From the NCBI RefSeq assembly GCF_025370785.1, contig NZ_JAMXFA010000040.1, positions 1-60,897 of the forward strand: 60,897 nt of DNA, given 5' to 3'. The position numbers were made by a program, and so were the translations under genes. This DNA comes from Laspinema olomoucense D3b. GTDB lineage: Bacteria; Cyanobacteriota; Cyanobacteriia; Cyanobacteriales; Laspinemataceae. The notes under the pieces were generated by a model that was not told where the DNA came from, searched no databases, and saw nothing but the letters and a program-made list of their open reading frames with translations. Shown here in pieces: positions 1 through 60,897 of this stretch (positions are counted from its first letter, which is position 1; each line of letters begins with the position of its first letter).

Positions 1-96
1 CCCATCCTCCCCATCCTCCCCATCCTCCCCATCCTCCCCATCCTCCCCATCCTCCCCATCCTCCCCATCCTCCCCATTCCCCCATCCTCAAATCGG
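1..96. repeat. 9-bp tandem repeat (CCCCATCCT)n at window start
   Basis: About ten head-to-tail copies of the 9-mer CCCCATCCT run from base 1 and stop just before the stop codon of the first gene. The complementary strand has GGGG every 9 nt. The same unit, in the same orientation, fills the last ~75 bases of the window, and a related array lies at 29880-29943. The window end is therefore inside a dispersed minisatellite, which probably broke the assembly. Confidence 0.95.
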
Positions 97-966
97 ATCG
101 AACACCATCAACGCGGTTCGCCAGACTAAGTAACCTTGGTCATTGAGATGTAACCCGTCGGTGGTTAAATCGAGGCGGAGATTGCCTTGAGAGTCGGCGA
201 AGAGGGGGTAGAGGTCCAAGAACTCGACCCCTTCCTCGGAGGCGATCGCGGCGAGTTGGCGATTGATGTCGCGGATGCGATCGTTAGGGATTTGGAGGAG
301 GCGATCGCGTCCTTCCCAACTGGAACCGGACCCACTGTGAGGTAAAATCGATTGCAGAACGATCCGGGAGTCGGGATGAACCCAGATCAGATCTTGAATA
401 ATCGCCCGTTGATTTTCGACAACCTCGGACGGTGAAATGCCGCGAATCAGGTCATTAATGCCAATCATCACAAAAATCACCTCGGGGTTGCTCTTGTCAA
501 ATAGCGATAACCGTTTCAACAACCCTGAGGAGACTTCTCCAGAAATCCCTTGATTGAGCCAAGTGCGTTGGGGAGGCAACAGTTCTGGGGGGAACCACAG
601 ACTAATGGAATCTCCAGCAAGAACCCCGAGGCGTTCCGGGGGATTAGCGGCGATCGCCTCCGCCTCCCGCTGTAACTGAGCCAACCATTGCTCATAATTC
701 CACTGATGACGTGGACCTAACTCAGGCTCCATGCCTGGGTTTTCTGAACCCGAGGCATTCTCAATGGCACTCGAACCATTCCCCTGTAATTCCGATAAAT
801 TTTGCAGATCGGAGGAGGAACTTTCAGCGCGGACAATCAGTAAAATGACCGTGAGCAACAAGATCCCATTCGTGGCCAGGGATAACAACGCCCAGGGTGG
901 TATCGTTGACCAGGATATGACCGCGAGTTTAGACAGAACCGGGTTTGAACGCAAATTTAAACGCAA
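88..966 (-). CDS. SGNH/GDSL-family hydrolase, membrane-anchored
   Basis: This 292-residue protein is an SGNH (GDSL-like) esterase/acyl-hydrolase. The nucleophile motif GDS is at residues 118-120 (Ser120), a conserved Gly lies in the block II region near 141-143, GIND (block III) is at 169-172, and DGLHL, with the catalytic Asp and His, is near 270-274. A hydrophobic segment at about 25-46 suggests an N-terminal membrane anchor with the catalytic domain outside. A low-complexity Ser/Asn/Glu-rich linker (about 48-85) joins the two. The only early start is a TTG, so the true start is uncertain. The substrate cannot be told from the sequence. The gene ends directly against the 9-bp minisatellite. 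Confidence 0.85.
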
Positions 967-1064
967 TGCCGTCGATCGCTACGCAACAATAAATTCCCGA
1001 CCTACTCTGCACCTTCAAGCGGACCTTGCCCGGAAGCTTATCCCTACTCGTCGCACCTGCGGGC

Positions 1065-1121
1065 AAAAAAAATGCGGTCAGGAGATACTTCCAGTGTATT
1101 AAAAATCCTCCTAAGACCGCA
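1065..1121 (-). terminator. Rho-independent terminator after the ammonium transporter
   Basis: A stem formed by TGCGGTC plus AGGAG on one arm (1073-1084) and CTCCT-AA-GACCGCA on the other (1108-1121) is flanked on the plus strand by eight A residues (1065-1072). On the minus strand this reads as a hairpin followed by U8, 48-104 nt beyond the amt stop codon. Confidence 0.75.
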
Positions 1122-1168
1122 AATATAGCGAATGATAAAAATTTGAGGGAGCAAACTGCACTACTAAC

Positions 1169-2698
1169 CTAGGGACCTCCGCCTGCCATCCCGCGATTAT
1201 CCTTGAGGAAGCCACTGTAAGCTTCCATCCCATGTTCGGCAATATCTAAGCCTTTCAACTCTTCGTCCTCGGTGACTCGGATACCCAGTAAAGATTTAAG
1301 CACGAGCCAGAAAATAGTGCTCAGCAGGACCGTCATCCCGCCAACGGAGACCACCCCAAGGAATTGGACTCCCAGTTGGGTCAGACTCCCTGTATAGAAT
1401 AAACCCTTTTCTACATTAAACAGACCGACGGCTAAGGTTCCCCAGATTCCATTGACGAGGTGAACTGAGGTCGCCCCTACGGGGTCATCAATGTGGATAT
1501 TGTCAAAGAAGGTGACAGCGAACACCACCAAAATGCCACCGATGGTCCCGATAATGGCAGCGCCAAATACGGTGAACCCATTACAACCGGCAGTAACCGC
1601 CACCAGTCCGGCGAGAATACCGTTGATAATCATAGAGAGGTCAGGTTTGCCTAGGTACATCCAAGCCACGATGGTCGCAGAAATGCCACCCATCGCAGCG
1701 CCAATGTTAGTGACTACAGCAATGTGGGCGATGGTGTGGTTAGCTGCCATCGTCGAACCCGGGTTAAAGCCAAACCAGCAGACCCACAGGATCAAGCATC
1801 CCAAGGTGGCGATACTCATGTTATGTCCCGGTAATGCCACGGGACGTCCATCTTGATATTTCCCGAGACGTGGCCCTACGAAAGCAGCCCCCATCAGGGC
1901 AGCCCAACCCCCCACGGAGTGAACTGCGGTGCAGCCTGCAAAGTCTATAAAGCCTAAAGTCGAAAGCCAGCCCCCACCCCAGACCCAATGTCCGGTCAGG
2001 GGATAGGCAATTCCCACCAGTAAGAGACTGAAGATTAAAAAGTCCACAAACTTAATCCGTTCAGCAACAGCACCCGAAACAATGGTGGCTGCCGTACCGG
2101 CAAAGGCGACTTGGAATAAAAACTTGGCCGCGAGGGGGACTCCGGTCCAGTTTAGAGAATCGAACACTCCCGCGTAAGCTTCTCCCATCGCGGGACTGTT
2201 GTCTGGTCCGGCAAGGAAAAATCCGCTAAAGCCGATGAAGGGGTTACCATCCCCAAACATCAAGCCAAATCCGATCGCCCAGAATGCTACCGTGGCTAGG
2301 GCGAATACGATCAGGTTTTTGGAGAGGATGTTGACCGCATTTTTTTGACGGCAAAAGCCTGTTTCTAACATCCCGAACCCGGCGTTCATAAAGATGACCA
2401 AGATGGAGGCGATGACCACCCACATGGTATCCAGAGCGATGCGGAGTTCTTCGGTGTCCGTTAAGGTTTCCGGTAGGGCCGCTGGAGGAGCTTGGGCCAC
2501 CGCAGAATAAGCCGATAGCAGCAAAATGATGCTGGCTAAAGGAATGCACGCTTTCCAGGAGGGGGAGAGTCTGCCAATAGCAGAGGACAATTTTTCAAAA
2601 ATCGAGTTCTCCGGGCGTTGAGGGGCATTCCGAAGGGAAGACCGCCGCCTACGATATTTGGGTTTTGAGTTCTGGCTGAAGTTTAGTTTAAAGGTCAT
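1169..2698 (-). CDS. amt: Ammonium transporter, Amt family
   Basis: This is an 11-helix Amt/MEP/Rh ammonium channel of the cytoplasmic membrane, about 509 residues from the chosen ATG. A basic N-terminus and hydrophobic stretch ending in AVAQA look like the cleaved signal peptide of cyanobacterial Amt proteins. Family hallmarks visible are [11 protein letters not shown] (with the first pore His), [18 protein letters not shown], and a late [16 protein letters not shown] with the second pore His. The C-terminal tail keeps the GMEAY motif used in PII/GlnK gating. The open frame extends 68 codons further upstream, but that part lacks family similarity and the signal peptide fits the ATG at 2698. 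A GTA-N8-TAC NtcA-type box lies upstream at 2984-2997. Confidence 0.95.
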
Positions 2699-2983
2699 TG
2701 TCGGACTTTGCGGTGAATGGGTTAAGCACAGGGAATTGCAAAGAGCAAGTGGGTGCTTTTGAACTGGAAAGCTGGGGCAGTCGCCTACGTCTGATTGGTC
2801 GTAGGTTGTCCCCGATTTGCAAGTTCCAGACTTCGGATCTGGCGATTTTCTAACATGACTTAGGCTACAGGGACCTCGGATGAGCGCCGGAACCTGACGC
2901 AACCGCCCCTATTTTCGGAAAAAGCCGACGGATCTCCATGCTCCGAGTCACAATGATTGCACCAATTCTAGGAAATTGATTCT

Positions 2984-2997
2984 GTATCAGACTTTAC
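2984..2997 (-). promoter_or_regulatory. NtcA-type box upstream of amt
   Basis: The sequence GTATCAGACTTTAC is an exact GTA-N8-TAC palindrome, the consensus for the nitrogen regulator NtcA. It lies 286 bp upstream of the amt ATG in the 424-bp spacer between purE and amt. On the minus strand a weak TGCAAT follows after 22 nt and a better TAGAAT after 13 nt, so the -10 element is unsettled. Nitrogen-starvation control of amt genes by NtcA is established in cyanobacteria; its operation here is inferred. Nothing else was recognised in this spacer. Confidence 0.6.
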
Positions 2998-3122
2998 ATT
3001 TCTTGAGGCGCTTGTTTCCATTGCCGGAGAGAAAAATTTCGGGCATTGTCCCCAACGGGCTGCTTTTGATGCCTCAAACCTCTCGATTTCCAAGGGTCGG
3101 CAGCCCTAGGCCCCTCTGGAAA

Positions 3123-3644
3123 TCAGGGCATCTGCGTTAAGTATTCTTGATAACCCAATTGCTCTAAACGTCCCTGCTTTTCCATCACCGAGTCGTTGAG
3201 GCTTTGTCGGTACTGTTGCACGAGATCAAGCAAGTGCGGCTGATGGGTAGCTAAAATTTGCACCGCTAACAATCCAGCATTTTTGGCATTCCCGATCGCC
3301 ACGGTTGCCACGGGAATTCCTCCGGGCATTTGTACAATAGAGTAAAGAGAGTCCACACCCTGAAGGTGCCGAGTTGATACTGGAACCCCAATCACGGGTA
3401 AAGGGGTCAGTGCCGCCACCATTCCCGGAAGATGGGCGGCCCCTCCTGCACCAGCAATAATCACTTTCAGTCCGCGATGATGCGCCTGGGACGCATACTG
3501 CACCATCCGTTCCGGGGTACGATGGGCGGAGACGATCGCCACTTCTACGGGAACCTGAAATTCCTCACAGATGGCGATCGCCTCTTTCATCGTCGGCAGA
3601 TCCGAATCGCTGCCCATAATAATGCCGATTTGGGGTTGACTCAT
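3123..3644 (-). CDS. purE: N5-carboxyaminoimidazole ribonucleotide mutase PurE
   Basis: PurE (173 aa, normal length) converts N5-CAIR to CAIR in de novo purine synthesis in the cytoplasm. The family signature is complete: [11 protein letters not shown] near residues 8-18, SAHRTPERM near 39-47, [14 protein letters not shown], and [24 protein letters not shown]. It starts at an ATG. The gene stands alone, 424 bp upstream of amt on the same strand. Confidence 0.97.
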
Positions 3645-3964
3645 GGGATGTTTTGATATTTTAGATTGGAAATTTAAAATTTTATAGGGAAAACGTTAAA
3701 TTTGAAGGTTTAAATTTTAAATTTAAAAGTTAAAAATTAAGGTAATGTGGGAGATTTCAGATGAAGCGCCTTCTGGGAGGGCGAACCCTCGGGAACCGAG
3801 CCTCAAGTTGCGAGGGTCAATTAACCCGAATTCACCCCTCAAAAAAGACTGTAAATCAGAAAAACCCTCATTCCTCCCTAAAAATTTACCTCCCAAATCC
3901 CTGGGCTAAACGCTCCTAATCTCTTTTAGATTCCTACTGACCTTTTTGTTTGATAACAACCTCG
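3645..3964. other. Intergenic spacer purE / nagA
   Basis: This 320-bp divergent spacer is AT-rich next to purE, with runs such as TTTAAATTTTAAATTTAAAAG. It then contains a GC-rich patch (about 3770-3815) with short repeated CTCGGGAACCGAG-like inverted sequence. It should hold both divergent promoters, but no box is convincing. Confidence 0.5.
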
Positions 3965-5206
3965 ATGACTCCACTATCACGCCTCCGTACTCTTCTACCC
4001 ATCTCGGGTTGCACCAACTTGGATATTATCAATGCTCAACTACCCGGTTATGAGGACCTGCACTGGCTGCGAATTGATCAACAGGGTGCGATCGCGGTGA
4101 TTCAACCCATGAAAACTGAGAAGCCCCCCCTTCCCTCTGTGGAAAATTTACAGCACATCGCCTTACTCGATGTAGAAGGGGACTGGGTTTCCTTGGGCGG
4201 GGTCGATCTCCAAATTAATGGCGCTTTAGGACTCGCCTTTCCCGATCTAGAATTGGCGGATTTTGATAAACTCCAGGACATTTGTCAATTTCTCTGGCAG
4301 GAAGGGGTAGATGTTTTTCTACCCACCCTCGTCACTACTTCGGTAGAAAATATTCAGCGATCGCTCGCTACCTTGTCCTCATTTATCAACAATCCTGAAT
4401 ATTCCTGTCCCGACAATCAACGAACAGCTAAAATTGGCGGCGTCCACTTAGAAGGCCCCTTCCTCAATCCAGATAAACGCGGCGCGCATCCTGGGGAATA
4501 TCTCCTCCCCCTCACGCTAGAAAATGTCAAGCGCGTTTTAGGAGACTATGCCCAACTGGTCAAAATTATCACCCTGGCACCAGAATTAGACCCCAGTGGT
4601 GAAACCCTAGACTATCTCCACTCCCTGGGAATTACCATTAGTTTGGGTCACTCCCTTGCCACCGCTGAACAAGCTACCGCCGCCTTTAATCGCGGTGCGA
4701 GGATGGTGACTCATGCGTTTAATGCCATGCCGCCGATTCATCACCGGCAACCGGGTTTATTAGGGGCGGCGATCGTCCATCCGGAGGTCAAATGTGGCTT
4801 AATTGCCGATGGCGAACACATTTCTCCGATTACCATTGAGTTGCTGCTGCGCGCCAGCCACTACTACAAGGGCATCTTTCTCGTCAGTGATGCGCTCTCT
4901 CCCTTGGGACTCCCCGATGGGAAATATCCCTGGGATAGTCGCCAAATCGAAGTGATCAATGGGACCGCCCGCTTAGAAGATGGCACCCTCGCCGGAACCA
5001 CCTTGCCGCTACTTACTGGGGTGCAGAATTTAGTTAAGTGGGGACTCTGTGAAGTGGGAGATGCGATCGCCTTGGCAACGAAATCCCCGCGATGGGCGAT
5101 CGGCTTACCCCAGTTAAACATTGGTCAACCGGCTTCTCTACTGCGCTGGCATCTCGATGAATCAGAAAATTTGTTAACCTGGGAGCGACTGGGACCCCTG
5201 GACTAG
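3965..5206 (+). CDS. nagA: N-acetylglucosamine-6-phosphate deacetylase
   Basis: NagA (about 413 aa) removes the acetyl group from GlcNAc-6-phosphate in amino-sugar and peptidoglycan recycling. It is an amidohydrolase-superfamily TIM barrel. Visible motifs are GGVDLQINGALG early, GGVHLEGPFLNPDKRGAHP (metal-binding Glu region), SLGHSLA and MVTHAFNAMPPIHHRQPG (metal-binding histidines), LIADGEHI, and FLVSDALSPLGLPDG (catalytic Asp). The frame opens at a TTG at 3950, but the ATG at 3965 is the better start. mgsA follows after 52 bp and is probably co-transcribed. Confidence 0.93.
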   Translation: MTPLSRLRTLLPISGCTNLDIINAQLPGYEDLHWLRIDQQGAIAVIQPMKTEKPPLPSVENLQHIALLDVEGDWVSLGGVDLQINGALGLAFPDLELADFDKLQDICQFLWQEGVDVFLPTLVTTSVENIQRSLATLSSFINNPEYSCPDNQRTAKIGGVHLEGPFLNPDKRGAHPGEYLLPLTLENVKRVLGDYAQLVKIITLAPELDPSGETLDYLHSLGITISLGHSLATAEQATAAFNRGARMVTHAFNAMPPIHHRQPGLLGAAIVHPEVKCGLIADGEHISPITIELLLRASHYYKGIFLVSDALSPLGLPDGKYPWDSRQIEVINGTARLEDGTLAGTTLPLLTGVQNLVKWGLCEVGDAIALATKSPRWAIGLPQLNIGQPASLLRWHLDESENLLTWERLGPLD

Positions 5207-5258
5207 CGGTACAGACTCGCTCTGGGGCAACTTCAAAGCGCCAACTGGATTTAATCTC

Positions 5259-5633
5259 ATGTCCTCAATCATTGCCTTAATCGCCCACGATCGCAAAAAA
5301 GATGAAATGGTCGCCTTTGCTCAAAAGCATTCAGCTATCCTGTCCCACTATCATCTGATTGCCACCGGAACCACGGGGGCCCGAATTAATCAAGCCACGG
5401 GACTCGAAGTCCAACTCATGCAATCCGGACCGATGGGGGGAGATTCTCAAATTGCTGCCCAAGTCGTCGCCGGGGGGGTTACAGCCGTAATTTTCCTGAT
5501 TGATCCCCTGTTTGCTCAACCCCACGAACCGGATATTCAAGCACTCCTGCGAATTTGCAACCTCCAACAAACCCCCCTGGCAACGAATCTGGCGACGGCA
5601 GAAGCAATCATGCCCAGTTTGTCCCCTGCTTGA
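5259..5633 (+). CDS. mgsA: Methylglyoxal synthase
   Basis: MgsA (124 aa) converts dihydroxyacetone phosphate to methylglyoxal and phosphate, a bypass of lower glycolysis. The compact MGS fold is clear: IALIAHDRKKDEMV at the N-terminus, TGTTG, MQSGPMGGDSQIA (catalytic Asp region), FLIDPLFAQPHEPDIQALLR and PLATNLATAEAI, all typical of the enzyme rather than of the MGS domain of larger proteins. It sits 52 bp after nagA on the same strand, and a terminator hairpin follows. Confidence 0.93.
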   Translation: MSSIIALIAHDRKKDEMVAFAQKHSAILSHYHLIATGTTGARINQATGLEVQLMQSGPMGGDSQIAAQVVAGGVTAVIFLIDPLFAQPHEPDIQALLRICNLQQTPLATNLATAEAIMPSLSPA

Positions 5634-5653
5634 TCCCCTGCATCGGAAACGGG

Positions 5654-5679
5654 AAAAGGTAGGGAATTGCCTACTTTTT
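5654..5679 (+). terminator. Terminator after mgsA
   Basis: The stem GTAGG/CCTAC (5659-5663 with 5670-5674) is flanked by AAAAG on the left and TTTTT on the right, 21 nt after the mgsA stop. It has the shape of an intrinsic terminator, with one bulged G if the A/T flanks are included. Confidence 0.65.
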
Positions 5680-5737
5680 CATTTGAAAGAATGTGGTAAG
5701 TTAAGAGGCTGGACACAACACAGCAACAGGCAGCGCA

Positions 5738-6424
5738 ATGAACGCAGTAGATGATAAAACCGTAGTCAGGGAGTATTTTAATGCCACCGGGTTCGATCGC
5801 TGGCGCAGAATTTACGGCACGGAAGAGGTCAATAAAGTTCAGTTAGATATCCGCAAAGGACATCAGCAAACGGTCGATCGCGTCCTGGCGTGGCTACAAG
5901 CCGATGGCAATTTGCAGGGGTTATCAATTTGTGATGCCGGTTGCGGCGTCGGTAGTCTGAGCATTCCTTTGGGACAAGCCGGTGCAATGGTTTATGGCAG
6001 CGATATTTCTGAAAAAATGGTGGCTGAAGCATACCAACGGGCTAAGACGCTGTTCGGTCCTAGCAATACGATTTCTTTTGCAGCCCAGGATTTAGAATCT
6101 TTAAGTGGGCGCTATCATACGGTGATTTGTCTGGATGTGCTGATTCATTATCCCCAGGATAAGGCGGCAGAGATGATCGGCCATCTGTGTTCTTTAGCGC
6201 AGGAACGGGTGATTCTGAGTTTCGCCCCGAAAACTGTTGCCCTCAGTGCATTGAAAAAGGTTGGGGAATTATTCCCAGGTCCGAGTAAAACTACTCGGGC
6301 TTACCAACATCGAGAGGCAGATATTGTCGCGATTTTGGCTAAAAATGGCTTTGCGATCGCTCGCCAAGAAATGACCAGCACTCGGTTTTATTATTCTCGC
6401 CTTTTGGAAGCAATTCGGCGCTAA
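5738..6424 (+). CDS. chlM: Magnesium-protoporphyrin IX methyltransferase
   Basis: ChlM/BchM (228 aa) transfers a methyl group from S-adenosylmethionine to Mg-protoporphyrin IX, an early committed step of chlorophyll synthesis. The N-terminus (VVREYFNATGFDRWRRIYG) is diagnostic of the family, and the SAM-binding loop DAGCGVGSLSIPL is near residues 66-78, followed by YGSDISEKMV. CLDVLIHYP and LSFAPKT are also typical. It starts at the ATG at 5738. The gene is monocistronic in appearance. Confidence 0.95.
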   Translation: MNAVDDKTVVREYFNATGFDRWRRIYGTEEVNKVQLDIRKGHQQTVDRVLAWLQADGNLQGLSICDAGCGVGSLSIPLGQAGAMVYGSDISEKMVAEAYQRAKTLFGPSNTISFAAQDLESLSGRYHTVICLDVLIHYPQDKAAEMIGHLCSLAQERVILSFAPKTVALSALKKVGELFPGPSKTTRAYQHREADIVAILAKNGFAIARQEMTSTRFYYSRLLEAIRR

Positions 6425-6514
6425 CTGAGGAAAAATCCCTCCCAGCCACCAGATGACAAGGGTCAAGACAGTAGGCTAGAATTTCGGGAAATTTTACAAA
6501 GTCCTGTGGAGTTT

Positions 6515-6943
6515 ATGAAACCGATTAAAACGGTGGCGGCGGGTTTGTTACTGGCTTTTGGATTTTTTTGTCTGATTATGGCTGTCTCGGGGTTAGTGGA
6601 AACTGATCCCAAGCAGCAAGCAGAAGGCAGAGATATAGCGATCGCAGGATTCGGGATTGGAATTCCAGCAATAGGGGTGGGTGGATGGTTAGCCTGGGGT
6701 CTCTATCGTGAGGGCAAAAATAAAAAGCTGGCTTTGGATAAGGAGGAAAGCGATCGCCTCCAGGGGATCTTTTTCCAAATGATCCGGGAACGCAATGGTC
6801 AAATTACGGCCCTGCACTTCGCGATGGAAACGCAGCTTTCTGCTCATCAAGCCAAGCAATATTTAGAAGAACAAGCTAAAGAGTTTAATGCAGATTTTGA
6901 GGTGAGCGATCGCGGAGATGTGGTCTATCGATTTAAAGTCTAA
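6515..6943 (+). CDS. Small membrane protein with C-terminal helical/winged-helix-like domain (paralogue 1)
   Basis: This 142-residue protein of unknown function has two hydrophobic segments (about 7-27 and 43-64 from the ATG at 6515). A charged C-terminal domain follows, ending in ADFEVSDRGDVVYRF. That tail (IT.L..AME..LSAHQAKQYLEEQAKEF) reads like a small winged-helix fold, though this is only an impression. The next gene is a paralogue of identical length (142 aa) with the same ending, which supports the ATG at 6515 over the GTG three codons upstream. The pair looks like a tandem duplication. Confidence 0.7.
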   Translation: MKPIKTVAAGLLLAFGFFCLIMAVSGLVETDPKQQAEGRDIAIAGFGIGIPAIGVGGWLAWGLYREGKNKKLALDKEESDRLQGIFFQMIRERNGQITALHFAMETQLSAHQAKQYLEEQAKEFNADFEVSDRGDVVYRFKV

Positions 6944-7057
6944 AGAAAATCTCTTAATCCGGGAGGAATTCCGGGTTTAAAGTGGGGAAGAATGAAGGAA
7001 GGGGGAACAGATAGTTTATCAAAAATACCAACCTATAAAACCGATTAGATTGAAAGT

Positions 7058-7486
7058 ATGAAACGGGTTAAAAAATCAGCATCAGCATTATTTATGCTCC
7101 TGGGACTCTCCGTTTTAGGAGTGGCTACGGAAAAGTTAAACAATCCGGATACCCCCGCCCAAGATAGAGAGGAACTGAAAGCCTGCATTCTTTTACTGGG
7201 CTTCCCTTTTACCCTTCAAGGAGGGGCAATGGCTTGGGGATTGTACCGGGATAATAAGTTGGGCTATCATTTGCAGGTTAAACAGGAACGCGATCGCATT
7301 CAGTCGATTTTTTATCAAGTAATCCAGGCTCATGATGGCAAAATTACGGTCATGCGGTTAGCAATGGAAGCCGGATTATCCGTGAAAAAAGCCCGAAAAT
7401 TTTTAGATGAAAAAGCCGTAGAGTTTGATGCTGATTTTGAAGTCAGCGATCGCGGTGAAATTTACTACTCGTTTAATTTTGGATAA
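7058..7486 (+). CDS. Small membrane protein with C-terminal helical/winged-helix-like domain (paralogue 2)
   Basis: This is the second member of the tandem pair, also 142 aa, with the same architecture: two membrane segments (about 7-24 and 42-62) and a C-terminal domain with ITVMRLAMEAGLSVKKARKF and ADFEVSDRGEIYYSF. The shared motif SDRG(D/E)(V/I) with surrounding hydrophobics is strictly kept, while the N-terminal halves differ strongly. Function is unknown; membrane location with a cytoplasmic C-terminal domain is inferred. It starts at the ATG at 7058. Confidence 0.7.
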   Translation: MKRVKKSASALFMLLGLSVLGVATEKLNNPDTPAQDREELKACILLLGFPFTLQGGAMAWGLYRDNKLGYHLQVKQERDRIQSIFYQVIQAHDGKITVMRLAMEAGLSVKKARKFLDEKAVEFDADFEVSDRGEIYYSFNFG

Positions 7487-7535
7487 AACCCCATCCGGAA
7501 TTTAGCAACAATACCTGCAATCAGGAGTGATATCG

Positions 7536-7910
7536 ATGGCGCAACTTTTTATGGTGACAGCCTCAATTTTGGCGGGACTCTCCGTCGCTGCCGGGGCTTT
7601 CGCCTCTCACGCCTTGAAACCCCAACTCAGTGAGAGGGCGATCGAAATTTTCGAGACGGGCGCACGGTATCAAATGTATCACGCTTTGGCCCTGTTGTTC
7701 GTGGGACTTATGGTAACTCAGACGGAAATCCCCTCTATCTGGCTGCGAGTTGCTGGATTCGCCTTCATCGCCGGAGTCTTTATCTTTTCCGGTAGCTTAT
7801 ATACCCTCAGTTTATCGGGGATCAAGTGGTTAGGTGCGATTACACCCATTGGGGGCGCAGCCTTTTTACTCGGTTGGGGCTGTTTAGCCGTGGCAACCTG
7901 GAAAATGTAG
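7536..7910 (+). CDS. DUF423 family membrane protein
   Basis: This is a 124-residue integral membrane protein of the DUF423 (YgdD-like) family. The N-terminal helix ends in AGAFASHALKPQLSE, then FETGARYQMYHALALL, both signature stretches, and four hydrophobic helices cover most of the chain. The start was set at the ATG at 7536 because AGGAG (7523-7527) lies 8 nt upstream; the GTG at 7527 overlaps that site. The function of the family is not established. A perfect hairpin follows the gene. Confidence 0.85.
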   Translation: MAQLFMVTASILAGLSVAAGAFASHALKPQLSERAIEIFETGARYQMYHALALLFVGLMVTQTEIPSIWLRVAGFAFIAGVFIFSGSLYTLSLSGIKWLGAITPIGGAAFLLGWGCLAVATWKM

Positions 7911-7957
7911 GGATAGATCAGGGATGAAGGGTGCGTTAACGATGTTGCACCCCTTGC

Positions 7958-7989
7958 GAAAACCGGCAGGGTTGCACCCGCCGGTTTTC
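7958..7989 (+). terminator. Hairpin after the DUF423 gene
   Basis: GAAAACCGGC (7958-7967) pairs perfectly with GCCGGTTTTC (7980-7989) around a 12-nt loop that itself holds GGGTTGCACCC. The TTTT in the right arm makes it a plausible intrinsic terminator 48 nt after the stop. The rest of the 314-bp spacer to 8224 holds a further inverted repeat CCTGGGA/TCCCAGG near 8098-8120 and no gene. Confidence 0.55.
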
Positions 7990-8224
7990 CCGTTTCTACC
8001 CCCAAGGGTTTTGAACCGCTTGTGATTGTGCCTTGACGTTTTGAATTTTCGTGGATTCAATAGGGAAAGAGAGATGGGTTCGTTGCTGATAATCACGCCT
8101 GGGACTGTTCTATTCCCAGGGGTTGAGGCATCGGGTCCCTAAGCTCAACGGTAGCGATGCGATCGCCCAAAACGTCGATCCCTTCTCTGGTTCCCCTCTA
8201 TCCCTTTGACTTCCGGAGTTCAGT

Positions 8225-11023
8225 ATGAAAGTCTGGCTGCACGGTTTGTTTTCTGTCATTTTTTGGCTATGGAATCTCACTTTTTTAGGCATTGTTTACT
8301 TGGGCCTCTTACCTTGGGTAGCAATCCCCTTAATTCAGGCAACCGTTGAGGGAATCATTCCCCTAGAATTTACCCTAGCGGTAACCGGGGCGATCGCCAT
8401 TCCCACGGTTTGTACGGGAATTGGGATGAAGTTACGCAAATATCCCTTACAACTGATTCGCCTCTTTTATGGCGTCGAAGCGCCCTTATTTACCCTGTGC
8501 CTGGTCCGGTTATTCATGCTGCGAGAAATGACCGCCGCCAGTAACCTGATCATCGGAACCGCGCTGCTGGCAATGGCTGCTTTTGCCCTAGAATTATTCT
8601 ATGGCTATGCCAACCGCGATCGTAAGTTAGCTTGGCTACAACTGGCTACTCACAGTTTAATGTTATTAATGGGCCTCTATCTAGGCTCATTATTACTCTT
8701 TTATGTTGTTCCTTTCACCGTCTTTTTTGCCACCTACCTTGTCAGTTTGGATTGGGTACAGGCAATCATTAATATATTCCGGTATAGCTCCTGGAATGTT
8801 ATCTGGTGGGTCCCGTTCTCATTTTTCTTGTGGGGATTCAGTGCCACCTTATTCATTGCCATGCCATCAGCCCTAGCGACTTTTCACATTTATTCTGGCT
8901 ACAAAATTATCCAACAGTTTGCCACCCAGTATGGACGAAAGTGGGCAATATTTGGGTCAGGCTTCTTAGTGACAGCCTGGATGGTGCTATTTCTGTCATT
9001 TCAGCAACAACCTCAAATTCAAGCTTTTAAAAGTTTAGAAAACCCAGTATCAACGGATCGAGAACGGCAAGAATTGTTAGCCAAATCTGACTCAATTCGC
9101 CAAGGACTGCTCAACGCTTATTTACTCTCATATCGCTATCTGAGTACCCACAAAGATAATAACCACATCCGGTTCATGTACCAGGACCTCCTGGGAATGG
9201 AGGAATCTGCCGCGCAAGTTTTGCAAAATTGGTATAATGGATTAATGTCACCCTTTTTGTACCAAGGGTCGCGAGAAGATCGCGAAAAAGCCGCCACCCT
9301 TTATGCGGAATTTTTTGATATGCCCATCCAAAAAGGGGAAGCCAAAACAATTTTACACGCGGCGCAATCCACCTTTAATCGAGAAGAAGCCAAAGCGGGA
9401 TTACTGAATATTAATGAACAACGAGTTTTGCTGAAGCAACAGGAGATTACCGTCACAGAACGGGGAGATTGGGCCGATGTAGAATTGTATGAGGTGTATG
9501 AAAATCAAACTCCTCAAGATGAGGAAGTTTTCTATTATTTTTCCTTGCCCGAAAGTGCGGTATTAACCGGAGTCTGGTTAAATGAAACCGCCGATCGCAG
9601 CGATCGCTACGTCTTCCAAATTTCCCCCCGGGGTGCAGCCCAAGAGGTGTATAATGAACAAGTGCGCCGCAGTATTGATCCAGCGCTATTGGAACAAGTC
9701 GGACCGCGACAATATCGCCTGCGAGTGTTTCCCATCCCCGCCCGCCTCACTTCCTTTGACAATACTAACCGCCAAGAACAGCCAAAACAGCACCTCTGGT
9801 TAACGTATAAAGTCATGCAAAGTGCCCAAGGTTGGGCAATGCCACAACTGGCGGAAAAACGTAACGTTTTTTGGAACCGCAAAACCCAACGCCAGTATAA
9901 CGGAGAAAGGGTAAAACGCCTCGGTGATGCTTGGATGCCAGAGTTTCTACCGGCAACTGATTCCCCTTCCGGAACCGCACATCAGGTCACTTTACCGGGA
10001 GATTACCAGATTTCCGCGAAACCCCTAACGGAGAAGGATTATATCTTACCCCAAGGTAAACGGATTGCTGTCATCCTCGATCGCTCTTATAGTATGCGAT
10101 CGCACGCCCAAGAAGTCACCCAAACCGTAAATTGGCTAAAACAAAACGGATTTGCCGATAACCGTTTTGATAACAACGATGCGGACCTCTATTTAACCGC
10201 CTCACCTGGTGCGAAACCCTTGCGTCTGGACAATCTCGGTGAGTTGAATCCGACCCAAATCAACTATTATGGGAGTCTCAACTATCGGGAAATGTTGCAG
10301 CAGTTCCAGGAATTGCAAGGGGAAACGACTTATGATGCAGTCGCCTTGATTAGCGATCGCGGCAGTTATGAATTAGCCAAAGATAGCCCCGATTTGCTCA
10401 CCCTTTCCCGTCCCTTATGGATGGTCCATTTAGGGGGATTACCCCGGGCGTATGATGACGGAACCTTACAAGCAATTCAAGGCACGGGCGGGGGCGTTTC
10501 TACGGACCTAGAGGAGGTATTACAGCGCATCGCCACCACTGCCAAATTAGGCCAATCTGCGGTAAGTGTAGTCGATGGATATAGCTGGTTTGTAGAGAAA
10601 CCTGCGAAAGCTTCGCTCGCCACTTTACCGAAAACCCTAACCACAGCAACGGTTCCAGACAAAGCAGGAGTAGAACCGTTAGCCGCAAGGCAACTGATTC
10701 TGGCCTTATCTAAACAGATGGATGCGGCAAGTATAGCCGATTTAGACGCGATTCATGCCATCGCCAAACACTATGAAATTGTCTCCCCTTATTCCTCAGC
10801 GATCGTACTCGTCAACGAAGAGCAAAAGCGGGAGTTAAAAGAGGCAGAATCCCGCAGCGATCGCTTTAATCGGGAAATCGAAGATGGAACCGAACAATTG
10901 CAGCAACCGCAGGATATGATGAGTGTGCCAGTACCCGAACCCCATCAATGGGTGGGGATGATGGGGGCGACTGGACTACTGATTTTTGCCAAGCGTAAAT
11001 GGGGTAAAAAATCCGTGGGATAA
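8225..11023 (+). CDS. PEP-CTERM family integral membrane protein with VIT and VWA-like domains
   Basis: This 932-residue protein begins with several transmembrane helices (about residues 5-260). A VIT-like region follows (about 395-515, with VELYEVYENQTPQDEEVFYYFSLP). Next is a von Willebrand A-like domain whose metal site reads DRSYS (Asp619, Ser621, Ser623) just after a hydrophobic strand. The C-terminus carries VPEP (903-906), a short hydrophobic segment and a KRKWGKK cluster, the tripartite exosortase sorting signal. This combination matches the TIGR02921-type PEP-CTERM integral membrane proteins. The role is unknown, but it implies that an exosortase/PEP-CTERM system exists elsewhere in the genome. 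The start ATG at 8225 is well placed. Confidence 0.85.
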   Translation: MKVWLHGLFSVIFWLWNLTFLGIVYLGLLPWVAIPLIQATVEGIIPLEFTLAVTGAIAIPTVCTGIGMKLRKYPLQLIRLFYGVEAPLFTLCLVRLFMLREMTAASNLIIGTALLAMAAFALELFYGYANRDRKLAWLQLATHSLMLLMGLYLGSLLLFYVVPFTVFFATYLVSLDWVQAIINIFRYSSWNVIWWVPFSFFLWGFSATLFIAMPSALATFHIYSGYKIIQQFATQYGRKWAIFGSGFLVTAWMVLFLSFQQQPQIQAFKSLENPVSTDRERQELLAKSDSIRQGLLNAYLLSYRYLSTHKDNNHIRFMYQDLLGMEESAAQVLQNWYNGLMSPFLYQGSREDREKAATLYAEFFDMPIQKGEAKTILHAAQSTFNREEAKAGLLNINEQRVLLKQQEITVTERGDWADVELYEVYENQTPQDEEVFYYFSLPESAVLTGVWLNETADRSDRYVFQISPRGAAQEVYNEQVRRSIDPALLEQVGPRQYRLRVFPIPARLTSFDNTNRQEQPKQHLWLTYKVMQSAQGWAMPQLAEKRNVFWNRKTQRQYNGERVKRLGDAWMPEFLPATDSPSGTAHQVTLPGDYQISAKPLTEKDYILPQGKRIAVILDRSYSMRSHAQEVTQTVNWLKQNGFADNRFDNNDADLYLTASPGAKPLRLDNLGELNPTQINYYGSLNYREMLQQFQELQGETTYDAVALISDRGSYELAKDSPDLLTLSRPLWMVHLGGLPRAYDDGTLQAIQGTGGGVSTDLEEVLQRIATTAKLGQSAVSVVDGYSWFVEKPAKASLATLPKTLTTATVPDKAGVEPLAARQLILALSKQMDAASIADLDAIHAIAKHYEIVSPYSSAIVLVNEEQKRELKEAESRSDRFNREIEDGTEQLQQPQDMMSVPVPEPHQWVGMMGATGLLIFAKRKWGKKSVG

Positions 11024-11064
11024 TTGTCCGAAAACCACCACAATAAAGGTGGTAAGCTTGAAAA

Positions 11065-11090
11065 TTTTAGCCCGCCTGAGCGGGCTAAAA
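11065..11090 (+). terminator. Perfect 11-bp hairpin, bidirectional terminator
   Basis: TTTTAGCCCGC (11065-11075) and GCGGGCTAAAA (11080-11090) form a perfect stem around the loop CTGA, 41 nt after the PEP-CTERM gene and upstream (plus side) of the convergent ABC1-kinase stop. The A/T ends on both arms allow termination in both directions. A shorter relative, AGCCCGC/GCGGGCT, occurs at 58947-58964. Confidence 0.75.
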
Positions 11091-11252
11091 CATATCAGCA
11101 AAAGAAAGCAAGATGCTCGCACTCCATGAGTCCGAGAAGCGCCATAAGAAAAGATAAGGACTAAAACCCTTTGATTGCTTTTCAGTCTGTTAAAACCTTA
11201 CTTTAGCTATTATCAGAGGGTTTGAACCCCCGCCGGACTCCTGCCGCAGCCA

Positions 11253-12905
11253 TTACCGCAATCTGCCCGATCGCAAGATACTAATTATCAACCATAACCC
11301 AATCAAACTCGCTGCTGCAAACAGGATATCACTTAAATAGTAGACATTACTCACTGCGGCTTGGGAAGAAACCACTGCTGCCCCCATAATCAGAGAACCT
11401 ACCAATATACTAAAAGAAAGCCTATTGGCGGCAGAATCCAACGTGCGACGTAGGGCCTCTACGTCTTTCATGGCGACGTTCCAAATTAAACTTTCTGAGG
11501 TTACTCGATCGAGTAATACCTCAAATTGTCTCGGGGACTGCAAAGAGAGATTTTTGATATCGAGGGCAGTTCTGAGTAATCCCTGTAATGGTGCTTCCCC
11601 AATTAATTGCCGTCCGAATAAATCGGTCATTAAGGGTTTGATTTGGTCGGCAAAGTTGTACTCTGGGTCAAGATTACGGGCAATTCCCTCTAGGTTGGCG
11701 ATCGCCTTGGCACAAAGTCCCATATTCGCAGGCATCCGCAAGCGATTGTTGCGGGAGACTTCTAGCACTTCGTAGAACAACTGGCTAAAACTCAGTTCAG
11801 ACAGGCTCATGTTATAATAGCGGCGCAAGAGGCGATCGTAATCACTTTCCAGATTTGATATATTCACCGTCTTACTCGTCGAACCCGCCATATCGATCGC
11901 CAGTTGACTGCATCGTTGGGCGTCTAAATTCACCATTGCCAACAACATCTCGATGAGCAATTGTTGGGTTCTCGGGTCCATCCGTCCCACCATCCCACAA
12001 TCAATTAAGGCAACTCGTCCATCCCTTAAATAAAACAAATTCCCTGGATGCGGGTCAGCATGGAAAAATCCATCTAAACAAATTTGTTGGAAAAATACCC
12101 GCGTCAATAAATTGGCGATCGCCTTCCGTTGGGCCACTCTATCAATCCCCGGCATTCCATCATATTTTGCCAGCAAAATTGGGTCTCCATCCACCCACTC
12201 CATCACCAGCAATTTTTCTGTGGTTAAATTCCAATAAATTTCGGGAATCGCAATTTTTTTCGGTTCAAACCAGCGACTTTGGGCTAAATTGCGCCGCAGT
12301 TTATCTCCATTCGCCCCTTCTTCTGTAAAATTTAACTCCCCACGCAAGGCGGTCCCAAATTCCTCCGCCAAACCGACTAAATCATAAGAGTCCCCAAACT
12401 CTGCGATCGAGACTAATTCGGCTAATCCCGTCAACAAACTAATATCTTGTTCTATGATTTTTTCCAGTCCGGGACGTTGCACCTTAACCGCCACTTCCTG
12501 TCCATTTTTCAGGGTGGCCCGATGGGTTTGGGCGATCGAACCCGCCGCAACAGGTTCAGTATTCAGGGTGGCAAAAACATCCTCAATCGGTTGTCGCAAT
12601 TGTTGGCGGATAGTTACCTCCACATCTTCCCAGGGGACTGGAGGCACTTCCGCTTGTAATGCCGTCAGTTCGTCAATATATTCTTGGGGTAAAAGGTCCG
12701 GACGGGTACTCAGCAGTTGGCCCACTTTCACATAGACTGGCCCGAGGTCTACGAATATGTTCCGTAATACTGCCGGTGGTGGCAATTTCGGTTCGTCGGT
12801 TTTGCCTCCCGTCAACAACCGTCTCATGTAGTCCCAACCATTACGCAGGACGACTTCAAAAATCTCCCGTTGACGGGCGCTAGATTGAGTAAGGTTTGAC
12901 CACAT
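11253..12905 (-). CDS. ABC1/UbiB (AarF)-family atypical kinase-like protein
   Basis: This is a member of the ABC1/UbiB/ADCK protein-kinase-like family (550 aa from the ATG at 12905; the frame opens four codons earlier at a TTG). It shows the family-specific KVGQ motif (60-63), the A-loop AAGSIAQTHRA replacing a glycine-rich loop, the invariant Lys in VAVKVQRPG (Lys141), HADPHPGN (282-289) and LIDCGM (Asp302). Two hydrophobic helices close the C-terminus (about 495-545), so it is membrane-anchored. Relatives act in ubiquinone or plastoquinone metabolism and thylakoid lipid homeostasis; the precise role here is inferred only by family. Confidence 0.9.
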   Translation of the reverse strand: MWSNLTQSSARQREIFEVVLRNGWDYMRRLLTGGKTDEPKLPPPAVLRNIFVDLGPVYVKVGQLLSTRPDLLPQEYIDELTALQAEVPPVPWEDVEVTIRQQLRQPIEDVFATLNTEPVAAGSIAQTHRATLKNGQEVAVKVQRPGLEKIIEQDISLLTGLAELVSIAEFGDSYDLVGLAEEFGTALRGELNFTEEGANGDKLRRNLAQSRWFEPKKIAIPEIYWNLTTEKLLVMEWVDGDPILLAKYDGMPGIDRVAQRKAIANLLTRVFFQQICLDGFFHADPHPGNLFYLRDGRVALIDCGMVGRMDPRTQQLLIEMLLAMVNLDAQRCSQLAIDMAGSTSKTVNISNLESDYDRLLRRYYNMSLSELSFSQLFYEVLEVSRNNRLRMPANMGLCAKAIANLEGIARNLDPEYNFADQIKPLMTDLFGRQLIGEAPLQGLLRTALDIKNLSLQSPRQFEVLLDRVTSESLIWNVAMKDVEALRRTLDSAANRLSFSILVGSLIMGAAVVSSQAAVSNVYYLSDILFAAASLIGLWLIISILRSGRLR

Positions 12906-13135
12906 TTGAACTCTCAACAGTTAGAGGTATATTAGAAGAATCAAGAACCGGGAAAAATCAAGAATTCCACACAATTGACCGGAGGGTATCCCGCTGTTTA
13001 AGGTTACCAGACCCGTCCCTGACCCTCCCCAAGGCACAGGGGAGGGGTTAGAGACTCCTAAAAATAGTCCCGTTTTGACGGAGAATCCAGAAATTCTTCC
13101 CGTTCTCTTCTTACTTTGTCTCGATCTTTTCTCGT

Positions 13136-13534
13136 TTACCCTTCTTTGTCATCTTCTTCGAGACGGATTATATCTTCGTCCCCCAAAAATTCTCCATTTT
13201 GCACTTCAATTAAGACGAGGGGAATCACCCCTGGATTTTCGAGGCGATGGGGGGTACAGACCGGAACGTAGCTAGACTGGTTTTGAATCAGCAGGGATTC
13301 TTTTTCCCCACAGATGATTTTGGCGGTACCGGAAACAACGATCCAATGTTCACTACGGTGATAATGGATTTGGGTTTTCATCCGATGTCCGGGTTTGACT
13401 TCAACTCGGGAGATGCGATACCGTTCTCCGGTTTCTAAGACGGTGGCAGTTCCCCAAAATCTCTCTTCGGTATGAAGTCCGCTATCGGAGGCGTTCACGG
13501 GTTCTAATTCGGTGGGGTTTTTGGTTTCTGTCAT
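13136..13534 (-). CDS. Cupin, C-terminal domain type of mannose-6-phosphate isomerase
   Basis: This 132-residue single cupin resembles the phosphomannose isomerase type II C-terminal domain. The metal-binding motif appears as HYHRSEHWIVVSGTA with Glu and a later VPVCTPHRLENPG. In many bacteria this domain is fused behind the GDP-mannose pyrophosphorylase domain. Here it is a separate gene 283 bp downstream of manC on the same strand, with a MITE-like element between them. A role in mannose-6-phosphate/fructose-6-phosphate conversion for GDP-mannose supply is likely. Confidence 0.85.
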   Translation of the reverse strand: MTETKNPTELEPVNASDSGLHTEERFWGTATVLETGERYRISRVEVKPGHRMKTQIHYHRSEHWIVVSGTAKIICGEKESLLIQNQSSYVPVCTPHRLENPGVIPLVLIEVQNGEFLGDEDIIRLEEDDKEG

Positions 13535-13619
13535 GGATTTATATTTCCTTGAGATTCAAGTGGATTGAGATGCATCCGATGGCCGATCGCCCTGAGCAAA
13601 TATAGCAATTTTCACATCC

Positions 13620-13732
13620 ATGAGGTACATCTATATCGATCCCCCCTAGCCCCCCTTAACAAGGGGGGGACCTGGAAAGTCCCCCTTGTCAAGGGGGATT
13701 TAGGGGGATCGGTGAATGTACTTCACCAACAA
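13620..13732. repeat. MITE-like palindromic element
   Basis: Two arms rich in CCCCC/GGGGG blocks form a long imperfect inverted repeat. The core runs from GATCCCCCC (13638) to GGGGGATC (13710), with internal CCCCCTTAACAAGGGGG and CCCCCTTGTCAAGGGGG. The outer flanks also match (AGGTACAT on the left, ATGTACTT on the right). The length is about 110 bp and there is no coding sequence. Elements with this core are common dispersed repeats in cyanobacterial genomes. It separates manC from the cupin gene and may act as a terminator. Confidence 0.85.
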
Positions 13733-13816
13733 GAGAAACGCTATATAACGGTTTCCCCAGTGATGAGATATAGTTCCCGACTTCATCGGTCCCTCATCAG
13801 TCCTCTGGGTGCTATA

Positions 13817-14866
13817 TTATAATTCCGAGCTAAATCGCGGGTCGTTTTCCAACTGTTTGAGGACTTGTTTAATATCCTGAGTGCGGTCTTTTTTGACAAT
13901 CAGGGTGACATTGCGATCGCGCACAATGACGATATCCTCTAATCCAATGGTGACAATCCGCTCATCGTCGCTACTGGCATAGAGGATTGCGCCCTGGGTG
14001 TCCAGTCCGATATGGTTTGCCAGTTCCACATTGGTTCGATCGCCCTTGAGGAGTCTTTCTAAGGCGTTCCAGTCGCCTAAATCATCCCACCCAAAAGCAG
14101 CAGGAATCACATAAGCTAACTGAGTTTTTTCCATTAACGCATAATCAATACTCTTTTTCGGCAGGTCTGCATAAGCCGCTACCCCTTTTTGGGCTAGGGG
14201 TTCAAAAATCTCAGGAGCATGGGTTTTTAGCTCCTCAATGACCACTCCAGCCCGAAAAATAAACATTCCGCTATTCCAGGTATAGCGGCCTGTAGCGATA
14301 AATTCCTCGGCTTTGGCGCGATCGGGTTTTTCTGTAAAACGGCTGACCCGGTAAGCATTTAATCCCTGATAAGGGGCGACTGCCTCAGCTTGTTCGATAT
14401 AACCGTAACCTGTGGAGGGTTCCGTGGGTTCAATCCCCAAGGTGACGATCGCCGGTTTTTCCGTTGCCAGTTGACTCGCTGCTGCTAGGGTTTTTCCGTA
14501 AGCCTCCTCATCACCAATCCAGTGATCCGCCGGGAAAAACCCCACCACTGCCTCGGGACCCTCCCGACGCTCAATTTCGATCGCCGCCCATGCCACCGCC
14601 GGTGCAGTATCCCGTCCCTCGGGTTCAATCAGGATATTTTTTTCCGGGAGTTGGGGTAACTGTTCCTTGATGCCATCGGCAATTTGGGCATTTGTGACAA
14701 CCCACAATCCTTCCCAACCTCCGGCGACTGCCAGCAACCGATTGGCGGTGGCTTGGAGTAGACTGATGCCACTGCCATCTAAACTTAGAAACTGCTTGGG
14801 TCGCGATCGGCGACTCAGGGGCCAAAAGCGTTCCCCTTTCCCCCCAGCCAGAATTACGGGTATCAT
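13817..14866 (-). CDS. manC: Mannose-1-phosphate guanylyltransferase
   Basis: This is a GDP-mannose pyrophosphorylase (349 aa) that makes GDP-mannose from mannose-1-phosphate and GTP for polysaccharides and glycans. The nucleotide-binding signature PVILAGGKGERFWPLSRRSRPKQF is at the N-terminus. Further motifs are FFPADHWIGDE, TLGIEPTEPSTGYGYIE, FTEKPDRAKAEEF, WNSGMFIFRAG and FGWDDLGDWNAL. The ATG at 14866 is preferred to the TTG two codons upstream. It lacks the fused isomerase cupin, which is supplied by the next gene downstream. Confidence 0.93.
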   Translation of the reverse strand: MIPVILAGGKGERFWPLSRRSRPKQFLSLDGSGISLLQATANRLLAVAGGWEGLWVVTNAQIADGIKEQLPQLPEKNILIEPEGRDTAPAVAWAAIEIERREGPEAVVGFFPADHWIGDEEAYGKTLAAASQLATEKPAIVTLGIEPTEPSTGYGYIEQAEAVAPYQGLNAYRVSRFTEKPDRAKAEEFIATGRYTWNSGMFIFRAGVVIEELKTHAPEIFEPLAQKGVAAYADLPKKSIDYALMEKTQLAYVIPAAFGWDDLGDWNALERLLKGDRTNVELANHIGLDTQGAILYASSDDERIVTIGLEDIVIVRDRNVTLIVKKDRTQDIKQVLKQLENDPRFSSEL

Positions 14867-14880
14867 GGACAATTTTTCTT

Positions 14881-14913
14881 AACGGTTATAGGGTTTGCCT
14901 TATTATAACCGTT
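14881..14913 (-). promoter_or_regulatory. Palindrome overlapping a -10 hexamer upstream of manC
   Basis: AACGGTTATA (14881-14890) and TATAACCGTT (14904-14913) are perfect inverted repeats separated by 13 bp. They lie 15-47 bp upstream of the manC ATG. On the minus strand the palindrome contains TATAAT (plus 14902-14907), so a dimeric regulator bound here would sit on a promoter. No matching -35 is clear, and a hairpin in the transcript leader is the alternative. Confidence 0.4.
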
Positions 14914-14963
14914 CAGGCTGGGGGCTTTGCGAAAGGACGGCTAATGCGGTAAAAGACACCCAA

Positions 14964-15395
14964 TTAGCCCACTTGTAACAGTTCTTCTAACATCAGACTC
15001 TCTAACACCGAGTTACCCACCTGTAACTGAGACTTAGCCGCCTCACTTAACTGTAACCGCCTGCGGGATTCCTGATGAAAATCTTGACCTTCCTCAAATC
15101 CACTAGCTTTTAATTTCTGCACCGCAAAAGCACAAGCTTCCGCCCTTAAATCCAGTTCCGGCATCAGGATTAATGAATTCTGAATTAGCCACCGACAAGC
15201 ATCGGGATCAACTTCCGCCAGTTCATAAGTTGCTTCTTTTAGAACTTCTTCGATCGCTTGAGGGGTGGGTAACACCTTCAAAAAGTTTTTCACTGCAATC
15301 ACTAAAGCAGGATTCCTCGCCTTGAAAACATCCAGGGCTACTTCTGTATGTAGCCTTTCCTTCGGGTCACTTTTGACACTTTTTAAAGGAGACAT
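14964..15395 (-). CDS. Conserved-looking hypothetical protein, helical
   Basis: This is a predicted soluble, mostly alpha-helical protein of 143 residues whose family I do not recognise. The open frame continues upstream to 15560, but the ATG at 15395 is preceded by a good AAGGA site 8 nt away and begins the regular coding composition. The C-terminal half is Leu- and Glu-rich (SVLESLMLEELLQVG) and contains WLIQNSLILMPELDLRAEACAF. It has no membrane segment and no Cys/His cluster. It lies about 100 bp upstream of manC on the same strand. Confidence 0.6.
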   Translation of the reverse strand: MSPLKSVKSDPKERLHTEVALDVFKARNPALVIAVKNFLKVLPTPQAIEEVLKEATYELAEVDPDACRWLIQNSLILMPELDLRAEACAFAVQKLKASGFEEGQDFHQESRRRLQLSEAAKSQLQVGNSVLESLMLEELLQVG

Positions 15396-15913
15396 TAATA
15401 CCGTCCTTTCCTTGGCCCCACAGGGGTTAAGGGTTTGTAACATGGCTAATCGTTGGGTTTTTTTTATAAATGAGCGGCTTAGTCTGCGGTCAATCCCACT
15501 AAGAATAGAGATCCAGGTGTCGGGGCACTGTTCCTCGTTAGGGTGGTCTGCCCGGAACAAGTTTGAACTCCCAACAATAGCCTAAATCTGTAAAATTCGG
15601 GGCTGCCGTGGAATTGATTATAAGTTGACCTGTTCTGAAACAGTAGAAAAAAAAAGTGAATTATTTGTGAAGGGCACTGTTCGGTTCAAAACCAGTCAAG
15701 GGGTTGGGGATTTATTGCGTTTTGTTAAAAATCCCTCACAATTCACCAGTAATTCACAATCTCTGCTTAGGGTGTAGGTCGATGACTGAATCAGCTCATT
15801 CCCCGGAACGCCCCTAAAGGCTCTGCATTTTACAGAAATTTTTCGCCAGACGGGTCGGATTTAGCTTAATCGGTTGTTGGTTTCCCTCAAAAGCATGAAC
15901 TGGGTGTTACATT
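15396..15913. other. Divergent spacer
   Basis: About 520 bp lie between the minus-strand hypothetical and the plus-strand zinc-ribbon gene. I see no RNA gene or strong palindrome. The upstream extension of the minus-strand frame occupies the first 165 bp. Promoters for both genes are expected here but are not clear. Confidence 0.5.
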
Positions 15914-16261
15914 ATGAGTTCTTGTCCTTGTTGCTCTTATCCACTCTTGCGCCATATTCGCCGTAGCCAGGTTGATTGGTTTTGTCAACATTGTTGGCAA
16001 TTCATGCCCGATTTTTCTGAGCCCCTCAGTTCCTCCCAGACTCTGAATCAATTCCACAATCAAGTAGACTTGGTTACCACCGAGCCCCGATGGAATCGCG
16101 AACCCAATCGCTATCCCCATGTGGTTAGTTTATCGGACTCCCTTCGCTTTAAGAATGCTAAACCAAGCCTGGAGAAAACTCCACGGGTGGCTTCCCCGAA
16201 AACTCAACTGTTGAACCCGGAAAAAACTCGCCTATTGGTCGGAAATCGGGAAATTTTATAA
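15914..16261 (+). CDS. Small zinc-ribbon-like protein
   Basis: This 115-residue protein opens with CPCCSYPLLRHIRRSQVDWFCQHC, two C-x2-C knuckles 19-20 residues apart that should bind one zinc. A WQFMPDF segment follows. The remainder is low in hydrophobics and probably disordered. Proteins with this N-terminal ribbon recur in cyanobacteria, but I know of no function. It starts at an ATG and stands alone, followed by 134 bp to the convergent response regulator gene. Confidence 0.75.
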   Translation: MSSCPCCSYPLLRHIRRSQVDWFCQHCWQFMPDFSEPLSSSQTLNQFHNQVDLVTTEPRWNREPNRYPHVVSLSDSLRFKNAKPSLEKTPRVASPKTQLLNPEKTRLLVGNREIL

Positions 16262-16395
16262 ACTACCGTATTTACGGATCCTTAACAGTGGCGATCGCTA
16301 ATCTTTAGATGAGTTCCATGCCGGTTTCGCGGTAAGGGTCAGGCCCATTAAATCATCAGAGTCTTTTAGGTAATTTTTTGATAAAAAAACGGCAT

Positions 16396-16773
16396 TCATT
16401 CACTCCATTGCAAAATTTTTCGCACATCATGAGCTAAAGTTTCCGCTTTAAAAGGCTTAAGAATTGCCCCAGCACCCCCTAATTCAATCAGTTCTTTTTG
16501 TTCCCGAATTTGAGCCTTAGCTGTTAACCAAATCGTGGGAATTTGTTCCGTAGCCGCATGGTTTTTTAGTTCCCGAAAGGTACTGGGTCCATCCATCTCG
16601 GGCATCATTACATCCAGTAAAATGGCGTCGGGTTGTTTCGCTTGAGCTAAAGCAATCCCTTCCCGTCCGGAACTGGCGGTAAGCACCTCCCACCCAGCCA
16701 CAACTTCCAAGGAAAATTGAATAATTTCCCGTAAGCCATCTTCATCATCAATGACTAAAATTCGTTTGTTCAT
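16396..16773 (-). CDS. Single-domain response regulator
   Basis: This is a 125-residue stand-alone receiver domain with no output domain (CheY/Spo0F-like). The acidic pocket IDDEDG (Asp9, Asp10), phospho-acceptor Asp54 in LLDVMMPEMDGP, Thr84 in WLTAK and Lys106 in LKPF are all present. The ATG at 16773 is preferred because GAGG lies about 10 nt upstream, although the frame is open to 16875. It overlaps the last 26 bp of the upstream histidine kinase gene, so the two are translationally coupled and very probably cognate. Confidence 0.9.
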   Translation of the reverse strand: MNKRILVIDDEDGLREIIQFSLEVVAGWEVLTASSGREGIALAQAKQPDAILLDVMMPEMDGPSTFRELKNHAATEQIPTIWLTAKAQIREQKELIELGGAGAILKPFKAETLAHDVRKILQWSE

Positions 16774-19700
16774 GGTTGGCATCCTCTGGAGAAGTTTCCG
16801 GTGTAATTTCAGGTAAGGTAAAATAAAAGGTACTGCCTTCATTGAGAACGCTTTCCACCCAAATTCTACCGCCATGTTGCTGGATGATACTGCGACAAAT
16901 CGCCAATCCTAATCCGGTTCCTCCTTTTTTACGGGAATCGGAGGCATCAACTTGATGGAAGCGTTCAAAAATACTTTCCATTTTATTTTCGGGAATGCCC
17001 CGACCTTGATCGTGAACCGCAAATAAAATCATGGATGGCGAGGGGTCGCCCTCAAGTTTTCCCAGCTTGTTATGAGCAAGGGTTCGCGCTTGTACGGAAA
17101 TACCAACTGTAGAAGCTGGGGGGGAAAATTTGATGGCATTGCTTAAGAGATTAGTGAGCACTTGAATGATGCGATCGCCATCAATCCATAATTCCAAACT
17201 GGGGTCGCATTCGATCTGAAAATAGACCTCGGCGCGATTTGCCATAACTTGCATGGTTTCGATCGCCTTTTCAATCAAATCCCGGGGGGAATGCCGTTCC
17301 TTGACGAGGGCAATTTTGCCTGAAGTTAACCGTTCGAGATCTAGAATATCATTGACCAAGCGCACTAGGCGATCGGCACTTTCTGCCGCGATCGCCATCA
17401 CCCGTTGCCCCTTCTCTCCCGTGGGGTCAATCAACCCGCTGGAAATCAAATTCAAGGCCCCGTGAATCGAAGCTAAAGGGGTGCGAAGTTCATGACTGAC
17501 TACCGAAATAAACTCATCCTTCATCCGTTCGATCGCATCTCGTTCCGTAATATCCTCCCCGATACTCAGAGTCCCTATTTCCACCCCACGCAAATCGTGC
17601 AACACCGTATTATTCCAAGCAATAATTTTCTCCTGTCCAGACCGGGTAACAATAATACTCTGAGGGTGAGAATAAAAATCTGGGGTTCGCAACTCCTCCA
17701 ACCGTTCCGAGTGCCTCCGCTGCTGATGGGTAGGAATAAATAGCTCAAACCAATCCTTACCCTGAATTTCTGAAAGCGCATACCCCACCAACTCCAGGAA
17801 AAACGGATTGGCATATTCAATCCCACCCCGGCGATCGAGTCCCACAACCGCTAACTGCACCGTTTCCAACAACCTGCGCCAGCGTCGTTCCGATTCGCGG
17901 ACTGTTGCTTCGATTTCCTTTTGTTTCGTAATATCGCGGGCAATACTAGAGAACATCGTCACCGCCCCAGCGGGAGATTTGTGGGCGATAATCAACTCCG
18001 AAAGGGTAATTTCCACCCCTTCTAGAGTGCTCAGGGCCGTTTCTCCAATCCAAGTCCCCTGGGCGATCGCCGTGGGAATTCCCTCATGTTGAATAATGTC
18101 ATTCGCTGAGGCAGTATGAGACCGGAAAATCTGAAGCGTTTCTAAGGGACACTCCAGAGGGACCCCCAGAACGGTGCGCGCCGCCTTGTTTAAATAAAAA
18201 ACCGTCCCATCCACACTCGCTGAGAGAATAAAATCCGGAGTCGCCTCCAGAATCTCAATTAACTTCGCTCGTTCCGCTTCTGCTCGTTTGCGCTCAGTAA
18301 TGTCCCGCAAACACAAAGTAAACACCTGTTCCCCGGCAATTTCCACCTCTGAAATAGAGACTTCTGCGGGAAACTCCGTGCCATCTTGGCGCAACCCAAT
18401 AATTTCCCCAGACTGGTCCATCATCCGGGCGAGAGTGGCCGAGCATCCCTCTCCACTCACCGCAGATTCCCCAGTGCTATCTAAGCACAACGGCAATAAT
18501 TGATCCAGGGGTTGCCCCAGCAATTGAGCCGCACTATATCCAAAAATTCGCTCTGCCGCTTGATTAAATAGGGTAATCCGCTGATAGTTATCAATGGAGA
18601 TAATGGCATCCCCAGCCAATTCCAGAATCGCCGCGATCCTCGCCCGAGAAGAGTGCAACTCCTCCCTGGCTCGTTTCCGGGCCGTGATATCTTGAATCTG
18701 GGCAATTAAATAGAGGGGGCGTTCTTTGGAATCCCGGACTAAGGATGCAGACAACTGAACCCAAACCACCTGTCCTTGTTTGTGACAGTAGCGCTTCTCC
18801 GTCTGATAGGAGGGAATCTCCCCGGCGAGTAAGTCCTGGAGGGGCTGCCAGTCCATGTCTCGATCGTCGGGATGGGTGACATCGTGAAATGTTTTTTCCA
18901 GCAATTCCCCTTCGTCATAGCCGAGAATCTCGCATAAGGCGCGATTGACTTTTAACCAATGACCATCGGGGGCTACCAGTGCCATGCCGATGGTGGCATA
19001 GTCAAAGGCATTACGAAACCGCGCTTCACTGGAATGTAAGGCGGATAAGGCTTCAGTGCGATCGCTCACATCCAGGACCAGAGACAAGACGGAAATTAAC
19101 TCCCCCGTTGGGGCGAACATGGCGGAATAATACCATTCACAATCAATTACCCGTCCGTCTTTGGTGTAGTTGCGATTGCAGCAGACCGTTCGCGGTTGTT
19201 GTCCGGAAACCAGCAGGTTGCGACGTTGGGTAACCGCTTCCAGGTCCGCTTCGTAAATCAAGGCATAGTCCATATCGGATTTGCCAAAGACTTCCTCCGC
19301 GTGCCAACCAAAGATTTTTTCCGCTTGGGGGGACCAATTTAAAATGCGCCATTCCCGGTTCCATTCGATGACCGCCAGGGGGGTATTTTCCACATGGAAC
19401 TGCAAGCGCTGATAGGCTCGTTGTAAGACTTGTTCAACGCGCTGGCGGTGTTGGAGTTCGTTCTCTAGGCGTTCGTTGGCTTTGCGTAATTGCTCCGTCC
19501 TGGCTCGGACCTGGCTTTCGAGGTCCTGTTTGGCTTGTTGTAAGGCTTGTTGTGAGCGTTTGCGTTCTGTGGTGTCTCGGAAAAAAATCGAGAGTCCATC
19601 TTTGGCGGGGTAGATATAGTTTTCAAACCAGCAATCGTAGGGGGGATAATATTCTTCGAGGTAAATGGAGGTTTGTTCCTCTAGGGCTTGCTGGCAGGCT

Positions 19701-21457
19701 TGATAAAATTGCACTCGGGTCACTTCGGGAATTTCGGTGGAGATTTTCTGGCCCAGTAGGTCTTCCCGGCGTTTTTGCAGGAGTTGGGCGGCTTTTTGGT
19801 TGACGTAGATGTACTGTCCCTGGCTATCCAGGGCGATAAAGCCGTCGGTAATGCTTTCTAGGATGTTGGAGAGTTGCTCTCCGGCGAGTTGGGCGGCGGT
19901 ATGGGCGACTCGTTCTGTGGCGAGGAGTTGTTGGATTTGGAGTTCAGCCCGTTTGCGATCGGTGATATCCATGACGATGCCGAGGGTTCCCAGGGGTTGG
20001 CCGGTGGGGTCCCAGAAGGCGTTGCCCTGGCTTTTGAGCCAGTGAATGGAACGATCGCCCCATATAACGCGATATTCGAGCTCGAAGGGTTGCCCTGTAG
20101 CGATCGCTTCTTCTACGGTTTCATAGACTAGGGTGCGGTCCTGGGGATGAATGCAGGCGTCAAAGGTGGTGTAGCTGTTGTCAAAGGTGGCCGGATCGAT
20201 GCCGAAGAGGTGCAGGCATTCTACGGAACAGGTTACACGGATGCGATCGCCTCCGGTGCGATCGCCGCAAATTTCCCATTGCCAAGTTCCCATATTGGAC
20301 GCTTGTAAGGCGAGGCGCAATTTTTCTTCACTCCCTCGCAAGGCGGATTCCGCAGCGGCGTGTTCTTGCTGACGTCGCAGGGCGATGATGCCATAGGCAA
20401 GGTCATGGGTGAGTTCAATGAGTAACTGTACTTCCTCGGGGTCGAAGGCATCGGGTTGAGTGGCCCGCAGATTCAGGGTGCCAAATAGCTGGCCTTCATT
20501 GAGTAGGGGCAGGGCGATCGCAGAAGTATAACTGCCGTCCCAGAGGGGCCTTGGCCCGCTGGCACTCTCGGTCTCGGGATAAGGATGTTGACCTCGGAGG
20601 GACCCTCCAGTTTGCATTAAGGGGACTAGGGGCACTAAGTTTAAGTCAGACCCCAGGATTTGGCCGGACTGGAGGGATTCGGCTACGTTTTCTCCCGCCA
20701 GGGCCACGGGGATGATCCGTTTGGGGTCATTTTCGTCCACATATCCCACCCAGGCAGATTCATAACCCCCGATGGCGGTGATCATTTCGCAGATTTGCTG
20801 CAAGATGTCGAGTTCTTGTTTGCCGTGAATAATGATGTGATTGCTGGCGCTGACGGCGCTGAGGGCGCGCTTTTGCTGGCGCAATTGGGTTTCGACGGTC
20901 ACCCGGTGGTCAATATTGAGCAGGGTTCCGACGGCCCGAACTGCTTCGTGGCGATCGCTGTAGAAAAATTTACCTTGGCTTTCAATCCAATGGGTACTGC
21001 GATCGGGCCATATAACCCGAAATTTCACGTGATAATTCCCACAACCTTGGTGGGCTTTCTCCAAGGTTTCGTTAATGGCGCCTCGGTCATCGGGATGAAT
21101 GCAGGCGAGGAATTCGGCAAAAGTGCCGTTGAAGCTACCCGAATCTCGACCCCATAACAGTTCATAACCCGGGGTTCCAGTGATGCGATCGCAGGGAATA
21201 TCCCATTCACAAATTGCCATTTGTGCCACATCCAACGCCAGCCTTAGCCATTCCTCTGGGTTCCGCAACCCCTCCCTTCCATCGTCCCCCGGTCCCTCAT
21301 CCGGACTCCTGCGGAAGGCATCGATGCCTCGGTGGTTGGATTTGGCACTGTGAATCTCCTGCAATCGGAGTTTTGCCCGATTCAGTTTTTGGCCCCGTTC
21401 TTCAATTTCGCGGATTAACTCTTGCCTGGATTGGTTAGCCCAATTTTTATGACTCAT
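16748..21457 (-). CDS. Multi-PAS/GAF sensor histidine kinase
   Basis: This is a soluble sensor kinase of about 1569 residues with no transmembrane segment. From the N-terminus there is a short coiled coil, a PAS domain (about 70-190), a GAF domain (about 205-360) and seven more PAS domains. The last begins near WRRLLETVQLAVVGLDRRGG. A HisKA domain follows with SVVSHELRTP (His1322), then HATPase with LLSNAIKF, DQGRGIP and GGTGLGLAI. PAS domains of the PAS_3 type (IHPDDR, W-P-D-R-S) recur. The ATG at 21457 was chosen over the longer frame to 21514. Signals are unknown; light, redox or small ligands are typical for such proteins. The adjacent single-domain regulator is the likely partner. Confidence 0.92.
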   Translation of the reverse strand: MSHKNWANQSRQELIREIEERGQKLNRAKLRLQEIHSAKSNHRGIDAFRRSPDEGPGDDGREGLRNPEEWLRLALDVAQMAICEWDIPCDRITGTPGYELLWGRDSGSFNGTFAEFLACIHPDDRGAINETLEKAHQGCGNYHVKFRVIWPDRSTHWIESQGKFFYSDRHEAVRAVGTLLNIDHRVTVETQLRQQKRALSAVSASNHIIIHGKQELDILQQICEMITAIGGYESAWVGYVDENDPKRIIPVALAGENVAESLQSGQILGSDLNLVPLVPLMQTGGSLRGQHPYPETESASGPRPLWDGSYTSAIALPLLNEGQLFGTLNLRATQPDAFDPEEVQLLIELTHDLAYGIIALRRQQEHAAAESALRGSEEKLRLALQASNMGTWQWEICGDRTGGDRIRVTCSVECLHLFGIDPATFDNSYTTFDACIHPQDRTLVYETVEEAIATGQPFELEYRVIWGDRSIHWLKSQGNAFWDPTGQPLGTLGIVMDITDRKRAELQIQQLLATERVAHTAAQLAGEQLSNILESITDGFIALDSQGQYIYVNQKAAQLLQKRREDLLGQKISTEIPEVTRVQFYQACQQALEEQTSIYLEEYYPPYDCWFENYIYPAKDGLSIFFRDTTERKRSQQALQQAKQDLESQVRARTEQLRKANERLENELQHRQRVEQVLQRAYQRLQFHVENTPLAVIEWNREWRILNWSPQAEKIFGWHAEEVFGKSDMDYALIYEADLEAVTQRRNLLVSGQQPRTVCCNRNYTKDGRVIDCEWYYSAMFAPTGELISVLSLVLDVSDRTEALSALHSSEARFRNAFDYATIGMALVAPDGHWLKVNRALCEILGYDEGELLEKTFHDVTHPDDRDMDWQPLQDLLAGEIPSYQTEKRYCHKQGQVVWVQLSASLVRDSKERPLYLIAQIQDITARKRAREELHSSRARIAAILELAGDAIISIDNYQRITLFNQAAERIFGYSAAQLLGQPLDQLLPLCLDSTGESAVSGEGCSATLARMMDQSGEIIGLRQDGTEFPAEVSISEVEIAGEQVFTLCLRDITERKRAEAERAKLIEILEATPDFILSASVDGTVFYLNKAARTVLGVPLECPLETLQIFRSHTASANDIIQHEGIPTAIAQGTWIGETALSTLEGVEITLSELIIAHKSPAGAVTMFSSIARDITKQKEIEATVRESERRWRRLLETVQLAVVGLDRRGGIEYANPFFLELVGYALSEIQGKDWFELFIPTHQQRRHSERLEELRTPDFYSHPQSIIVTRSGQEKIIAWNNTVLHDLRGVEIGTLSIGEDITERDAIERMKDEFISVVSHELRTPLASIHGALNLISSGLIDPTGEKGQRVMAIAAESADRLVRLVNDILDLERLTSGKIALVKERHSPRDLIEKAIETMQVMANRAEVYFQIECDPSLELWIDGDRIIQVLTNLLSNAIKFSPPASTVGISVQARTLAHNKLGKLEGDPSPSMILFAVHDQGRGIPENKMESIFERFHQVDASDSRKKGGTGLGLAICRSIIQQHGGRIWVESVLNEGSTFYFTLPEITPETSPEDANHEQTNFSH

Positions 21458-22434
21458 CTTTCCATCTCTATGATCAGCAACCGACAACTTCCCCCGAATG
21501 GGTTCTCCTCTCACTCCGTCTCTTGTGAGGCCGGCCCTATGGATTTTCCGTTCCGTTCTCCTGCCCTCTTTGGTGTGCCCAGCACTCAGGGTCTCTCCTT
21601 ACAAAGAATCAAGTTCAGGTTTTTCTCGATACTCGGGTTGGTTTTTGGGCCGAAAATTGCGAGAGGTTCTCCTCCGTCATTAAATCCCCTATTAGCCTAT
21701 TTCACCTCCTCCTGAAGAAGTGCGAACCCTTTATGCCCTGGGTTAATAACCTCGGTGCTTCGTTGGAGAAACCAACAAGAGGTTTAGACCTTGTGCTAAA
21801 TACTGTTCGTTGCCTCGGTCTAAAATCCCTCCCCCGCGATTTCCCCTGCTCGTTAAGCTATCAATTGAGGCTAATTTGGTAACAAATGAATGGGATTGGC
21901 TGCGGCAAATCCTACTGCACATCAACCGATGAAGTTGTCCTTTAAAATGGGCAGGAATAGGAAACTCTTAACCCATTCCTGCTAGATTAGCTCACCCGAT
22001 TTGGGCAAAGTTAGCGCTCAAAGAGGAGCTTTATTAAGGGGCATAACTCCAGGATTTTGCTGCTAATATCCAGGAGTTAATGCAGTATAGTCTGTGTGAG
22101 GAAACTCCCTAATTTGCCTAACCCAACCGAGGTACACTTAAATTTTTATGGGTTCTTTAATTATACCCCTACTGCCTCCTTTAAAATATAATTAACAAAA
22201 ATTTACATCCTGAGAGAGAGAATTCCTTGTTTCCCCGGAGGATTCCCCGAGCTTTGGGCGGTCCTAAAGAAGCGCTCATCCCTGTATCCCCGGGCCAAAT
22301 CCCTGGTAATAATCAGAGGGTCTGTTCCCCGGTTCCCGTTTGGAAAATTGAGGAATTTTCCCGATTCAGCCCCTTAAAACTCGCTCTATAATAGAGCTAA
22401 AGCCTTTCCCCTGTAAAAACTCCCTTAAAACATT
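21458..22434. other. Long divergent spacer kinase / LCP gene
   Basis: This 977-bp region lacks a convincing gene. It contains two inverted repeats. GCAGGAAT (21951-21958) pairs with ATTCCTGC (21975-21982) and overlaps an alternative AATGGG/CCCATT pairing. AACTCCAGGAT (22045-22055) pairs with ATCCAGGAGTT (22068-22078) with one mismatch. Short open frames here lack ribosome binding sites and family-like composition. Confidence 0.5.
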
Positions 22435-23853
22435 GTGTTAGAAGTCATAGAACTCTATAAAAATTTACCCATTCCTCCGCAAAAGCCGAAAAAAAAATCA
22501 CCCCTATCAAAACGCAATCGTTCTAATCGCACCTCGAAAATTTCGATTCCTCCGCTACCCTTAACCCTGCGACTGGCGAGGTTGCTATTTGGTAGCTTTA
22601 CTCTGCTGTTGATAGCGACTCTCTCCCTCACCCTAGGGGCCATCATAGCGGTGTTTGATGCCAAAGTCACGGATACAGTCCCGGACTGGCGACAGTCTTG
22701 GGTACAAACGGATTCCCCTTTGCCTTCCCTGCGGTTATCTCGAACACTTAATCTTTTGGTTCTAGGAATTGAGGAGGGGGTCACTCCCACAACCGGCAGT
22801 CAATCTAGTTTACCGAAACCCGCTGAAACCCTATGGTTAATGCGGTTTGATCCGGTTAAAAATGCCGTGAGTGTGTTGTTGATTCCTCCTCAAACTCGGG
22901 TGGAAATCCCCGATCGCGGACGCAATCCGATCGCCAGTGCGCACAGCATGGGCGGGGTTACCCTCACCTCCCGAGTCTTGAGTCAAACCCTCAATTCTAT
23001 CCCCATTGACCGTTATATTCGCGCTGATGCTGCCACCTTTCGCAGTTTCATCGACTTGCTGGGGGGAGTGGAATTATTTGTGCCTGAGTCCGTCTCTTAT
23101 CAGGATTCCACCCAGGGGATCTCCGTTAACTTACAACCGGGTTGGCAAACCTTAAAAGGGGAAGAAACCCTCGGTTTTGCTCGCTTCCAGAAAAAGGAAG
23201 CGGATCGCAGTAGTATCCACCGCCAGCAAATGATTCTGCAATCTGTAGGCGATCGCCTTGCCAGTCCCACCCTCGGGTCCCAATTGCCGCGAATCGTGCA
23301 ACTGATGCATGAATATATCGATACCAATCTCACCCTCGAAGAATTCTTCGGGTTAGTTAATCTCCTCCAACACCGATCGCCCGATGGGTTGAAAATGGTC
23401 CTACTTCCCGGAGAATTTACCACCCGGCGATCAGCCCCAACTCCCTATTGGAATATCGATACCACCGGACGCGATCGGGTCATGTACCACTATTTTGACC
23501 AGGAACTCAACCCCGGAGCCCAACGCGATCGCGCTCTGAGTCCCAACTCACCCCGAACCCTAAAAATTGCCCTGCAAAATGCTTCCGGCAATCCCTTAAT
23601 TCTCGGGCAAATGTTGGCGGAATTAAAATCCCGAGGATATCGAAATGTTTACCCCATTTCTGACTGGCCCGACCCCCAACGGCAGACCCAAATTATTATC
23701 CAAACTGGAGATATCACGGCTGCCACTACCCTAAAAACCCTCTTGCCAACGGCCCAGTTTCAATCGAGTTCATTAGGCGATTTGGAGTCAGAAATTACAC
23801 TGAGAATTGGAGAAGATGCGGTGAGTTTTAAAGAGAGATATTGGGCTGAATAA
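22435..23853 (+). CDS. LytR-CpsA-Psr (LCP) family protein with LytR_C domain
   Basis: This 472-residue LCP-family enzyme should transfer undecaprenyl-linked glycopolymers to the cell wall. A basic N-terminal tail precedes one transmembrane helix (about 50-80), so the LCP domain lies in the periplasm. Hallmarks are LVLGIE, TLWLMRFDPVKNAVSVLLIPPQTRV, DLLGGVELFVPE, LQPGWQTLKGEETLGFARF and ADRSSIHRQQMIL with catalytic arginines. A LytR_C domain follows (IALQNASGNPLILGQMLAELKSRGY to IIIQTGD). The start is GTG at 22435; no ATG is available before the conserved region. Confidence 0.88.
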   Translation: MLEVIELYKNLPIPPQKPKKKSPLSKRNRSNRTSKISIPPLPLTLRLARLLFGSFTLLLIATLSLTLGAIIAVFDAKVTDTVPDWRQSWVQTDSPLPSLRLSRTLNLLVLGIEEGVTPTTGSQSSLPKPAETLWLMRFDPVKNAVSVLLIPPQTRVEIPDRGRNPIASAHSMGGVTLTSRVLSQTLNSIPIDRYIRADAATFRSFIDLLGGVELFVPESVSYQDSTQGISVNLQPGWQTLKGEETLGFARFQKKEADRSSIHRQQMILQSVGDRLASPTLGSQLPRIVQLMHEYIDTNLTLEEFFGLVNLLQHRSPDGLKMVLLPGEFTTRRSAPTPYWNIDTTGRDRVMYHYFDQELNPGAQRDRALSPNSPRTLKIALQNASGNPLILGQMLAELKSRGYRNVYPISDWPDPQRQTQIIIQTGDITAATTLKTLLPTAQFQSSSLGDLESEITLRIGEDAVSFKERYWAE

Positions 23854-23888
23854 AGTTAGATGTAGGGAGTTAAGAAAGTAAAAATATT

Positions 23889-24008
23889 ATGTTAAAGCGC
23901 CTATTCATCCTGACAATTGCCGTAGTTCTAGCCTGCCTGTGGATCCTCGTCTCAGCAAAAGAAGCGATCGGCCTCACGTCCCTAATAACAACTTCCGTCC
24001 TTTCTTAA
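23889..24008 (+). CDS. Possible 39-residue membrane peptide
   Basis: A short frame starting with an ATG encodes a basic start (MLKRL), one hydrophobic helix of about 18 residues with a Cys (FILTIAVVLACLWILV) and a short polar tail. It begins 35 bp after the LCP stop. There is no good ribosome binding site, and no similarity is recognised, so this is only a candidate small protein. The rest of the spacer to 24275 holds a repeated TTTCTTAAGTT (24000 and 24064 regions) and nothing else clear. Confidence 0.25.
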   Translation: MLKRLFILTIAVVLACLWILVSAKEAIGLTSLITTSVLS

Positions 24009-24275
24009 GTTGGTAATAACAGCTTGAGTAGTTGGCTGAGATTCGGGAGCACGAATGGCGGTCGTTTCTTAAGTTCCTCATCAACCCAAAACAAAGGCGA
24101 GGGTGCAACCCCCCGCCGGTTGTTGCTGCTAAAATCTCTCAGAAAAGACCACCTCAGAAACAACAGATCGTTGTCATATCCAACTTAATCTACAGAAAAT
24201 TTTACTTAAAACCAACCCAAAAACGTCAATAAATTGTGGCAGTAACCACGAAAAATTCCCGATTTCTCCTGCTGA

Positions 24276-24992
24276 TCAGGCGGTATTTCTCCAAGCTTGG
24301 GAGAGGGAAGTAAACGAGGTGAAAACATCCCAGTTTAGAATATCTTGCAATAAGGATTGATAACCAGCTACATTAGGATGGAGACCATCATCGCATAAAT
24401 GCGCTTGCCTCCAGGCGTCACCGCGATCGCCCCATAACTCAAATAAGTCTAAATAGGGAATCTGCCTCTGTTCGCACCCTTGTCTAGTTACTTCCTTGTA
24501 GCGATATTGGTCCGCATGGTTAAAATAAAGGCAATCCGAAAAAGGCATCTGAGTCTCATTCACCGGGACCATGCCGACGAAAAAGACTCGACAGAGTGCT
24601 TGGGCGCAATCCAGAAGTTGAGCAATTTCTGTAGTAAAGGTGTTAAAGTCAGTGAAATTGCGTCCATTGGGACGTCCTAGGCGGGCGGAATCATTCACTC
24701 CCACAGAGAGAATGATGGCATCAGGGACGCAATTTTTCAGTTCTCCCCGATAGCGAAACTCGTTTTCGAGTCGTTGGGAGACTTGAATAACGCGATCGCC
24801 TCGCACGCCAAGATTGTACAGTACATGACCCGCGCTTGAGGGCAGCATCCACTCGCGTCTGAGTCGTTCGACCCAACCCCCTCCCACGGGATCGCCAAAT
24901 CCATAAACCAGACTGTCTCCAAGGGCTACTATTTTCAGAGGATGCACGGTTGCGCGATAGGAACGATTAGAAGATGCTGATAAAACTTGCAT
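24276..24992 (-). CDS. SGNH/GDSL-type lipolytic hydrolase
   Basis: This 238-residue cytoplasmic SGNH hydrolase has KIVALGDSLVYGFGDPVGGGW (block I, nucleophile Ser in GDS near residues 25-27), NLGVRGDRV (block II Gly), VGVNDSAR (block III Asn) and DDGLHPNVAGY (catalytic Asp/His). The region around G-V-R-G-D matches the branch of GDSL lipases typical of cyanobacteria. It is the second SGNH protein in this window and is not close to the first in sequence. It has no signal peptide. Its ATG is divergent from rpoZ, 95 bp away. Confidence 0.88.
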   Translation of the reverse strand: MQVLSASSNRSYRATVHPLKIVALGDSLVYGFGDPVGGGWVERLRREWMLPSSAGHVLYNLGVRGDRVIQVSQRLENEFRYRGELKNCVPDAIILSVGVNDSARLGRPNGRNFTDFNTFTTEIAQLLDCAQALCRVFFVGMVPVNETQMPFSDCLYFNHADQYRYKEVTRQGCEQRQIPYLDLFELWGDRGDAWRQAHLCDDGLHPNVAGYQSLLQDILNWDVFTSFTSLSQAWRNTA

Positions 24993-25087
24993 AAGCGATG
25001 GGACCTCGTACTTATAAAATCTTTACACATCGATAACAATCTACATCATTGGCTAAAATTAACATAATTACCTAAAGGTACAGAATC

Positions 25088-25408
25088 ATGAATAGTGGAT
25101 CGGGCAATCCAGAAAAAAGTAAGCGTTCTAACTTCAGTACAGACAAAATCGAAAGTTTTTCCCGCCGAGCATTGTTTGCCCCCCACAAACGGGCGACTAT
25201 CGATACAGAGCATTTGATGCGCCGCGCTGAGGACCTGGTGAGTGCTGCCTCAAATCGCTATCGGATTACCGTCCAAGTCGCTAATCGTGCCAAGCGTCGT
25301 CGCTATGAAGATTTCGACAGCATGGAAGAACCGACAATGAAACCCGTGATTCGGGCGATCGTCGAAATGTCTGATGAACTGGCGCAACCGGAAATCATCG
25401 GCGATTAA
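25088..25408 (+). CDS. rpoZ: DNA-directed RNA polymerase subunit omega
   Basis: The omega subunit (106 aa, Ycf61 type) helps RNA polymerase assembly around beta-prime. The core [34 protein letters not shown] and the tail [20 protein letters not shown] are the cyanobacterial/plastid version. The N-terminal ~35 residues are a variable Ser/Lys-rich extension. The ATG at 25088 has AAGG upstream. It is followed closely by two same-strand genes and a tRNA. Confidence 0.92.
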
Positions 25409-25455
25409 TTAACGGTTTGTAGGGGAAATTGGGTTCTGTGGCAGGAAGACAAACG

Positions 25456-26088
25456 ATGATGCAATGGCAGCGCAAAGGGCAAGCAGTCGCCTGGATCGGG
25501 GTCGGGTTAAGTCTAGGTCTATCTTTAGGAATACCTCCCCAGGGGGATTTACCTGAAGTTTTGCCTAGGGCCGCCGCCCAAGAGGTTTCACCCCCTCAAG
25601 GCAGACAACGGGTAGACCCCCGGCAACTGTGGCGGCAAGTCTATGAACGCCTGCCCGATTTCCCCTTAGAAAATCAATACATCAGCGCTGAGACAGGAGA
25701 GGTGGACCCGGAAAACACCCTAGCGAGTCGGTTGATTTCCTATCACCTCTATGTGAAAAATCGTCTGCCGATGTTTCGTCTGGACTGGAAGCTGACCCTA
25801 GCGGACTATCTGGGCGTTCTGGAGGAACTAGACGAGAGTGCCTATCCCGGGAATGGGGTCTTGCAAGAGAATCCAATGGTAGGCGATCGCGAAATCCTCT
25901 CCCAACTCAACCGCCAACAACGAGAAGAGTTAATCGAGGTTCTCGTCACCCTATTTAATCCCAACTACCACAACATCCAAGGGCCAACCCGCCAGACAAC
26001 TCCCCAGGCAACTCCCCCACCCCCCCGAACTCCGGTAGGACCTCCACCCTTGCCGCAATCCGGGGATGCGGATTTATTGAAATTGTAG
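25456..26088 (+). CDS. Secreted/anchored protein of unknown function
   Basis: This 210-residue protein has a hydrophobic N-terminal segment (AVAWIGVGLSLGLSLGIP) that looks like a signal peptide or anchor. A globular middle follows (RQLWRQVYERLPDFPLENQYISAETG, LASRLISYHLYVKNRLP), then a Pro-rich C-terminal tail. The family has no function that I know of. The ATG at 25456 is chosen because AGGAAG (25443-25448) lies 7 nt upstream; the open frame reaches 25429. It lies between rpoZ and the DUF1818 gene in a tight same-strand group. Confidence 0.7.
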   Translation: MMQWQRKGQAVAWIGVGLSLGLSLGIPPQGDLPEVLPRAAAQEVSPPQGRQRVDPRQLWRQVYERLPDFPLENQYISAETGEVDPENTLASRLISYHLYVKNRLPMFRLDWKLTLADYLGVLEELDESAYPGNGVLQENPMVGDREILSQLNRQQREELIEVLVTLFNPNYHNIQGPTRQTTPQATPPPPRTPVGPPPLPQSGDADLLKL

Positions 26089-26103
26089 AGGGGTCCGGGG
26101 TTG

Positions 26104-26493
26104 ATGTCTCCTCAAACCGTTCCTAACGCAGAACGACGGATTAAAAGTGGTGCCGGGTGGCGCATCGGCTGGGACCCTCAAGGGGAACGCTATCAGGGTT
26201 TAGTGGGGGGAGATGACTGGGCGATCGAACTCACCGAGGGCGAGTTCCATGACTTTTGCCGATTATTGGCGCAATTGGCAACGACGATGACTCAAATGGC
26301 ATCGGAGTTGATGGACTCAGAACGACTCGCCTGTGAAGCCGAAAGCGATATCTTATGGATGGAGGTGGAAGGCTATCCCCATGCCTATCTTCTTCATGTT
26401 ATCCTCAGTACAGGACGGCGCTGCGAGTTCAGTTGGCCTGCATCCGCAGTCCCCGGACTGGTCGAGGCGGCAAGGGTGTTAAAAATTTTTTAA
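26104..26493 (+). CDS. DUF1818 family protein
   Basis: This 129-residue soluble protein belongs to the cyanobacterial DUF1818 family. Recognisable parts are GAGWRIGWDP near the N-terminus, YQGLVGGDDWAIELTEGEFHDFCRL and the closing WPASAVPGLVEAARVL. Function is unknown; structures of the family suggest a small beta-rich nucleic-acid- or ligand-binding fold, but nothing here decides that. The ATG at 26104 directly follows a TTG codon that opens the frame. It ends 50 bp before tRNA-Pro. Confidence 0.8.
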   Translation: MSPQTVPNAERRIKSGAGWRIGWDPQGERYQGLVGGDDWAIELTEGEFHDFCRLLAQLATTMTQMASELMDSERLACEAESDILWMEVEGYPHAYLLHVILSTGRRCEFSWPASAVPGLVEAARVLKIF

Positions 26494-26501
26494 TTTCCCT
26501 C

Positions 26502-26530
26502 TTGCGTCCCAAAAAAGTTCATGCTAAGAT
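26502..26530 (+). promoter_or_regulatory. Promoter of tRNA-Pro
   Basis: TTGCGT (26502-26507) and TAAGAT (26525-26530) are separated by exactly 17 bp, and the mature tRNA begins 14 nt after the -10. The spacing fits a housekeeping sigma promoter, although each hexamer is only partly consensus. Confidence 0.5.
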
Positions 26531-26543
26531 AGTAAAGCGTCGT

Positions 26544-26617
<74 letters not shown>

Positions 26618-26627
26618 CTTGAGACCG

Positions 26628-26714
26628 CTAAAACCGAGTTCCGGTTTTAGACAATCAACAGCATAAAAAAAAAGAACGTCGAGTCTTCTATCGCTTAGAG
26701 ATTCGGCGTTCTTT
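26628..26714 (+). terminator. Two hairpins after tRNA-Pro
   Basis: First, CTAAAACCG/CGGTTTTAG (26628-26636 with 26642-26650), with no U-tract. Second, a ~19-bp stem with G-T pairs (26671-26690 with 26696-26714), flanked by an A9 run on the left and TTTAATTTT on the right, which should terminate in both directions. Confidence 0.7.
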
Positions 26715-27087
26715 AATTTTGCGGCAATAGTTGACCTAAAAAGAGCAAAGAGGAAAGAGAAAAACTGGGAATTGCCAAGATGAAAGCACACAAAATGAAT
26801 TTGACTATTAATAGGATAGTCTCTTGTCCATTTTGAACCGCGTTTGGAATTCCCAGAAGTTTCTGGATGTTAGGTTATTCTCAGTTTATTCTGGGAAAAT
26901 AATCTGGACTTCTATCTAAAGCAGGGAATTTTTATTAACTTTCCCGGTACGGATTAATACATTATTAGATGAACACCAGCTCAAAATAAACCCGATAATT
27001 CCGGCAGATTTTCGCCCCAATAATGGAAAATTTTACTTCTTTCCTCAGAGAGATTTTCCCGAAAAATAGAAATTATTTATTTAAAAT
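26715..27087. other. AT-rich spacer
   Basis: No gene, RNA or repeat was recognised between the tRNA terminator and the hairpin at 27088. The sequence is AT-rich without a sustained open frame on either strand. Confidence 0.5.
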
Positions 27088-27133
27088 AAAAATAGCGGTT
27101 CCTAGACACATGGGTCCAGGAACCGCTATTTTT
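27088..27133 (-). terminator. Strong 20-bp hairpin (bidirectional terminator)
   Basis: The left arm (27088-27107, starting AAAAATAGCGG) and right arm (27114-27133, ending CCGCTATTTTT) pair over 20 bp with a single mismatch around the loop ACATGG. The A5/T5 ends make it an efficient intrinsic terminator in both directions. On the minus strand it lies 89 bp after the stop of the small gene at 27222. Confidence 0.8.
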
Positions 27134-27221
27134 ACGGAGGGCTATTTTATCAATTAAAGGAATCAAAACCTAAAATTGGTTAAATAGTATGTATTAACGC
27201 CAAAATTATCGCCACCTCGGC

Positions 27222-27455
27222 CTAAAATTCGGCGTTTTGTTGGAGATGATTCCACAGCCGCTTGATTTCCTGAGAACTTTCAAATCTCGACAGTTCTCCT
27301 TTCATTTCTAATTCTCGTATAACTGAAACTTTTTGACCAAACTTTCGTAAATTCGATTGATCTACCATCAGTTGGGGAAGAAAGTTATCCTCACAAAGCG
27401 GATGGCTGGATTCAGCATAGTGTAATTTTTCTGGATGTTCCAAAGGGCTACTCAT
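27222..27455 (-). CDS. Small hypothetical protein
   Basis: This is a possible 77-residue soluble protein, charged, with a helical C-terminal half (SSQEIKRLWNHLQQNAEF). The ATG at 27455 has AAGGA four bases upstream, and a strong terminator follows the stop, which favours a real gene. I recognise no family, and composition alone does not prove coding. Confidence 0.4.
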   Translation of the reverse strand: MSSPLEHPEKLHYAESSHPLCEDNFLPQLMVDQSNLRKFGQKVSVIRELEMKGELSRFESSQEIKRLWNHLQQNAEF

Positions 27456-28138
27456 AAGGTCCTTAAAGGGTCAAAGGAGGCGGTGACCTGAGGGGGAAAT
27501 TGACCAGGTTTTCAATCAATTCAGGGTTGGCATTTGAGGCGATCGCGCTGCTTGAGAAACGCAACAGTGTCTCGGCAAGCGTTGAGATTCCATCTTGGGT
27601 AATGAAATTGAGACGGGGGTATCTAAGGGGCTTAATTGTGGTGCGTAGGAATAATCAGAACGATTTTTCATGATAAATAAAGAGAAGAGATTGATAAAGA
27701 AAAAAGATTGTAGGGGCCAGATATAACCCGAAAATTTAAGTTTAAAAAAGCCAGAACTAGCCTTTCTTCCAGAAATTCAGAGGTCTGCTTTTAGTTTTTC
27801 ATATTTGTACAGTATGCTATTTCAGGGTAATCTTCCTTCTACCAAAAGGATGGTCTTGAGTGTAACAAGGCATTGTAAGAACAACTACAGTAGTCCTGGA
27901 TTGCTCACCGGGCAAGACTGGACTAAGTGAACCGCAGAGGATGCAATAAAATAGGGGGAAATGGAGCAAACCGTTACAGAACAAGCGGAAAATAGCGCTA
28001 GATTCTGAGATTCCCCTGATTCGGGGACCATCGGGGATGGAGAGAGCAAACCGAGGGAATACTAGGCCCTTTAAGATCCGGAAGCTTCTCAGCACAATAA
28101 AATAGGAAAGAGAAATACGACGGGAGGTTAGCGCGAAG
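27456..28138. other. 683-bp spacer before the TPR gene
   Basis: No supported gene is seen. A 92-codon minus-strand frame (27817-28095) has atypical composition and no ribosome binding site. A purine-rich GGGAGG lies 12 nt before the TPR start at 28139. No notable repeat is visible. Confidence 0.5.
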
Positions 28139-29341
28139 ATGGTCAGGGAAATTTGGCAAAGCCTGAGAGGGTTATTGGGAGAAGAACGCAGCAGTCCAGA
28201 ACTCCAAGAACCCGAAGAATCGGCTTCGTCACTGCCGCCGCTGGAAGATGAGGATTATGAATTGCTCTTTACCCAGATTGTGGAAGGGTTGCGCCTGGGT
28301 TGGGACCGCGATCGCGTCCAAGAATTTTTAGGGGCACTCAGTTGGCGTGGGGATCTTCACTTGTGGGCGGATTGGTTGCGACGCTTTGGCGATCGCCTCC
28401 TCGCCCAGGAAAATCCGAACCCAGAATGGGGGGTGCGTTTAGTGCAGTTGGGACGCCTAGGTTGTGGAGAATTCAGCCAAGTAGCCCTGAACATTGGGAC
28501 CGGGTTAATGCAGCGCCAAATGCCTGCGCCTACTGCCCCACCCCCGGCCCCAACTCCGCCCCAAGATGCCCAAGCTTGGTTTGCGGAAGGAAATGCCAAA
28601 CTGAATGCGGGAGATTGGCCCGGGGCGATCGCTGCTTATCAAGAAGCTGTGAAACTCAAACCCGATTATTTGGAAGGCTGGAGTAATTTGGGGGCAGTTC
28701 TGTTCTATTCTCAACAGTATGCAGAAGCCTTGGAAGTGTTCGATCGCGCCTTGGCCCTGCAAAGTGAAAATGCTAGTTTATGGTTTAATCGCGGCTTTAC
28801 TCTCTCCTTATTAAATCGTCCCTCGGAGGCGATTGATGCTTATGAAAAAGCCCTACAACTTCAGCCGGATTTAGTGGTAGCATGGCAAAATCGCGGAGTT
28901 GATTTGATGCATTTGGAACAGCATCAAGAAGCCGTTCGCTGTTTCGAGCAGGCGATTCAACTTAAGCCAGATTTTGGGGAAGCTTGGAATAGTCGCGGGA
29001 ATGCGTTATTCAAATTAACCCGCTATGAAGATGCAGTGACCAGTTACGATCGCTCTATAGAATTGCAAAGCGATCGGGCTGAAGCCTGGTTTAATCGAGG
29101 ATTAGCTTTGGCAGCAAATAGCCAACCGGAAGAGGCGATCGCCTCCTTTGATCGGGTCATTTCTCTGCAACCCAATAACTTTGAAGCCTGGGTGAATCGA
29201 GGTTTAACCTTGATGAGCAGCCAACGATTTTTAGAGGCGATCGGCTCCTTTGATCGGGCGATCGAAATCAATCCCAGCGACTCCCCGGCGATCGCCTATC
29301 GACAACAAGCCCAGGATCGACTCGAACAAACCGCTTCTTAA
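28139..29341 (+). CDS. TPR-repeat protein
   Basis: This is a 400-residue protein with an acidic N-terminal helical domain (about 1-125, WQSLRGLLGEE, DRLLAQENPNPEWGVRLVQLGRLG). A Pro-rich hinge follows (PAPTAPPPAPTPP), then seven consecutive tetratricopeptide repeats of 34 residues (about 145-390) in the form A-W-x-N-R-G-x-x-L. It has no signal peptide or membrane helix. Such proteins are protein-protein scaffolds; partners cannot be inferred. GGGAGG precedes the ATG at 28139. It is monocistronic in appearance. Confidence 0.88.
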   Translation: MVREIWQSLRGLLGEERSSPELQEPEESASSLPPLEDEDYELLFTQIVEGLRLGWDRDRVQEFLGALSWRGDLHLWADWLRRFGDRLLAQENPNPEWGVRLVQLGRLGCGEFSQVALNIGTGLMQRQMPAPTAPPPAPTPPQDAQAWFAEGNAKLNAGDWPGAIAAYQEAVKLKPDYLEGWSNLGAVLFYSQQYAEALEVFDRALALQSENASLWFNRGFTLSLLNRPSEAIDAYEKALQLQPDLVVAWQNRGVDLMHLEQHQEAVRCFEQAIQLKPDFGEAWNSRGNALFKLTRYEDAVTSYDRSIELQSDRAEAWFNRGLALAANSQPEEAIASFDRVISLQPNNFEAWVNRGLTLMSSQRFLEAIGSFDRAIEINPSDSPAIAYRQQAQDRLEQTAS

Positions 29342-29569
29342 CCGCAGGTTGAAGGAGGCGATCGGCCTATTTCCCCGCCTCCTGTGATGCCTCTTTCCCC
29401 AAAATCATCCGGCAACGACTCCGGGTCATAATTTTTCTCAATTCCTACAACTGTTTGGACCTTAATAATGGAAAGCATTGAGAAAACCTATTTTAGTTTC
29501 TTGCATTGTCAGTCCATTAGGCGGTAAGAATAAGAAATCACTCTTATCCCGAAAACAAAGGATTTTATC

Positions 29570-29776
29570 ATGACTATTTGGGTAAACGAACAAATCGATC
29601 CCTCGGGACTGGTTTATGCTTGCATTGCCTGCTGCGATGAAACCCAAGCACAATCCTGTCACGACTCCTTTCTAAAAAACCTCTCTGACGAACAAAGAAC
29701 CAGAGGTTGGACGGTCAAAATGCGAACGGTAGACTCCTGGGAGGAAGTCCCGGTTAGTGCGTTGAAATTGGCATGA
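29570..29776 (+). CDS. Small conserved cyanobacterial protein
   Basis: This 68-residue soluble protein begins MTIWVNEQIDPSGLVYACIACCDET and contains a C-x2-CC cluster (residues 18-22) plus Cys30. I recall similar short proteins in cyanobacteria but know of no function. The cysteines could bind a metal or be redox-active. It starts at the ATG at 29570. A mirror-like low-complexity repeat begins right after its stop. Confidence 0.65.
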   Translation: MTIWVNEQIDPSGLVYACIACCDETQAQSCHDSFLKNLSDEQRTRGWTVKMRTVDSWEEVPVSALKLA

Positions 29777-29943
29777 GGGGGATGGGGAAGATAGGGAGGA
29801 TAGGGGAGATAGGGGAAATGGGGGAGATAGGGGAGACTGATTGAAGTCGTTATCTGCCTTTCAAGCTCACGACTTGCTGTCGTTTACTCTCCCCATCTTC
29901 CTCATCCTCCCCATCCTCCCGATCCTCCCCATCCTCCCGATCC
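29777..29943. repeat. Mirrored purine/pyrimidine minisatellite pair
   Basis: A G-rich arm of GGGGAGATA-like units (29778-29840) is followed by about 50 bp of unique sequence (containing GAAGTCGTTATCT). A C-rich arm of CCCCATCCT-like units (about 29889-29943) then runs up to the stop codon of the K+ channel gene. The C-rich unit is that of the window ends. The arms can pair imperfectly as a large cruciform. Confidence 0.85.
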
Positions 29944-31044
29944 CTACTCCCAAATCGGCGGATGCTTACGAATACGAGGTGATTTCAACTTAAGGGGACT
30001 GAGGATTTGGTTGAGGAGGCGGAGTTGTTCCGTGGTTCCCATGCAGATCAGGGTATCTCCCACCATCAGAACGGTATCAGCGGTGGGACCCCCGATGAGA
30101 TGTCCATCGGCGCGGCGAATGGCGAGAACCAGTGCACCGGAACGCGATCGCAGTTTGGCATCATGCAAACTGTCTCCGACTAAGGGACAAGTCTCGGAAT
30201 CAATCAGAAATTCTTCTAAATAAAAGGTGCGATCGGCACCGGCAATAATCCCATCCACAAAATCCATCACCTGGGGTCGCAACGCGGCGGCTGCCATCCG
30301 CCGACCCCCAGTAATATAGGGAGAAACCACGGCATCGGCACCACTGCGTTGTAATTTTTGCACCGCTTCCTCGCTATTGGCGCGGGAAATTGCGCGAATT
30401 TTAGGGTTTAATGTCTTAGCAGAAATCAAGGTATAGAGATTTTCTGCATCCGATGGCATCGCCGTCACCAAACAGATTGCCCGTTCGATGCCCACCTCTA
30501 ACAACGTTGCATCCACTGTCGCATCCCCTACAATGGCGATATAGCCCAGTTGTTGCGCCTGTTGAACGATATCGGCTGATGCGTCAATCACCAAGAAGGG
30601 AATGTTTTCGGCGTTGAACTCGTATGCAATCTGCCGACCCGTGCGACCAAATCCACAAATAATGTAATGTTCAGATAATGTTTCTATCAAGCGGCGCTGT
30701 CTTCTACTTTTGATTTCATCTTGGAAATATCCTTCAATGATAGCTTCTGTAAAGCGGTTGACGATATAGCCGATGCTGATCAACCCCATTGCAATTAAGG
30801 AAATGGTAAATAAGCGTCCGCGATCGCCCAACGGTTGAACTTCCATAAATCCCACCGTAGACAGGGTAATCGCCGTCATATAGACGCTATCTATCCACCG
30901 CCATCCCTCCACCAGTCGATACCAGAGGATCCCGATTAACAGGACAAGGACGAGGGCGACTGCACCCCCGATTAATTCTTGGCGAATGCGTCGATATTTT
31001 TGATTGATTTCGTTGCTGAAATTAATAAATTGCTTTGACTGCAC
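29944..31044 (-). CDS. Two-TM potassium channel with RCK/TrkA domains
   Basis: This is a 366-residue MthK-like K+ channel. TM1 is about residues 25-43, the pore helix about 50-62, the selectivity filter TVGFM at 63-67 and TM2 about 77-97. A TrkA-N/RCK domain follows with the Rossmann motif GFGRTG (131-136), then a TrkA-C domain (about 270-345). The last filter position, usually Gly, is Met (TVGFMEV). It starts at a GTG. It is divergent from a trkA-like gene, and an antiporter gene follows that, making an ion-homeostasis cluster. Confidence 0.88.
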   Translation of the reverse strand: MQSKQFINFSNEINQKYRRIRQELIGGAVALVLVLLIGILWYRLVEGWRWIDSVYMTAITLSTVGFMEVQPLGDRGRLFTISLIAMGLISIGYIVNRFTEAIIEGYFQDEIKSRRQRRLIETLSEHYIICGFGRTGRQIAYEFNAENIPFLVIDASADIVQQAQQLGYIAIVGDATVDATLLEVGIERAICLVTAMPSDAENLYTLISAKTLNPKIRAISRANSEEAVQKLQRSGADAVVSPYITGGRRMAAAALRPQVMDFVDGIIAGADRTFYLEEFLIDSETCPLVGDSLHDAKLRSRSGALVLAIRRADGHLIGGPTADTVLMVGDTLICMGTTEQLRLLNQILSPLKLKSPRIRKHPPIWE

Positions 31045-31170
31045 AGAACTAACCGCATTTTTTATAACTAAACTCAGGGATGAAGTTCAAATCAAGGGTG
31101 AGCATTGACAACCGGGTTAAATCTCGCTCATGCTGAAGATGAATTCTATTCAAACGGGGGAGATAGACTG

Positions 31171-31848
31171 ATGTACATTATTATCGGGGGCGCCGGGTTG
31201 CTCGGACTCAATTTAGCGGAAAGATTGATAGAACTCGGACATACTATCGCCCTGATCGATGTTGATCCAACTGCCTGTAATTATGCTCGTGAACAACTCG
31301 GGGTGATGGCTTTTGAAGGCAGTACGGTGAGTACGGAGTTGCTATTAGAAGCGGGGATTCGGAAAGCAGATGCGGTAGCGGCGATGTTGCGGAATGATGC
31401 CCTGAATTTAGCAACGGTTGCTTTGGCTAAATATTATGGGGTTCGGGAAATTCTTGTGCGAATGCGTCATCGGGATTTTCAAGAACCCTATCGGATTGCG
31501 GGGGCTACCCATATTGTCAGTACAGTGGAACTGGCGGTGACCACGATGGCGAATGCGATCGAGTATCCAGAAGTTGAATCGATGATGCATTTTGAACAAG
31601 GGCAAATTGAAGTGCTCAAACTTTCGATTCCGGATAATTCCCAGGCGATCGGGCGGAGTTTGGCGGAGATTGCCCGTGACCCCCGCTTTCCCCAAGGGTC
31701 TCTGATTATTGGCTATCAACCTTATCCCCATAGTGATTTAGTCATTCCCAACGGGAGTACCGTGATTGAACTGCACTCGACTATCCTCATTGTAACCAAA
31801 CAAAATTGTCTCCACAAAATGATTGATTTCATGAAAGGGCCTGTTTAA
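31171..31848 (+). CDS. TrkA-N/TrkA-C domain potassium-uptake regulatory protein
   Basis: This 225-residue cytoplasmic RCK protein has a nucleotide-binding TrkA-N domain (YIIIGGAGLLGLNLAERL, then ALIDVDPTAC, then the diagnostic ADAVAAMLRNDALNL). A TrkA-C domain (about 140-220) follows. Proteins of this kind gate Trk/Ktr-type K+ transporters in response to NAD(H) or ATP. The ATG at 31171 has GGGGGAG 8 nt upstream and begins exactly at the Rossmann strand, so it is preferred to the frame opening at 31105. Its stop overlaps that of the convergent antiporter gene within TTAA. Confidence 0.88.
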   Translation: MYIIIGGAGLLGLNLAERLIELGHTIALIDVDPTACNYAREQLGVMAFEGSTVSTELLLEAGIRKADAVAAMLRNDALNLATVALAKYYGVREILVRMRHRDFQEPYRIAGATHIVSTVELAVTTMANAIEYPEVESMMHFEQGQIEVLKLSIPDNSQAIGRSLAEIARDPRFPQGSLIIGYQPYPHSDLVIPNGSTVIELHSTILIVTKQNCLHKMIDFMKGPV

Positions 31849-33488
31849 TCATCTTCTAATTTTAATAATTGTTTGTCCAAATCATTCACTTGATTCTGAA
31901 CAATTTCTTCCGACAAAATTTGCTTGCGGAGGGCGTCATTTAAAGCGCTTTTCTCCGCCAGCAATACTTGCCGCAAAACTGCATCAAATCTTCCGCGATT
32001 TCCTCCATCTCCCTCCTCGGGCCGAATATTATAAATATCCCGCAATTGCTTCTCAGCCCCGGCAATTTTGACCTGATATGAAGCCCGCATTTCTTCATAA
32101 ATTGACTTGGGCAAAACCCCCGCCTTCAGGAGATTATTCAATTCTTCTTGGGCCGCTTTAGCCGCCATTAGTTGCGCTTGTAATTCCTGTATTTTTTGTC
32201 GAAAAGCTGAAACTTCCTGAATATTCAACTGTTTGACCAACCAGGGTAAACTCAATCCCTGTCCCACCAAAGAGAGTAAAACTACCCCGAACAACAGGGC
32301 AATTAATTGGGACCTTCCCTCTAATGTCGCCGGTAACGTCAACGCCATCACCATTGATAAAGACCCTTTAATATTTCCTAGAAATAAAACGTGCTTCCAC
32401 CGCCAAGGAATGGGGCGATCAAACCATTGAAGGATGGCTAATAAAGGATAAACAGATAGTAGCCGCCCCAGTTGGTAAGCGAAAATGGCTAACAGGACAG
32501 CAGGTAAAATATTCCAGAGGGTGAGGGGATTGATTTCTAAGCCAATCAGCAAAAAAATAAAGGTATTTACCCCAAATCCCGCATATTCCCAGAAACTATA
32601 TAAAGCAATCCGATTGGAGGCTGAAGCGGTCTGTTTTATCCCAATATTGCCCACTATCAAACCGGCAACCACAACGGCAACTACCCCAGAGACTTCGAGT
32701 AAGTGTCCCAGTTGAAAGGTCCCCAAAGCCACAGCGACACTGAGTAAAATACTGGTCAAGCCATCATCATAACGGGTCAATAATCCACTACTTAAATAGC
32801 CCACTATTACCCCAATTAGGGTCCCACCCATGATGACAATAAAGAGTTGTTGAAGTCCATGAATGAAGGAAAAATTACCCATAATTTGAACATCCACCAA
32901 CAGGGTGAATATCACCAAGGCTACCCCATCATTAAACAGACTCTCGCCATTGACGATGGTCGATAATCGACTGGGAACCGAAACTTCTTTAAATACAGCA
33001 ATGACTGACACCGTATCGGTGACGGCTAAAATCACGCCTACTAATAAGGCCGGTATCCACTCTAATCCTAATCCCAATCTAACCACCAGTCCGGTAACGC
33101 AAAAAGAAACGATTAGTCCCGGACCAGCTAATACAGAAATGGGAACGATTGTGCTGCGTAAGCGCGTAATATCCGTATTAATAGATGCTTCAAAGACTAA
33201 AATAGGTAAGAATAGGTTTAAAACTAAAGAAGAATCTAAACCAATATTTCCCGGTAAAAATTCTGTAATTGCTAAACCGGCTAAGACCAAACCCGCTACA
33301 TACGGAACTTTAAATCGCCGGGAAAAAATTGCCACAAAAGTGGCCACTAATAACAGAATAATCAGGATGATCGCTAATTCCTCTACTCGTCCGGATTGAA
33401 CGGATGTCCCCGATTCTACTTGGGAAAGAAGCGTTGGAAAAAGGGGGCTGTTAATCATTAATCCCATCACGATTTGAATGAAACTCAT
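31845..33488 (-). CDS. Na+/H+ antiporter, CPA1 (NhaP/NHE) family
   Basis: This is a 547-residue cation/proton antiporter with about 12 transmembrane helices. The CPA1 signature is intact: AVTDTVSVIAVFKE and NGESLFNDGVALVIF, with the Asn-Asp pair (186-187) that binds Na+ and proton. PILVFEASINTD is also typical. A cytoplasmic C-terminal tail (about 420-547) is rich in Glu, Lys and Gln and predicted to be helical or coiled-coil. The ATG at 33488 is preferred to a TTG two codons earlier. With the neighbouring K+ channel and TrkA protein it suggests a Na+/K+ homeostasis locus. Confidence 0.9.
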   Translation of the reverse strand: MSFIQIVMGLMINSPLFPTLLSQVESGTSVQSGRVEELAIILIILLLVATFVAIFSRRFKVPYVAGLVLAGLAITEFLPGNIGLDSSLVLNLFLPILVFEASINTDITRLRSTIVPISVLAGPGLIVSFCVTGLVVRLGLGLEWIPALLVGVILAVTDTVSVIAVFKEVSVPSRLSTIVNGESLFNDGVALVIFTLLVDVQIMGNFSFIHGLQQLFIVIMGGTLIGVIVGYLSSGLLTRYDDGLTSILLSVAVALGTFQLGHLLEVSGVVAVVVAGLIVGNIGIKQTASASNRIALYSFWEYAGFGVNTFIFLLIGLEINPLTLWNILPAVLLAIFAYQLGRLLSVYPLLAILQWFDRPIPWRWKHVLFLGNIKGSLSMVMALTLPATLEGRSQLIALLFGVVLLSLVGQGLSLPWLVKQLNIQEVSAFRQKIQELQAQLMAAKAAQEELNNLLKAGVLPKSIYEEMRASYQVKIAGAEKQLRDIYNIRPEEGDGGNRGRFDAVLRQVLLAEKSALNDALRKQILSEEIVQNQVNDLDKQLLKLEDD

Positions 33489-34138
33489 GGACAATTGGGG
33501 GAAGCTGGCGATCGCTACTAAAACCCCGATGGAAACCTAGAGGGTAGGGTCTTGAATACTGTACCATACCCTTGAAAACTCCTCCGGTCGTGAGGAATCA
33601 TCAGTGATGAGAGTCACTGGATCGATCGCCTCTCAACCCAAGGGACCAGCGAGGGGTCCATTATGATGTTCTAAACCGATCGCACTTCCCCTCTCTCCCA
33701 CGAGGAGTCAGGGAATCCTGACATTTGGCTACCCTTCGGGATTTGCCCCACCCAAAGGGACCCCCCGTCATCTCACGGATTGCCCAGGCGATCGCTAAAT
33801 TTTGGAAAAATATTACTGAATCAGAACCCTAGGGATACCGTTGATTCCTGATGACCGTTCCTGCCTTCCTCGTTCGATTCTCAGTGACTTTTCTTTCCCA
33901 ATTTACCTATAATAGGGCGGCATATTTTCCCAAGATAAAATTAACAAGAATTCCTCCAAAAGTCAAGCCCATTTTGAGGAATCTTTGTAAAAGCCTCTTC
34001 ACGAATTGAGTAGGGGAACCGGAGAAAAAACTTTAATCTTCTTAGCTGAAAAAGGATGAGGAGTTAGCTAGGATAAAATGTAATTCTAGGCGGGTCGCAG
34101 CCAACCCGCGTAAAAACTCAGGAATATAGGAGAAAGTA
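33489..34138. other. 650-bp spacer upstream of argD
   Basis: Apart from the promoter noted at 33884-33913 I see no gene or RNA. The region between 33620 and 33800 has short GC-rich inverted sequences (CAAGGGACC/GGGTCC-like). Confidence 0.45.
33884..33913 (+). promoter_or_regulatory. Sigma70-type promoter upstream of argD
   Basis: A perfect TATAAT (33908-33913) is preceded, at an 18-bp spacing, by GTGACT (33884-33889), which keeps the TGAC core of the -35 box. It would give a leader of roughly 220 nt before argD. Confidence 0.5.
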
Positions 34139-35410
34139 GTGAGTCCAGAAACCCTCATTTCCCAGCCCCCCCTCGAAACGAACCCGTCTGTTTTTGACCC
34201 TGCGGAGTTTGATGCAGCGGTGATGACCACCTACGGACGCTTTCCCCTGGCCCTAGAACGGGGTCAGGGATGCCGTGTTTGGGATACCGAAGGGCGATCC
34301 TACCTGGATTTTGTAGCTGGGATTGCCACTTGTACCCTCGGACACGCCCATCCGGCAATGGTCAAGGCAGTGACAGAACAGATCCAAAAACTGCATCATG
34401 TTTCTAACTTGTACTATATTCCCGAACAGGGGGCGTTAGCGCAGTGGTTAGTGGATCATTCCTGTGCCGATCGCGTGTTTTTCTGTAATTCCGGTGCAGA
34501 AGCGAATGAAGGTGCCATCAAACTCGCCCGCAAATATGCTCACACCGTATTACAGATCGATGATCCGGTAATTTTAACCGCCCATGCCAGTTTCCACGGA
34601 CGCACCCTCGCCACAATTACCGCCACGGGTCAACCCAAATATCAGAAGAATTTCGACCCCTTAGTACCCGGGTTTGCTTATGTGCCGTTTAATGATATTG
34701 AGGCCATCAAAGCCGCGATCGCCGAATGGGATGGGGGCGAAAAGCGCCGAGTTGCCGCAATTCTCCTCGAACCGCTACAGGGAGAAGGCGGCGTCTGTCC
34801 TGGGGATGTGAGTTACTTCCAAGCCGTCCGGCAAATTTGCGATGACTTAGGCATTTTACTGATTTTAGACGAAGTACAGGTGGGAATGGGCCGGTCTGGG
34901 AAGCTGTGGGGATATGAAAACCTCGGCATTGAACCGGATATCTTTACCTCAGCCAAAGGATTAGGCGGTGGAATCCCGATTGGGGCAACATTATGTAAAT
35001 CCAGTTGTAATGTCTTCCAACCGGGAGATCATGCCAGCACTTATGGCGGGAATCCCTTCGCCTGTGGGGTGGCCCTCACGGTCTGTCAAACCCTGGAACA
35101 AGAGAATTTGTTAGCCAATGTAGCACAACGGGGGGAACAATTACGCCAGGGATTACAGGCGATCGCCACAGAATATCCCAATCTCATTGCTGAGGTGCGG
35201 GGATGGGGACTGATTAATGGTCTGGAGTTGTCTGCCGAGACGGAAATGACTTCGATTGAGATTGTCAAAGCCGCAATGACAGCCGGATTATTACTGGTTC
35301 CGGCAGGACCGAAAGTGGTGCGGTTTGTTCCGCCTTTGATTGTTACTGAGTCAGAAATAGATGAAGCATTAGTAACAATTGGCAAGGCGATCGCGCAATT
35401 GAGTGCTTAA
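34139..35410 (+). CDS. argD: Acetylornithine aminotransferase
   Basis: ArgD (423 aa) is a class III PLP aminotransferase converting N-acetylglutamate semialdehyde to N-acetylornithine in arginine synthesis. Motifs are LDFVAGIATCTLGHAHP, FFCNSGAEANEGAIKLAR, HASFHGRT, ILLEPLQGEGG, LILDEVQVGMGR and SAKGLGGGIPIGATL with the Schiff-base lysine at 273. The GTG start at 34139 is supported by AGGAGA (34128-34133) at the right distance. The extra ~20 N-terminal residues are variable. A terminator hairpin follows. Confidence 0.95.
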   Translation: MSPETLISQPPLETNPSVFDPAEFDAAVMTTYGRFPLALERGQGCRVWDTEGRSYLDFVAGIATCTLGHAHPAMVKAVTEQIQKLHHVSNLYYIPEQGALAQWLVDHSCADRVFFCNSGAEANEGAIKLARKYAHTVLQIDDPVILTAHASFHGRTLATITATGQPKYQKNFDPLVPGFAYVPFNDIEAIKAAIAEWDGGEKRRVAAILLEPLQGEGGVCPGDVSYFQAVRQICDDLGILLILDEVQVGMGRSGKLWGYENLGIEPDIFTSAKGLGGGIPIGATLCKSSCNVFQPGDHASTYGGNPFACGVALTVCQTLEQENLLANVAQRGEQLRQGLQAIATEYPNLIAEVRGWGLINGLELSAETEMTSIEIVKAAMTAGLLLVPAGPKVVRFVPPLIVTESEIDEALVTIGKAIAQLSA

Positions 35411-35444
35411 TTTTATCCCCGGAGAAAATTGAGGGCGATCGCAC

Positions 35445-35473
35445 ACCCGGTTTCAGCCTGGAAACCGGGTTTT
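35445..35473 (+). terminator. Terminator after argD
   Basis: ACCCGGTTTC (35445-35454) and GAAACCGGGT (35461-35470) pair perfectly around a 6-nt loop, followed by TTT, 35 nt after the argD stop. Confidence 0.8.
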
Positions 35474-35577
35474 AAGCGTTGTTAGGGCAACAGATTGGGT
35501 TAAATGTCAAGGGTAAAACTGGGGATGTTCACCAATTAGGCAAAAGGGTTCCTGGGGCGTTCAGGCCAGCAGATTGC

Positions 35578-35606
35578 TTGTCACTGCGGAGTCAAAATCC
35601 TATACA
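35578..35606 (+). promoter_or_regulatory. Candidate promoter of the devBCA operon
   Basis: TTGTCA (35578-35583) and TATACA (35601-35606) are 17 bp apart and lie 64 bp before the devB ATG. No GTA-N8-TAC NtcA box was found nearby, unlike the known devBCA operon of Anabaena. Confidence 0.4.
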
Positions 35607-35669
35607 ATTAATCTATAAAGAGCGGTTTGCCTCTCAACCCTCAGCCTAAATCGGTGTTATTAAGTCATT

Positions 35670-37679
35670 ATGGGTCACGAGTCTGTCCAAGACAGGGATA
35701 AAAAACCCGATCGCCAATTTGCTGCGCCTTCTGTTCCGGTCCCTGATGCCTCCTTGAAGACTCAAGCCAAGGCGGCGAGGACCCCATTAGAACGAGTTGG
35801 GTTCCTTCCTCCCTGGGTGACCTTTATCCTAGTTATGGCGGCGATCGCCATTGGGGGATATTCGATTTACACTTTATTACAGACCCGACCTGCGAGTACC
35901 GAAAGCGAAACTCCTACCCCGATTGAAACGCCTCCCTCGCTGCAATATGTGAGTGCCTTGGGACGATTAGAACCCGGTTCCCAAGTGATTCAAATCTCTG
36001 CACCCAACGCCATGCAGGGAGACCGAGTGGGACAATTATTAGTGGAGGAAGGCGATCGCGTGCGTGCAGGTCAAACGATCGCCATTTTAGACAGTCGCGA
36101 TCGCCTTGCGGCACAATTGGAACAAGCCAAACAACAGGTAAAAATTGCCCAAGCTAAATTAGAACAAGTCAAAGCCGGGGCCAAAACGGGTGATATTGCC
36201 GCCCAAGAAGCAGCGATCGCCCGCTTACAGGCCCAGATTCCCCGGGACCTGGCGGTTCAGGATGCCACTATTGCTCGCCTGCGTGCGCAGGTAGAAGGGG
36301 ATCTGGCAGCACAAGACGCAACCATTGACCGTTTTAGTGCGCAATTAGAGGGGAATGTCACCGCTAAGGAGGCCGGAATTTCTCGCCTACAGGCAGAACT
36401 CCAAGGTCAAATTCGGACTCAAGAGGCGGCGATCGCCCGGTTACAGGCGGAACTTACAGGTCAAAGATCAGCCCAACAAGCGACCCTTTCTCGCTTAGAA
36501 GCTCAAATTCAAGGCGATCGCAGGGCACAACAAGCCACAATTGCCCGCTTGCAAGCCGAACGCGACGAGAGAATCGCCGGACAACAAGCTCTCATTTCCC
36601 AATTGCAGGCGAAATTACAAAATGCCGGGGTAGAGTTTCAACGCTACGAGCAACTTTACCAAGAAGGCGGGATTAGTGCCTCGGTTTATGATACGAAACG
36701 CCTGGATGTGGAAGTTGCGCTGCAAGAAGTGAAAGCGGCGAAAGCGAGACTGGAAGAACTCGATCGCACCACGCGTCAGGAACAGTTAGAAGCCGTCGCC
36801 ACCCTAGAAAAAATTAATGAAACCGGGGCGAAACTTCTGGAAGAAGCCCGGGCCACTCTCACTAAAATTGAGGGAACTGTAGGCAAGGAAATTGAGGAAG
36901 CCCAGACCAATTTGCAACGAGTCCAGGCCACTGCAGCGGAACAATTGCAGGAAGAACAAGCCGTGCTAACTCAACTGGATCGCACAGGGCAAGCGGAACT
37001 GAGTGAGGCACAAGTTAAGGAGCAACAACTCCAGCGCACAGGTCGGGAACAACTCAATGAAGCAGTTGTTACCCGCGATCGAATTCGGGCGACGGGGGAA
37101 CAGCAAATCCAGGAAGCACAATCGATTTTAGAGAGTATTGCCGAAGTGCGAACCGTGGATGTACAACTGGCAGAAGCAGAGGTAGATAGTGCGATCGCCG
37201 CTGAAGCCGAAGCTCAGGCGCATCTGGATGAAGCCTACGTGCGCTCACCCATTGATGGTCAAGCGATCGCCATTCACACCCGACCCGGGGAAAGCATTGC
37301 TCAAGATCAAGGCATTGTTGAGATCGGTCAAACGGACCGAATGTTCGTCGTGGCTGAGGTTTATGAAACCGATATTCGCTATGTGCGCCTCGGTCAACGG
37401 GCGACAATTACGAGTAATGCGGTGGATGGAGAGTTGTTGGGGACTGTGGATCACATCGGGTTACAAATTGGCAAAAAAGATGTTTTAGATACAGACCCGA
37501 CTGCTGCTACCGATGTGCGAGTGGTGGAGGTAAAAATTCGCCTCGACCCCCAGGACAGCCAACGGGTTTCAGGGTTAACAAATTTACAAGTGGAGGTGAT
37601 CCTGGCCACAATGTTATCCCCAACAGTTCCCCCCAGCCCTTCTGGTCCTGTAGAGCCACCCGTCAGCACTCCTGAGTAA
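35670..37679 (+). CDS. devB: DevB-like periplasmic adaptor (HlyD family) with expanded 18-residue repeats
   Basis: This is the membrane fusion protein of a DevBCA-type ABC exporter, 669 aa. One N-terminal membrane helix (about 50-70) is followed by a lipoyl/beta-barrel half. A very long helical hairpin then spans about 145-520, before the second lipoyl half (YVRSPIDGQAIAIHTRPGE) and beta-barrel. The ascending arm (176-319) consists of eight 18-residue units of the form x-A-Q-(E/D)-A-(T/A)-I-A-R-L-Q-A-(Q/E). The tip motif R325-x3-L329-x6-S336, which docks TolC-like channels, follows. The descending arm (371-496) has seven further 18-residue units. It is unusually long for DevB, and devC follows after 15 bp. 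Confidence 0.88.
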   Translation: MGHESVQDRDKKPDRQFAAPSVPVPDASLKTQAKAARTPLERVGFLPPWVTFILVMAAIAIGGYSIYTLLQTRPASTESETPTPIETPPSLQYVSALGRLEPGSQVIQISAPNAMQGDRVGQLLVEEGDRVRAGQTIAILDSRDRLAAQLEQAKQQVKIAQAKLEQVKAGAKTGDIAAQEAAIARLQAQIPRDLAVQDATIARLRAQVEGDLAAQDATIDRFSAQLEGNVTAKEAGISRLQAELQGQIRTQEAAIARLQAELTGQRSAQQATLSRLEAQIQGDRRAQQATIARLQAERDERIAGQQALISQLQAKLQNAGVEFQRYEQLYQEGGISASVYDTKRLDVEVALQEVKAAKARLEELDRTTRQEQLEAVATLEKINETGAKLLEEARATLTKIEGTVGKEIEEAQTNLQRVQATAAEQLQEEQAVLTQLDRTGQAELSEAQVKEQQLQRTGREQLNEAVVTRDRIRATGEQQIQEAQSILESIAEVRTVDVQLAEAEVDSAIAAEAEAQAHLDEAYVRSPIDGQAIAIHTRPGESIAQDQGIVEIGQTDRMFVVAEVYETDIRYVRLGQRATITSNAVDGELLGTVDHIGLQIGKKDVLDTDPTAATDVRVVEVKIRLDPQDSQRVSGLTNLQVEVILATMLSPTVPPSPSGPVEPPVSTPE

Positions 37680-37694
37680 ACTGAGACAATCATA

Positions 37695-38852
37695 ATGTTC
37701 CGAAAAATACCTTTAGCTTGGTTACAATTGTCTCGGGAAAAAAGTCGCCTGTTGGTGGCGATCGCCGGGATTGCTTTTGCAGATATTTTGATGTTTATGC
37801 AGTTGGGATTTCGAGATGCACTGTTTGATAGTTCGACTCGGTTGCAGCAGAATTTGTCGTCCGATATCATATTAATCAGTCCGCAATCAAAAGCATTAAT
37901 TTCCATGCAGTCTTTTTCTCGACGTCGCCTCTACCAAACTTTGGCAGTCCCCGAAGTGCAATCAGTCAGTCCTTTATATTTGTCGCTCGGAAATTGGAAA
38001 AATCCCCTGACTAAAAGCGATGACTCAATTTTAGTATTGGGGATTGACCCGACTAAATCAGCATTTAAAATGTCCGAGGTTAATGCGAATCTCGATGAAA
38101 TTAAACGCTTAGATATTGGGCTATTTGACCGTGATTCTCGTCCTGAATTTGGGCCAATTCCCCAACTTTTGCAAGAAAGTGCGGGGGTGAAAACTGAAGT
38201 AGGCGGGCAGAGAATTGAAGTCCGGGGATTGTTTAGTTTAGGGGCTTCTTTTGCGGCGGATGGGACTTTGATTACCAGTGAATTAACGTTTTTAAGATTG
38301 TTTAAACAGCGGACCATCAGTGAGGTGGATGTGGGGTTAATTCATCTGAAACCCGGGGCCAATGTGGAAGAGGCGATCGCCCAAATTCAGTCTCGCTTAC
38401 CCCCGGATGTGATCGTCCTGAGTCATGAAGGGTTTATTGAGCGGGAAAAGGACTATTGGAGGACTCGGACGCCGATTGGTTTCGTGTTTACCCTGGGGAC
38501 GATTATGGGATTTATGGTAGGAATTGCGATCGTTTATCAGATTTTATATACCGATGTCGCCAGTCATTTGGCGGAATATGCTACCCTCAAGGCGATGGGA
38601 TATGCCGATTTGTACTTTGTGGGACTCGTATTACAGGCAGCGGTGATTTTAGCTATTTTGGGGTATATTCCTGCCTTTGCGATCGCCAATTTTGTATTAT
38701 ATACTTTAACCCGCAATGCCACCAGTTTACCCCTTGTCATGACCCCCGAACGGGCAGTTCTGGTTCTAGTTCTTACATTAATCATGTGCGCCATCTCCGG
38801 GGCTGTCGCCTTGCGAAAACTGAACGAAGCAGACCCTGCGGATATTTTTTAA
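37695..38852 (+). CDS. devC: DevC-like ABC transporter permease
   Basis: This 385-residue permease is of the MacB/FtsX-like (DevC) type, with four transmembrane helices. One N-terminal helix (AIAGIAFADILMFMQLGFRDALF) precedes a large periplasmic domain (about 45-260), and three helices sit at the C-terminus. The opening REKSRLLVAIAGIAFADILMF and SSDIILISPQSKALISMQSF are typical of DevC. With DevB and DevA it should form an exporter. In heterocyst formers the paralogue exports envelope glycolipids, while the cargo of paralogues elsewhere is mostly unknown. It starts at the ATG 15 bp after devB. Confidence 0.9.
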   Translation: MFRKIPLAWLQLSREKSRLLVAIAGIAFADILMFMQLGFRDALFDSSTRLQQNLSSDIILISPQSKALISMQSFSRRRLYQTLAVPEVQSVSPLYLSLGNWKNPLTKSDDSILVLGIDPTKSAFKMSEVNANLDEIKRLDIGLFDRDSRPEFGPIPQLLQESAGVKTEVGGQRIEVRGLFSLGASFAADGTLITSELTFLRLFKQRTISEVDVGLIHLKPGANVEEAIAQIQSRLPPDVIVLSHEGFIEREKDYWRTRTPIGFVFTLGTIMGFMVGIAIVYQILYTDVASHLAEYATLKAMGYADLYFVGLVLQAAVILAILGYIPAFAIANFVLYTLTRNATSLPLVMTPERAVLVLVLTLIMCAISGAVALRKLNEADPADIF

Positions 38853-38857
38853 TCATA

Positions 38858-38879
38858 CTTCCCCCTGCATCTGGGGGAG
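38858..38879 (+). terminator. Hairpin between devC and devA
   Basis: CTTCCCCC and GGGGGAG can pair around a short loop (TGCATCT) 6 nt after the devC stop, in the 95-101-bp gap before devA. It has no U-tract. It may act as an attenuator or 3' stabiliser rather than a full terminator. Confidence 0.4.
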
Positions 38880-38953
38880 AAACCGAGTTCCGGGTCCTGG
38901 GTTGGTCGTCCCTGAATTATCCCTAATTATAACATCTAAAAATTTAAGTGATT

Positions 38954-39691
38954 ATGAATGCTCATCCCGCCTCCAGTCTCAACTCTCCAACAGTTTCTTC
39001 TCGGCCCTCTCCGGTGGTAGAAATTGAAAACGTTAATCATTATTTTGGGAAAGGCTCTCTGCGGAAACAGATTTTATTTGATATTAAATTAACGATTTAT
39101 CCGGGAGAAATTGTGTTAATGACCGGACCCTCGGGTTCAGGGAAAACCACTTTATTAACCTTAATGGGAGGGTTGCGCTCAACCCAAGAAGGGAGTCTCA
39201 AAGTGTGCAATCAACAACTCTGTGGGGCGAGTCAGAAGAAATTGGTGCAAGTTCGCCGGAATATTGGGTATATTTTTCAAGCTCATAACTTGTTAAAATG
39301 TTTAACCGCCAAGCAAAATGTGCAAATGTCCCTAGATTTGCATTCTCAACCCGGGGAAGAGAGCAAAATGAAAGGGAAAGCGACGGCGATGTTAGAATCC
39401 GTGGGATTAAAGGAATGGGTGGATTATTATCCTGAAAACCTCTCCGGGGGGCAAAAACAACGGGTAGCGATCGCCCGGGCATTAGCGAGTCATCCTCAAC
39501 TGGTTTTAGCTGATGAACCCACTGCTGCACTCGATAGTAAATCCGGTCGAGATGTGGTAGAACTGATGCAGCGTTTAGCCAAAGAACAAGGTTGTACTAT
39601 CTTGTTAGTGACTCATGACCCCCGGATTTTAGACGTTGCCGATCGCCTCGTTCACATGGAAGATGGACGACTCAAGGAAGGCAAGGGATAG
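38954..39691 (+). CDS. devA: DevA-like ABC transporter ATP-binding protein
   Basis: This 245-residue ATPase of the MacB/LolD/DevA group energises the DevBC exporter. Walker A (GPSGSGKTT), the ABC signature (LSGGQKQRVAIARAL), Walker B (LVLADEPTAAL) and the switch His (LLVTHDPRI) are intact. The ATG at 38954 is preferred to a GTG two codons upstream. It is third in the order devB-devC-devA, with a larger gap (about 100 bp) than between devB and devC. Confidence 0.93.
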   Translation: MNAHPASSLNSPTVSSRPSPVVEIENVNHYFGKGSLRKQILFDIKLTIYPGEIVLMTGPSGSGKTTLLTLMGGLRSTQEGSLKVCNQQLCGASQKKLVQVRRNIGYIFQAHNLLKCLTAKQNVQMSLDLHSQPGEESKMKGKATAMLESVGLKEWVDYYPENLSGGQKQRVAIARALASHPQLVLADEPTAALDSKSGRDVVELMQRLAKEQGCTILLVTHDPRILDVADRLVHMEDGRLKEGKG

Positions 39692-39844
39692 GCGGGTAAC
39701 CCGCAGATGACGGCCCTCTCCTCACCCCCTAAACCGAGCGATCGCACCGAGGAATTTTGATCGCTACCATCACACACCCTGGAACTCATCCCCCGAACAC
39801 AGTGTGGCACAACAGGATATACCTCATCCTTGCATCCCTCACCT

Positions 39845-40717
39845 TTAACGACGCGGTTTTTTGGCCCCATTTCCGGGAGTTTTCGTCTTGGTTCCGGTTT
39901 TCCCCCGGCGCGTGGTGGCGTCCGTAATCGAGGTTGCCCCTGTCATCGCGCCTGTATCTGATGTGTCTGAGCCCGAGACCCGGCGTGCAGTTGTCGTCCG
40001 GAACGTCACGTTCACCCCTTCATTTGATTGTTCCAGGACTAACAATGGAGTGGGTTTAGCTTTTTGATCCCAGTGGATGTAAGCTACCCTACCTTGAATC
40101 GTCGGTTGCCAGGTATCGTGATCATCCCTGGCACTGAGATAGGTTTCCAGACAGTCAATAATTTGGCTAATCGTTTTTGAAGTGGCCTGGGTGGGTAATT
40201 TGGTTAACTTGATTTGAATGCGAAACAAAACTCGTTTCTTCGATTTAGCCACATCACCCAGATGATATTCTACGTCAAATATTTCATCCACTTGTCGCCC
40301 GGAACCTCGGGTTTCTGCATTCGGACGTAGGGCAACGGATATTTTTTCTTTCACCTTGACTTTAATTTGATTCACAACGGCAAAGTGGAAGTTTTCTTCT
40401 TCCATCCTCATTCGCAGATAGTCTAAGTTAAACTCTCGCGAGTGAATCAAATCGGGATTTTTTTCCATCTTGGTGATGGTTTCGAGGGACAGTTTTAGCT
40501 TCTTCTGTAGCTCTTTATTTTTAAATTCATCAAATTTCACCTTTTTCTTGAGCTGCTCCAGTTGCACCTTTTGAAACACAAAAGATGCTATCAGTAACAG
40601 CAGAAGGCCACCGGATACTGACATCCACAGTTGATCCGAGGAAAGGGGAAATTTGGAGTCATTTGCTGCAGGCGCTTGAGCTAAGGTAGGCTGGACAAGG
40701 ATAATAGGACTTGACAT
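39845..40717 (-). CDS. Single-pass membrane protein with coiled coil, unknown function
   Basis: This 290-residue protein has a short N-terminal part that could be periplasmic, one transmembrane helix (about 32-50, SGGLLLLLIASFVF), and a Lys/Glu-rich coiled coil (about 50-85, with QLKKKVKFDEFKNKELQKKLK). A beta-rich cytoplasmic domain follows (FHFAVVNQIKVKVKEKISVALRP, VEYHLGDVAKSKKRVLFRIQIKLT), and the last 50 residues are a Thr/Gly/Lys-rich disordered tail ending in KKPRR. I know of no function. The ATG at 40717 has AGGGAAAG upstream; another ATG lies at 40768. It converges with devA. Confidence 0.7.
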   Translation of the reverse strand: MSSPIILVQPTLAQAPAANDSKFPLSSDQLWMSVSGGLLLLLIASFVFQKVQLEQLKKKVKFDEFKNKELQKKLKLSLETITKMEKNPDLIHSREFNLDYLRMRMEEENFHFAVVNQIKVKVKEKISVALRPNAETRGSGRQVDEIFDVEYHLGDVAKSKKRVLFRIQIKLTKLPTQATSKTISQIIDCLETYLSARDDHDTWQPTIQGRVAYIHWDQKAKPTPLLVLEQSNEGVNVTFRTTTARRVSGSDTSDTGAMTGATSITDATTRRGKTGTKTKTPGNGAKKPRR

Positions 40718-40768
40718 AGACTTTCCCTGGTACAACGGCACTTTTTGATAGAGTTCCCCCGACGGCAT

Positions 40769-41547
40769 CTTTGATATTCATCCTGTACGTTTTTCACTCC
40801 CTCTCATAGATTCAGATGCCTCTGATGAGAGTTGTCAAGTCGGGTAGGATGTTGGGTCTGTCTCTTGAGAGTTCAAAGAGAAGGTAAGGTTAGGAGATGT
40901 TCGTCAGTTTTGCGGCAAACTGCTGGAGACTCAAAATCAAGCGAATCGATCGCAACACCCTTACCTTATCTTAACTATCCGCTTACAGGCTGGATCTAAG
41001 GCGGCAATTTTCCCCAAGCTGGGGACTCCTGAATCGGCCAAGAAAGCGACCCTGGCGTCACAACTGTCTACACCCCCGGAAGAGAACACACCCCAACTCC
41101 TAGACGATCCCGCGACTTCTGTATGATGCCCCAGACCGACGAAACCGGGCTATACCTGATTCTGATGGCGAACTCTACTGTAGTTTAGGGCAATTGCTCC
41201 GCGATGAAAAGCTGTGTCCAAAACCGGGGATTCTGTGCGATCGCCCCAAACTGTGGAGGTCCGGCAGTCGGTCCCTTTCAAGTGACGAATGCAACTGGGG
41301 GTTGTCAACCCCTGCCTTGTTCCCGGCAGCTTCGACCATTGAATTGAAGCGGTTAAAGTCATTTACAGGGAATGATTGCCCGGAATTAACAACAGTAACT
41401 TCTCAGGAATTCCCATTGGAATCAACCGAAATATCACAGTGATTTTCACCCCCTTTTCGGCTGGACTAACCGCTGCCAAAGAATTCATCCCCAAGGGTTG
41501 ACTCCTTTTCTTTCCCTTGGTCTCATGTTAAAGGAAAACCCACAGTG
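40769..41547. other. Long spacer upstream of the HAD gene
   Basis: This spacer lacks a supported gene. A frame open from about 41104 to 41442 encodes a plausible-looking stretch (PDSDGELYCSLGQLLRDEK) but has no ATG and no recognised similarity, so it may be a remnant or chance. A weak AAGGAAA lies before the HAD start. Confidence 0.4.
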
Positions 41548-42351
41548 ATGGAATGGCACCCTCAGAAATTTATGAAATCTTTACCGTTATCTCAACTTCA
41601 GACCCATCATACCCTGCAACGGGTAGCTGTAGTGGCAACGGATCTGGATGGGACACTGACTCACCAGGGGAAATTTACCCCAGGTTTGTTACAAGCATTG
41701 GAGGCATTAGCGGCAGCATCTGTAGCGGTGGTGATCGTCACGGGACGATCCGCTGGATGGGTGAGTGGGTTAGTCAGTTATCTGCCCGTGGTGGGGGCGA
41801 TCGCCGAAAATGGTGGGATTTTTTACCCCAGCAACGGGACTCCCGTCCTGTTAAGTGCGATCGCCGATTTAAAGACTCATCGGCAGCAACTGGCGGCAGG
41901 GTTTGCTCATCTGTTGGCTGAATTTCCCCAACTGCAAGAGACTTCAGATAATCCCTTTCGGGTGACAGATTGGACCTTTGAGGTAGCGGGACTCACCTCA
42001 GAGAATTTGCAGCGATTGAGGTTCCTCTGTACAGAAATGGGCTGGGGGTTTACCTTTAGTACAGTTCATTGTCATATTAAACCCCCGAATCAGGATAAAG
42101 CGGTGGCCCTAATGGAGGTTTTGCGCGATCGCTTTCCCGACTACAGCAGCGATCGCCTGGTGACGGTCGGGGATAGTCCCAATGATGAGACTTTATTCAA
42201 CCCCACCCTGTTTCCCTTGTCCGTGGGAGTTGCCAATATTGCTGAATACTTTGATATCCTCACCCATCACCCCGCCTACCTCACGGATTTACCCGAATCT
42301 GAGGGGTTTTGCCAGTTAGTTCGCGCCATTCTTGCGGCCCAATTGCCTTAA
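41548..42351 (+). CDS. HAD-superfamily (Cof-type, subclass IIB) phosphatase
   Basis: This 267-residue HAD hydrolase has motif I DLDGT (near residues 32-36), the motif II Thr in VIVTGRSAGW, a subclass IIB cap (about 85-190), a Lys in the NQDK segment, and the acid pair GDSPNDETLF. This layout suits sugar-phosphate phosphatases such as sucrose- or mannosyl-3-phosphoglycerate phosphatases. The exact substrate is not decided. ATG at 41548 follows a GTG codon that opens the frame. It ends at a HIP1-built hairpin shared with the convergent RDD gene. Confidence 0.85.
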   Translation: MEWHPQKFMKSLPLSQLQTHHTLQRVAVVATDLDGTLTHQGKFTPGLLQALEALAAASVAVVIVTGRSAGWVSGLVSYLPVVGAIAENGGIFYPSNGTPVLLSAIADLKTHRQQLAAGFAHLLAEFPQLQETSDNPFRVTDWTFEVAGLTSENLQRLRFLCTEMGWGFTFSTVHCHIKPPNQDKAVALMEVLRDRFPDYSSDRLVTVGDSPNDETLFNPTLFPLSVGVANIAEYFDILTHHPAYLTDLPESEGFCQLVRAILAAQLP

Positions 42352-42392
42352 AAAGAGCGATCGCCTCTGGGTGGAGTGGCGATCGCCCTTTT
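42351..42392. terminator. Bidirectional terminator made from two HIP1 sites
   Basis: AAAAGAGCGATCGCC (42351-42365) pairs with GGCGATCGCCCTTTT (42378-42392) over 15 bp with one mismatch around a 12-nt loop. It fills the 46-bp gap between convergent genes, with U-rich ends in both directions. Confidence 0.75.
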
Positions 42393-42397
42393 GCGGA

Positions 42398-43312
42398 TCA
42401 AGGGCCGATTAGAATAAATTGCCCCGATACAAATTTCCATTGATTCTCTTCTTTCGCCAGCTTAATTTCCAAATCATAAATATTTTCTAGCTGGCCGTAC
42501 ACCACCGCTGCTGCCCGCTCATTTTTTCCTTGAAAAATCCATTTATTAAATTTAATATTATTTCGTTTCTCCAACACCAAATCTAGTACCGGATTTCCTT
42601 CTAACTTTTGCTGATACTCTTCTAAAGTCTCCTGTTCCCGAACTTGTCGCGAAGCATTTTCATAAGCCGCCTGATAATTGTTCTTCAGTTGTTTGCCTTT
42701 TTCTAAACGCATAAAATGGGCATGGGCCGCTTGATTCACAGACCGGATTTCAGGCAAATAAGTTTTTACAAAATAAAAGCCGCCCCCCAACCCCGCTAAA
42801 CTCAATAGGAGCAACAGGATGCCGATGATTTTTTTAAAGCTAAAAATATATCGATCTTCCACAATGATGCCCGGAACCCCCGCATCCCGATTAATCACAA
42901 GGGTTCTGGCATAGCGATCGCCCAAAGTTTGGTTTTTGGGCGACATTAACAGGGGAGATAGGAGCAACAACATATCCAGCGGTTTGAAAAGAGTTCTAAT
43001 CAGGGCTTGGACTAGAGTGGGTCGGCGTCCCCTAACCGTCACCACTTCTTGTTGAAAAATCAGCTTACCGAGGGTCCAACCGAACAGCGCTTCTAAGAGG
43101 GTAAAATATCCGAGAAAAGCTAAAAATACAATAAAAACTTTAGATAAATCTACGGCGACAAATGTAATACTGTTTTCACCGGGAATCGGCAAAAAATCAA
43201 TTCCCAACCCTAGGCCAAACCAAACCAGGGCAATTAAAATAAAATCAATTACCGCTGCAATTATCCTTCGGAAAAAGCCAGGAAATAAACTTTGGGCTGG
43301 GTAACTTGCCAT
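42398..43312 (-). CDS. RDD family membrane protein
   Basis: This 304-residue protein begins with an RDD domain: FPGFFRRIIAAVIDFILIALVW carries the R-x5-D pattern, and two to three further helices include ALFGWTLGKLIFQQ and QTLGDRYARTLVI. After a fourth hydrophobic segment (about 140-165) comes a ~130-residue hydrophilic C-terminal domain ending in WKFVSGQFILIGP, which resembles a small nuclear-transport-factor-like fold. The function of such fusions is unknown. The frame is open to 43540, but the RDD domain starts at the ATGs at 43318 and 43312. It is divergent from the subtilase. Confidence 0.82.
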   Translation of the reverse strand: MASYPAQSLFPGFFRRIIAAVIDFILIALVWFGLGLGIDFLPIPGENSITFVAVDLSKVFIVFLAFLGYFTLLEALFGWTLGKLIFQQEVVTVRGRRPTLVQALIRTLFKPLDMLLLLSPLLMSPKNQTLGDRYARTLVINRDAGVPGIIVEDRYIFSFKKIIGILLLLLSLAGLGGGFYFVKTYLPEIRSVNQAAHAHFMRLEKGKQLKNNYQAAYENASRQVREQETLEEYQQKLEGNPVLDLVLEKRNNIKFNKWIFQGKNERAAAVVYGQLENIYDLEIKLAKEENQWKFVSGQFILIGP

Positions 43313-43597
43313 GATCATGATATCGAACAAAACTAGGGAACAGTTTACATAATGCCATAGATGGGGAACCCGGCCAGCGGAGAGTCTAGGGGAAAATACC
43401 CGGTGATTTAGGGAGTCCGAAGTCAAATGTTTAACGGCGACGAAACCCCAGGGTTTAGGGGTTCCAGAGGTTCGGCGATCGCCACTTAACCTGGGTCCCT
43501 TTCCCTTGGAGTCTATTAAAATCCTGAAACATTTCCCCAAAATTGGATAATGATGAGTTATCGTGGTGAGATAACTGGCGCTACGCTGGAAAGTTCT

Positions 43598-45409
43598 ATG
43601 AAAAAACTTCTGCTCCTCTCCTTATTTATAGTGGGTTTGAGCTTTGCCCTGTTTAACTTCAAGGGTTTGGCCAATCAAGGCACTTTCGAGTCCATTGTCC
43701 TCGACTTTCGGGATGATCTTCCCTTAGTTCAGGTCAACCAACAAATCAAGGCGATCGCCTCGGAGTATGGGGTTTCCCCCCGTCTCAACTCCGAGTTTTC
43801 CGTGGATGATCACTTCTATATCGTCAACGGCGATCGCCAACTGCTCAAGACCCTCAAAAAATCTGAGGTTTCTCAATACACAGAATACATTGAGCCAGCT
43901 TACGAATATCACACCCTAGATATTCCTAACGACCCATTCTACGCCCAACAGTGGAATCTCCGTAGCATCAACGTAGAAAAAGCGTGGAGTGACACCAAAG
44001 GCAGTGGCATCACTGTAGCAGTGATTGATACCGGAGTCAGTCGCGTTCCCGACTTAAAAAATACCAAATTTGTCAAAGGATACGATTTCGTCAATAATCG
44101 CGAAATCGCCGATGATGATAACGGACATGGTACCCACGTTGCTGGAACCATCGCCCAAACCACCAATAATGGCTACGGCGTCGCTGGGGTCGCTTATGAA
44201 GCCAACATCATGCCCCTGAAAGTCTTAAGCGCCAGTGGCGGGGGCAACGTTGCCGATATCGCAGAAGCGATTAAATTTGCAGCCGATAACGGGGCCGATA
44301 TCATTAACATGAGCTTGGGTGGGGCTGGTGAAAGTAGCGCCATGAAAGAGGCAGTCGCCTATGCCCATAGCAAAGGTGTGGTAATTATTGCGGCTGCTGG
44401 AAACGAACAACGCAACAGTGCCTCCTATCCTGCCCGCTATGCCCACGTCATCGGCGTGGCGGCGATTGATGCCAACGGACAAAAAGCCCCCTATTCTAAC
44501 TTTGGGGCCGGTGTGGATATTTCCGCCCCCGGTGGCGATACCACCAACGGTGATGAAGGCGGTATCCTCCAAGAAACCCTCTCCTTTGACCCCGATACGA
44601 ATCTCCCCGGTTTTGCCTTCCGCGCCTATCAAGGCACCAGTATGGCGGCCCCTCATGTTGCCGGTGTCGCTGCCTTGATTAAAGCCTCTGGCGTCACCGA
44701 CCCCGAAAAAATTACCGCCATCCTCAAAGAATCAGCGCGGCAGGTGAAAGAAGACCCCCTCAACCACTTTGGGGCCGGTCATTTGGATGCTGCTAGTGCC
44801 GTAGCCCTAGCTAAAGCCGGTCAATTTGATTTTGGTCACTTTTTTAGTGACTTCTTCCGCTGGTTGCGCGATAACGGCTATCTCAACCCGCGTTTCTGGA
44901 TTGATGGCGGCGTCTACGCCTTGTTACCCAAAGTCTTAATGGTTGTCGGGTCCTACCTGATTGCCTGGTTACTGAAGATGTATTTCCCCTTCAGTTGGAC
45001 TTGGAGTCTGGCGAGTGGATTGGTTGCCGGAAGTTCTGGATTATTCGTCTTCCGTGGATTCTATATCTATGACTTACCGCAGTGGCCCTTCCGGATCCTG
45101 GGCAGTTCGATTCCGGAACTGGGAACTTCGATCTCTGGAAGTAGCGCCTTCAATCCCATTTTTGCCAGTGTGGCGATTCCTGCGGTCCTGGTTCTGTTGC
45201 TGTTGGGACATCCCCACTGGAAATGGTTTGCGATCGGTTCCACTATTGGGGTGGCAACCTGTCTAGGAATTAGTGCAGTCTTAGCACCGGCCCCCACCTT
45301 ATTATGGATTGGCAGTGGCATCGGTGCGAGGGCCTTTTTACTGGTGAATGCCTTCTTGTGCTTGGCACTTGCCCGTCTAGCGATGAAGGATGAGGGACAA
45401 ATTGCATGA
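43598..45409 (+). CDS. Subtilisin-like serine protease (S8) with C-terminal membrane domain
   Basis: This is a 603-residue protease. An N-terminal signal/anchor helix (MKKLLLLSLFIVGLSFALF) and a propeptide (about 25-105) precede the S8 catalytic domain. The catalytic Asp144 is in VIDTG, His177 in GHGTHVAGT, the oxyanion Asn269 in AAAGNE and Ser348 in GTSMAAPH. After about residue 400 there are four to six hydrophobic helices, so the protease is anchored by both ends and faces the periplasm or lumen. GGAAAG lies just upstream of the ATG at 43598, although the frame opens at 43550. Its stop overlaps the next start (ATGA). Confidence 0.92.
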   Translation: MKKLLLLSLFIVGLSFALFNFKGLANQGTFESIVLDFRDDLPLVQVNQQIKAIASEYGVSPRLNSEFSVDDHFYIVNGDRQLLKTLKKSEVSQYTEYIEPAYEYHTLDIPNDPFYAQQWNLRSINVEKAWSDTKGSGITVAVIDTGVSRVPDLKNTKFVKGYDFVNNREIADDDNGHGTHVAGTIAQTTNNGYGVAGVAYEANIMPLKVLSASGGGNVADIAEAIKFAADNGADIINMSLGGAGESSAMKEAVAYAHSKGVVIIAAAGNEQRNSASYPARYAHVIGVAAIDANGQKAPYSNFGAGVDISAPGGDTTNGDEGGILQETLSFDPDTNLPGFAFRAYQGTSMAAPHVAGVAALIKASGVTDPEKITAILKESARQVKEDPLNHFGAGHLDAASAVALAKAGQFDFGHFFSDFFRWLRDNGYLNPRFWIDGGVYALLPKVLMVVGSYLIAWLLKMYFPFSWTWSLASGLVAGSSGLFVFRGFYIYDLPQWPFRILGSSIPELGTSISGSSAFNPIFASVAIPAVLVLLLLGHPHWKWFAIGSTIGVATCLGISAVLAPAPTLLWIGSGIGARAFLLVNAFLCLALARLAMKDEGQIA

Positions 45410-45639
45410 GTATTAATGTAAAAGGGACAATCGAACGCAAAAATATCGGACCGGGTGCTTGGGCATTGGTTTCTGATAGCGGTGAAACCTACGAGATTTA
45501 TCAAGGTGCACCGGCGGATTTGTTAAAAGCGGGTCAGAAGGTCAAAGTCAAAGGTCAGGTCCGCGATGATGTGATGACAATGGCAATGATTGGCCCGGTT
45601 TTAGAGGTGAAATCTTTTGAGGCGATCGCCTCCGATTAG
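45406..45639 (+). CDS. Small OB-fold-like protein coupled to the protease
   Basis: This 77-residue protein with a beta-strand pattern (INVKGTIERKNIGPGAWALVSDSGETYEIY, VKVKGQVRDDVMTMAMIGPVLEVKSF) resembles small OB-fold proteins found in cyanobacteria. Its ATG overlaps the protease stop codon (ATGA at 45406-45409), which implies translational coupling and a shared role. It has no signal peptide. A strong terminator follows 22 nt after the stop. Confidence 0.75.
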   Translation: MSINVKGTIERKNIGPGAWALVSDSGETYEIYQGAPADLLKAGQKVKVKGQVRDDVMTMAMIGPVLEVKSFEAIASD

Positions 45640-45660
45640 ATTAACTGGACAATTCATCTA

Positions 45661-45693
45661 AAAAAGGCGCACAATTAGATTGTGCGCCTTTTT
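45661..45693 (+). terminator. Perfect 15-bp terminator after the protease operon
   Basis: AAAAAGGCGCACAAT (45661-45675) and ATTGTGCGCCTTTTT (45679-45693) form a perfect stem with the loop TAG and a terminal T5. Confidence 0.9.
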
Positions 45694-45710
45694 CATCGAT
45701 TTCAGGCAGA

Positions 45711-45874
45711 AGAAACCCGGTTTCTGACCCAGATTTACGATAATAACCAGAAATTTTGTAAAGAAACCCGGTTTCTAACGCCAGGGGTACACCGTCACCG
45801 GCGCAAGAAACCGGGTTTCTGACCCAGATTTACGATAATAACCAGAAATTTTGTAAAGAAACCCAGTTTCTAAC
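45711..45874. repeat. Two near-identical 69-bp repeats with AGAAACC(C/G)GGTTTCT palindromes
   Basis: Copies at 45711-45779 and 45806-45874 differ at about two positions. Each is bracketed by a 15-nt near-palindrome AGAAACC(C/G)GGTTTCT, the right-hand one of copy 2 degenerate (CCCAG). The interior contains TTTACGATAATAACCAG. Similar palindromes are common intergenic repeats in Oscillatoriales. Confidence 0.9.
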
Positions 45875-45916
45875 ACCTGGGTTACCCTCGGACTAGGGTG
45901 GGTCAAAAATTTTGAG

Positions 45917-45968
45917 AAAAAAAAACCGGCTCAAAAGAGCCGGGAAACGTCAATCAGGGTGCATCTAC
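45917..45968 (-). ncRNA. NsiR1-like small RNA unit A
   Basis: On the minus strand the element GGTAGATGCACCCTGATTG (plus 45951-45969) is followed by a hairpin (CCGGCTC/GAGCCGG, plus 45926-45943) and nine T residues (plus 45917-45925), an ideal intrinsic terminator. A TCCGGA box lies 31 nt upstream of TAGATGCAC; with that box centred at -35 the transcript would start near 45967 and be about 51 nt. This layout is shared with units B and C. No ORF is present. Identification as NsiR1-like rests on tandem organisation upstream and antisense of hetF plus the TCCGGA box; a length and sequence match to Nostoc NsiR1 was not checked. Confidence 0.72.
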
Positions 45969-45998
45969 CTTTGCTTTCTTCTGGAAAGACTCCTGCAA

Positions 45999-46004
45999 TC
46001 CGGA
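45999..46004 (-). promoter_or_regulatory. TCCGGA (DIF1-like) box of small-RNA unit A
   Basis: An exact TCCGGA, the motif centred at -35 in HetR-dependent promoters of heterocystous cyanobacteria, lies upstream of unit A on the minus strand. The distance to its TAGATGCAC element is 31 nt. No clear -10 hexamer is seen, as is usual for that class. Confidence 0.55.
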
Positions 46005-46075
46005 AAATTATTGCTAAACTAGAGACTAAGCAGGCACAAATCGAACCTGCGCCATCAGGCTGTCACTACATTTGC

Positions 46076-46112
46076 AAGGGAGAGGAAACGTCAATTAGGG
46101 TGCGTTCCTCTC
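46076..46112 (-). repeat. Degenerate small-RNA copy (A')
   Basis: The minus-strand sequence GCACCCTAATTGACGTTTCC matches GCACCCTGATTGACGTTTCC of unit A except at one position. It is embedded in a GGAGAGGAA/TTCCTCTCC hairpin. The U-tract and the upstream TCCGGA box are lost, so this looks like a decayed copy. Confidence 0.6.
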
Positions 46113-46140
46113 CGGCCCATCGGGTTCTGTTATGTGTCTG

Positions 46141-46197
46141 TCCCGTCAATCAGGGGAAGGGATTCGGCTTTCAGGAGCGATTCAGCGGTGCATCTGA
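46141..46197 (-). repeat. Degenerate small-RNA copy (A'')
   Basis: Plus-strand CGTCAATCAGGGG (46144-46156) and GGTGCATCTG (46187-46196) repeat the two halves of the conserved element but are 30 bp apart, without terminator or TCCGGA box at the proper distance. Confidence 0.45.
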
Positions 46198-46236
46198 AGG
46201 ATCCCCATCCGGGCGATCGCTCCTCCACAAACCATT

Positions 46237-46288
46237 AAAAAAATCCCTAGCTCCTAACAACTAGGGATCGACTTTTGAGTGCATCTAT
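46237..46288 (-). ncRNA. NsiR1-like small RNA unit B
   Basis: On the minus strand TATAGATGCACTC (plus 46277-46289) is followed by the hairpin CTAGGGAT-type stem (plus 46243-46250 with 46261-46268, 8 bp, 10-nt loop) and a T7 run (plus 46237-46243). A TCCGGT (one mismatch to TCCGGA) lies 30 nt upstream of TAGATGCAC. The predicted start near 46286 gives about 50 nt, the same as units A and C. The terminator stem is unrelated in sequence to those of A and C while the 5' element is conserved, suggesting selection on the 5' element. Confidence 0.65.
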
Positions 46289-46317
46289 ACTTGCTCTTTC
46301 TCCTATTTTTCAGCTTA

Positions 46318-46323
46318 ACCGGA
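46318..46323 (-). promoter_or_regulatory. TCCGGT (near-DIF1) box of small-RNA unit B
   Basis: On the minus strand this reads TCCGGT, five of six matches to the DIF1 motif. It occupies the same position relative to the conserved 5' element (30 nt) as the exact boxes of units A and C. Confidence 0.4.
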
Positions 46324-46479
46324 TCAAGGGAAAGGATATCTGTAACCCGTTTAATATTGATTGGGGTTGAAGGCTTGAGGTAAACAGTCCGCAATTTGAG
46401 CGGGCTGATTCTCTCTTTGTTTTAAGCCGATCGCACCGGGGAATGTCTCAATAGTCAGCAACTTAATGGCCAAAAGCTT

Positions 46480-46532
46480 AAAAAATTCCCGGCGTTTTGG
46501 TGCCGGGATATATCCATCAGGGTGCATCTACC
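46480..46532 (-). ncRNA. NsiR1-like small RNA unit C
   Basis: The minus strand shows GGTAGATGCACCCTGATGG (plus 46514-46532), then the hairpin TCCCGGC/GCCGGGA (plus 46487-46493 with 46502-46508) and a T6 run (plus 46480-46485). The first 16 bases of the conserved element are identical to unit A. TCCGGA at 46563-46568 lies 32 nt upstream of TAGATGCAC, placing the 5' end near 46531 and the length near 52 nt. It is the intact unit closest to hetF and is transcribed away from it. Confidence 0.72.
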
Positions 46533-46562
46533 ACTCTATTGTTCTCGATAGAGCTGATGCAT

Positions 46563-46568
46563 TCCGGA
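46563..46568 (-). promoter_or_regulatory. TCCGGA (DIF1-like) box of small-RNA unit C
   Basis: An exact TCCGGA lies 32 nt upstream of the TAGATGCAC element of unit C on the minus strand. The repeated spacing of about 31 nt in all three units argues against chance. Confidence 0.55.
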
Positions 46569-46690
46569 CAGTTGCCAGCATTTCCTCGGAAATTTTTTGC
46601 AGTGCTTGTTTAGGGGGTTAACAGCCAATTTTGATTGGAGAATGAAAAAGTTTCTTGCGTCGGGTAACTTTTCCAGAGCCGGTTCGTCTA

Positions 46691-46696
46691 TCCGGA
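46691..46696 (+). promoter_or_regulatory. TCCGGA box between the array and hetF
   Basis: A fourth TCCGGA has no intact small-RNA unit at the expected distance on the minus strand. Being palindromic, it could serve hetF on the plus strand, 265 bp upstream of the hetF start. A TATACT follows 7 bp later, closer than normal promoter spacing. Confidence 0.3.
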
Positions 46697-46737
46697 AAGA
46701 CTCTATACTAACATTCCTCTAACTCGGGGAAAAAGTT

Positions 46738-46752
46738 GAGGGTTCATCTATA
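46738..46752 (-). repeat. Degenerate small-RNA 5' element (D)
   Basis: Plus-strand GAGGGTTCATCTATA matches CAGGGTGCATCTACC of units A and C at 11 of 15 positions. There is no hairpin/U-tract downstream and no TCCGGA at +30 on the minus strand, so it appears to be a relic inside the hetF leader region. Confidence 0.45.
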
Positions 46753-46884
46753 AAGTTACGATTTAAACAGGGGATAAACTGAGGGAAAGGAAACCGGGAA
46801 ACTGAGCAAATATCTGGCGATTTCTTGTAAAATTTTCTAGCCAGTTATCCACTTTATCCCCTTAAAAGTAGAGTTAAAAATAAA

Positions 46885-46919
46885 GGGGGCCAGCCTCAAC
46901 CTAACCGCAGGTCAGCCCC
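46885..46919 (-). terminator. Hairpin in the hetF leader, terminator-like on the opposite strand
   Basis: GGGGC (46886-46890) pairs with GCCCC (46915-46919), extended by an inner CCT/AGG. On the minus strand the hairpin is followed by CTTTATTTTT, so it could end a transcript antisense to the hetF start. On the plus strand it lies 25 nt upstream of the hetF Shine-Dalgarno and could affect translation. Confidence 0.4.
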
Positions 46920-46942
46920 AAAGATTAAATATAAACAGTGAG

Positions 46943-46953
46943 CAGGAGTGCAG
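46943..46953 (+). promoter_or_regulatory. hetF ribosome binding site complementary to the small-RNA 5' element
   Basis: AGGAG (46944-46948) precedes the GTG start at 46961 by 12 nt. The surrounding CAGGAGTGCA is complementary to UGCACCCUG of small RNAs A and C (nine pairs with one bulged A). Its GAGTGCA is perfectly complementary to UGCACUC of small RNA B. Binding would cover the Shine-Dalgarno. Confidence 0.5.
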
Positions 46954-46960
46954 TGAAACT

Positions 46961-49543
46961 GTGAGCCAGAAATTTGAAGAATTACATATTTCTGTAACCC
47001 CAGTTGGGGACGATAAGTATCTGGTACGGACCGAACAAGCACCAAAAGGTGTGCTACCGGCTGAGGAACAAGTTGTCTGGCCGGTAGAGGGATGGTTGAG
47101 CCAAGCTACTAAGCTGATGGAAGATCCTTTATTGATGTTGATGCGCTTAAATGATCAACCCCATTCTTCCTCGGACTCCCCAAGGGGCAATTCAGAACGG
47201 ATTACGTTAGGAAACTTAGTAGAACTGGGTCAGGAACTGTATCAGGCGTTGTTTCAAGGCAGCTTACTCGATCGCCTGACTTCGGCCCAAGCGATCGCCC
47301 ATAACCAAGGGAATGTGCTGCGATTACGCCTGGGACTTAAAGGCCCTCACCTGCCTCGTTTACCTTGGGAGGTGATTCATGAAGATACCCGGGCGATCGC
47401 CACGGGGAAAGACCTGGTATTCTCCCGCTATCAACCCACCCTCGCCCCCGTCGCCCTCCCCGGAAATACGGGAGATCGGGTTAAAATTTTAATGGTTTTG
47501 GCTGCACCGACAGACCGAGAAAATCTCGCCCTGAAACGGGAAGCGGTTCACCTCCAGGAAGACCTCAAAGCGCGGTGGCGTAGTGGCACTCCCGTCACCG
47601 GCAAACCCCCACAAATCCAACTGGATATCCTGGAACAACCTAACCGAGAAGAACTCACCCGCGCCTTAGAACAAAATCATTACCAAGTCTTACATTACTC
47701 CGGCCATAGCGATGTGGGTGCCGGTGGCGGTGAACTGTATCTCGTCAACCGGAAAACCGGCTTAAGCGAAGTTCTCACGGGCAATGACCTCGCCGGATTG
47801 TTAGTCAATGCCGGAATTCGTATGGCCGTCTTTAACTCCTGTCGCGGGGCCTATACTGCCAGTTCTGACCCCACCGATGCCACCGGCAGACGGTCTCTAG
47901 CCGAGGTCCTGGTCAAGCGGGGTGTCCCTGGGGTTCTGGCAATGGCGGAACGGATTACCGATGATGTGGCCTTGACCCTGACCCGGTTATTTTATTACAA
48001 CATCAAACAAGGTTATCCCGTAGACCTCAGCCTGAATCGCGCTAGACAGGGGTTGATGTCGGCTTATGGTTCTCACGAACTCTACTGGGCACTGCCGGTG
48101 CTGTATCTCCATCCGGAATTTGATGGATATCTCACATCAAACCCAGAAACCACCGGGAATCCGCGCACCACGGTGGGCGATCGCCCCCTTCCCCGTCAAA
48201 CTTCCCCGATTCCCCAGGAAATCGCTGCTGCCAGTTCCCTAGCCGCCTTCTCCCCTCCGAGCAATTCTCACACCCGCGAGGCGATCGATTTCAGCACCAT
48301 CCCCCCCTCCCGCACGGGAACAATAACGGTGCCCAACGCTTTTGCCGAGGATGAGGCCGAGTTGTTCGATGAGGGAGACCTGGAAGGGGTATATGAAGAT
48401 ATCATGTATGACGAACTCGATGAGGATGAGGCCGTCTCCGTGGTGTCGGAGTTGTTCCGAGAAATGGTAGGTGAGACGGACCCCGAAGCTGATGCGGTGC
48501 ATCGTCAGAACAGCCAAGTCCAAAAGGCGTTTGATATCCTCGAAGAAACGCTCACGGAGGAGGAATTACCCCCAACCGCTAAGATTCCCCCTTACACCGC
48601 CGAAAATTGGCCGTTACCGGCAACGGATGCGCCTCTGAGTCAACCCCCACGGCATAAGACGTTAAGCGCCGTCAAATCTTTTGGGTATAAATGGCGTGTG
48701 GCGATCGGCGCAGCCGTGGCGATCGCCATTGCCGGGGCCGGATTCTGGACCGGGCAAACTCGCTTTTCCGCCACCACTCCAGGACCGGGGGCCGTATTTC
48801 CCCCCACGGCTTCGATCGCCGTGGAGTCTCCTTTATCTCCTGGCAATCAGGCCAATTTTAGTCAATTACAAACCCCAGAAGTGGGTAAATTAGCCTTTGC
48901 TTATTTTAACGAAGGGGATGCGATCGCCGGTCAAAAAGCGGTTGAAGAACTCCTCCAACCCCAACGCAGCGCCCTCAATTATGCCGAAGCGGTCCTCAGT
49001 GGCGTTCCCGAACCTCATAAATTTGACTCCAGCATCACCTTCTTATGGGGTCGCCTCGCGTGGCAAGCGGTGCTCTCGGGCAATCCTAAATATAGTTTGG
49101 ATGATGTGCGCCGCTATTGGACTCGCGCTGTCCAACAAGAACCCAATAATCCCACCTACTACAATGCTCTAGGATTTGCCTACTACGCCGATGGCAACTT
49201 CAAAAAAGCCGAAGATGCTTGGATGGAATCGTTAAAAATACTCGAAAAAATGCCTGTAATGGGGGCAAAAAATTCCACCACTCCAGAAACTGCTCCCCTG
49301 GAAAGTTATGATGCACTCACAGCCTATGCGGGATTTTCCCTAGTTCTGAGTCGTTCTGCATCGGACTTACCCCCAGGCGATCGGGCTCAAGTCCTGAGTA
49401 AAGCGATTAAACTGCGCAAAATCGTCCTCAACGCCGATCCCTTGGGTTTCCAACCCGACGCCCTAGCAACCGACTGGATGTGGCCCGAATCCGCCCTAGA
49501 AGATTGGCGATCGCTCCTCATGACGCCAGAGCAATCCCCATAG
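46961..49543 (+). CDS. hetF: HetF-like CHAT-domain (caspase-fold) membrane protein
   Basis: HetF (860 aa) is the founding member of the CHAT protease family (Caspase HetF Associated with TPRs). In Nostoc it is required for heterocyst differentiation and affects cell division. The N-terminal ~160 residues (LHISVTPVG, YLVRTEQAPKGVLPAEEQVVWPVE) match HetF specifically. The caspase-like domain (about 170-390) keeps the catalytic His region LHYSGHSD (245-251) and Cys294 in FNSCRGAY. An acidic linker leads to one transmembrane helix (about 577-598), then a C-terminal domain with a TPR-like unit (about 730-763). The start is GTG with AGGAG 12 nt upstream. The opposite-strand small-RNA array lies directly upstream. 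Confidence 0.9.
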   Translation: MSQKFEELHISVTPVGDDKYLVRTEQAPKGVLPAEEQVVWPVEGWLSQATKLMEDPLLMLMRLNDQPHSSSDSPRGNSERITLGNLVELGQELYQALFQGSLLDRLTSAQAIAHNQGNVLRLRLGLKGPHLPRLPWEVIHEDTRAIATGKDLVFSRYQPTLAPVALPGNTGDRVKILMVLAAPTDRENLALKREAVHLQEDLKARWRSGTPVTGKPPQIQLDILEQPNREELTRALEQNHYQVLHYSGHSDVGAGGGELYLVNRKTGLSEVLTGNDLAGLLVNAGIRMAVFNSCRGAYTASSDPTDATGRRSLAEVLVKRGVPGVLAMAERITDDVALTLTRLFYYNIKQGYPVDLSLNRARQGLMSAYGSHELYWALPVLYLHPEFDGYLTSNPETTGNPRTTVGDRPLPRQTSPIPQEIAAASSLAAFSPPSNSHTREAIDFSTIPPSRTGTITVPNAFAEDEAELFDEGDLEGVYEDIMYDELDEDEAVSVVSELFREMVGETDPEADAVHRQNSQVQKAFDILEETLTEEELPPTAKIPPYTAENWPLPATDAPLSQPPRHKTLSAVKSFGYKWRVAIGAAVAIAIAGAGFWTGQTRFSATTPGPGAVFPPTASIAVESPLSPGNQANFSQLQTPEVGKLAFAYFNEGDAIAGQKAVEELLQPQRSALNYAEAVLSGVPEPHKFDSSITFLWGRLAWQAVLSGNPKYSLDDVRRYWTRAVQQEPNNPTYYNALGFAYYADGNFKKAEDAWMESLKILEKMPVMGAKNSTTPETAPLESYDALTAYAGFSLVLSRSASDLPPGDRAQVLSKAIKLRKIVLNADPLGFQPDALATDWMWPESALEDWRSLLMTPEQSP

Positions 49544-49556
49544 TCCTAAAGTCTAT

Positions 49557-49615
49557 AAAAACCCACACCCTCAAGGGTGGGACTACACCGACGAAGCCTG
49601 GGAAGGCAGGCTGAA
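49557..49615. repeat. Dispersed palindromic repeat, copy 1
   Basis: This segment (ACCCT..AGGGTGGG, then GACGAAGCCTG..CAGGCT) matches 51382-51440 over almost all its length. The first half forms the hairpin CACCCT/AGGGTG just after the hetF stop and may serve as its terminator. Confidence 0.8.
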
Positions 49616-49696
49616 CAGGAGAGGAAAGGTAGTAACGGCTTCAGTGGTTCTTTTCATTTCTTAGTAACAACTGAAGTCGTTATCTTCACTTCGTAA

Positions 49697-49716
49697 AGAC
49701 GCAAAATCTCGCGTCT
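49697..49716. repeat. AGACGC/GCGTCT palindrome
   Basis: AGACGC and GCGTCT flank an 8-nt spacer in a TAAAGACGCAAAATCTCGCG context, a widespread cyanobacterial intergenic palindrome. The neighbouring GAAGTCGTTATCT also occurs inside the repeat at about 29845. Confidence 0.7.
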
Positions 49717-49756
49717 CTACAAACATCTTCCCCCAGAACCGCATCCCCATTCCAAA

Positions 49757-50149
49757 TCACTCGTTCTCCTGAACTTCTGGAACCTCTGTAAACCCAGGAC
49801 TGACCAACACCTTCCAAGAACTCCAAGCCATCCCCATCAACAGCACCCAGGCCAAAAGTCCCAATACCCAGGGCTGCCTCTGTAGGAATCGCACCAGAGA
49901 CTCAGAAGCCGATTGTTTCCTCACCGGGCGTACCTGGGGCAGATGACTCCCCGACCCCTGCCCCTGGGGCAACAGGGGGCCAGGGCCTTGTTCCCTCAAC
50001 CGCCTCAAATAATCCAGATGAGCATCCTGAGTCCCGCTTAACTCTCGCAATCGGGCCAACTGACTCTCCCGGTTTGGCATAAAAGCGCGTAACCGATTAA
50101 TCTGTCGCCGATCCGATACCGTAAACGGTTTAAATAGTCTCGAACTCAT
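49757..50149 (-). CDS. Small single-pass membrane protein downstream of ddl
   Basis: This 130-residue protein has a basic, Arg/Leu-rich cytoplasmic region (about 1-90, with NRLRAFMPNRESQLARLREL and a Pro/Gly-Gln stretch). One transmembrane helix (about 93-110, WVLGLLAWVLLMGMAW) and a short acidic tail follow. I recognise no family. The ATG at 50149 has AGGAG seven bases upstream. It starts 68 bp after ddl on the same strand, suggesting an operon and perhaps an envelope-related role. Confidence 0.65.
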   Translation of the reverse strand: MSSRLFKPFTVSDRRQINRLRAFMPNRESQLARLRELSGTQDAHLDYLRRLREQGPGPLLPQGQGSGSHLPQVRPVRKQSASESLVRFLQRQPWVLGLLAWVLLMGMAWSSWKVLVSPGFTEVPEVQENE

Positions 50150-50217
50150 ACAATGCTCCTCGAATCCCCAACCTGAGTGAGTTCTGGTTGCCGCCCATTC
50201 CCTTTAATCAAGCAACC

Positions 50218-51294
50218 TTATTCCTTACTTTTATCAGTATGCCGCTCTATGGCTAACTCAATCAAGCGGTCTACTAATTCCGTAAAAGAAACCCCGGTTT
50301 TGGCCCAGAGTTGCGGGTACATACTCAAGGCTGTAAAACCGGGTAAGGTATTAATTTCATTAATAAAAATCTCGCCGGTTGCTTCCACATAGAAAAAGTC
50401 TACCCGACTCAATCCAGCCCCATCAACGGCTTCAAAGGCTCGAATTGCCATTTCCTGTACTTGAGTGGCGACTGACTCGGGTAATTCAGCCGGAATGAAC
50501 AAGGAGGCTTTGCCGTCGGTGTATTTGGTTTCATAGTCGTAAAAATCACTTTCATAAGTAATTTCTCCAACCACAGAAGCCTTGGCATTATCATTCCCTA
50601 AAACTGCACATTCCACTTCCCGCGCTACAACTCCCGCCTCTACAATCAGACGGCGATCGTAACTGGCGGCACTATCCAAAGCGGCCTCTAATTCACTGCG
50701 CGATCGCACCTTGGAAATGCCCACAGATGAGCCTAAATTAGCCGGTTTCACAAAGCAGGGATAACCCAAATTTTGCTCAATTTCATCACAGAGTTTCGGA
50801 AACACACAAGGGTTGGACCAAACCTGCGATCGCGTGACGGCCATATACTTCACCTGGGGCAAATCTGCCCGACTAAACGCCGTTTTCATCGCCAATTTGT
50901 CCATCCCCACGGCGGACCCCATCACCCCAGTCCCGACAAAGGGGACCTGCATTAATGTCAGCAAACCTTGAATTGTTCCATCTTCCCCATTCGGACCATG
51001 CAGAATCGGAAACCACACCTCGACAGTCCCCGCTTCTGCTGGAAATTGCCACAATTTGGCCCGATCGCCAGTCTCTCCCCCCTCATTCCGGGGAACTCCC
51101 GCATCTAGCACCTGTTGCGCCACTGCTGGGGAGTGCCATAACCCGTCCTTGTCGATATAAAAGGGCAGAGTTTCGTATTTCTGAGCATTCGATTCCCCTG
51201 CCAATGCCTTGGCGATCGCCCTTGCCGAAATGATGGAGACCTCATGTTCTCCGGAACGACCGCCAAATAATAATCCCACCCGCAACTTAGCCAT
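50218..51294 (-). CDS. ddl: D-alanine--D-alanine ligase
   Basis: Ddl (358 aa) joins two D-Ala residues for peptidoglycan precursors, using ATP. ATP-grasp signatures are complete: [64 protein letters not shown], the [12 protein letters not shown] segment, SRVDFF and [19 protein letters not shown]. The ATG at 51294 is well placed. In several cyanobacteria ddl precedes ftsQ; here the following gene is a different small membrane protein. Confidence 0.96.
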
Positions 51295-51381
51295 TGTTGA
51301 CCCCTTTTAACCTTGGTGATTTTAGCCGTTAGAGTGGCAATCCATGCCTGGATTCCCCATCCGGTAATCATCGGTTTTTAC

Positions 51382-51440
51382 AAACCCGCACCCTGAAGGG
51401 TGGGGCTATACGGACGAAGCCTGCCTACGCAGGCTAAAAG
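51382..51440. repeat. Dispersed palindromic repeat, copy 2
   Basis: This is the second copy of the repeat at 49557-49615. It contains CACCCT/AGGGTG and GCCTG/CAGGC hairpins. The rest of the spacer 51295-51596 holds no supported gene. Confidence 0.8.
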
Positions 51441-51596
51441 AGAAAACCGAGTTTTGACAACCGGATTTGGGAGGATTCCCAACTCTTGCCTCTAAAATAC
51501 GATGGACCGCATCCCTTGTCCGAGATACAGTAGCATAAGTTGGCGGATTTTTGCCTCTCCTGGGCCTAGTCCCATCAAAATTGGTTAGGGTTCTCT

Positions 51597-52031
51597 TCAC
51601 TTGTAACCGCTACTGGCTGCGGTATCTAGCATCACCTGGGACCCATTCCTATCAGTCCGATACACCCAAGTTTCTTTGGCCTTGCTCACCGTGACTTCCC
51701 ACCCAGACACGACGATTTGGGTGCAAAAACTCCCCGGTTCCGTCAGTCCTAAACAGCCATCGGGCCAACTGCGTCGCTGCGCTGCCACAATTTCAAATTG
51801 CGATCGCTCTTCCCCGCTTTGTTCGGCCACTGCATCTAAGACTTTCTCCCTAATTCCTTCCGGTAACTCAGCGATCGGCCCAGACTGGTTCTGAGTCCCC
51901 TCCATTTGCACAATCTCACTACCTTGTCCTGGAGTCACAGAGTTAGAATTTTCTGGGTTGCCGAGAACCACTGCAATTCCGATTACTGCAATCAGGGCTA
52001 TTCCCAACAGGGCGATCGCTGGTTTATTCAT
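51597..52031 (-). CDS. Anchored secreted protein with WPDGCLGL motif
   Basis: This 144-residue protein has an N-terminal hydrophobic anchor or signal (about 4-24), a variable Ser/Asn/Gln-rich spacer and a ~80-residue domain. The domain has SWPDGCLGLTEPGSFCTQIVVSGWEVTV, two cysteines 10 residues apart probably forming a disulfide, and WVYRTDRNGS. I have seen this C-L-G-L...C domain in many cyanobacterial secreted proteins but know of no activity. AGGAAA lies 8 nt before the ATG at 52031. Confidence 0.75.
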   Translation of the reverse strand: MNKPAIALLGIALIAVIGIAVVLGNPENSNSVTPGQGSEIVQMEGTQNQSGPIAELPEGIREKVLDAVAEQSGEERSQFEIVAAQRRSWPDGCLGLTEPGSFCTQIVVSGWEVTVSKAKETWVYRTDRNGSQVMLDTAASSGYK

Positions 52032-52593
52032 AGTTTTATTTCCTTAATTACTATCACCCCAACCGGCGCGGCCAAAAAAAGTTCGCCCAGGGGGTTGTAT
52101 TTCTTGACTTAATTCGATATTATATTCACAATGGGATAGTGACTTCAATAATATTTTTGCACAGATTCCCATTATAAAATGAATTTTAACAAAGTCAATC
52201 CCCCTTGTCTAGTCCAATCTGCCCTTTTTTAGCAAAATTCTGTAAATTTTTGTAAAAAAAGAAAAATCCAGCAATCCCTCAGTGAAAATCCGTGAAATCA
52301 GTGGTTAAAAATCCATGAAATCAGGGGTTACCCTTTGCCCAACCGCATATAAAATTAGTGGCGATCGCCCTCTTTCCCTTTGGCCGAGACTTGAGAAAAG
52401 TCTCGGGTGGAGTTGGTTAACTTTTTTTGCCATGTACAGCAATAGCTGATTCAGCTCATCGGGACATCCGATCGCTGGTTAGTCCAGATTCGTCCAGGTT
52501 CCATTGTAAGCAGCCGATTATTAGGGGTGAATAATTGCCAATAGAGGAACCCTCAATCAATATGACAAGATAGCATCATTTTGTGTCTAAGGT
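52032..52593. other. AT-rich spacer with one inverted repeat
   Basis: The only notable structure in this 562-bp stretch is CCGAGACTT/AAGTCTCGG (52384-52392 with 52398-52406, loop GAGAA). A T-run follows 15 nt later. No gene is supported. Confidence 0.5.
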
Positions 52594-53640
52594 TTATCTT
52601 TGACCCCCATTCATTCTCTGACTTCCTAACTCAGCAGCTAACCATAAAGCTGATTTCATACTAGCAGAATCGGCGATGCCTTTTCCGGCGATATCGAAGG
52701 CGGTGCCGTGGTCGGGGGAGGTGCGGATAAAGGGTAAACCGATGGTGGTGTTGACGGCTTTATCGAAGGCCATTAATTTGACGGGAATTAAGCCTTGGTC
52801 ATGGTAGAGGGCGAGATAGGCATCATGGGCGTTTGTAGCGGTTCCAAACCAGGCTTGGCCCGGGTTTACCCAGAGGGTATCTGGGGGGATTGGTCCATCG
52901 ATTATGGCTTGAGGATGGATGTTTTGTTGTTGTTTAATCCAGGGAATTAACCAGTCTTTTTCTTCGGTTCCAAGTTGTCCATTTTCTCCGCTGTGGGGGT
53001 TGAGTCCGGAGATGGCAATGCGGGGGTTTTCTATGCCGAAGTCTTGGCGCAGGCATTCGATTAATAGGTCTAGTTTCCAGGTAAGAAGTTCCGGGGTGAG
53101 GGCGTCGGGGACTTGGCGCAGGGGAATGTGGGTGGTGGCGAGGAGGGTGCGCAGGGTCCAGCCGCTGTGGGGGGATTTGGCGACGAATAGCATTCCGAAG
53201 CGTTTGATTTGGGCGCTTTCGGCGAGGAGTTCGGTTTGTCCGGGATAGGGATGTCCGGCTGCTTTCCAGCAGGTTTTGGCGATGGGTCCGGTGACGATCG
53301 CCTGGTAGTCTCCGGCAAGGGTTCGGGCGATCGCCTCTTTCATATAAGCAAAACTCGCGCCACCAGATGCGGCATTGCCGGTCCCAACGGCGATCGCCTC
53401 TTCGTTTAGGTCAATATCTAGGATCGGAAATGCTTCAGGGTCGGCGATCGCAGTCTGGGGTTTGAGTTGTTGATAACACGCGTGCAGCAGTTTCCGACTG
53501 CCGACGAGGGTGATTTGACAATTTTGGGCGATTTCGGGGTCTGCAAGGGCTTTGAGGATGACTTCCGGACCGATTCCGGCAGGGTCTCCTAGGGTGACGG
53601 CGAGATGGGGACGGGTGGGGGTTGAGGGTTGGGTTTCCAT
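52594..53640 (-). CDS. pdxA: 4-hydroxythreonine-4-phosphate dehydrogenase
   Basis: PdxA (348 aa) oxidises 4-phosphohydroxy-L-threonine in the DXP-dependent route to vitamin B6. Signature parts are [67 protein letters not shown] and [21 protein letters not shown], with metal-binding His residues in the [13 protein letters not shown] and SPDHG segments. The ATG at 53640 directly precedes the fold; the frame opens 14 codons earlier. Confidence 0.95.
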
Positions 53641-53974
53641 GAGGATTTTAGGAGGCGATCGCAGATACAGACATATCGTCATTATTTCAGACGGGGGTGG
53701 GAATTAGGGTCAGAGGACCCCAAACCCGGTTTTTGGGCCTGATTGGGCGCTAATGGGGAGAGGGTTTTAAAAAATGTTTCTCAATTAGTTTGGTCAGTGG
53801 GTTGATTTCTTAAAACTTAACAATTTGAATGAAGTCGGATTGGATGATCATGATAATATATTAGAGGACAAGTGTTTGTTGCTATTTTAACGTTTTAGAG
53901 CGACGGCTCTTTATGATTATCGGTTAACAGCACGCAAACGATGCCTAATTAAAAGTTAACCCGGTTGTATCGCC
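53641..53974. other. Divergent spacer pdxA / pRiA4b ORF-3-like gene
   Basis: This 334-bp divergent spacer becomes AT-rich near 53800-53880 (GATAATATATTAGAGG). No RNA or repeat was recognised. Confidence 0.45.
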
Positions 53975-54544
53975 ATGAACCAGACAAAACCCAACGAGCA
54001 TGAGTCAATTTATCAGTTAAAAGTCACCATCAAAGAAAGTGAACCTCCGATTTGGAGGGAAATTCAGGTTCGCAGTCACATTACCCTGTATAAACTCCAG
54101 CGGATTTTACAAGTGGTGATGGGATGGGGAAATACCCATTTGCATCAGTTCACCATTGATGGAACTTGTTACGGTCAATCTCACCCGGAATATGGTTTAG
54201 AAATGAAAACCGAGCGCAGGGCGAGATTAGATGAATTAGTGCCGGAAGAGAATGCCAGCTTTCTCTATGAATATAATTTAGATGATAGCTGGATGCATGA
54301 AATTACAGTCGAAAAAATTCTGGAACCGACTCCTGGGGTACATTATCCCCGGTGTGTGGCGGGCGATCGCGCTTGCCCTCCTGAAGAATGTGGCGGCATT
54401 CGCGGGTATGGGGAGGTGTTAGAAATCCTCAAAAATCCTGAAGATCCAGACTATGCAGAAACCCGCGAATGGGTGAAGGAAGATTTTGACCCGGAAGTAT
54501 TTCAACTCGATGAAGTGAATCAACAGCTTAAATTGATTCGATAA
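53975..54544 (+). CDS. Plasmid pRiA4b ORF-3-like family protein
   Basis: This 189-residue protein belongs to the PRiA4_ORF3 family. YQLKVTIKESEPPIWREIQV, LYKLQRILQVVMGWGNTHLHQFTI, FLYEYNLDDSWMHEITVEKI and the Cys-containing RCVAGDRACPPEECGGIRGYGEVL are its signature blocks. Members occur on plasmids, near transposons and in chromosomes, and the function is unknown. It is followed by a large hairpin and an unknown gene, in a stretch that looks accessory. Confidence 0.88.
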   Translation: MNQTKPNEHESIYQLKVTIKESEPPIWREIQVRSHITLYKLQRILQVVMGWGNTHLHQFTIDGTCYGQSHPEYGLEMKTERRARLDELVPEENASFLYEYNLDDSWMHEITVEKILEPTPGVHYPRCVAGDRACPPEECGGIRGYGEVLEILKNPEDPDYAETREWVKEDFDPEVFQLDEVNQQLKLIR

Positions 54545-54578
54545 ATCCGGGGGAGTTTGTAGAAATAGACTCCACAAT

Positions 54579-54633
54579 CCCACAGCCGCATTGTCAGGGT
54601 AAGTTTAAATTACCCTGACAATTGAGCTGTGGG
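54579..54633. repeat. Long two-tier palindrome
   Basis: The outer stem is CCCACAGC/GCTGTGGG (54579-54586 with 54626-54633). The inner stem is TTGTCAGGGTAA/TTACCCTGACAA (54591-54602 with 54610-54621), with a 7-nt loop and a 4x4 internal loop. It lies between two same-strand genes, has no U-tract, and could be a REP-like element or mRNA stabiliser. Confidence 0.85.
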
Positions 54634-54769
54634 AGAAGGGGTAAGATGATCTGGGAGTAAAGGCAAGGGAGAGACGGGTCCCGGATTGGGCAAAATAGAG
54701 GGCGATCGCCTACAATTAACAAATCAGATTGAGGACCCTTGACCTTTTTATCAATCAGGACTTAACATT

Positions 54770-55618
54770 ATGGGGCTAACTATCAGTTATGATTTTAATT
54801 TAGGGATCAACTCCATTGAACTCGCCCGGGAAAAAATCCACGCCTTGCACCAAGCTGCTGTTAATTTACCCTTCGAGAAAGTAAGTGAAGTGGTAGAATT
54901 AGTAGGGGAGGAATGCCGATATCAGCGGAATAAACCCGAGGATATCCATCGGTTTTTAAAATTAGAGGCGGCACGGGGAATAGAATACGAAAACGCCTAC
55001 TTTTTTGTAGATGCAGTGCAGTTGATTGCCTTTACGGTGTGGCCGGGACAGGGATGCGAATGTGCTAATTTTGGACTCGCCCTGTTTCCAGAAACGACGG
55101 AAGTGAAACTGAGAAAACCTGAACCCGGTGCAGGACGACAGGAGATAAAACCCTGGGGTTGGGAGGATTTTCAAAGAAGTATTGAAGAAAAAAGAACGGG
55201 AAAAATAGATGAGACGAAAGTAGAGATTCTTACTATACCCACGAATTTGCCCCCTTGGTCTTGGTCGAATTTTTGCAAAACTCAGTATGCCAGCAATCCG
55301 GAATATGGAGGAATGAAAAATTTTCTTAAATGTCACGGATTGGTCATTCAAATGTTAGATATAGCTCAGGAACTGGGAATTTTAGAATCGGTTCATGATG
55401 AGGGGGGATATTGGAACAGCCGCAACTCCCAGAATCTGAGCCAGTCTGTGGGGAATTATAATGCGTTAGTAGCCGGGGTTGTGGGGGGATTGAAAACCCT
55501 GTTTACCCAAGAGGGAATCGAGGCTCAAACCCAGGCCCCGATCACGGACTATCCGAATTATGAATACTTGGAGGCGGAAGGAGAACAGCAACTAAAGGGG
55601 GATAAAGCGAGGGAATAA
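54770..55618 (+). CDS. Hypothetical protein
   Basis: This is a 282-residue soluble protein whose family I do not recognise. It begins GLTISYDFNLGINSIELAREKIHALHQAA and contains VELVGEECRYQR, FTVWPGQGCECANFGLALFP, a central WSWSNFCKTQYAS and CHGLVIQMLDIAQELGILESVHDEGGYW. The last part is conserved-looking and could be catalytic (His, Asp, Glu), but this is conjecture. AGGA 9 nt before the ATG at 54770 supports the start. It converges with the WD40 gene. Confidence 0.65.
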   Translation: MGLTISYDFNLGINSIELAREKIHALHQAAVNLPFEKVSEVVELVGEECRYQRNKPEDIHRFLKLEAARGIEYENAYFFVDAVQLIAFTVWPGQGCECANFGLALFPETTEVKLRKPEPGAGRQEIKPWGWEDFQRSIEEKRTGKIDETKVEILTIPTNLPPWSWSNFCKTQYASNPEYGGMKNFLKCHGLVIQMLDIAQELGILESVHDEGGYWNSRNSQNLSQSVGNYNALVAGVVGGLKTLFTQEGIEAQTQAPITDYPNYEYLEAEGEQQLKGDKARE

Positions 55619-55637
55619 CTGGGGGATGAACTGAGGG

Positions 55638-56681
55638 TTACTGCTGCTGATAGGGGGGGTGAATGCGCCAGAGTTTAATAGTTTTATCATCGCCGCCGGT
55701 GGCTAGAGTCCGTCCATCGGGACTGAAGGCGATCGCAAAGACATAGCTAGAATGGTCTCGCAATGTGGCCAATTCTTCCCCGGTTTCTACTGACCAAATC
55801 TTAATGGTTTTATCGCTGCTGGCACTGGCTAAATAGCGACCATCGGGACTAAAAACCACGGAACGAATTCCATCGGTATGTCCCGTCAAGGTATGGATTA
55901 ATTCCCCTGTTTGGGTATTCCAAACTTTCACTGTTGAATCGAGACTGCTGCTGGCTAACATTTCTCCATCGGGGCTGAATTTGACACATTCAATGGGATT
56001 AGAATGAGCCTGAATGGTGCGATAACTTTCCCCGATCGCCACGTTCCAGAGTTTAATCGTGCGGTCCCAACTGCCACTGACTAAAGCCCTGCCATCGGGA
56101 CTAAATGCAACGGTAACTGTGGGTTTTTCATGACCCCTGAGCGTTTGCAAAGCCTGACCCGTGTTCGCATCCCAGAGTTTAATCGTGCGGTCCCAACTGC
56201 CACTGGCTAAGGTTTGACCATCGGGGGAAATGGCGACAGATTCGATAGGTTTGCGATGACCTTCTAGGATCCGGGTGACCTCCCCAGTGCGAAGCGACCA
56301 GATTCGCAGGGTTTGGTCCAGGGACCCACTGACGAGGACTTTGCCATCACTGCGGAAGGCGATCGCATTGACAAAATCCGTATGACCGATGAGGGTCTGA
56401 CTTTCATCGCCGGTATGGGGATTCCACAGGACGATAGTAGTATCGAGAGAGGCACTGGCTAAGGTATGTCCATCGGGACTAAAAGCCAGGTCGAGGATGG
56501 CGGCAGAATGGGCGGTGAGGGTGTGGCTACAGGTCCAGGTGGGGGAGGGGTTGATCATGAACGTTGGCGATCGCGAAAATCTTAAATTTTTCAGAGTATC
56601 GAGTACGGGGGTGCAATCGTTGAATGCGAGAGCTGCTCCACCGATCGGTTCGATCTGGATCAAGAACCCCAATTGACTCAT
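55638..56681 (-). CDS. WD40-repeat protein, seven-bladed propeller
   Basis: The protein consists of seven WD40 repeats of 42 residues each (GH...AFSPDG..LASGS.D.TIKLW), enough for one complete beta-propeller. Repeats 3 and 4 are very similar (SGSWDRTIKLW twice), which suggests recent duplication. The frame opens at an ATG at 56681 with a 41-residue extension; a second ATG at 56558 begins just before the first blade. Neither has a clear ribosome binding site. It has no enzymatic domain and is probably a scaffold. It converges with 54770-55618 and is divergent from the DUF5895 gene. Confidence 0.85.
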   Translation of the reverse strand: MSQLGFLIQIEPIGGAALAFNDCTPVLDTLKNLRFSRSPTFMINPSPTWTCSHTLTAHSAAILDLAFSPDGHTLASASLDTTIVLWNPHTGDESQTLIGHTDFVNAIAFRSDGKVLVSGSLDQTLRIWSLRTGEVTRILEGHRKPIESVAISPDGQTLASGSWDRTIKLWDANTGQALQTLRGHEKPTVTVAFSPDGRALVSGSWDRTIKLWNVAIGESYRTIQAHSNPIECVKFSPDGEMLASSSLDSTVKVWNTQTGELIHTLTGHTDGIRSVVFSPDGRYLASASSDKTIKIWSVETGEELATLRDHSSYVFAIAFSPDGRTLATGGDDKTIKLWRIHPPYQQQ

Positions 56682-56772
56682 CCCGTATTCTACTATAGCG
56701 AGTTGACCCTGACATAGACTCTCCCCTTTTCACGATGACGAGACCCAGTAAACTGAATGAGAAGCGATTAAT

Positions 56773-57669
56773 ATGATAAAAACCATGAAGACTTCTGCGA
56801 CTTTTGATTTCGAGGATGAAAAATTTAAGGCACCCCCATCTAAATTGTTGCCTTGGTGTCAGATGATTAACCCCAGCTTGCATCTGGATGGACTCAAACC
56901 CTACGGGTTAGGCATTAAGCTGGATCAAGCCAAGGCATCGGGGTTTACACCGGATGAAAATTGGCAGCCAGTGGAACATGAATTTAGTACGGGGGCGATC
57001 GAAACCCTGCTGATGACGACGACACCCAGAATGTTGATTGTTCGCAGGGGTCCGCTTTGTGTTAAAGACCGGATGAGTGGGGATATTTTAGGACGATTTT
57101 CAGATTTTTCTGAACAATTTAAAGCCGATCGCCCCAAATATAAAACCTTCACCCGGTATCTGATTTTCTTGGTGGGACAAGACCAAAAATTACTTCATCA
57201 AACGCCCTTACGCTTGACCTTAAGTGGTTCCGTTGGAGCCGGATTTGGGATTGCTTATCGGTCTTCAAAAATGGGACAACTTGCTGGATTTACTGCTGAA
57301 TTGGAACAAGCCTACGCAGATTTTCGCAGACAAGCCTTTGCACCCAAAGGCCCGCTATTTCATGCTCATGGGATTTTCTGCCCAACCTTTGAGGCGGTGG
57401 AAAAAGGCGCGGGTAGCAATACTGCATGGGTGGCGGATACGGTTGATTATGAACATCCTACAGCCAGCAATTTAGCCGATTATATGATTCCCTCCAATTC
57501 AGAGGAGTCTAATTTGGTTTGTGAAACCTTTGAAGACTATAAAGATTTTGGTCAGGAAATTGTGAAAGTAGAAGGGCCAAAAGGGGGCTTATCAACCCCC
57601 ACAAGTCCCGGAGAGAATCAAGCTTATGTGTATGAGGATGAGTTTGAGTATCCGGAACCGCCTTATTAA
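56773..57669 (+). CDS. DUF5895-like protein
   Basis: This 298-residue soluble protein resembles the cyanobacterial DUF5895 family. Recognisable stretches are FKAPPSKLLPWCQMINPSLH near the N-terminus, LLMTTTPRMLIVRRGPLCVKDR, YLIFLVGQDQKLLHQTPLRLTLSGS and AYADFRRQAFAPKGPLFHAHGIFCP. The tail (SPGENQAYVYEDEFEYPEPPY) is acidic. Function is unknown; such proteins are often found in plastic, plasmid-like regions. Two ATGs (56773 and 56785) are possible starts. Confidence 0.7.
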   Translation: MIKTMKTSATFDFEDEKFKAPPSKLLPWCQMINPSLHLDGLKPYGLGIKLDQAKASGFTPDENWQPVEHEFSTGAIETLLMTTTPRMLIVRRGPLCVKDRMSGDILGRFSDFSEQFKADRPKYKTFTRYLIFLVGQDQKLLHQTPLRLTLSGSVGAGFGIAYRSSKMGQLAGFTAELEQAYADFRRQAFAPKGPLFHAHGIFCPTFEAVEKGAGSNTAWVADTVDYEHPTASNLADYMIPSNSEESNLVCETFEDYKDFGQEIVKVEGPKGGLSTPTSPGENQAYVYEDEFEYPEPPY

Positions 57670-57782
57670 GCAGATTAAGAAGGGTTCGGTCCCGGAAAAT
57701 GCCCGGGCACCCGTGAAAATTGCGCGTCTTTAGGGTCAAATTGGGGCGATCGCAGGGGGGATAAGTTTGAGAAGCGATCGCC

Positions 57783-58262
57783 CTATTTTGACTCTTCAAT
57801 CGGGGGATTGGCTGTTTGCAGACCGATCGCATATTTGACCTTGGTCCCGGTTAAATATGCGCCCCATAACTTCGCCCCATCGAGGTGGGCAAAACTGAGG
57901 TCGGCTTCGGTTAGATCAGCCATTTTTAAATCGGCCCCTCGTAAGTCAGCGCGAGTAAAATTAGCCCCAAAAAGATTAGCACCATCCAGGAGGGCTTCTT
58001 TCAAATTCGCCCCTTCTAAATTCGCCCCATTGAGGGAAGCTTCCAACAAATGAGCGCCTTCTAAATTGGCCCAACTCAAATTCGCTTCAGCTAAAGATGT
58101 TTGCCGGAGATTTGCACCGCGCAGATCGCATCCACTTAAGTTGGCTCCATTCAAGTTGCACTGACTGAGGTCAACTTGTTGTAAGTCAGCTTTGCTGAGG
58201 TCGATTTCAGAAAAAGTTCGGTCTCCTGCGGCATAGCGATCGATGAGTTCTTTAACGTCCAT
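57783..58262 (-). CDS. Pentapeptide-repeat protein
   Basis: This 159-residue protein is formed by about 24 pentapeptides of the A(D/N)LXX type (about residues 20-140), predicted to fold as a right-handed quadrilateral beta-helix. A short N-terminal helix (DVKELIDRYAAGDRTFSEIDLS) caps it. It has no signal peptide and no second domain. Roles of cyanobacterial members are mostly unknown. It starts at the ATG at 58262. HIP1-rich spacers lie on both sides. Confidence 0.9.
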   Translation of the reverse strand: MDVKELIDRYAAGDRTFSEIDLSKADLQQVDLSQCNLNGANLSGCDLRGANLRQTSLAEANLSWANLEGAHLLEASLNGANLEGANLKEALLDGANLFGANFTRADLRGADLKMADLTEADLSFAHLDGAKLWGAYLTGTKVKYAIGLQTANPPIEESK

Positions 58263-58424
58263 GTTTTATCCCTGGGAAAGCCCTCTGAATTAACTCCCTA
58301 GTCTACAAGGAAGTGACACATTTTTAAGCTGTTTTAAATACATTTCAGGGCGATCGCCCATCAGAACCCGATGGATCGGTCGGTTTCCTTACTCCCTGGC
58401 GATCGCCCTCCCGTCCCATTCGGT

Positions 58425-58907
58425 TCACATCGAGTTTCCTTCGGTCCACTGAGAATAGGGATAAGTAGACAAATTCACATTAAAGTAGCGCGGATCATCC
58501 GAGACTTCTTGACCAATCCACTCGGGCAATTCAACAATTTGATTTTCCTCAGTGAGTTCAACTTCGGCAACAATTAATCCTTGATTCTCTCCAAAAAATT
58601 CATCGACTTCCCAGATTAACTCCCCCGCTTGAATTTTATAGCGCTGTTTTTCAATTAAGGGGGGATTGCAGAGATTATTTAACATAAATTGAGCATCTTC
58701 TAGGGGAATTGGATACTCAAACTCGAAACGAGAATTGCCCTGGGAGGGGCCTTTAATGGTGAGATAGCCTTGATTTCCCACCTGGCGCACCCGCACCGTG
58801 CGACCCTGACTGTTTGCAATATAACCTTGTCGATAGGGAGTCCCCACAGCCAGCGATCGCCATGCTTGATTTTTGACTAAAAATTTCCGTTCAATTTCTA
58901 TAGACAT
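58425..58907 (-). CDS. CYTH-domain triphosphatase
   Basis: This 160-residue CYTH (triphosphate tunnel) protein carries the E-x-E-x-K signature EIERK at residues 4-8. Further tunnel strands follow: YRQGYIAN, TVRVRQVGNQGYLTIKGP, RFEFEYPI, EKQRYKI, WEVDEFFG and VAEVELTEE. Members hydrolyse inorganic triphosphate or other triphosphates with Mg or Mn. The ATG at 58907 starts at this motif. The longer frame to 58955 runs into the terminator of the upstream gene. Confidence 0.9.
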   Translation of the reverse strand: MSIEIERKFLVKNQAWRSLAVGTPYRQGYIANSQGRTVRVRQVGNQGYLTIKGPSQGNSRFEFEYPIPLEDAQFMLNNLCNPPLIEKQRYKIQAGELIWEVDEFFGENQGLIVAEVELTEENQIVELPEWIGQEVSDDPRYFNVNLSTYPYSQWTEGNSM

Positions 58908-58946
58908 TTTAAAAGAATACCCCCTGTAATTACCCGATTTTAAATT

Positions 58947-58964
58947 AGCCCGCATCGGCGGGCT
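58947..58964 (-). terminator. Terminator after the PfkB gene
   Basis: AGCCCGC/GCGGGCT (58947-58953 with 58958-58964) with loop ATCG lies 41 nt past the PfkB stop on the minus strand, followed by AATTTAAAAT. Confidence 0.6.
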
Positions 58965-59004
58965 TTGTACTGGGAGAAACAGTGTCGAGGCTGCCCACCT
59001 TAAT

Positions 59005-59976
59005 TTAATGATTAGCCAGAAAAGCCGTTACTTCTGAGGGAAGAGGTTGAGCGGCGATCGCACCGGGTCGGGTCGTCGTCAAGGCTCCCACTGCCATTGC
59101 ATATCGGACCACATCTTTGGCCTGGTCTGGGTCTTCTAAATATTTGACCCCATGAGTACAAACCTGATGAATAAACCCCGCTACAAAGGCATCTCCAGCC
59201 CCGGTTGTATCCACCACATCTACAGAAAAACTGGGGATTACCCCTTCATTTTCCCCCAGACAATAGGTACAATTTTTAGCTCCAGCCGTGACTAAAACCC
59301 CTTCTACACTGCCCAGACGGTACTTAATTGCACCGGCATCAATCGTATCAAATAACCATTCCGCTTCATCATCGGATATTTTTAAAAAATCAACCCGTTT
59401 AATTAAGGATTCAATTATCTCTTTTGATTCGCTAGGATCGGACCAAAACATATCGCGGCGATTGATATCAATGGCAATTTTAATATCATATTGTTCTGCC
59501 ATATCTAAAGCGCGGAAAACGGCTTTTCTGGACTCAGGGAAGGCCAATTCTAAACTGCCTACGACTAGAAAATCTGCCTGAAAAAACAATTCATGGGGTA
59601 ACTGATCGGCTTGGAGGCGAGTATCTGCAAATTCTGTGGTATTGATTTCCCCAAACCCGGCAAAGCTGCGATCGCCATCCTCAGAACGGACTACATACAC
59701 CTTGCGGGTGGGGGCCGTATCATGACGCTGCACCCCGGTACAATCCACGCCAATATCCTTCAGCAGACTCACCAGTTCCTCCCCGGCGTCATCTTGTCCC
59801 ACACAGCCAATAAATCCGGCTGGAGTCCCCAATTTCACCAAGCCAGAGGCCACATTTGCCGGTGCACCTCCGGGATAAGGAGTCCAAGACTCTACCTCCT
59901 GGTATGCTTGACCCGGGCGATCGGCCAAACAATCAAATAGAATTTCCCCTAAACACAAAACTTGCGGATAACTCAT
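59005..59976 (-). CDS. PfkB-family carbohydrate kinase (probable fructokinase)
   Basis: This 323-residue ribokinase-fold sugar kinase opens with VLCLGEILFDCLAD. The sugar-binding block is YPGGAPANVASGLVKLG near residues 35-51, and DTTGAGDAFVAGFIHQV carries the catalytic Asp and anion hole. GGAPANVA and the overall length match fructokinases, but the substrate is inferred. AGGAG 8 nt before the ATG at 59976 fixes the start; the frame opens 11 codons earlier. It is monocistronic. Confidence 0.92.
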   Translation of the reverse strand: MSYPQVLCLGEILFDCLADRPGQAYQEVESWTPYPGGAPANVASGLVKLGTPAGFIGCVGQDDAGEELVSLLKDIGVDCTGVQRHDTAPTRKVYVVRSEDGDRSFAGFGEINTTEFADTRLQADQLPHELFFQADFLVVGSLELAFPESRKAVFRALDMAEQYDIKIAIDINRRDMFWSDPSESKEIIESLIKRVDFLKISDDEAEWLFDTIDAGAIKYRLGSVEGVLVTAGAKNCTYCLGENEGVIPSFSVDVVDTTGAGDAFVAGFIHQVCTHGVKYLEDPDQAKDVVRYAMAVGALTTTRPGAIAAQPLPSEVTAFLANH

Positions 59977-60113
59977 CACCTTACTCCTAGATGGCAACAT
60001 ACGCTTCAATTTACAGCCTACAAGAAATTGAGCATCTTTCTCAAGTCAGGGATTGATGACCGTAAAAGAAAATTAAAGTGATAGAATTGGGTAAAAAAGG
60101 AGTAGTTTGGGGT

Positions 60114-60596
60114 TTATTCTTGGTTTTTGGCCTCTTGAATTCCGGCAGCAATGCGTTCGCCAAATTCCGGGTCGATATTAGCCAGAGAGAGCATTTGTAA
60201 ATACTCCTGTTTGGTCAATCCTGCTTGCTCGATCGCTGCGATTGATGCGCTTTCAATTTCCCCTTCGATGCGTTGCGACTCTAGGGATGTCGGTGCCGAG
60301 AGTAATTCTTGTTGTCGGCCCTCAATTTGACGCAAGACTTGTAAATAAGCCCCAACAAACTGAGACACCTTTGCCGAGGGAATCGTATTCGTATCAAGGG
60401 TTGGGCGATTGGGGGCCGCCTCTGTTGCAGGGGAAGCAACTGTTAAGGTATCCAGACCCTCGGAGGCGATCGCTCCTCCGATTCCCCACAACAATATCGC
60501 GATCACTATTCCTAAACTAGCTATCACTTGCCGCAATTTTCGGGACAGGAATTTATGGAATTGAGGCAAGATTAAATCTTTAATGTTTCGAGTCAT
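60114..60596 (-). CDS. DUF4168 domain protein, secreted or anchored
   Basis: This 160-residue protein has a basic N-terminus and hydrophobic helix (about 22-44, IASLGIVIAILLWGIGGAIA) acting as signal or anchor. A ~100-residue DUF4168 domain follows: VSQFVGAYLQVLRQIEGRQQ, then IEQAGLTKQEYLQMLSLANID, then GERIAAGIQEA. The domain is small and helical and is found in periplasmic proteins of unknown function. The start ATG is at 60596. Confidence 0.85.
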   Translation of the reverse strand: MTRNIKDLILPQFHKFLSRKLRQVIASLGIVIAILLWGIGGAIASEGLDTLTVASPATEAAPNRPTLDTNTIPSAKVSQFVGAYLQVLRQIEGRQQELLSAPTSLESQRIEGEIESASIAAIEQAGLTKQEYLQMLSLANIDPEFGERIAAGIQEAKNQE

Positions 60597-60612
60597 GGCT
60601 CAGTTGATTTTA

Positions 60613-60897
<285 letters not shown>

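Follow-up and report, generated by a model that had tools for sequence, protein, structure and literature searches.

Three NsiR1-type units lie opposite and upstream of a hetF-like gene

The window (the whole 60,897-nt stretch of Laspinema olomoucense D3b DNA that was analysed) contains an array of three minus-strand units within 45917-46568, located upstream of a hetF-like gene that is encoded on the opposite strand (Table 1). In units A, B and C alike, the terminator search identified a terminator-like hairpin followed by a T-run; over 45640-47000, nine such sites were found on the two strands compared to 1.7 +/- 1.6 in shuffles, and the fold z-scores of units A, B and C were -2.6, -3.1 and -1.8, respectively. 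Neighbouring units are spaced by about 240 and 320 nt. The pattern TCCGG N26-38 TAGATGCAC has three exact matches in the 60.9-kb window, all on the minus strand (45959-46004, 46279-46323 and 46522-46568), compared to a mean of 0.01, and never three, in 100 dinucleotide shuffles. The spacing between box and GTAGATG in units A and C is inside the distribution over the units fetched from other loci (see below) and, with the transcript ends inferred from the sequence, the RNAs would be about 51 nt (unit A) and about 52-53 nt (unit C). In unit B, the 5' element is altered in that CACTCAAAA replaces CACCCTGAT.

Table 1. Features of the array and the adjacent gene (positions in the window)
Feature	Position	Strand	Details
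Unit A, NsiR1 RNA	45918-45968 (Rfam match 45918-45970)	minus	Rfam RF02399 44.7 bits; hairpin, T9
DIF1 box TCCGGA, unit A	45999-46004	minus	36 nt before G of GTAGATG
F, hairpin GAGAGGAACG..CGTTTCCTCTC, loop region CACCCTAATTGA	46065-46103	minus	37/39 columns invariant
E, degenerate AGATGCACC stretch between A and B	about 46140-46200	minus	45/61 columns invariant
Unit B, divergent NsiR1 ATAGATGCACTCAAAAG	about 46236-46289	minus	Rfam 27.3 bits, below cut-off; hairpin, T7
DIF1-like box TCCGGT, unit B	46318-46323	minus	identical across all 8 aligned genomes
Unit C, NsiR1 RNA	46480-46532 (Rfam match 46479-46533)	minus	Rfam RF02399 46.7 bits; 5' element GGTAGATGCACCCTGAT, hairpin, T6
DIF1 box TCCGGA, unit C	46563-46568	minus	start 37 nt before G of GTAGATG
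D, unit remnant closest to hetF, TATAGATGAACCC	46712-46755	minus	no T-run, no TCCGGA in place
hetF-like gene, CHAT-domain protein, 860 aa	46961-49543	plus	Pfam CHAT; NCBIfam NF045509

Units C and A both exceed the Rfam cut-off for NsiR1 (RF02399; 39 bits), and we conclude by this curated covariance model that they are NsiR1. Unit B scores below the cut-off (E 0.007 in a search of 1.5 kb) and is therefore treated merely as a divergent unit of the array; that it is an NsiR1 member is likely, and rests on its position, its plan and its conservation. Because unit B is kept in the genus (47 of 52 columns; see below), it looks divergent and not decaying.

The only NCBIfam match of the neighbouring protein is NF045509 ("cell division protein HetF"), in which residues 6-855 of 860 are aligned at 770.6 bits; the curated cut-off of 1200 is not reached. 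Based on the full-length match and the locus, the gene is termed HetF-like. Unit C is located some 430 nt before hetF and is possibly outside the hetF mRNA; in Nostoc, the hetF start site is at -256 (PMC8406250). The hetF start site in the D3b genome is unknown and, therefore, an antisense overlap with the hetF mRNA has not been shown.

An earlier reading made from the sequence alone (the sequence-only reading) had described three minus-strand units at these places, with TCCGGA exact in A and C, TCCGGT in B, and a hairpin and a T-run in each, and all of this held, the last by terminator search and folding. Its claim of three intact units held in part, being too strong for unit B with its changed 5' element and score below the cut-off, and its inventory was incomplete in that the remnants D and E and the conserved hairpin F are also present in the stretch. 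NsiR1 identity, which it had proposed to check with a covariance model, was confirmed for A and C, B being below the cut-off; hetF identity is supported over the full length of the protein, yet at a score short of the cut-off. Finally, of its description of the array as antisense to hetF, the opposite and upstream placement holds; an overlap with the mRNA was not shown.

The host genome encodes HetR and has no NifH above cut-off

The D3b genome (completeness 99.99%) encodes HetR (NF009718, 582.7 bits, cut-off 489; also PF03574). No NifH above cut-off was detected, the best match to TIGR01287 reaching 220 bits compared to a cut-off of 394. Among 22 genomes tested with TIGR01287, four were above the cut-off, all of family f33, while the fifth f33 genome (G234) had partial matches only; we take f33 to be Nostocaceae, based on NifH in four of five f33 genomes tested and on their hetF arrays. 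Thus, NsiR1, HetR and HetF-like parts occur together in D3b without NifH above cut-off, and for lack of such a NifH we infer that the array in D3b does not serve nitrogen fixation. Laspinema is not known to make heterocysts.

The RNA units are more constrained than their surroundings

The hetF upstream region was aligned from eight genomes of the same genus. The loci of Laspinema palackyanum D2a, Laspinema sp. D2d, Oscillatoria sp. HE19RPO and the MAG Oscillatoria sp. S11.Bin022 are colinear with the D3b regions, mostly at 87-95% nucleotide identity and, therefore, the genus of the eight genomes is Laspinema in a wide sense. Invariant columns amounted to 51 of 51 in unit A, 52 of 53 in unit C and 47 of 52 in unit B, compared to 65-76% in the spacers of the array and 86% in the first 297 bases of hetF. 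We conclude that the RNA units, hairpins included, are more constrained than their surroundings. By contrast, the promoter stretches (35-38 nt each), taken as a whole, are barely more conserved than the spacers, with 71-84% of their columns invariant. The altered element of unit B and its TCCGGT box are retained in all eight genomes.

The remnants D (32/44 columns) and E are conserved no better than the spacers. The plus strand of D, GGGTTCATCTATA, is kept in seven of the eight genomes (L044 has GGGCACATCTATA) and can pair, at the cost of a single mismatch, with the 5' element of NsiR1. Shuffles gave equally good duplexes with D in 6/300 cases for unit A, 35/300 for unit C and 28/300 for a copy with a HetR-type box; as these duplexes just moderately beat shuffles, D as a kept target site for NsiR1 copies in the hetF leader was set aside as no more than a possibility.

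Hairpin F folds at -13.4 kcal/mol on the minus strand (z -1.9; z -0.3 on the plus strand). Its loop region resembles the NsiR1 5' element, and the plus strand of F could pair with NsiR1. F could be a sponge, a remnant or a separate RNA, and this remains undecided.

Downstream of unit A, at 45700-45880, there are repeated AGAAACCCGGTTTCT-like palindromes. One aligned sequence (L045) stops near 45851, and conservation to the left of there, these palindromes included, cannot be judged.

NsiR1 is present opposite hetF in most loci of relatives

A relative of the HetF-like protein was found in 180 genomes; the hetF loci of the 30 best matches were fetched, and 28 of these loci have more than 600 nt upstream. 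An opposite-strand NsiR1 with a T-run was detected in 24 of the 28, i.e. in 8/8 of the window's genus and 16/20 elsewhere, and also in one of the two loci with short upstream sequence. In G037, G060, G056 and G233, no antisense NsiR1 was found within 1.5 kb at hetF; units may lie beyond. Intact hetF-linked units in relatives are preceded by TCCGGA or a variant close to it (TCCGGT, TCCTGA), and none of those in the loci read has the GGGGTNNNACCCC palindrome.

NsiR1 forms a dispersed family with two promoter types

In the D3b genome, 12 NsiR1 matches at E<=0.01 were found on six contigs, six of them over the cut-off, and nine of the 12 lie away from the hetF array. An Rfam search at E<=10 gave matches in 13 of 14 control genomes too, none over the cut-off and, therefore, the matches at E<=0.01 alone were used. 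The TCCGGA type (or a near form) is present in the hetF units and in copies on contigs C44 (210184), C55 and C32, and the GGGGTNNNACCCC type in four copies on C44 (191048), C104 (two in tandem) and C34, which also have a TATATT-like box (TAATAT at C44).

Crystal structures show that HetR needs GGGN5CCC, and HetR binds GAGGGGTCTAACCCCTC at the Nostoc hetP promoter (PMC4192349). GGGGTNNNACCCC is the core of this hetP site and fits GGGN5CCC. Such a palindrome is found near the promoter of the four D3b copies outside the window, for which there are no HetR binding data; within the window, no GGGN5CCC palindrome precedes NsiR1.

Across 243 genomes of the order, GGGGTNNNACCCC is present 12-38 nt before AGATGCACC in 110 genomes, and TCCGGA 25-37 nt before AGATGCACC in 137, and the backwards patterns are present in none. 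The fetched loci contain 383 non-redundant units, of which 127 have TCCGGA, 163 the palindrome and none both; the other 93 are one mismatch from TCCGGA (62; for a 6-mer, some such matches are expected by chance), one mismatch from the palindrome (20) or neither (11). Because the 383 units are mostly from loci fetched by box patterns, these shares are not prevalences. TCCGGA starts 37 nt before the G of GTAGATG in 99 of 127 units and the 13-base palindrome 41 nt before it in 91 of 163, with a further 25 at 33-36 nt. Thus, both boxes centre near -35 in most units, and in some palindrome units the centre is closer, at about -27 to -30.

The search patterns fixed AGATGCA, and mostly CC, of the 5' element. 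AGATGCACCCTGAT was found in 163/163 palindrome units and 96/127 TCCGGA units, a count that is informative for the last five bases only, the rest being fixed by the searches. A GAGAG..CTCTC hairpin is present in 90/163 palindrome units and 0/127 TCCGGA units, and marks a separate subfamily. In 97 aligned units, the 5' element is common and the hairpins differ; these units were picked for unlike hairpins, AGATGCA being fixed by the search and, therefore, the hairpin diversity there is by choice. Consensus structure prediction on the MAFFT alignment of the 97 units returned no pairs, since the hairpins were not structurally aligned, and we make no claim of covariation. The sequence-only reading had argued that selection acts on the 5' element; this held in part, in that the element is common to units with unlike hairpins, but within the genus the hairpins are equally conserved.

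A search of named genomes returned the palindrome form in at least 115 stretches, and all 115 titles are cyanobacterial. They include Moorena, Symploca, Microcoleus, Okeania, Leptolyngbya, Phormidesmis, Spirulina and Limnothrix as well as the heterocystous Scytonema, Brasilonema and Dolichospermum.

A home-made stem test, which 367 of the 383 units pass, was discarded because 272 of 383 shuffled controls pass too. A coding peptide in the 5' element (ATGCACCCTGAT...) was rejected by eye because the later codons hold neither frame nor stop across units. A mobile repeat is not favoured because the copies occupy conserved loci.

Two further observations concern copy number and neighbours. Three genomes of family f14 (G160, G084 and G185) have 30, 24 and 22 TCCGGA-type matches, respectively, many of them in tandem. 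On D3b contig C55 (L076:8949-9260), two NsiR1 copies lie upstream of argZ (arginine dihydrolase/ornithine cyclodeaminase) in the same direction, an arrangement not found in the other loci read. As to further conserved neighbours of NsiR1, ArgZ, pyruvate kinase, DUF4335, a TPR protein and the neighbours at C32 and C44:191048 were each found in 0-5 loci. Hence only hetF and cobM emerged as conserved partners; because the fetched loci reach only 1.5-8 kb, other conserved pairs are not excluded.

A second conserved NsiR1 locus lies upstream of cobM

The D3b copy at C44:210184 (L074:8184-10142) has lgt (TIGR00544, 258.6 bits, cut-off 118.9) on one side and cobM, encoding precorrin-4 methyltransferase (TIGR01465, 329.7 bits, cut-off 259.65), on the other; it is in antisense orientation immediately upstream of cobM, and CCTGG forms the end of its 5' element. 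A similar pattern, GTAGATGCACCCTGGTTNNGC, was found in 53 of 243 genomes (none for the backwards pattern), including 17/17 f33 genomes and five without HetR; the D3b copy differs from it at the end, and D3b is outside the 53 genomes. For 45 of these 53 genomes a locus was read, 30 as returned by the search and 15 selected from further places. In 39 of these 45 loci, a unit is antisense and at most 700 nt upstream of cobM; of the other six, one is cut by the contig end (L321), four have lgt without cobM (L331, L339, L341 and L355) and in one the unit is 956 nt away (L338). Some cobM loci contain up to five tandem NsiR1 copies. In total, the cobM-linked NsiR1 locus is conserved in many families, f33 included.

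TCAGGGTGCAT, which is complementary to the NsiR1 5' element, occurs at five places outside NsiR1 genes in D3b and, read backwards, at none; 3.3 occurrences are expected for a random 11-mer in this genome. Three of the five places are conserved in one relative. The candidate trans targets obtained in this way are near chance and are leads only; no strong target emerged. One TCAGGGTGCAT place (C44:268601, L299) precedes by about 170 nt the ATG of a gene that we take to be ferredoxin-like, by eye from its CGGRGLCATC motif; TCAGGGTGCAT is at the same place in G113 (L312).

NsiR1 and its palindrome form co-occur with HetR

NsiR1, called at E<=1e-4 in the 243 genomes, was detected in 154 genomes and 21 of 33 families (families counted by hand), and HetR (PF03574) in 137 genomes. 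NsiR1 is present in 135 of the 137 genomes with HetR and in 19 of the 106 without. For the palindrome form, the corresponding numbers are 107/137 and 3/106, and for the TCCGGA form 130/137 and 7/106, three of these seven lacking an Rfam match. At the family level, NsiR1 is present in 18/18 families with HetR and 3/15 without (p 1e-6). The genomes are related, and no tree-based test of the association with HetR was made. The sequence-only reading had proposed that the hetF/small-RNA module extends beyond heterocyst development, which is supported by the lack of NifH above cut-off in D3b, by the 154/243 genomes with NsiR1 and by the 24/28 hetF loci; the presence of the unit in close relatives, which it had asked about, was found at 8/8 same-genus loci.

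In the 19 genomes with NsiR1 and without PF03574, tblastn with D3b HetR as query did not detect HetR, while D3b itself was matched. The units read from these genomes mostly have altered boxes (TCCCGAT, TCCTGAT, ACCGGA, GCGGAA) and no palindrome. Exceptions among HetR-less genomes are G008, G144 and G198, which retain the palindrome form (G144 and G198 also have TCCGGA copies), and G031 and G054 with one TCCGGA copy each; G008 (99% complete) combines four HetR-type boxes with a lack of detectable HetR. Conversely, G029 and G053 encode HetR and lack NsiR1 at E<=1e-4. The palindrome form is present in only 5/17 HetR genomes of f33 vs 102/120 elsewhere (p 5e-6), and f33 thus leans on the TCCGGA form.

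As a separate observation, the HetR-less genomes G090, G073 and G031 of family f31 (L264, L256 and L257) contain NsiR1 copies, several of which are tandemly arranged, and their boxes resemble TCCCGAT, TCCTGAT or ACCGGA. Where a best HetF match is listed for these genomes, it is partial.

A proposed HetR-linked role for NsiR1

We propose that the array consists of three NsiR1 genes belonging to an old, HetR-linked family of antisense and trans-acting small RNAs that was reused by heterocyst formers. We consider this reading more likely than not (probability about 0.6), with expression, HetR binding and targets being inferred. The membership of units A and C, the conservation, the placement at hetF, the co-occurrence with HetR and the existence of two promoter types, mostly centred near -35, are shown by sequence.

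In this scheme, each unit would have its own DIF1-type promoter and an intrinsic terminator, and give an RNA of about 51-53 nt; a Laspinema-like filament that lacks NifH would host a dispersed NsiR1 family, with the array as one of its loci. Active HetR, probably under nitrogen shortage, would act directly on the palindrome copies and via HetZ on the TCCGGA copies, turning on both. In Nostoc, DIF1 (TCCGGA) promoters depend on HetZ, and hetZ is under HetR control (PMC7377430). Copies acting in cis would pair with the leader of the gene opposite, and NsiR1 copies in general may pair in trans through the near-invariant 5' element. In Nostoc, hetF translation is repressed by NsiR1.1, a hetP-like mRNA is bound at its start region and repressed by NsiR1.4, and alr3234 has been shown to be a trans target (PMC9045159). 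By analogy, NsiR1 would lower translation of hetF and other targets, and may act on cobM and further mRNAs. HetF functions in cell division and CobM in vitamin B12 synthesis. HetR would thereby be linked to HetF-dependent cell division and not to nitrogen fixation, and heterocyst formers would have reused the HetR-NsiR1 circuit.

Several points speak against this proposal. In Nostoc, removal of the nsiR1.1 promoter had little effect on hetF expression in gfp fusions (PMC8406250), and a GGGN5CCC site upstream of hetR is dispensable for hetR regulation (PMC7377430) and, therefore, a box alone proves nothing. Moreover, the hetF start is unknown, there are no clear trans targets and no expression or HetR binding data for D3b, and the sign of the HetR effect is inferred. 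The weakly conserved promoter stretches, the modest pairing with D and the exceptions G008, G029 and G053 also count against it.

In a bolder reading, the pre-heterocyst job of HetR in multicellular cyanobacteria would have been to drive a dispersed NsiR1 regulon with interchangeable -35 elements, either a HetR operator or a HetZ-linked DIF1 box, in which hetF and cobM would be ancestral antisense targets, the paralogues that have an invariant 5' element and a GAGAG/CTCTC hairpin would act in trans, and lineages that lost HetR would mostly have lost the operators, while some kept the RNA. Taken jointly, we consider these statements as likely to be wrong as right.

Many filamentous cyanobacteria that never make heterocysts have HetR, and what role it plays in them is unanswered. 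Direct control of NsiR1 by HetR, if it exists in these organisms, would make that question testable, and the hetF and cobM loci are two concrete, long-conserved places at which to ask it; a hetR deletion exists in the non-heterocystous Leptolyngbya BL0902 (PMC11298460).

Alternative explanations

The array could be a relic of a heterocyst-forming ancestor that no longer matters in this lineage, as suggested by the apparent decay of units to the remnants D and E, by the lack of NifH above cut-off and by the loss of the consensus 5' element in unit B. However, units A and C are nearly invariant in the eight genomes while the spacers are at 65-76%, 21 of the order's 33 families have NsiR1, and the form with the HetR-type box is found in Leptolyngbya, Phormidesmis, Limnothrix and Spirulina records, i.e. 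outside heterocyst formers; we regard a relic as very unlikely. Better placed, and still unlikely, is the possibility that the RNAs are real and act on the neighbouring gene only (hetF, cobM), by antisense or promoter interference, with the 5' element being kept for stability or for a protein partner. Both conserved loci place NsiR1 antisense upstream of a gene start and no convincing trans targets were found, as this possibility would have it; but many copies lie away from hetF and cobM, AGATGCACCCTGAT is present in 163/163 units with the HetR-type box (with only the last five positions free), and in Nostoc the trans target alr3234 has been shown (PMC9045159).

Similarly, the GGGGTNNNACCCC box might serve another regulator, or HetR might repress through it. 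There are no binding data, the box covers the -35 region so that repression is as plausible as activation, three genomes without detectable HetR keep the box, and some box centres are at about -27 to -30. On the other hand, HetR is present in 107 of the 110 genomes with the box, and the box fits GGGN5CCC and the hetP operator (PMC4192349), which leaves this explanation improbable.

Comparison with known systems

That NsiR1 and HetR extend beyond heterocyst formers is partly in print already (PMC8400943, PMC7761841), and HetR has been described as predating heterocysts (PMC7761841). In the open-access literature searched, which leaves out most subscription papers, we found neither a HetR-type box at NsiR1 nor its co-occurrence with HetR described; similarly, NsiR1 at cobM is not reported in the open-access literature searched.

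Limnospira indica PCC 8005 is, as D3b, a non-heterocystous, non-diazotrophic filament with HetR, and its RNA162 is an NsiR1-like RNA of 57 nt (PMC8400943). RNA162 is a single RNA from an irradiation transcriptome, and the sections bearing on it describe no hetF array, promoter classes or other loci (PMC8400943). The Nostoc hetP operator GAGGGGTCTAACCCCTC and the palindrome boxes at NsiR1 share the core GGGGTNNNACCCC (PMC4192349); unlike the hetP operator, these boxes, for which binding data are lacking, precede small-RNA genes with their own terminators and are mostly centred near -35.

The closest known system is the NsiR1 array of Nostoc sp. PCC 7120, which like the D3b array has RNAs of 50-60 nt (in D3b inferred from sequence) with a GTAGATGCACCCTGAT-type 5' element and a terminator hairpin, individual DIF1 promoters and a placement antisense upstream of hetF. 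In Nostoc, NsiR1 is a nitrogen-stress RNA whose expression depends on HetR; D3b has a HetR gene. Unlike Nostoc, which has 12 copies upstream of hetF, D3b has three, one of them strongly divergent; moreover, D3b has no NifH above cut-off, and in four of its dispersed copies the palindrome replaces TCCGGA. Thus, the array in the window is, as shown for units A and C, a new member of the known NsiR1 family, and the survey suggests that NsiR1 and its link to HetR are older and broader than nitrogen-fixing heterocysts.
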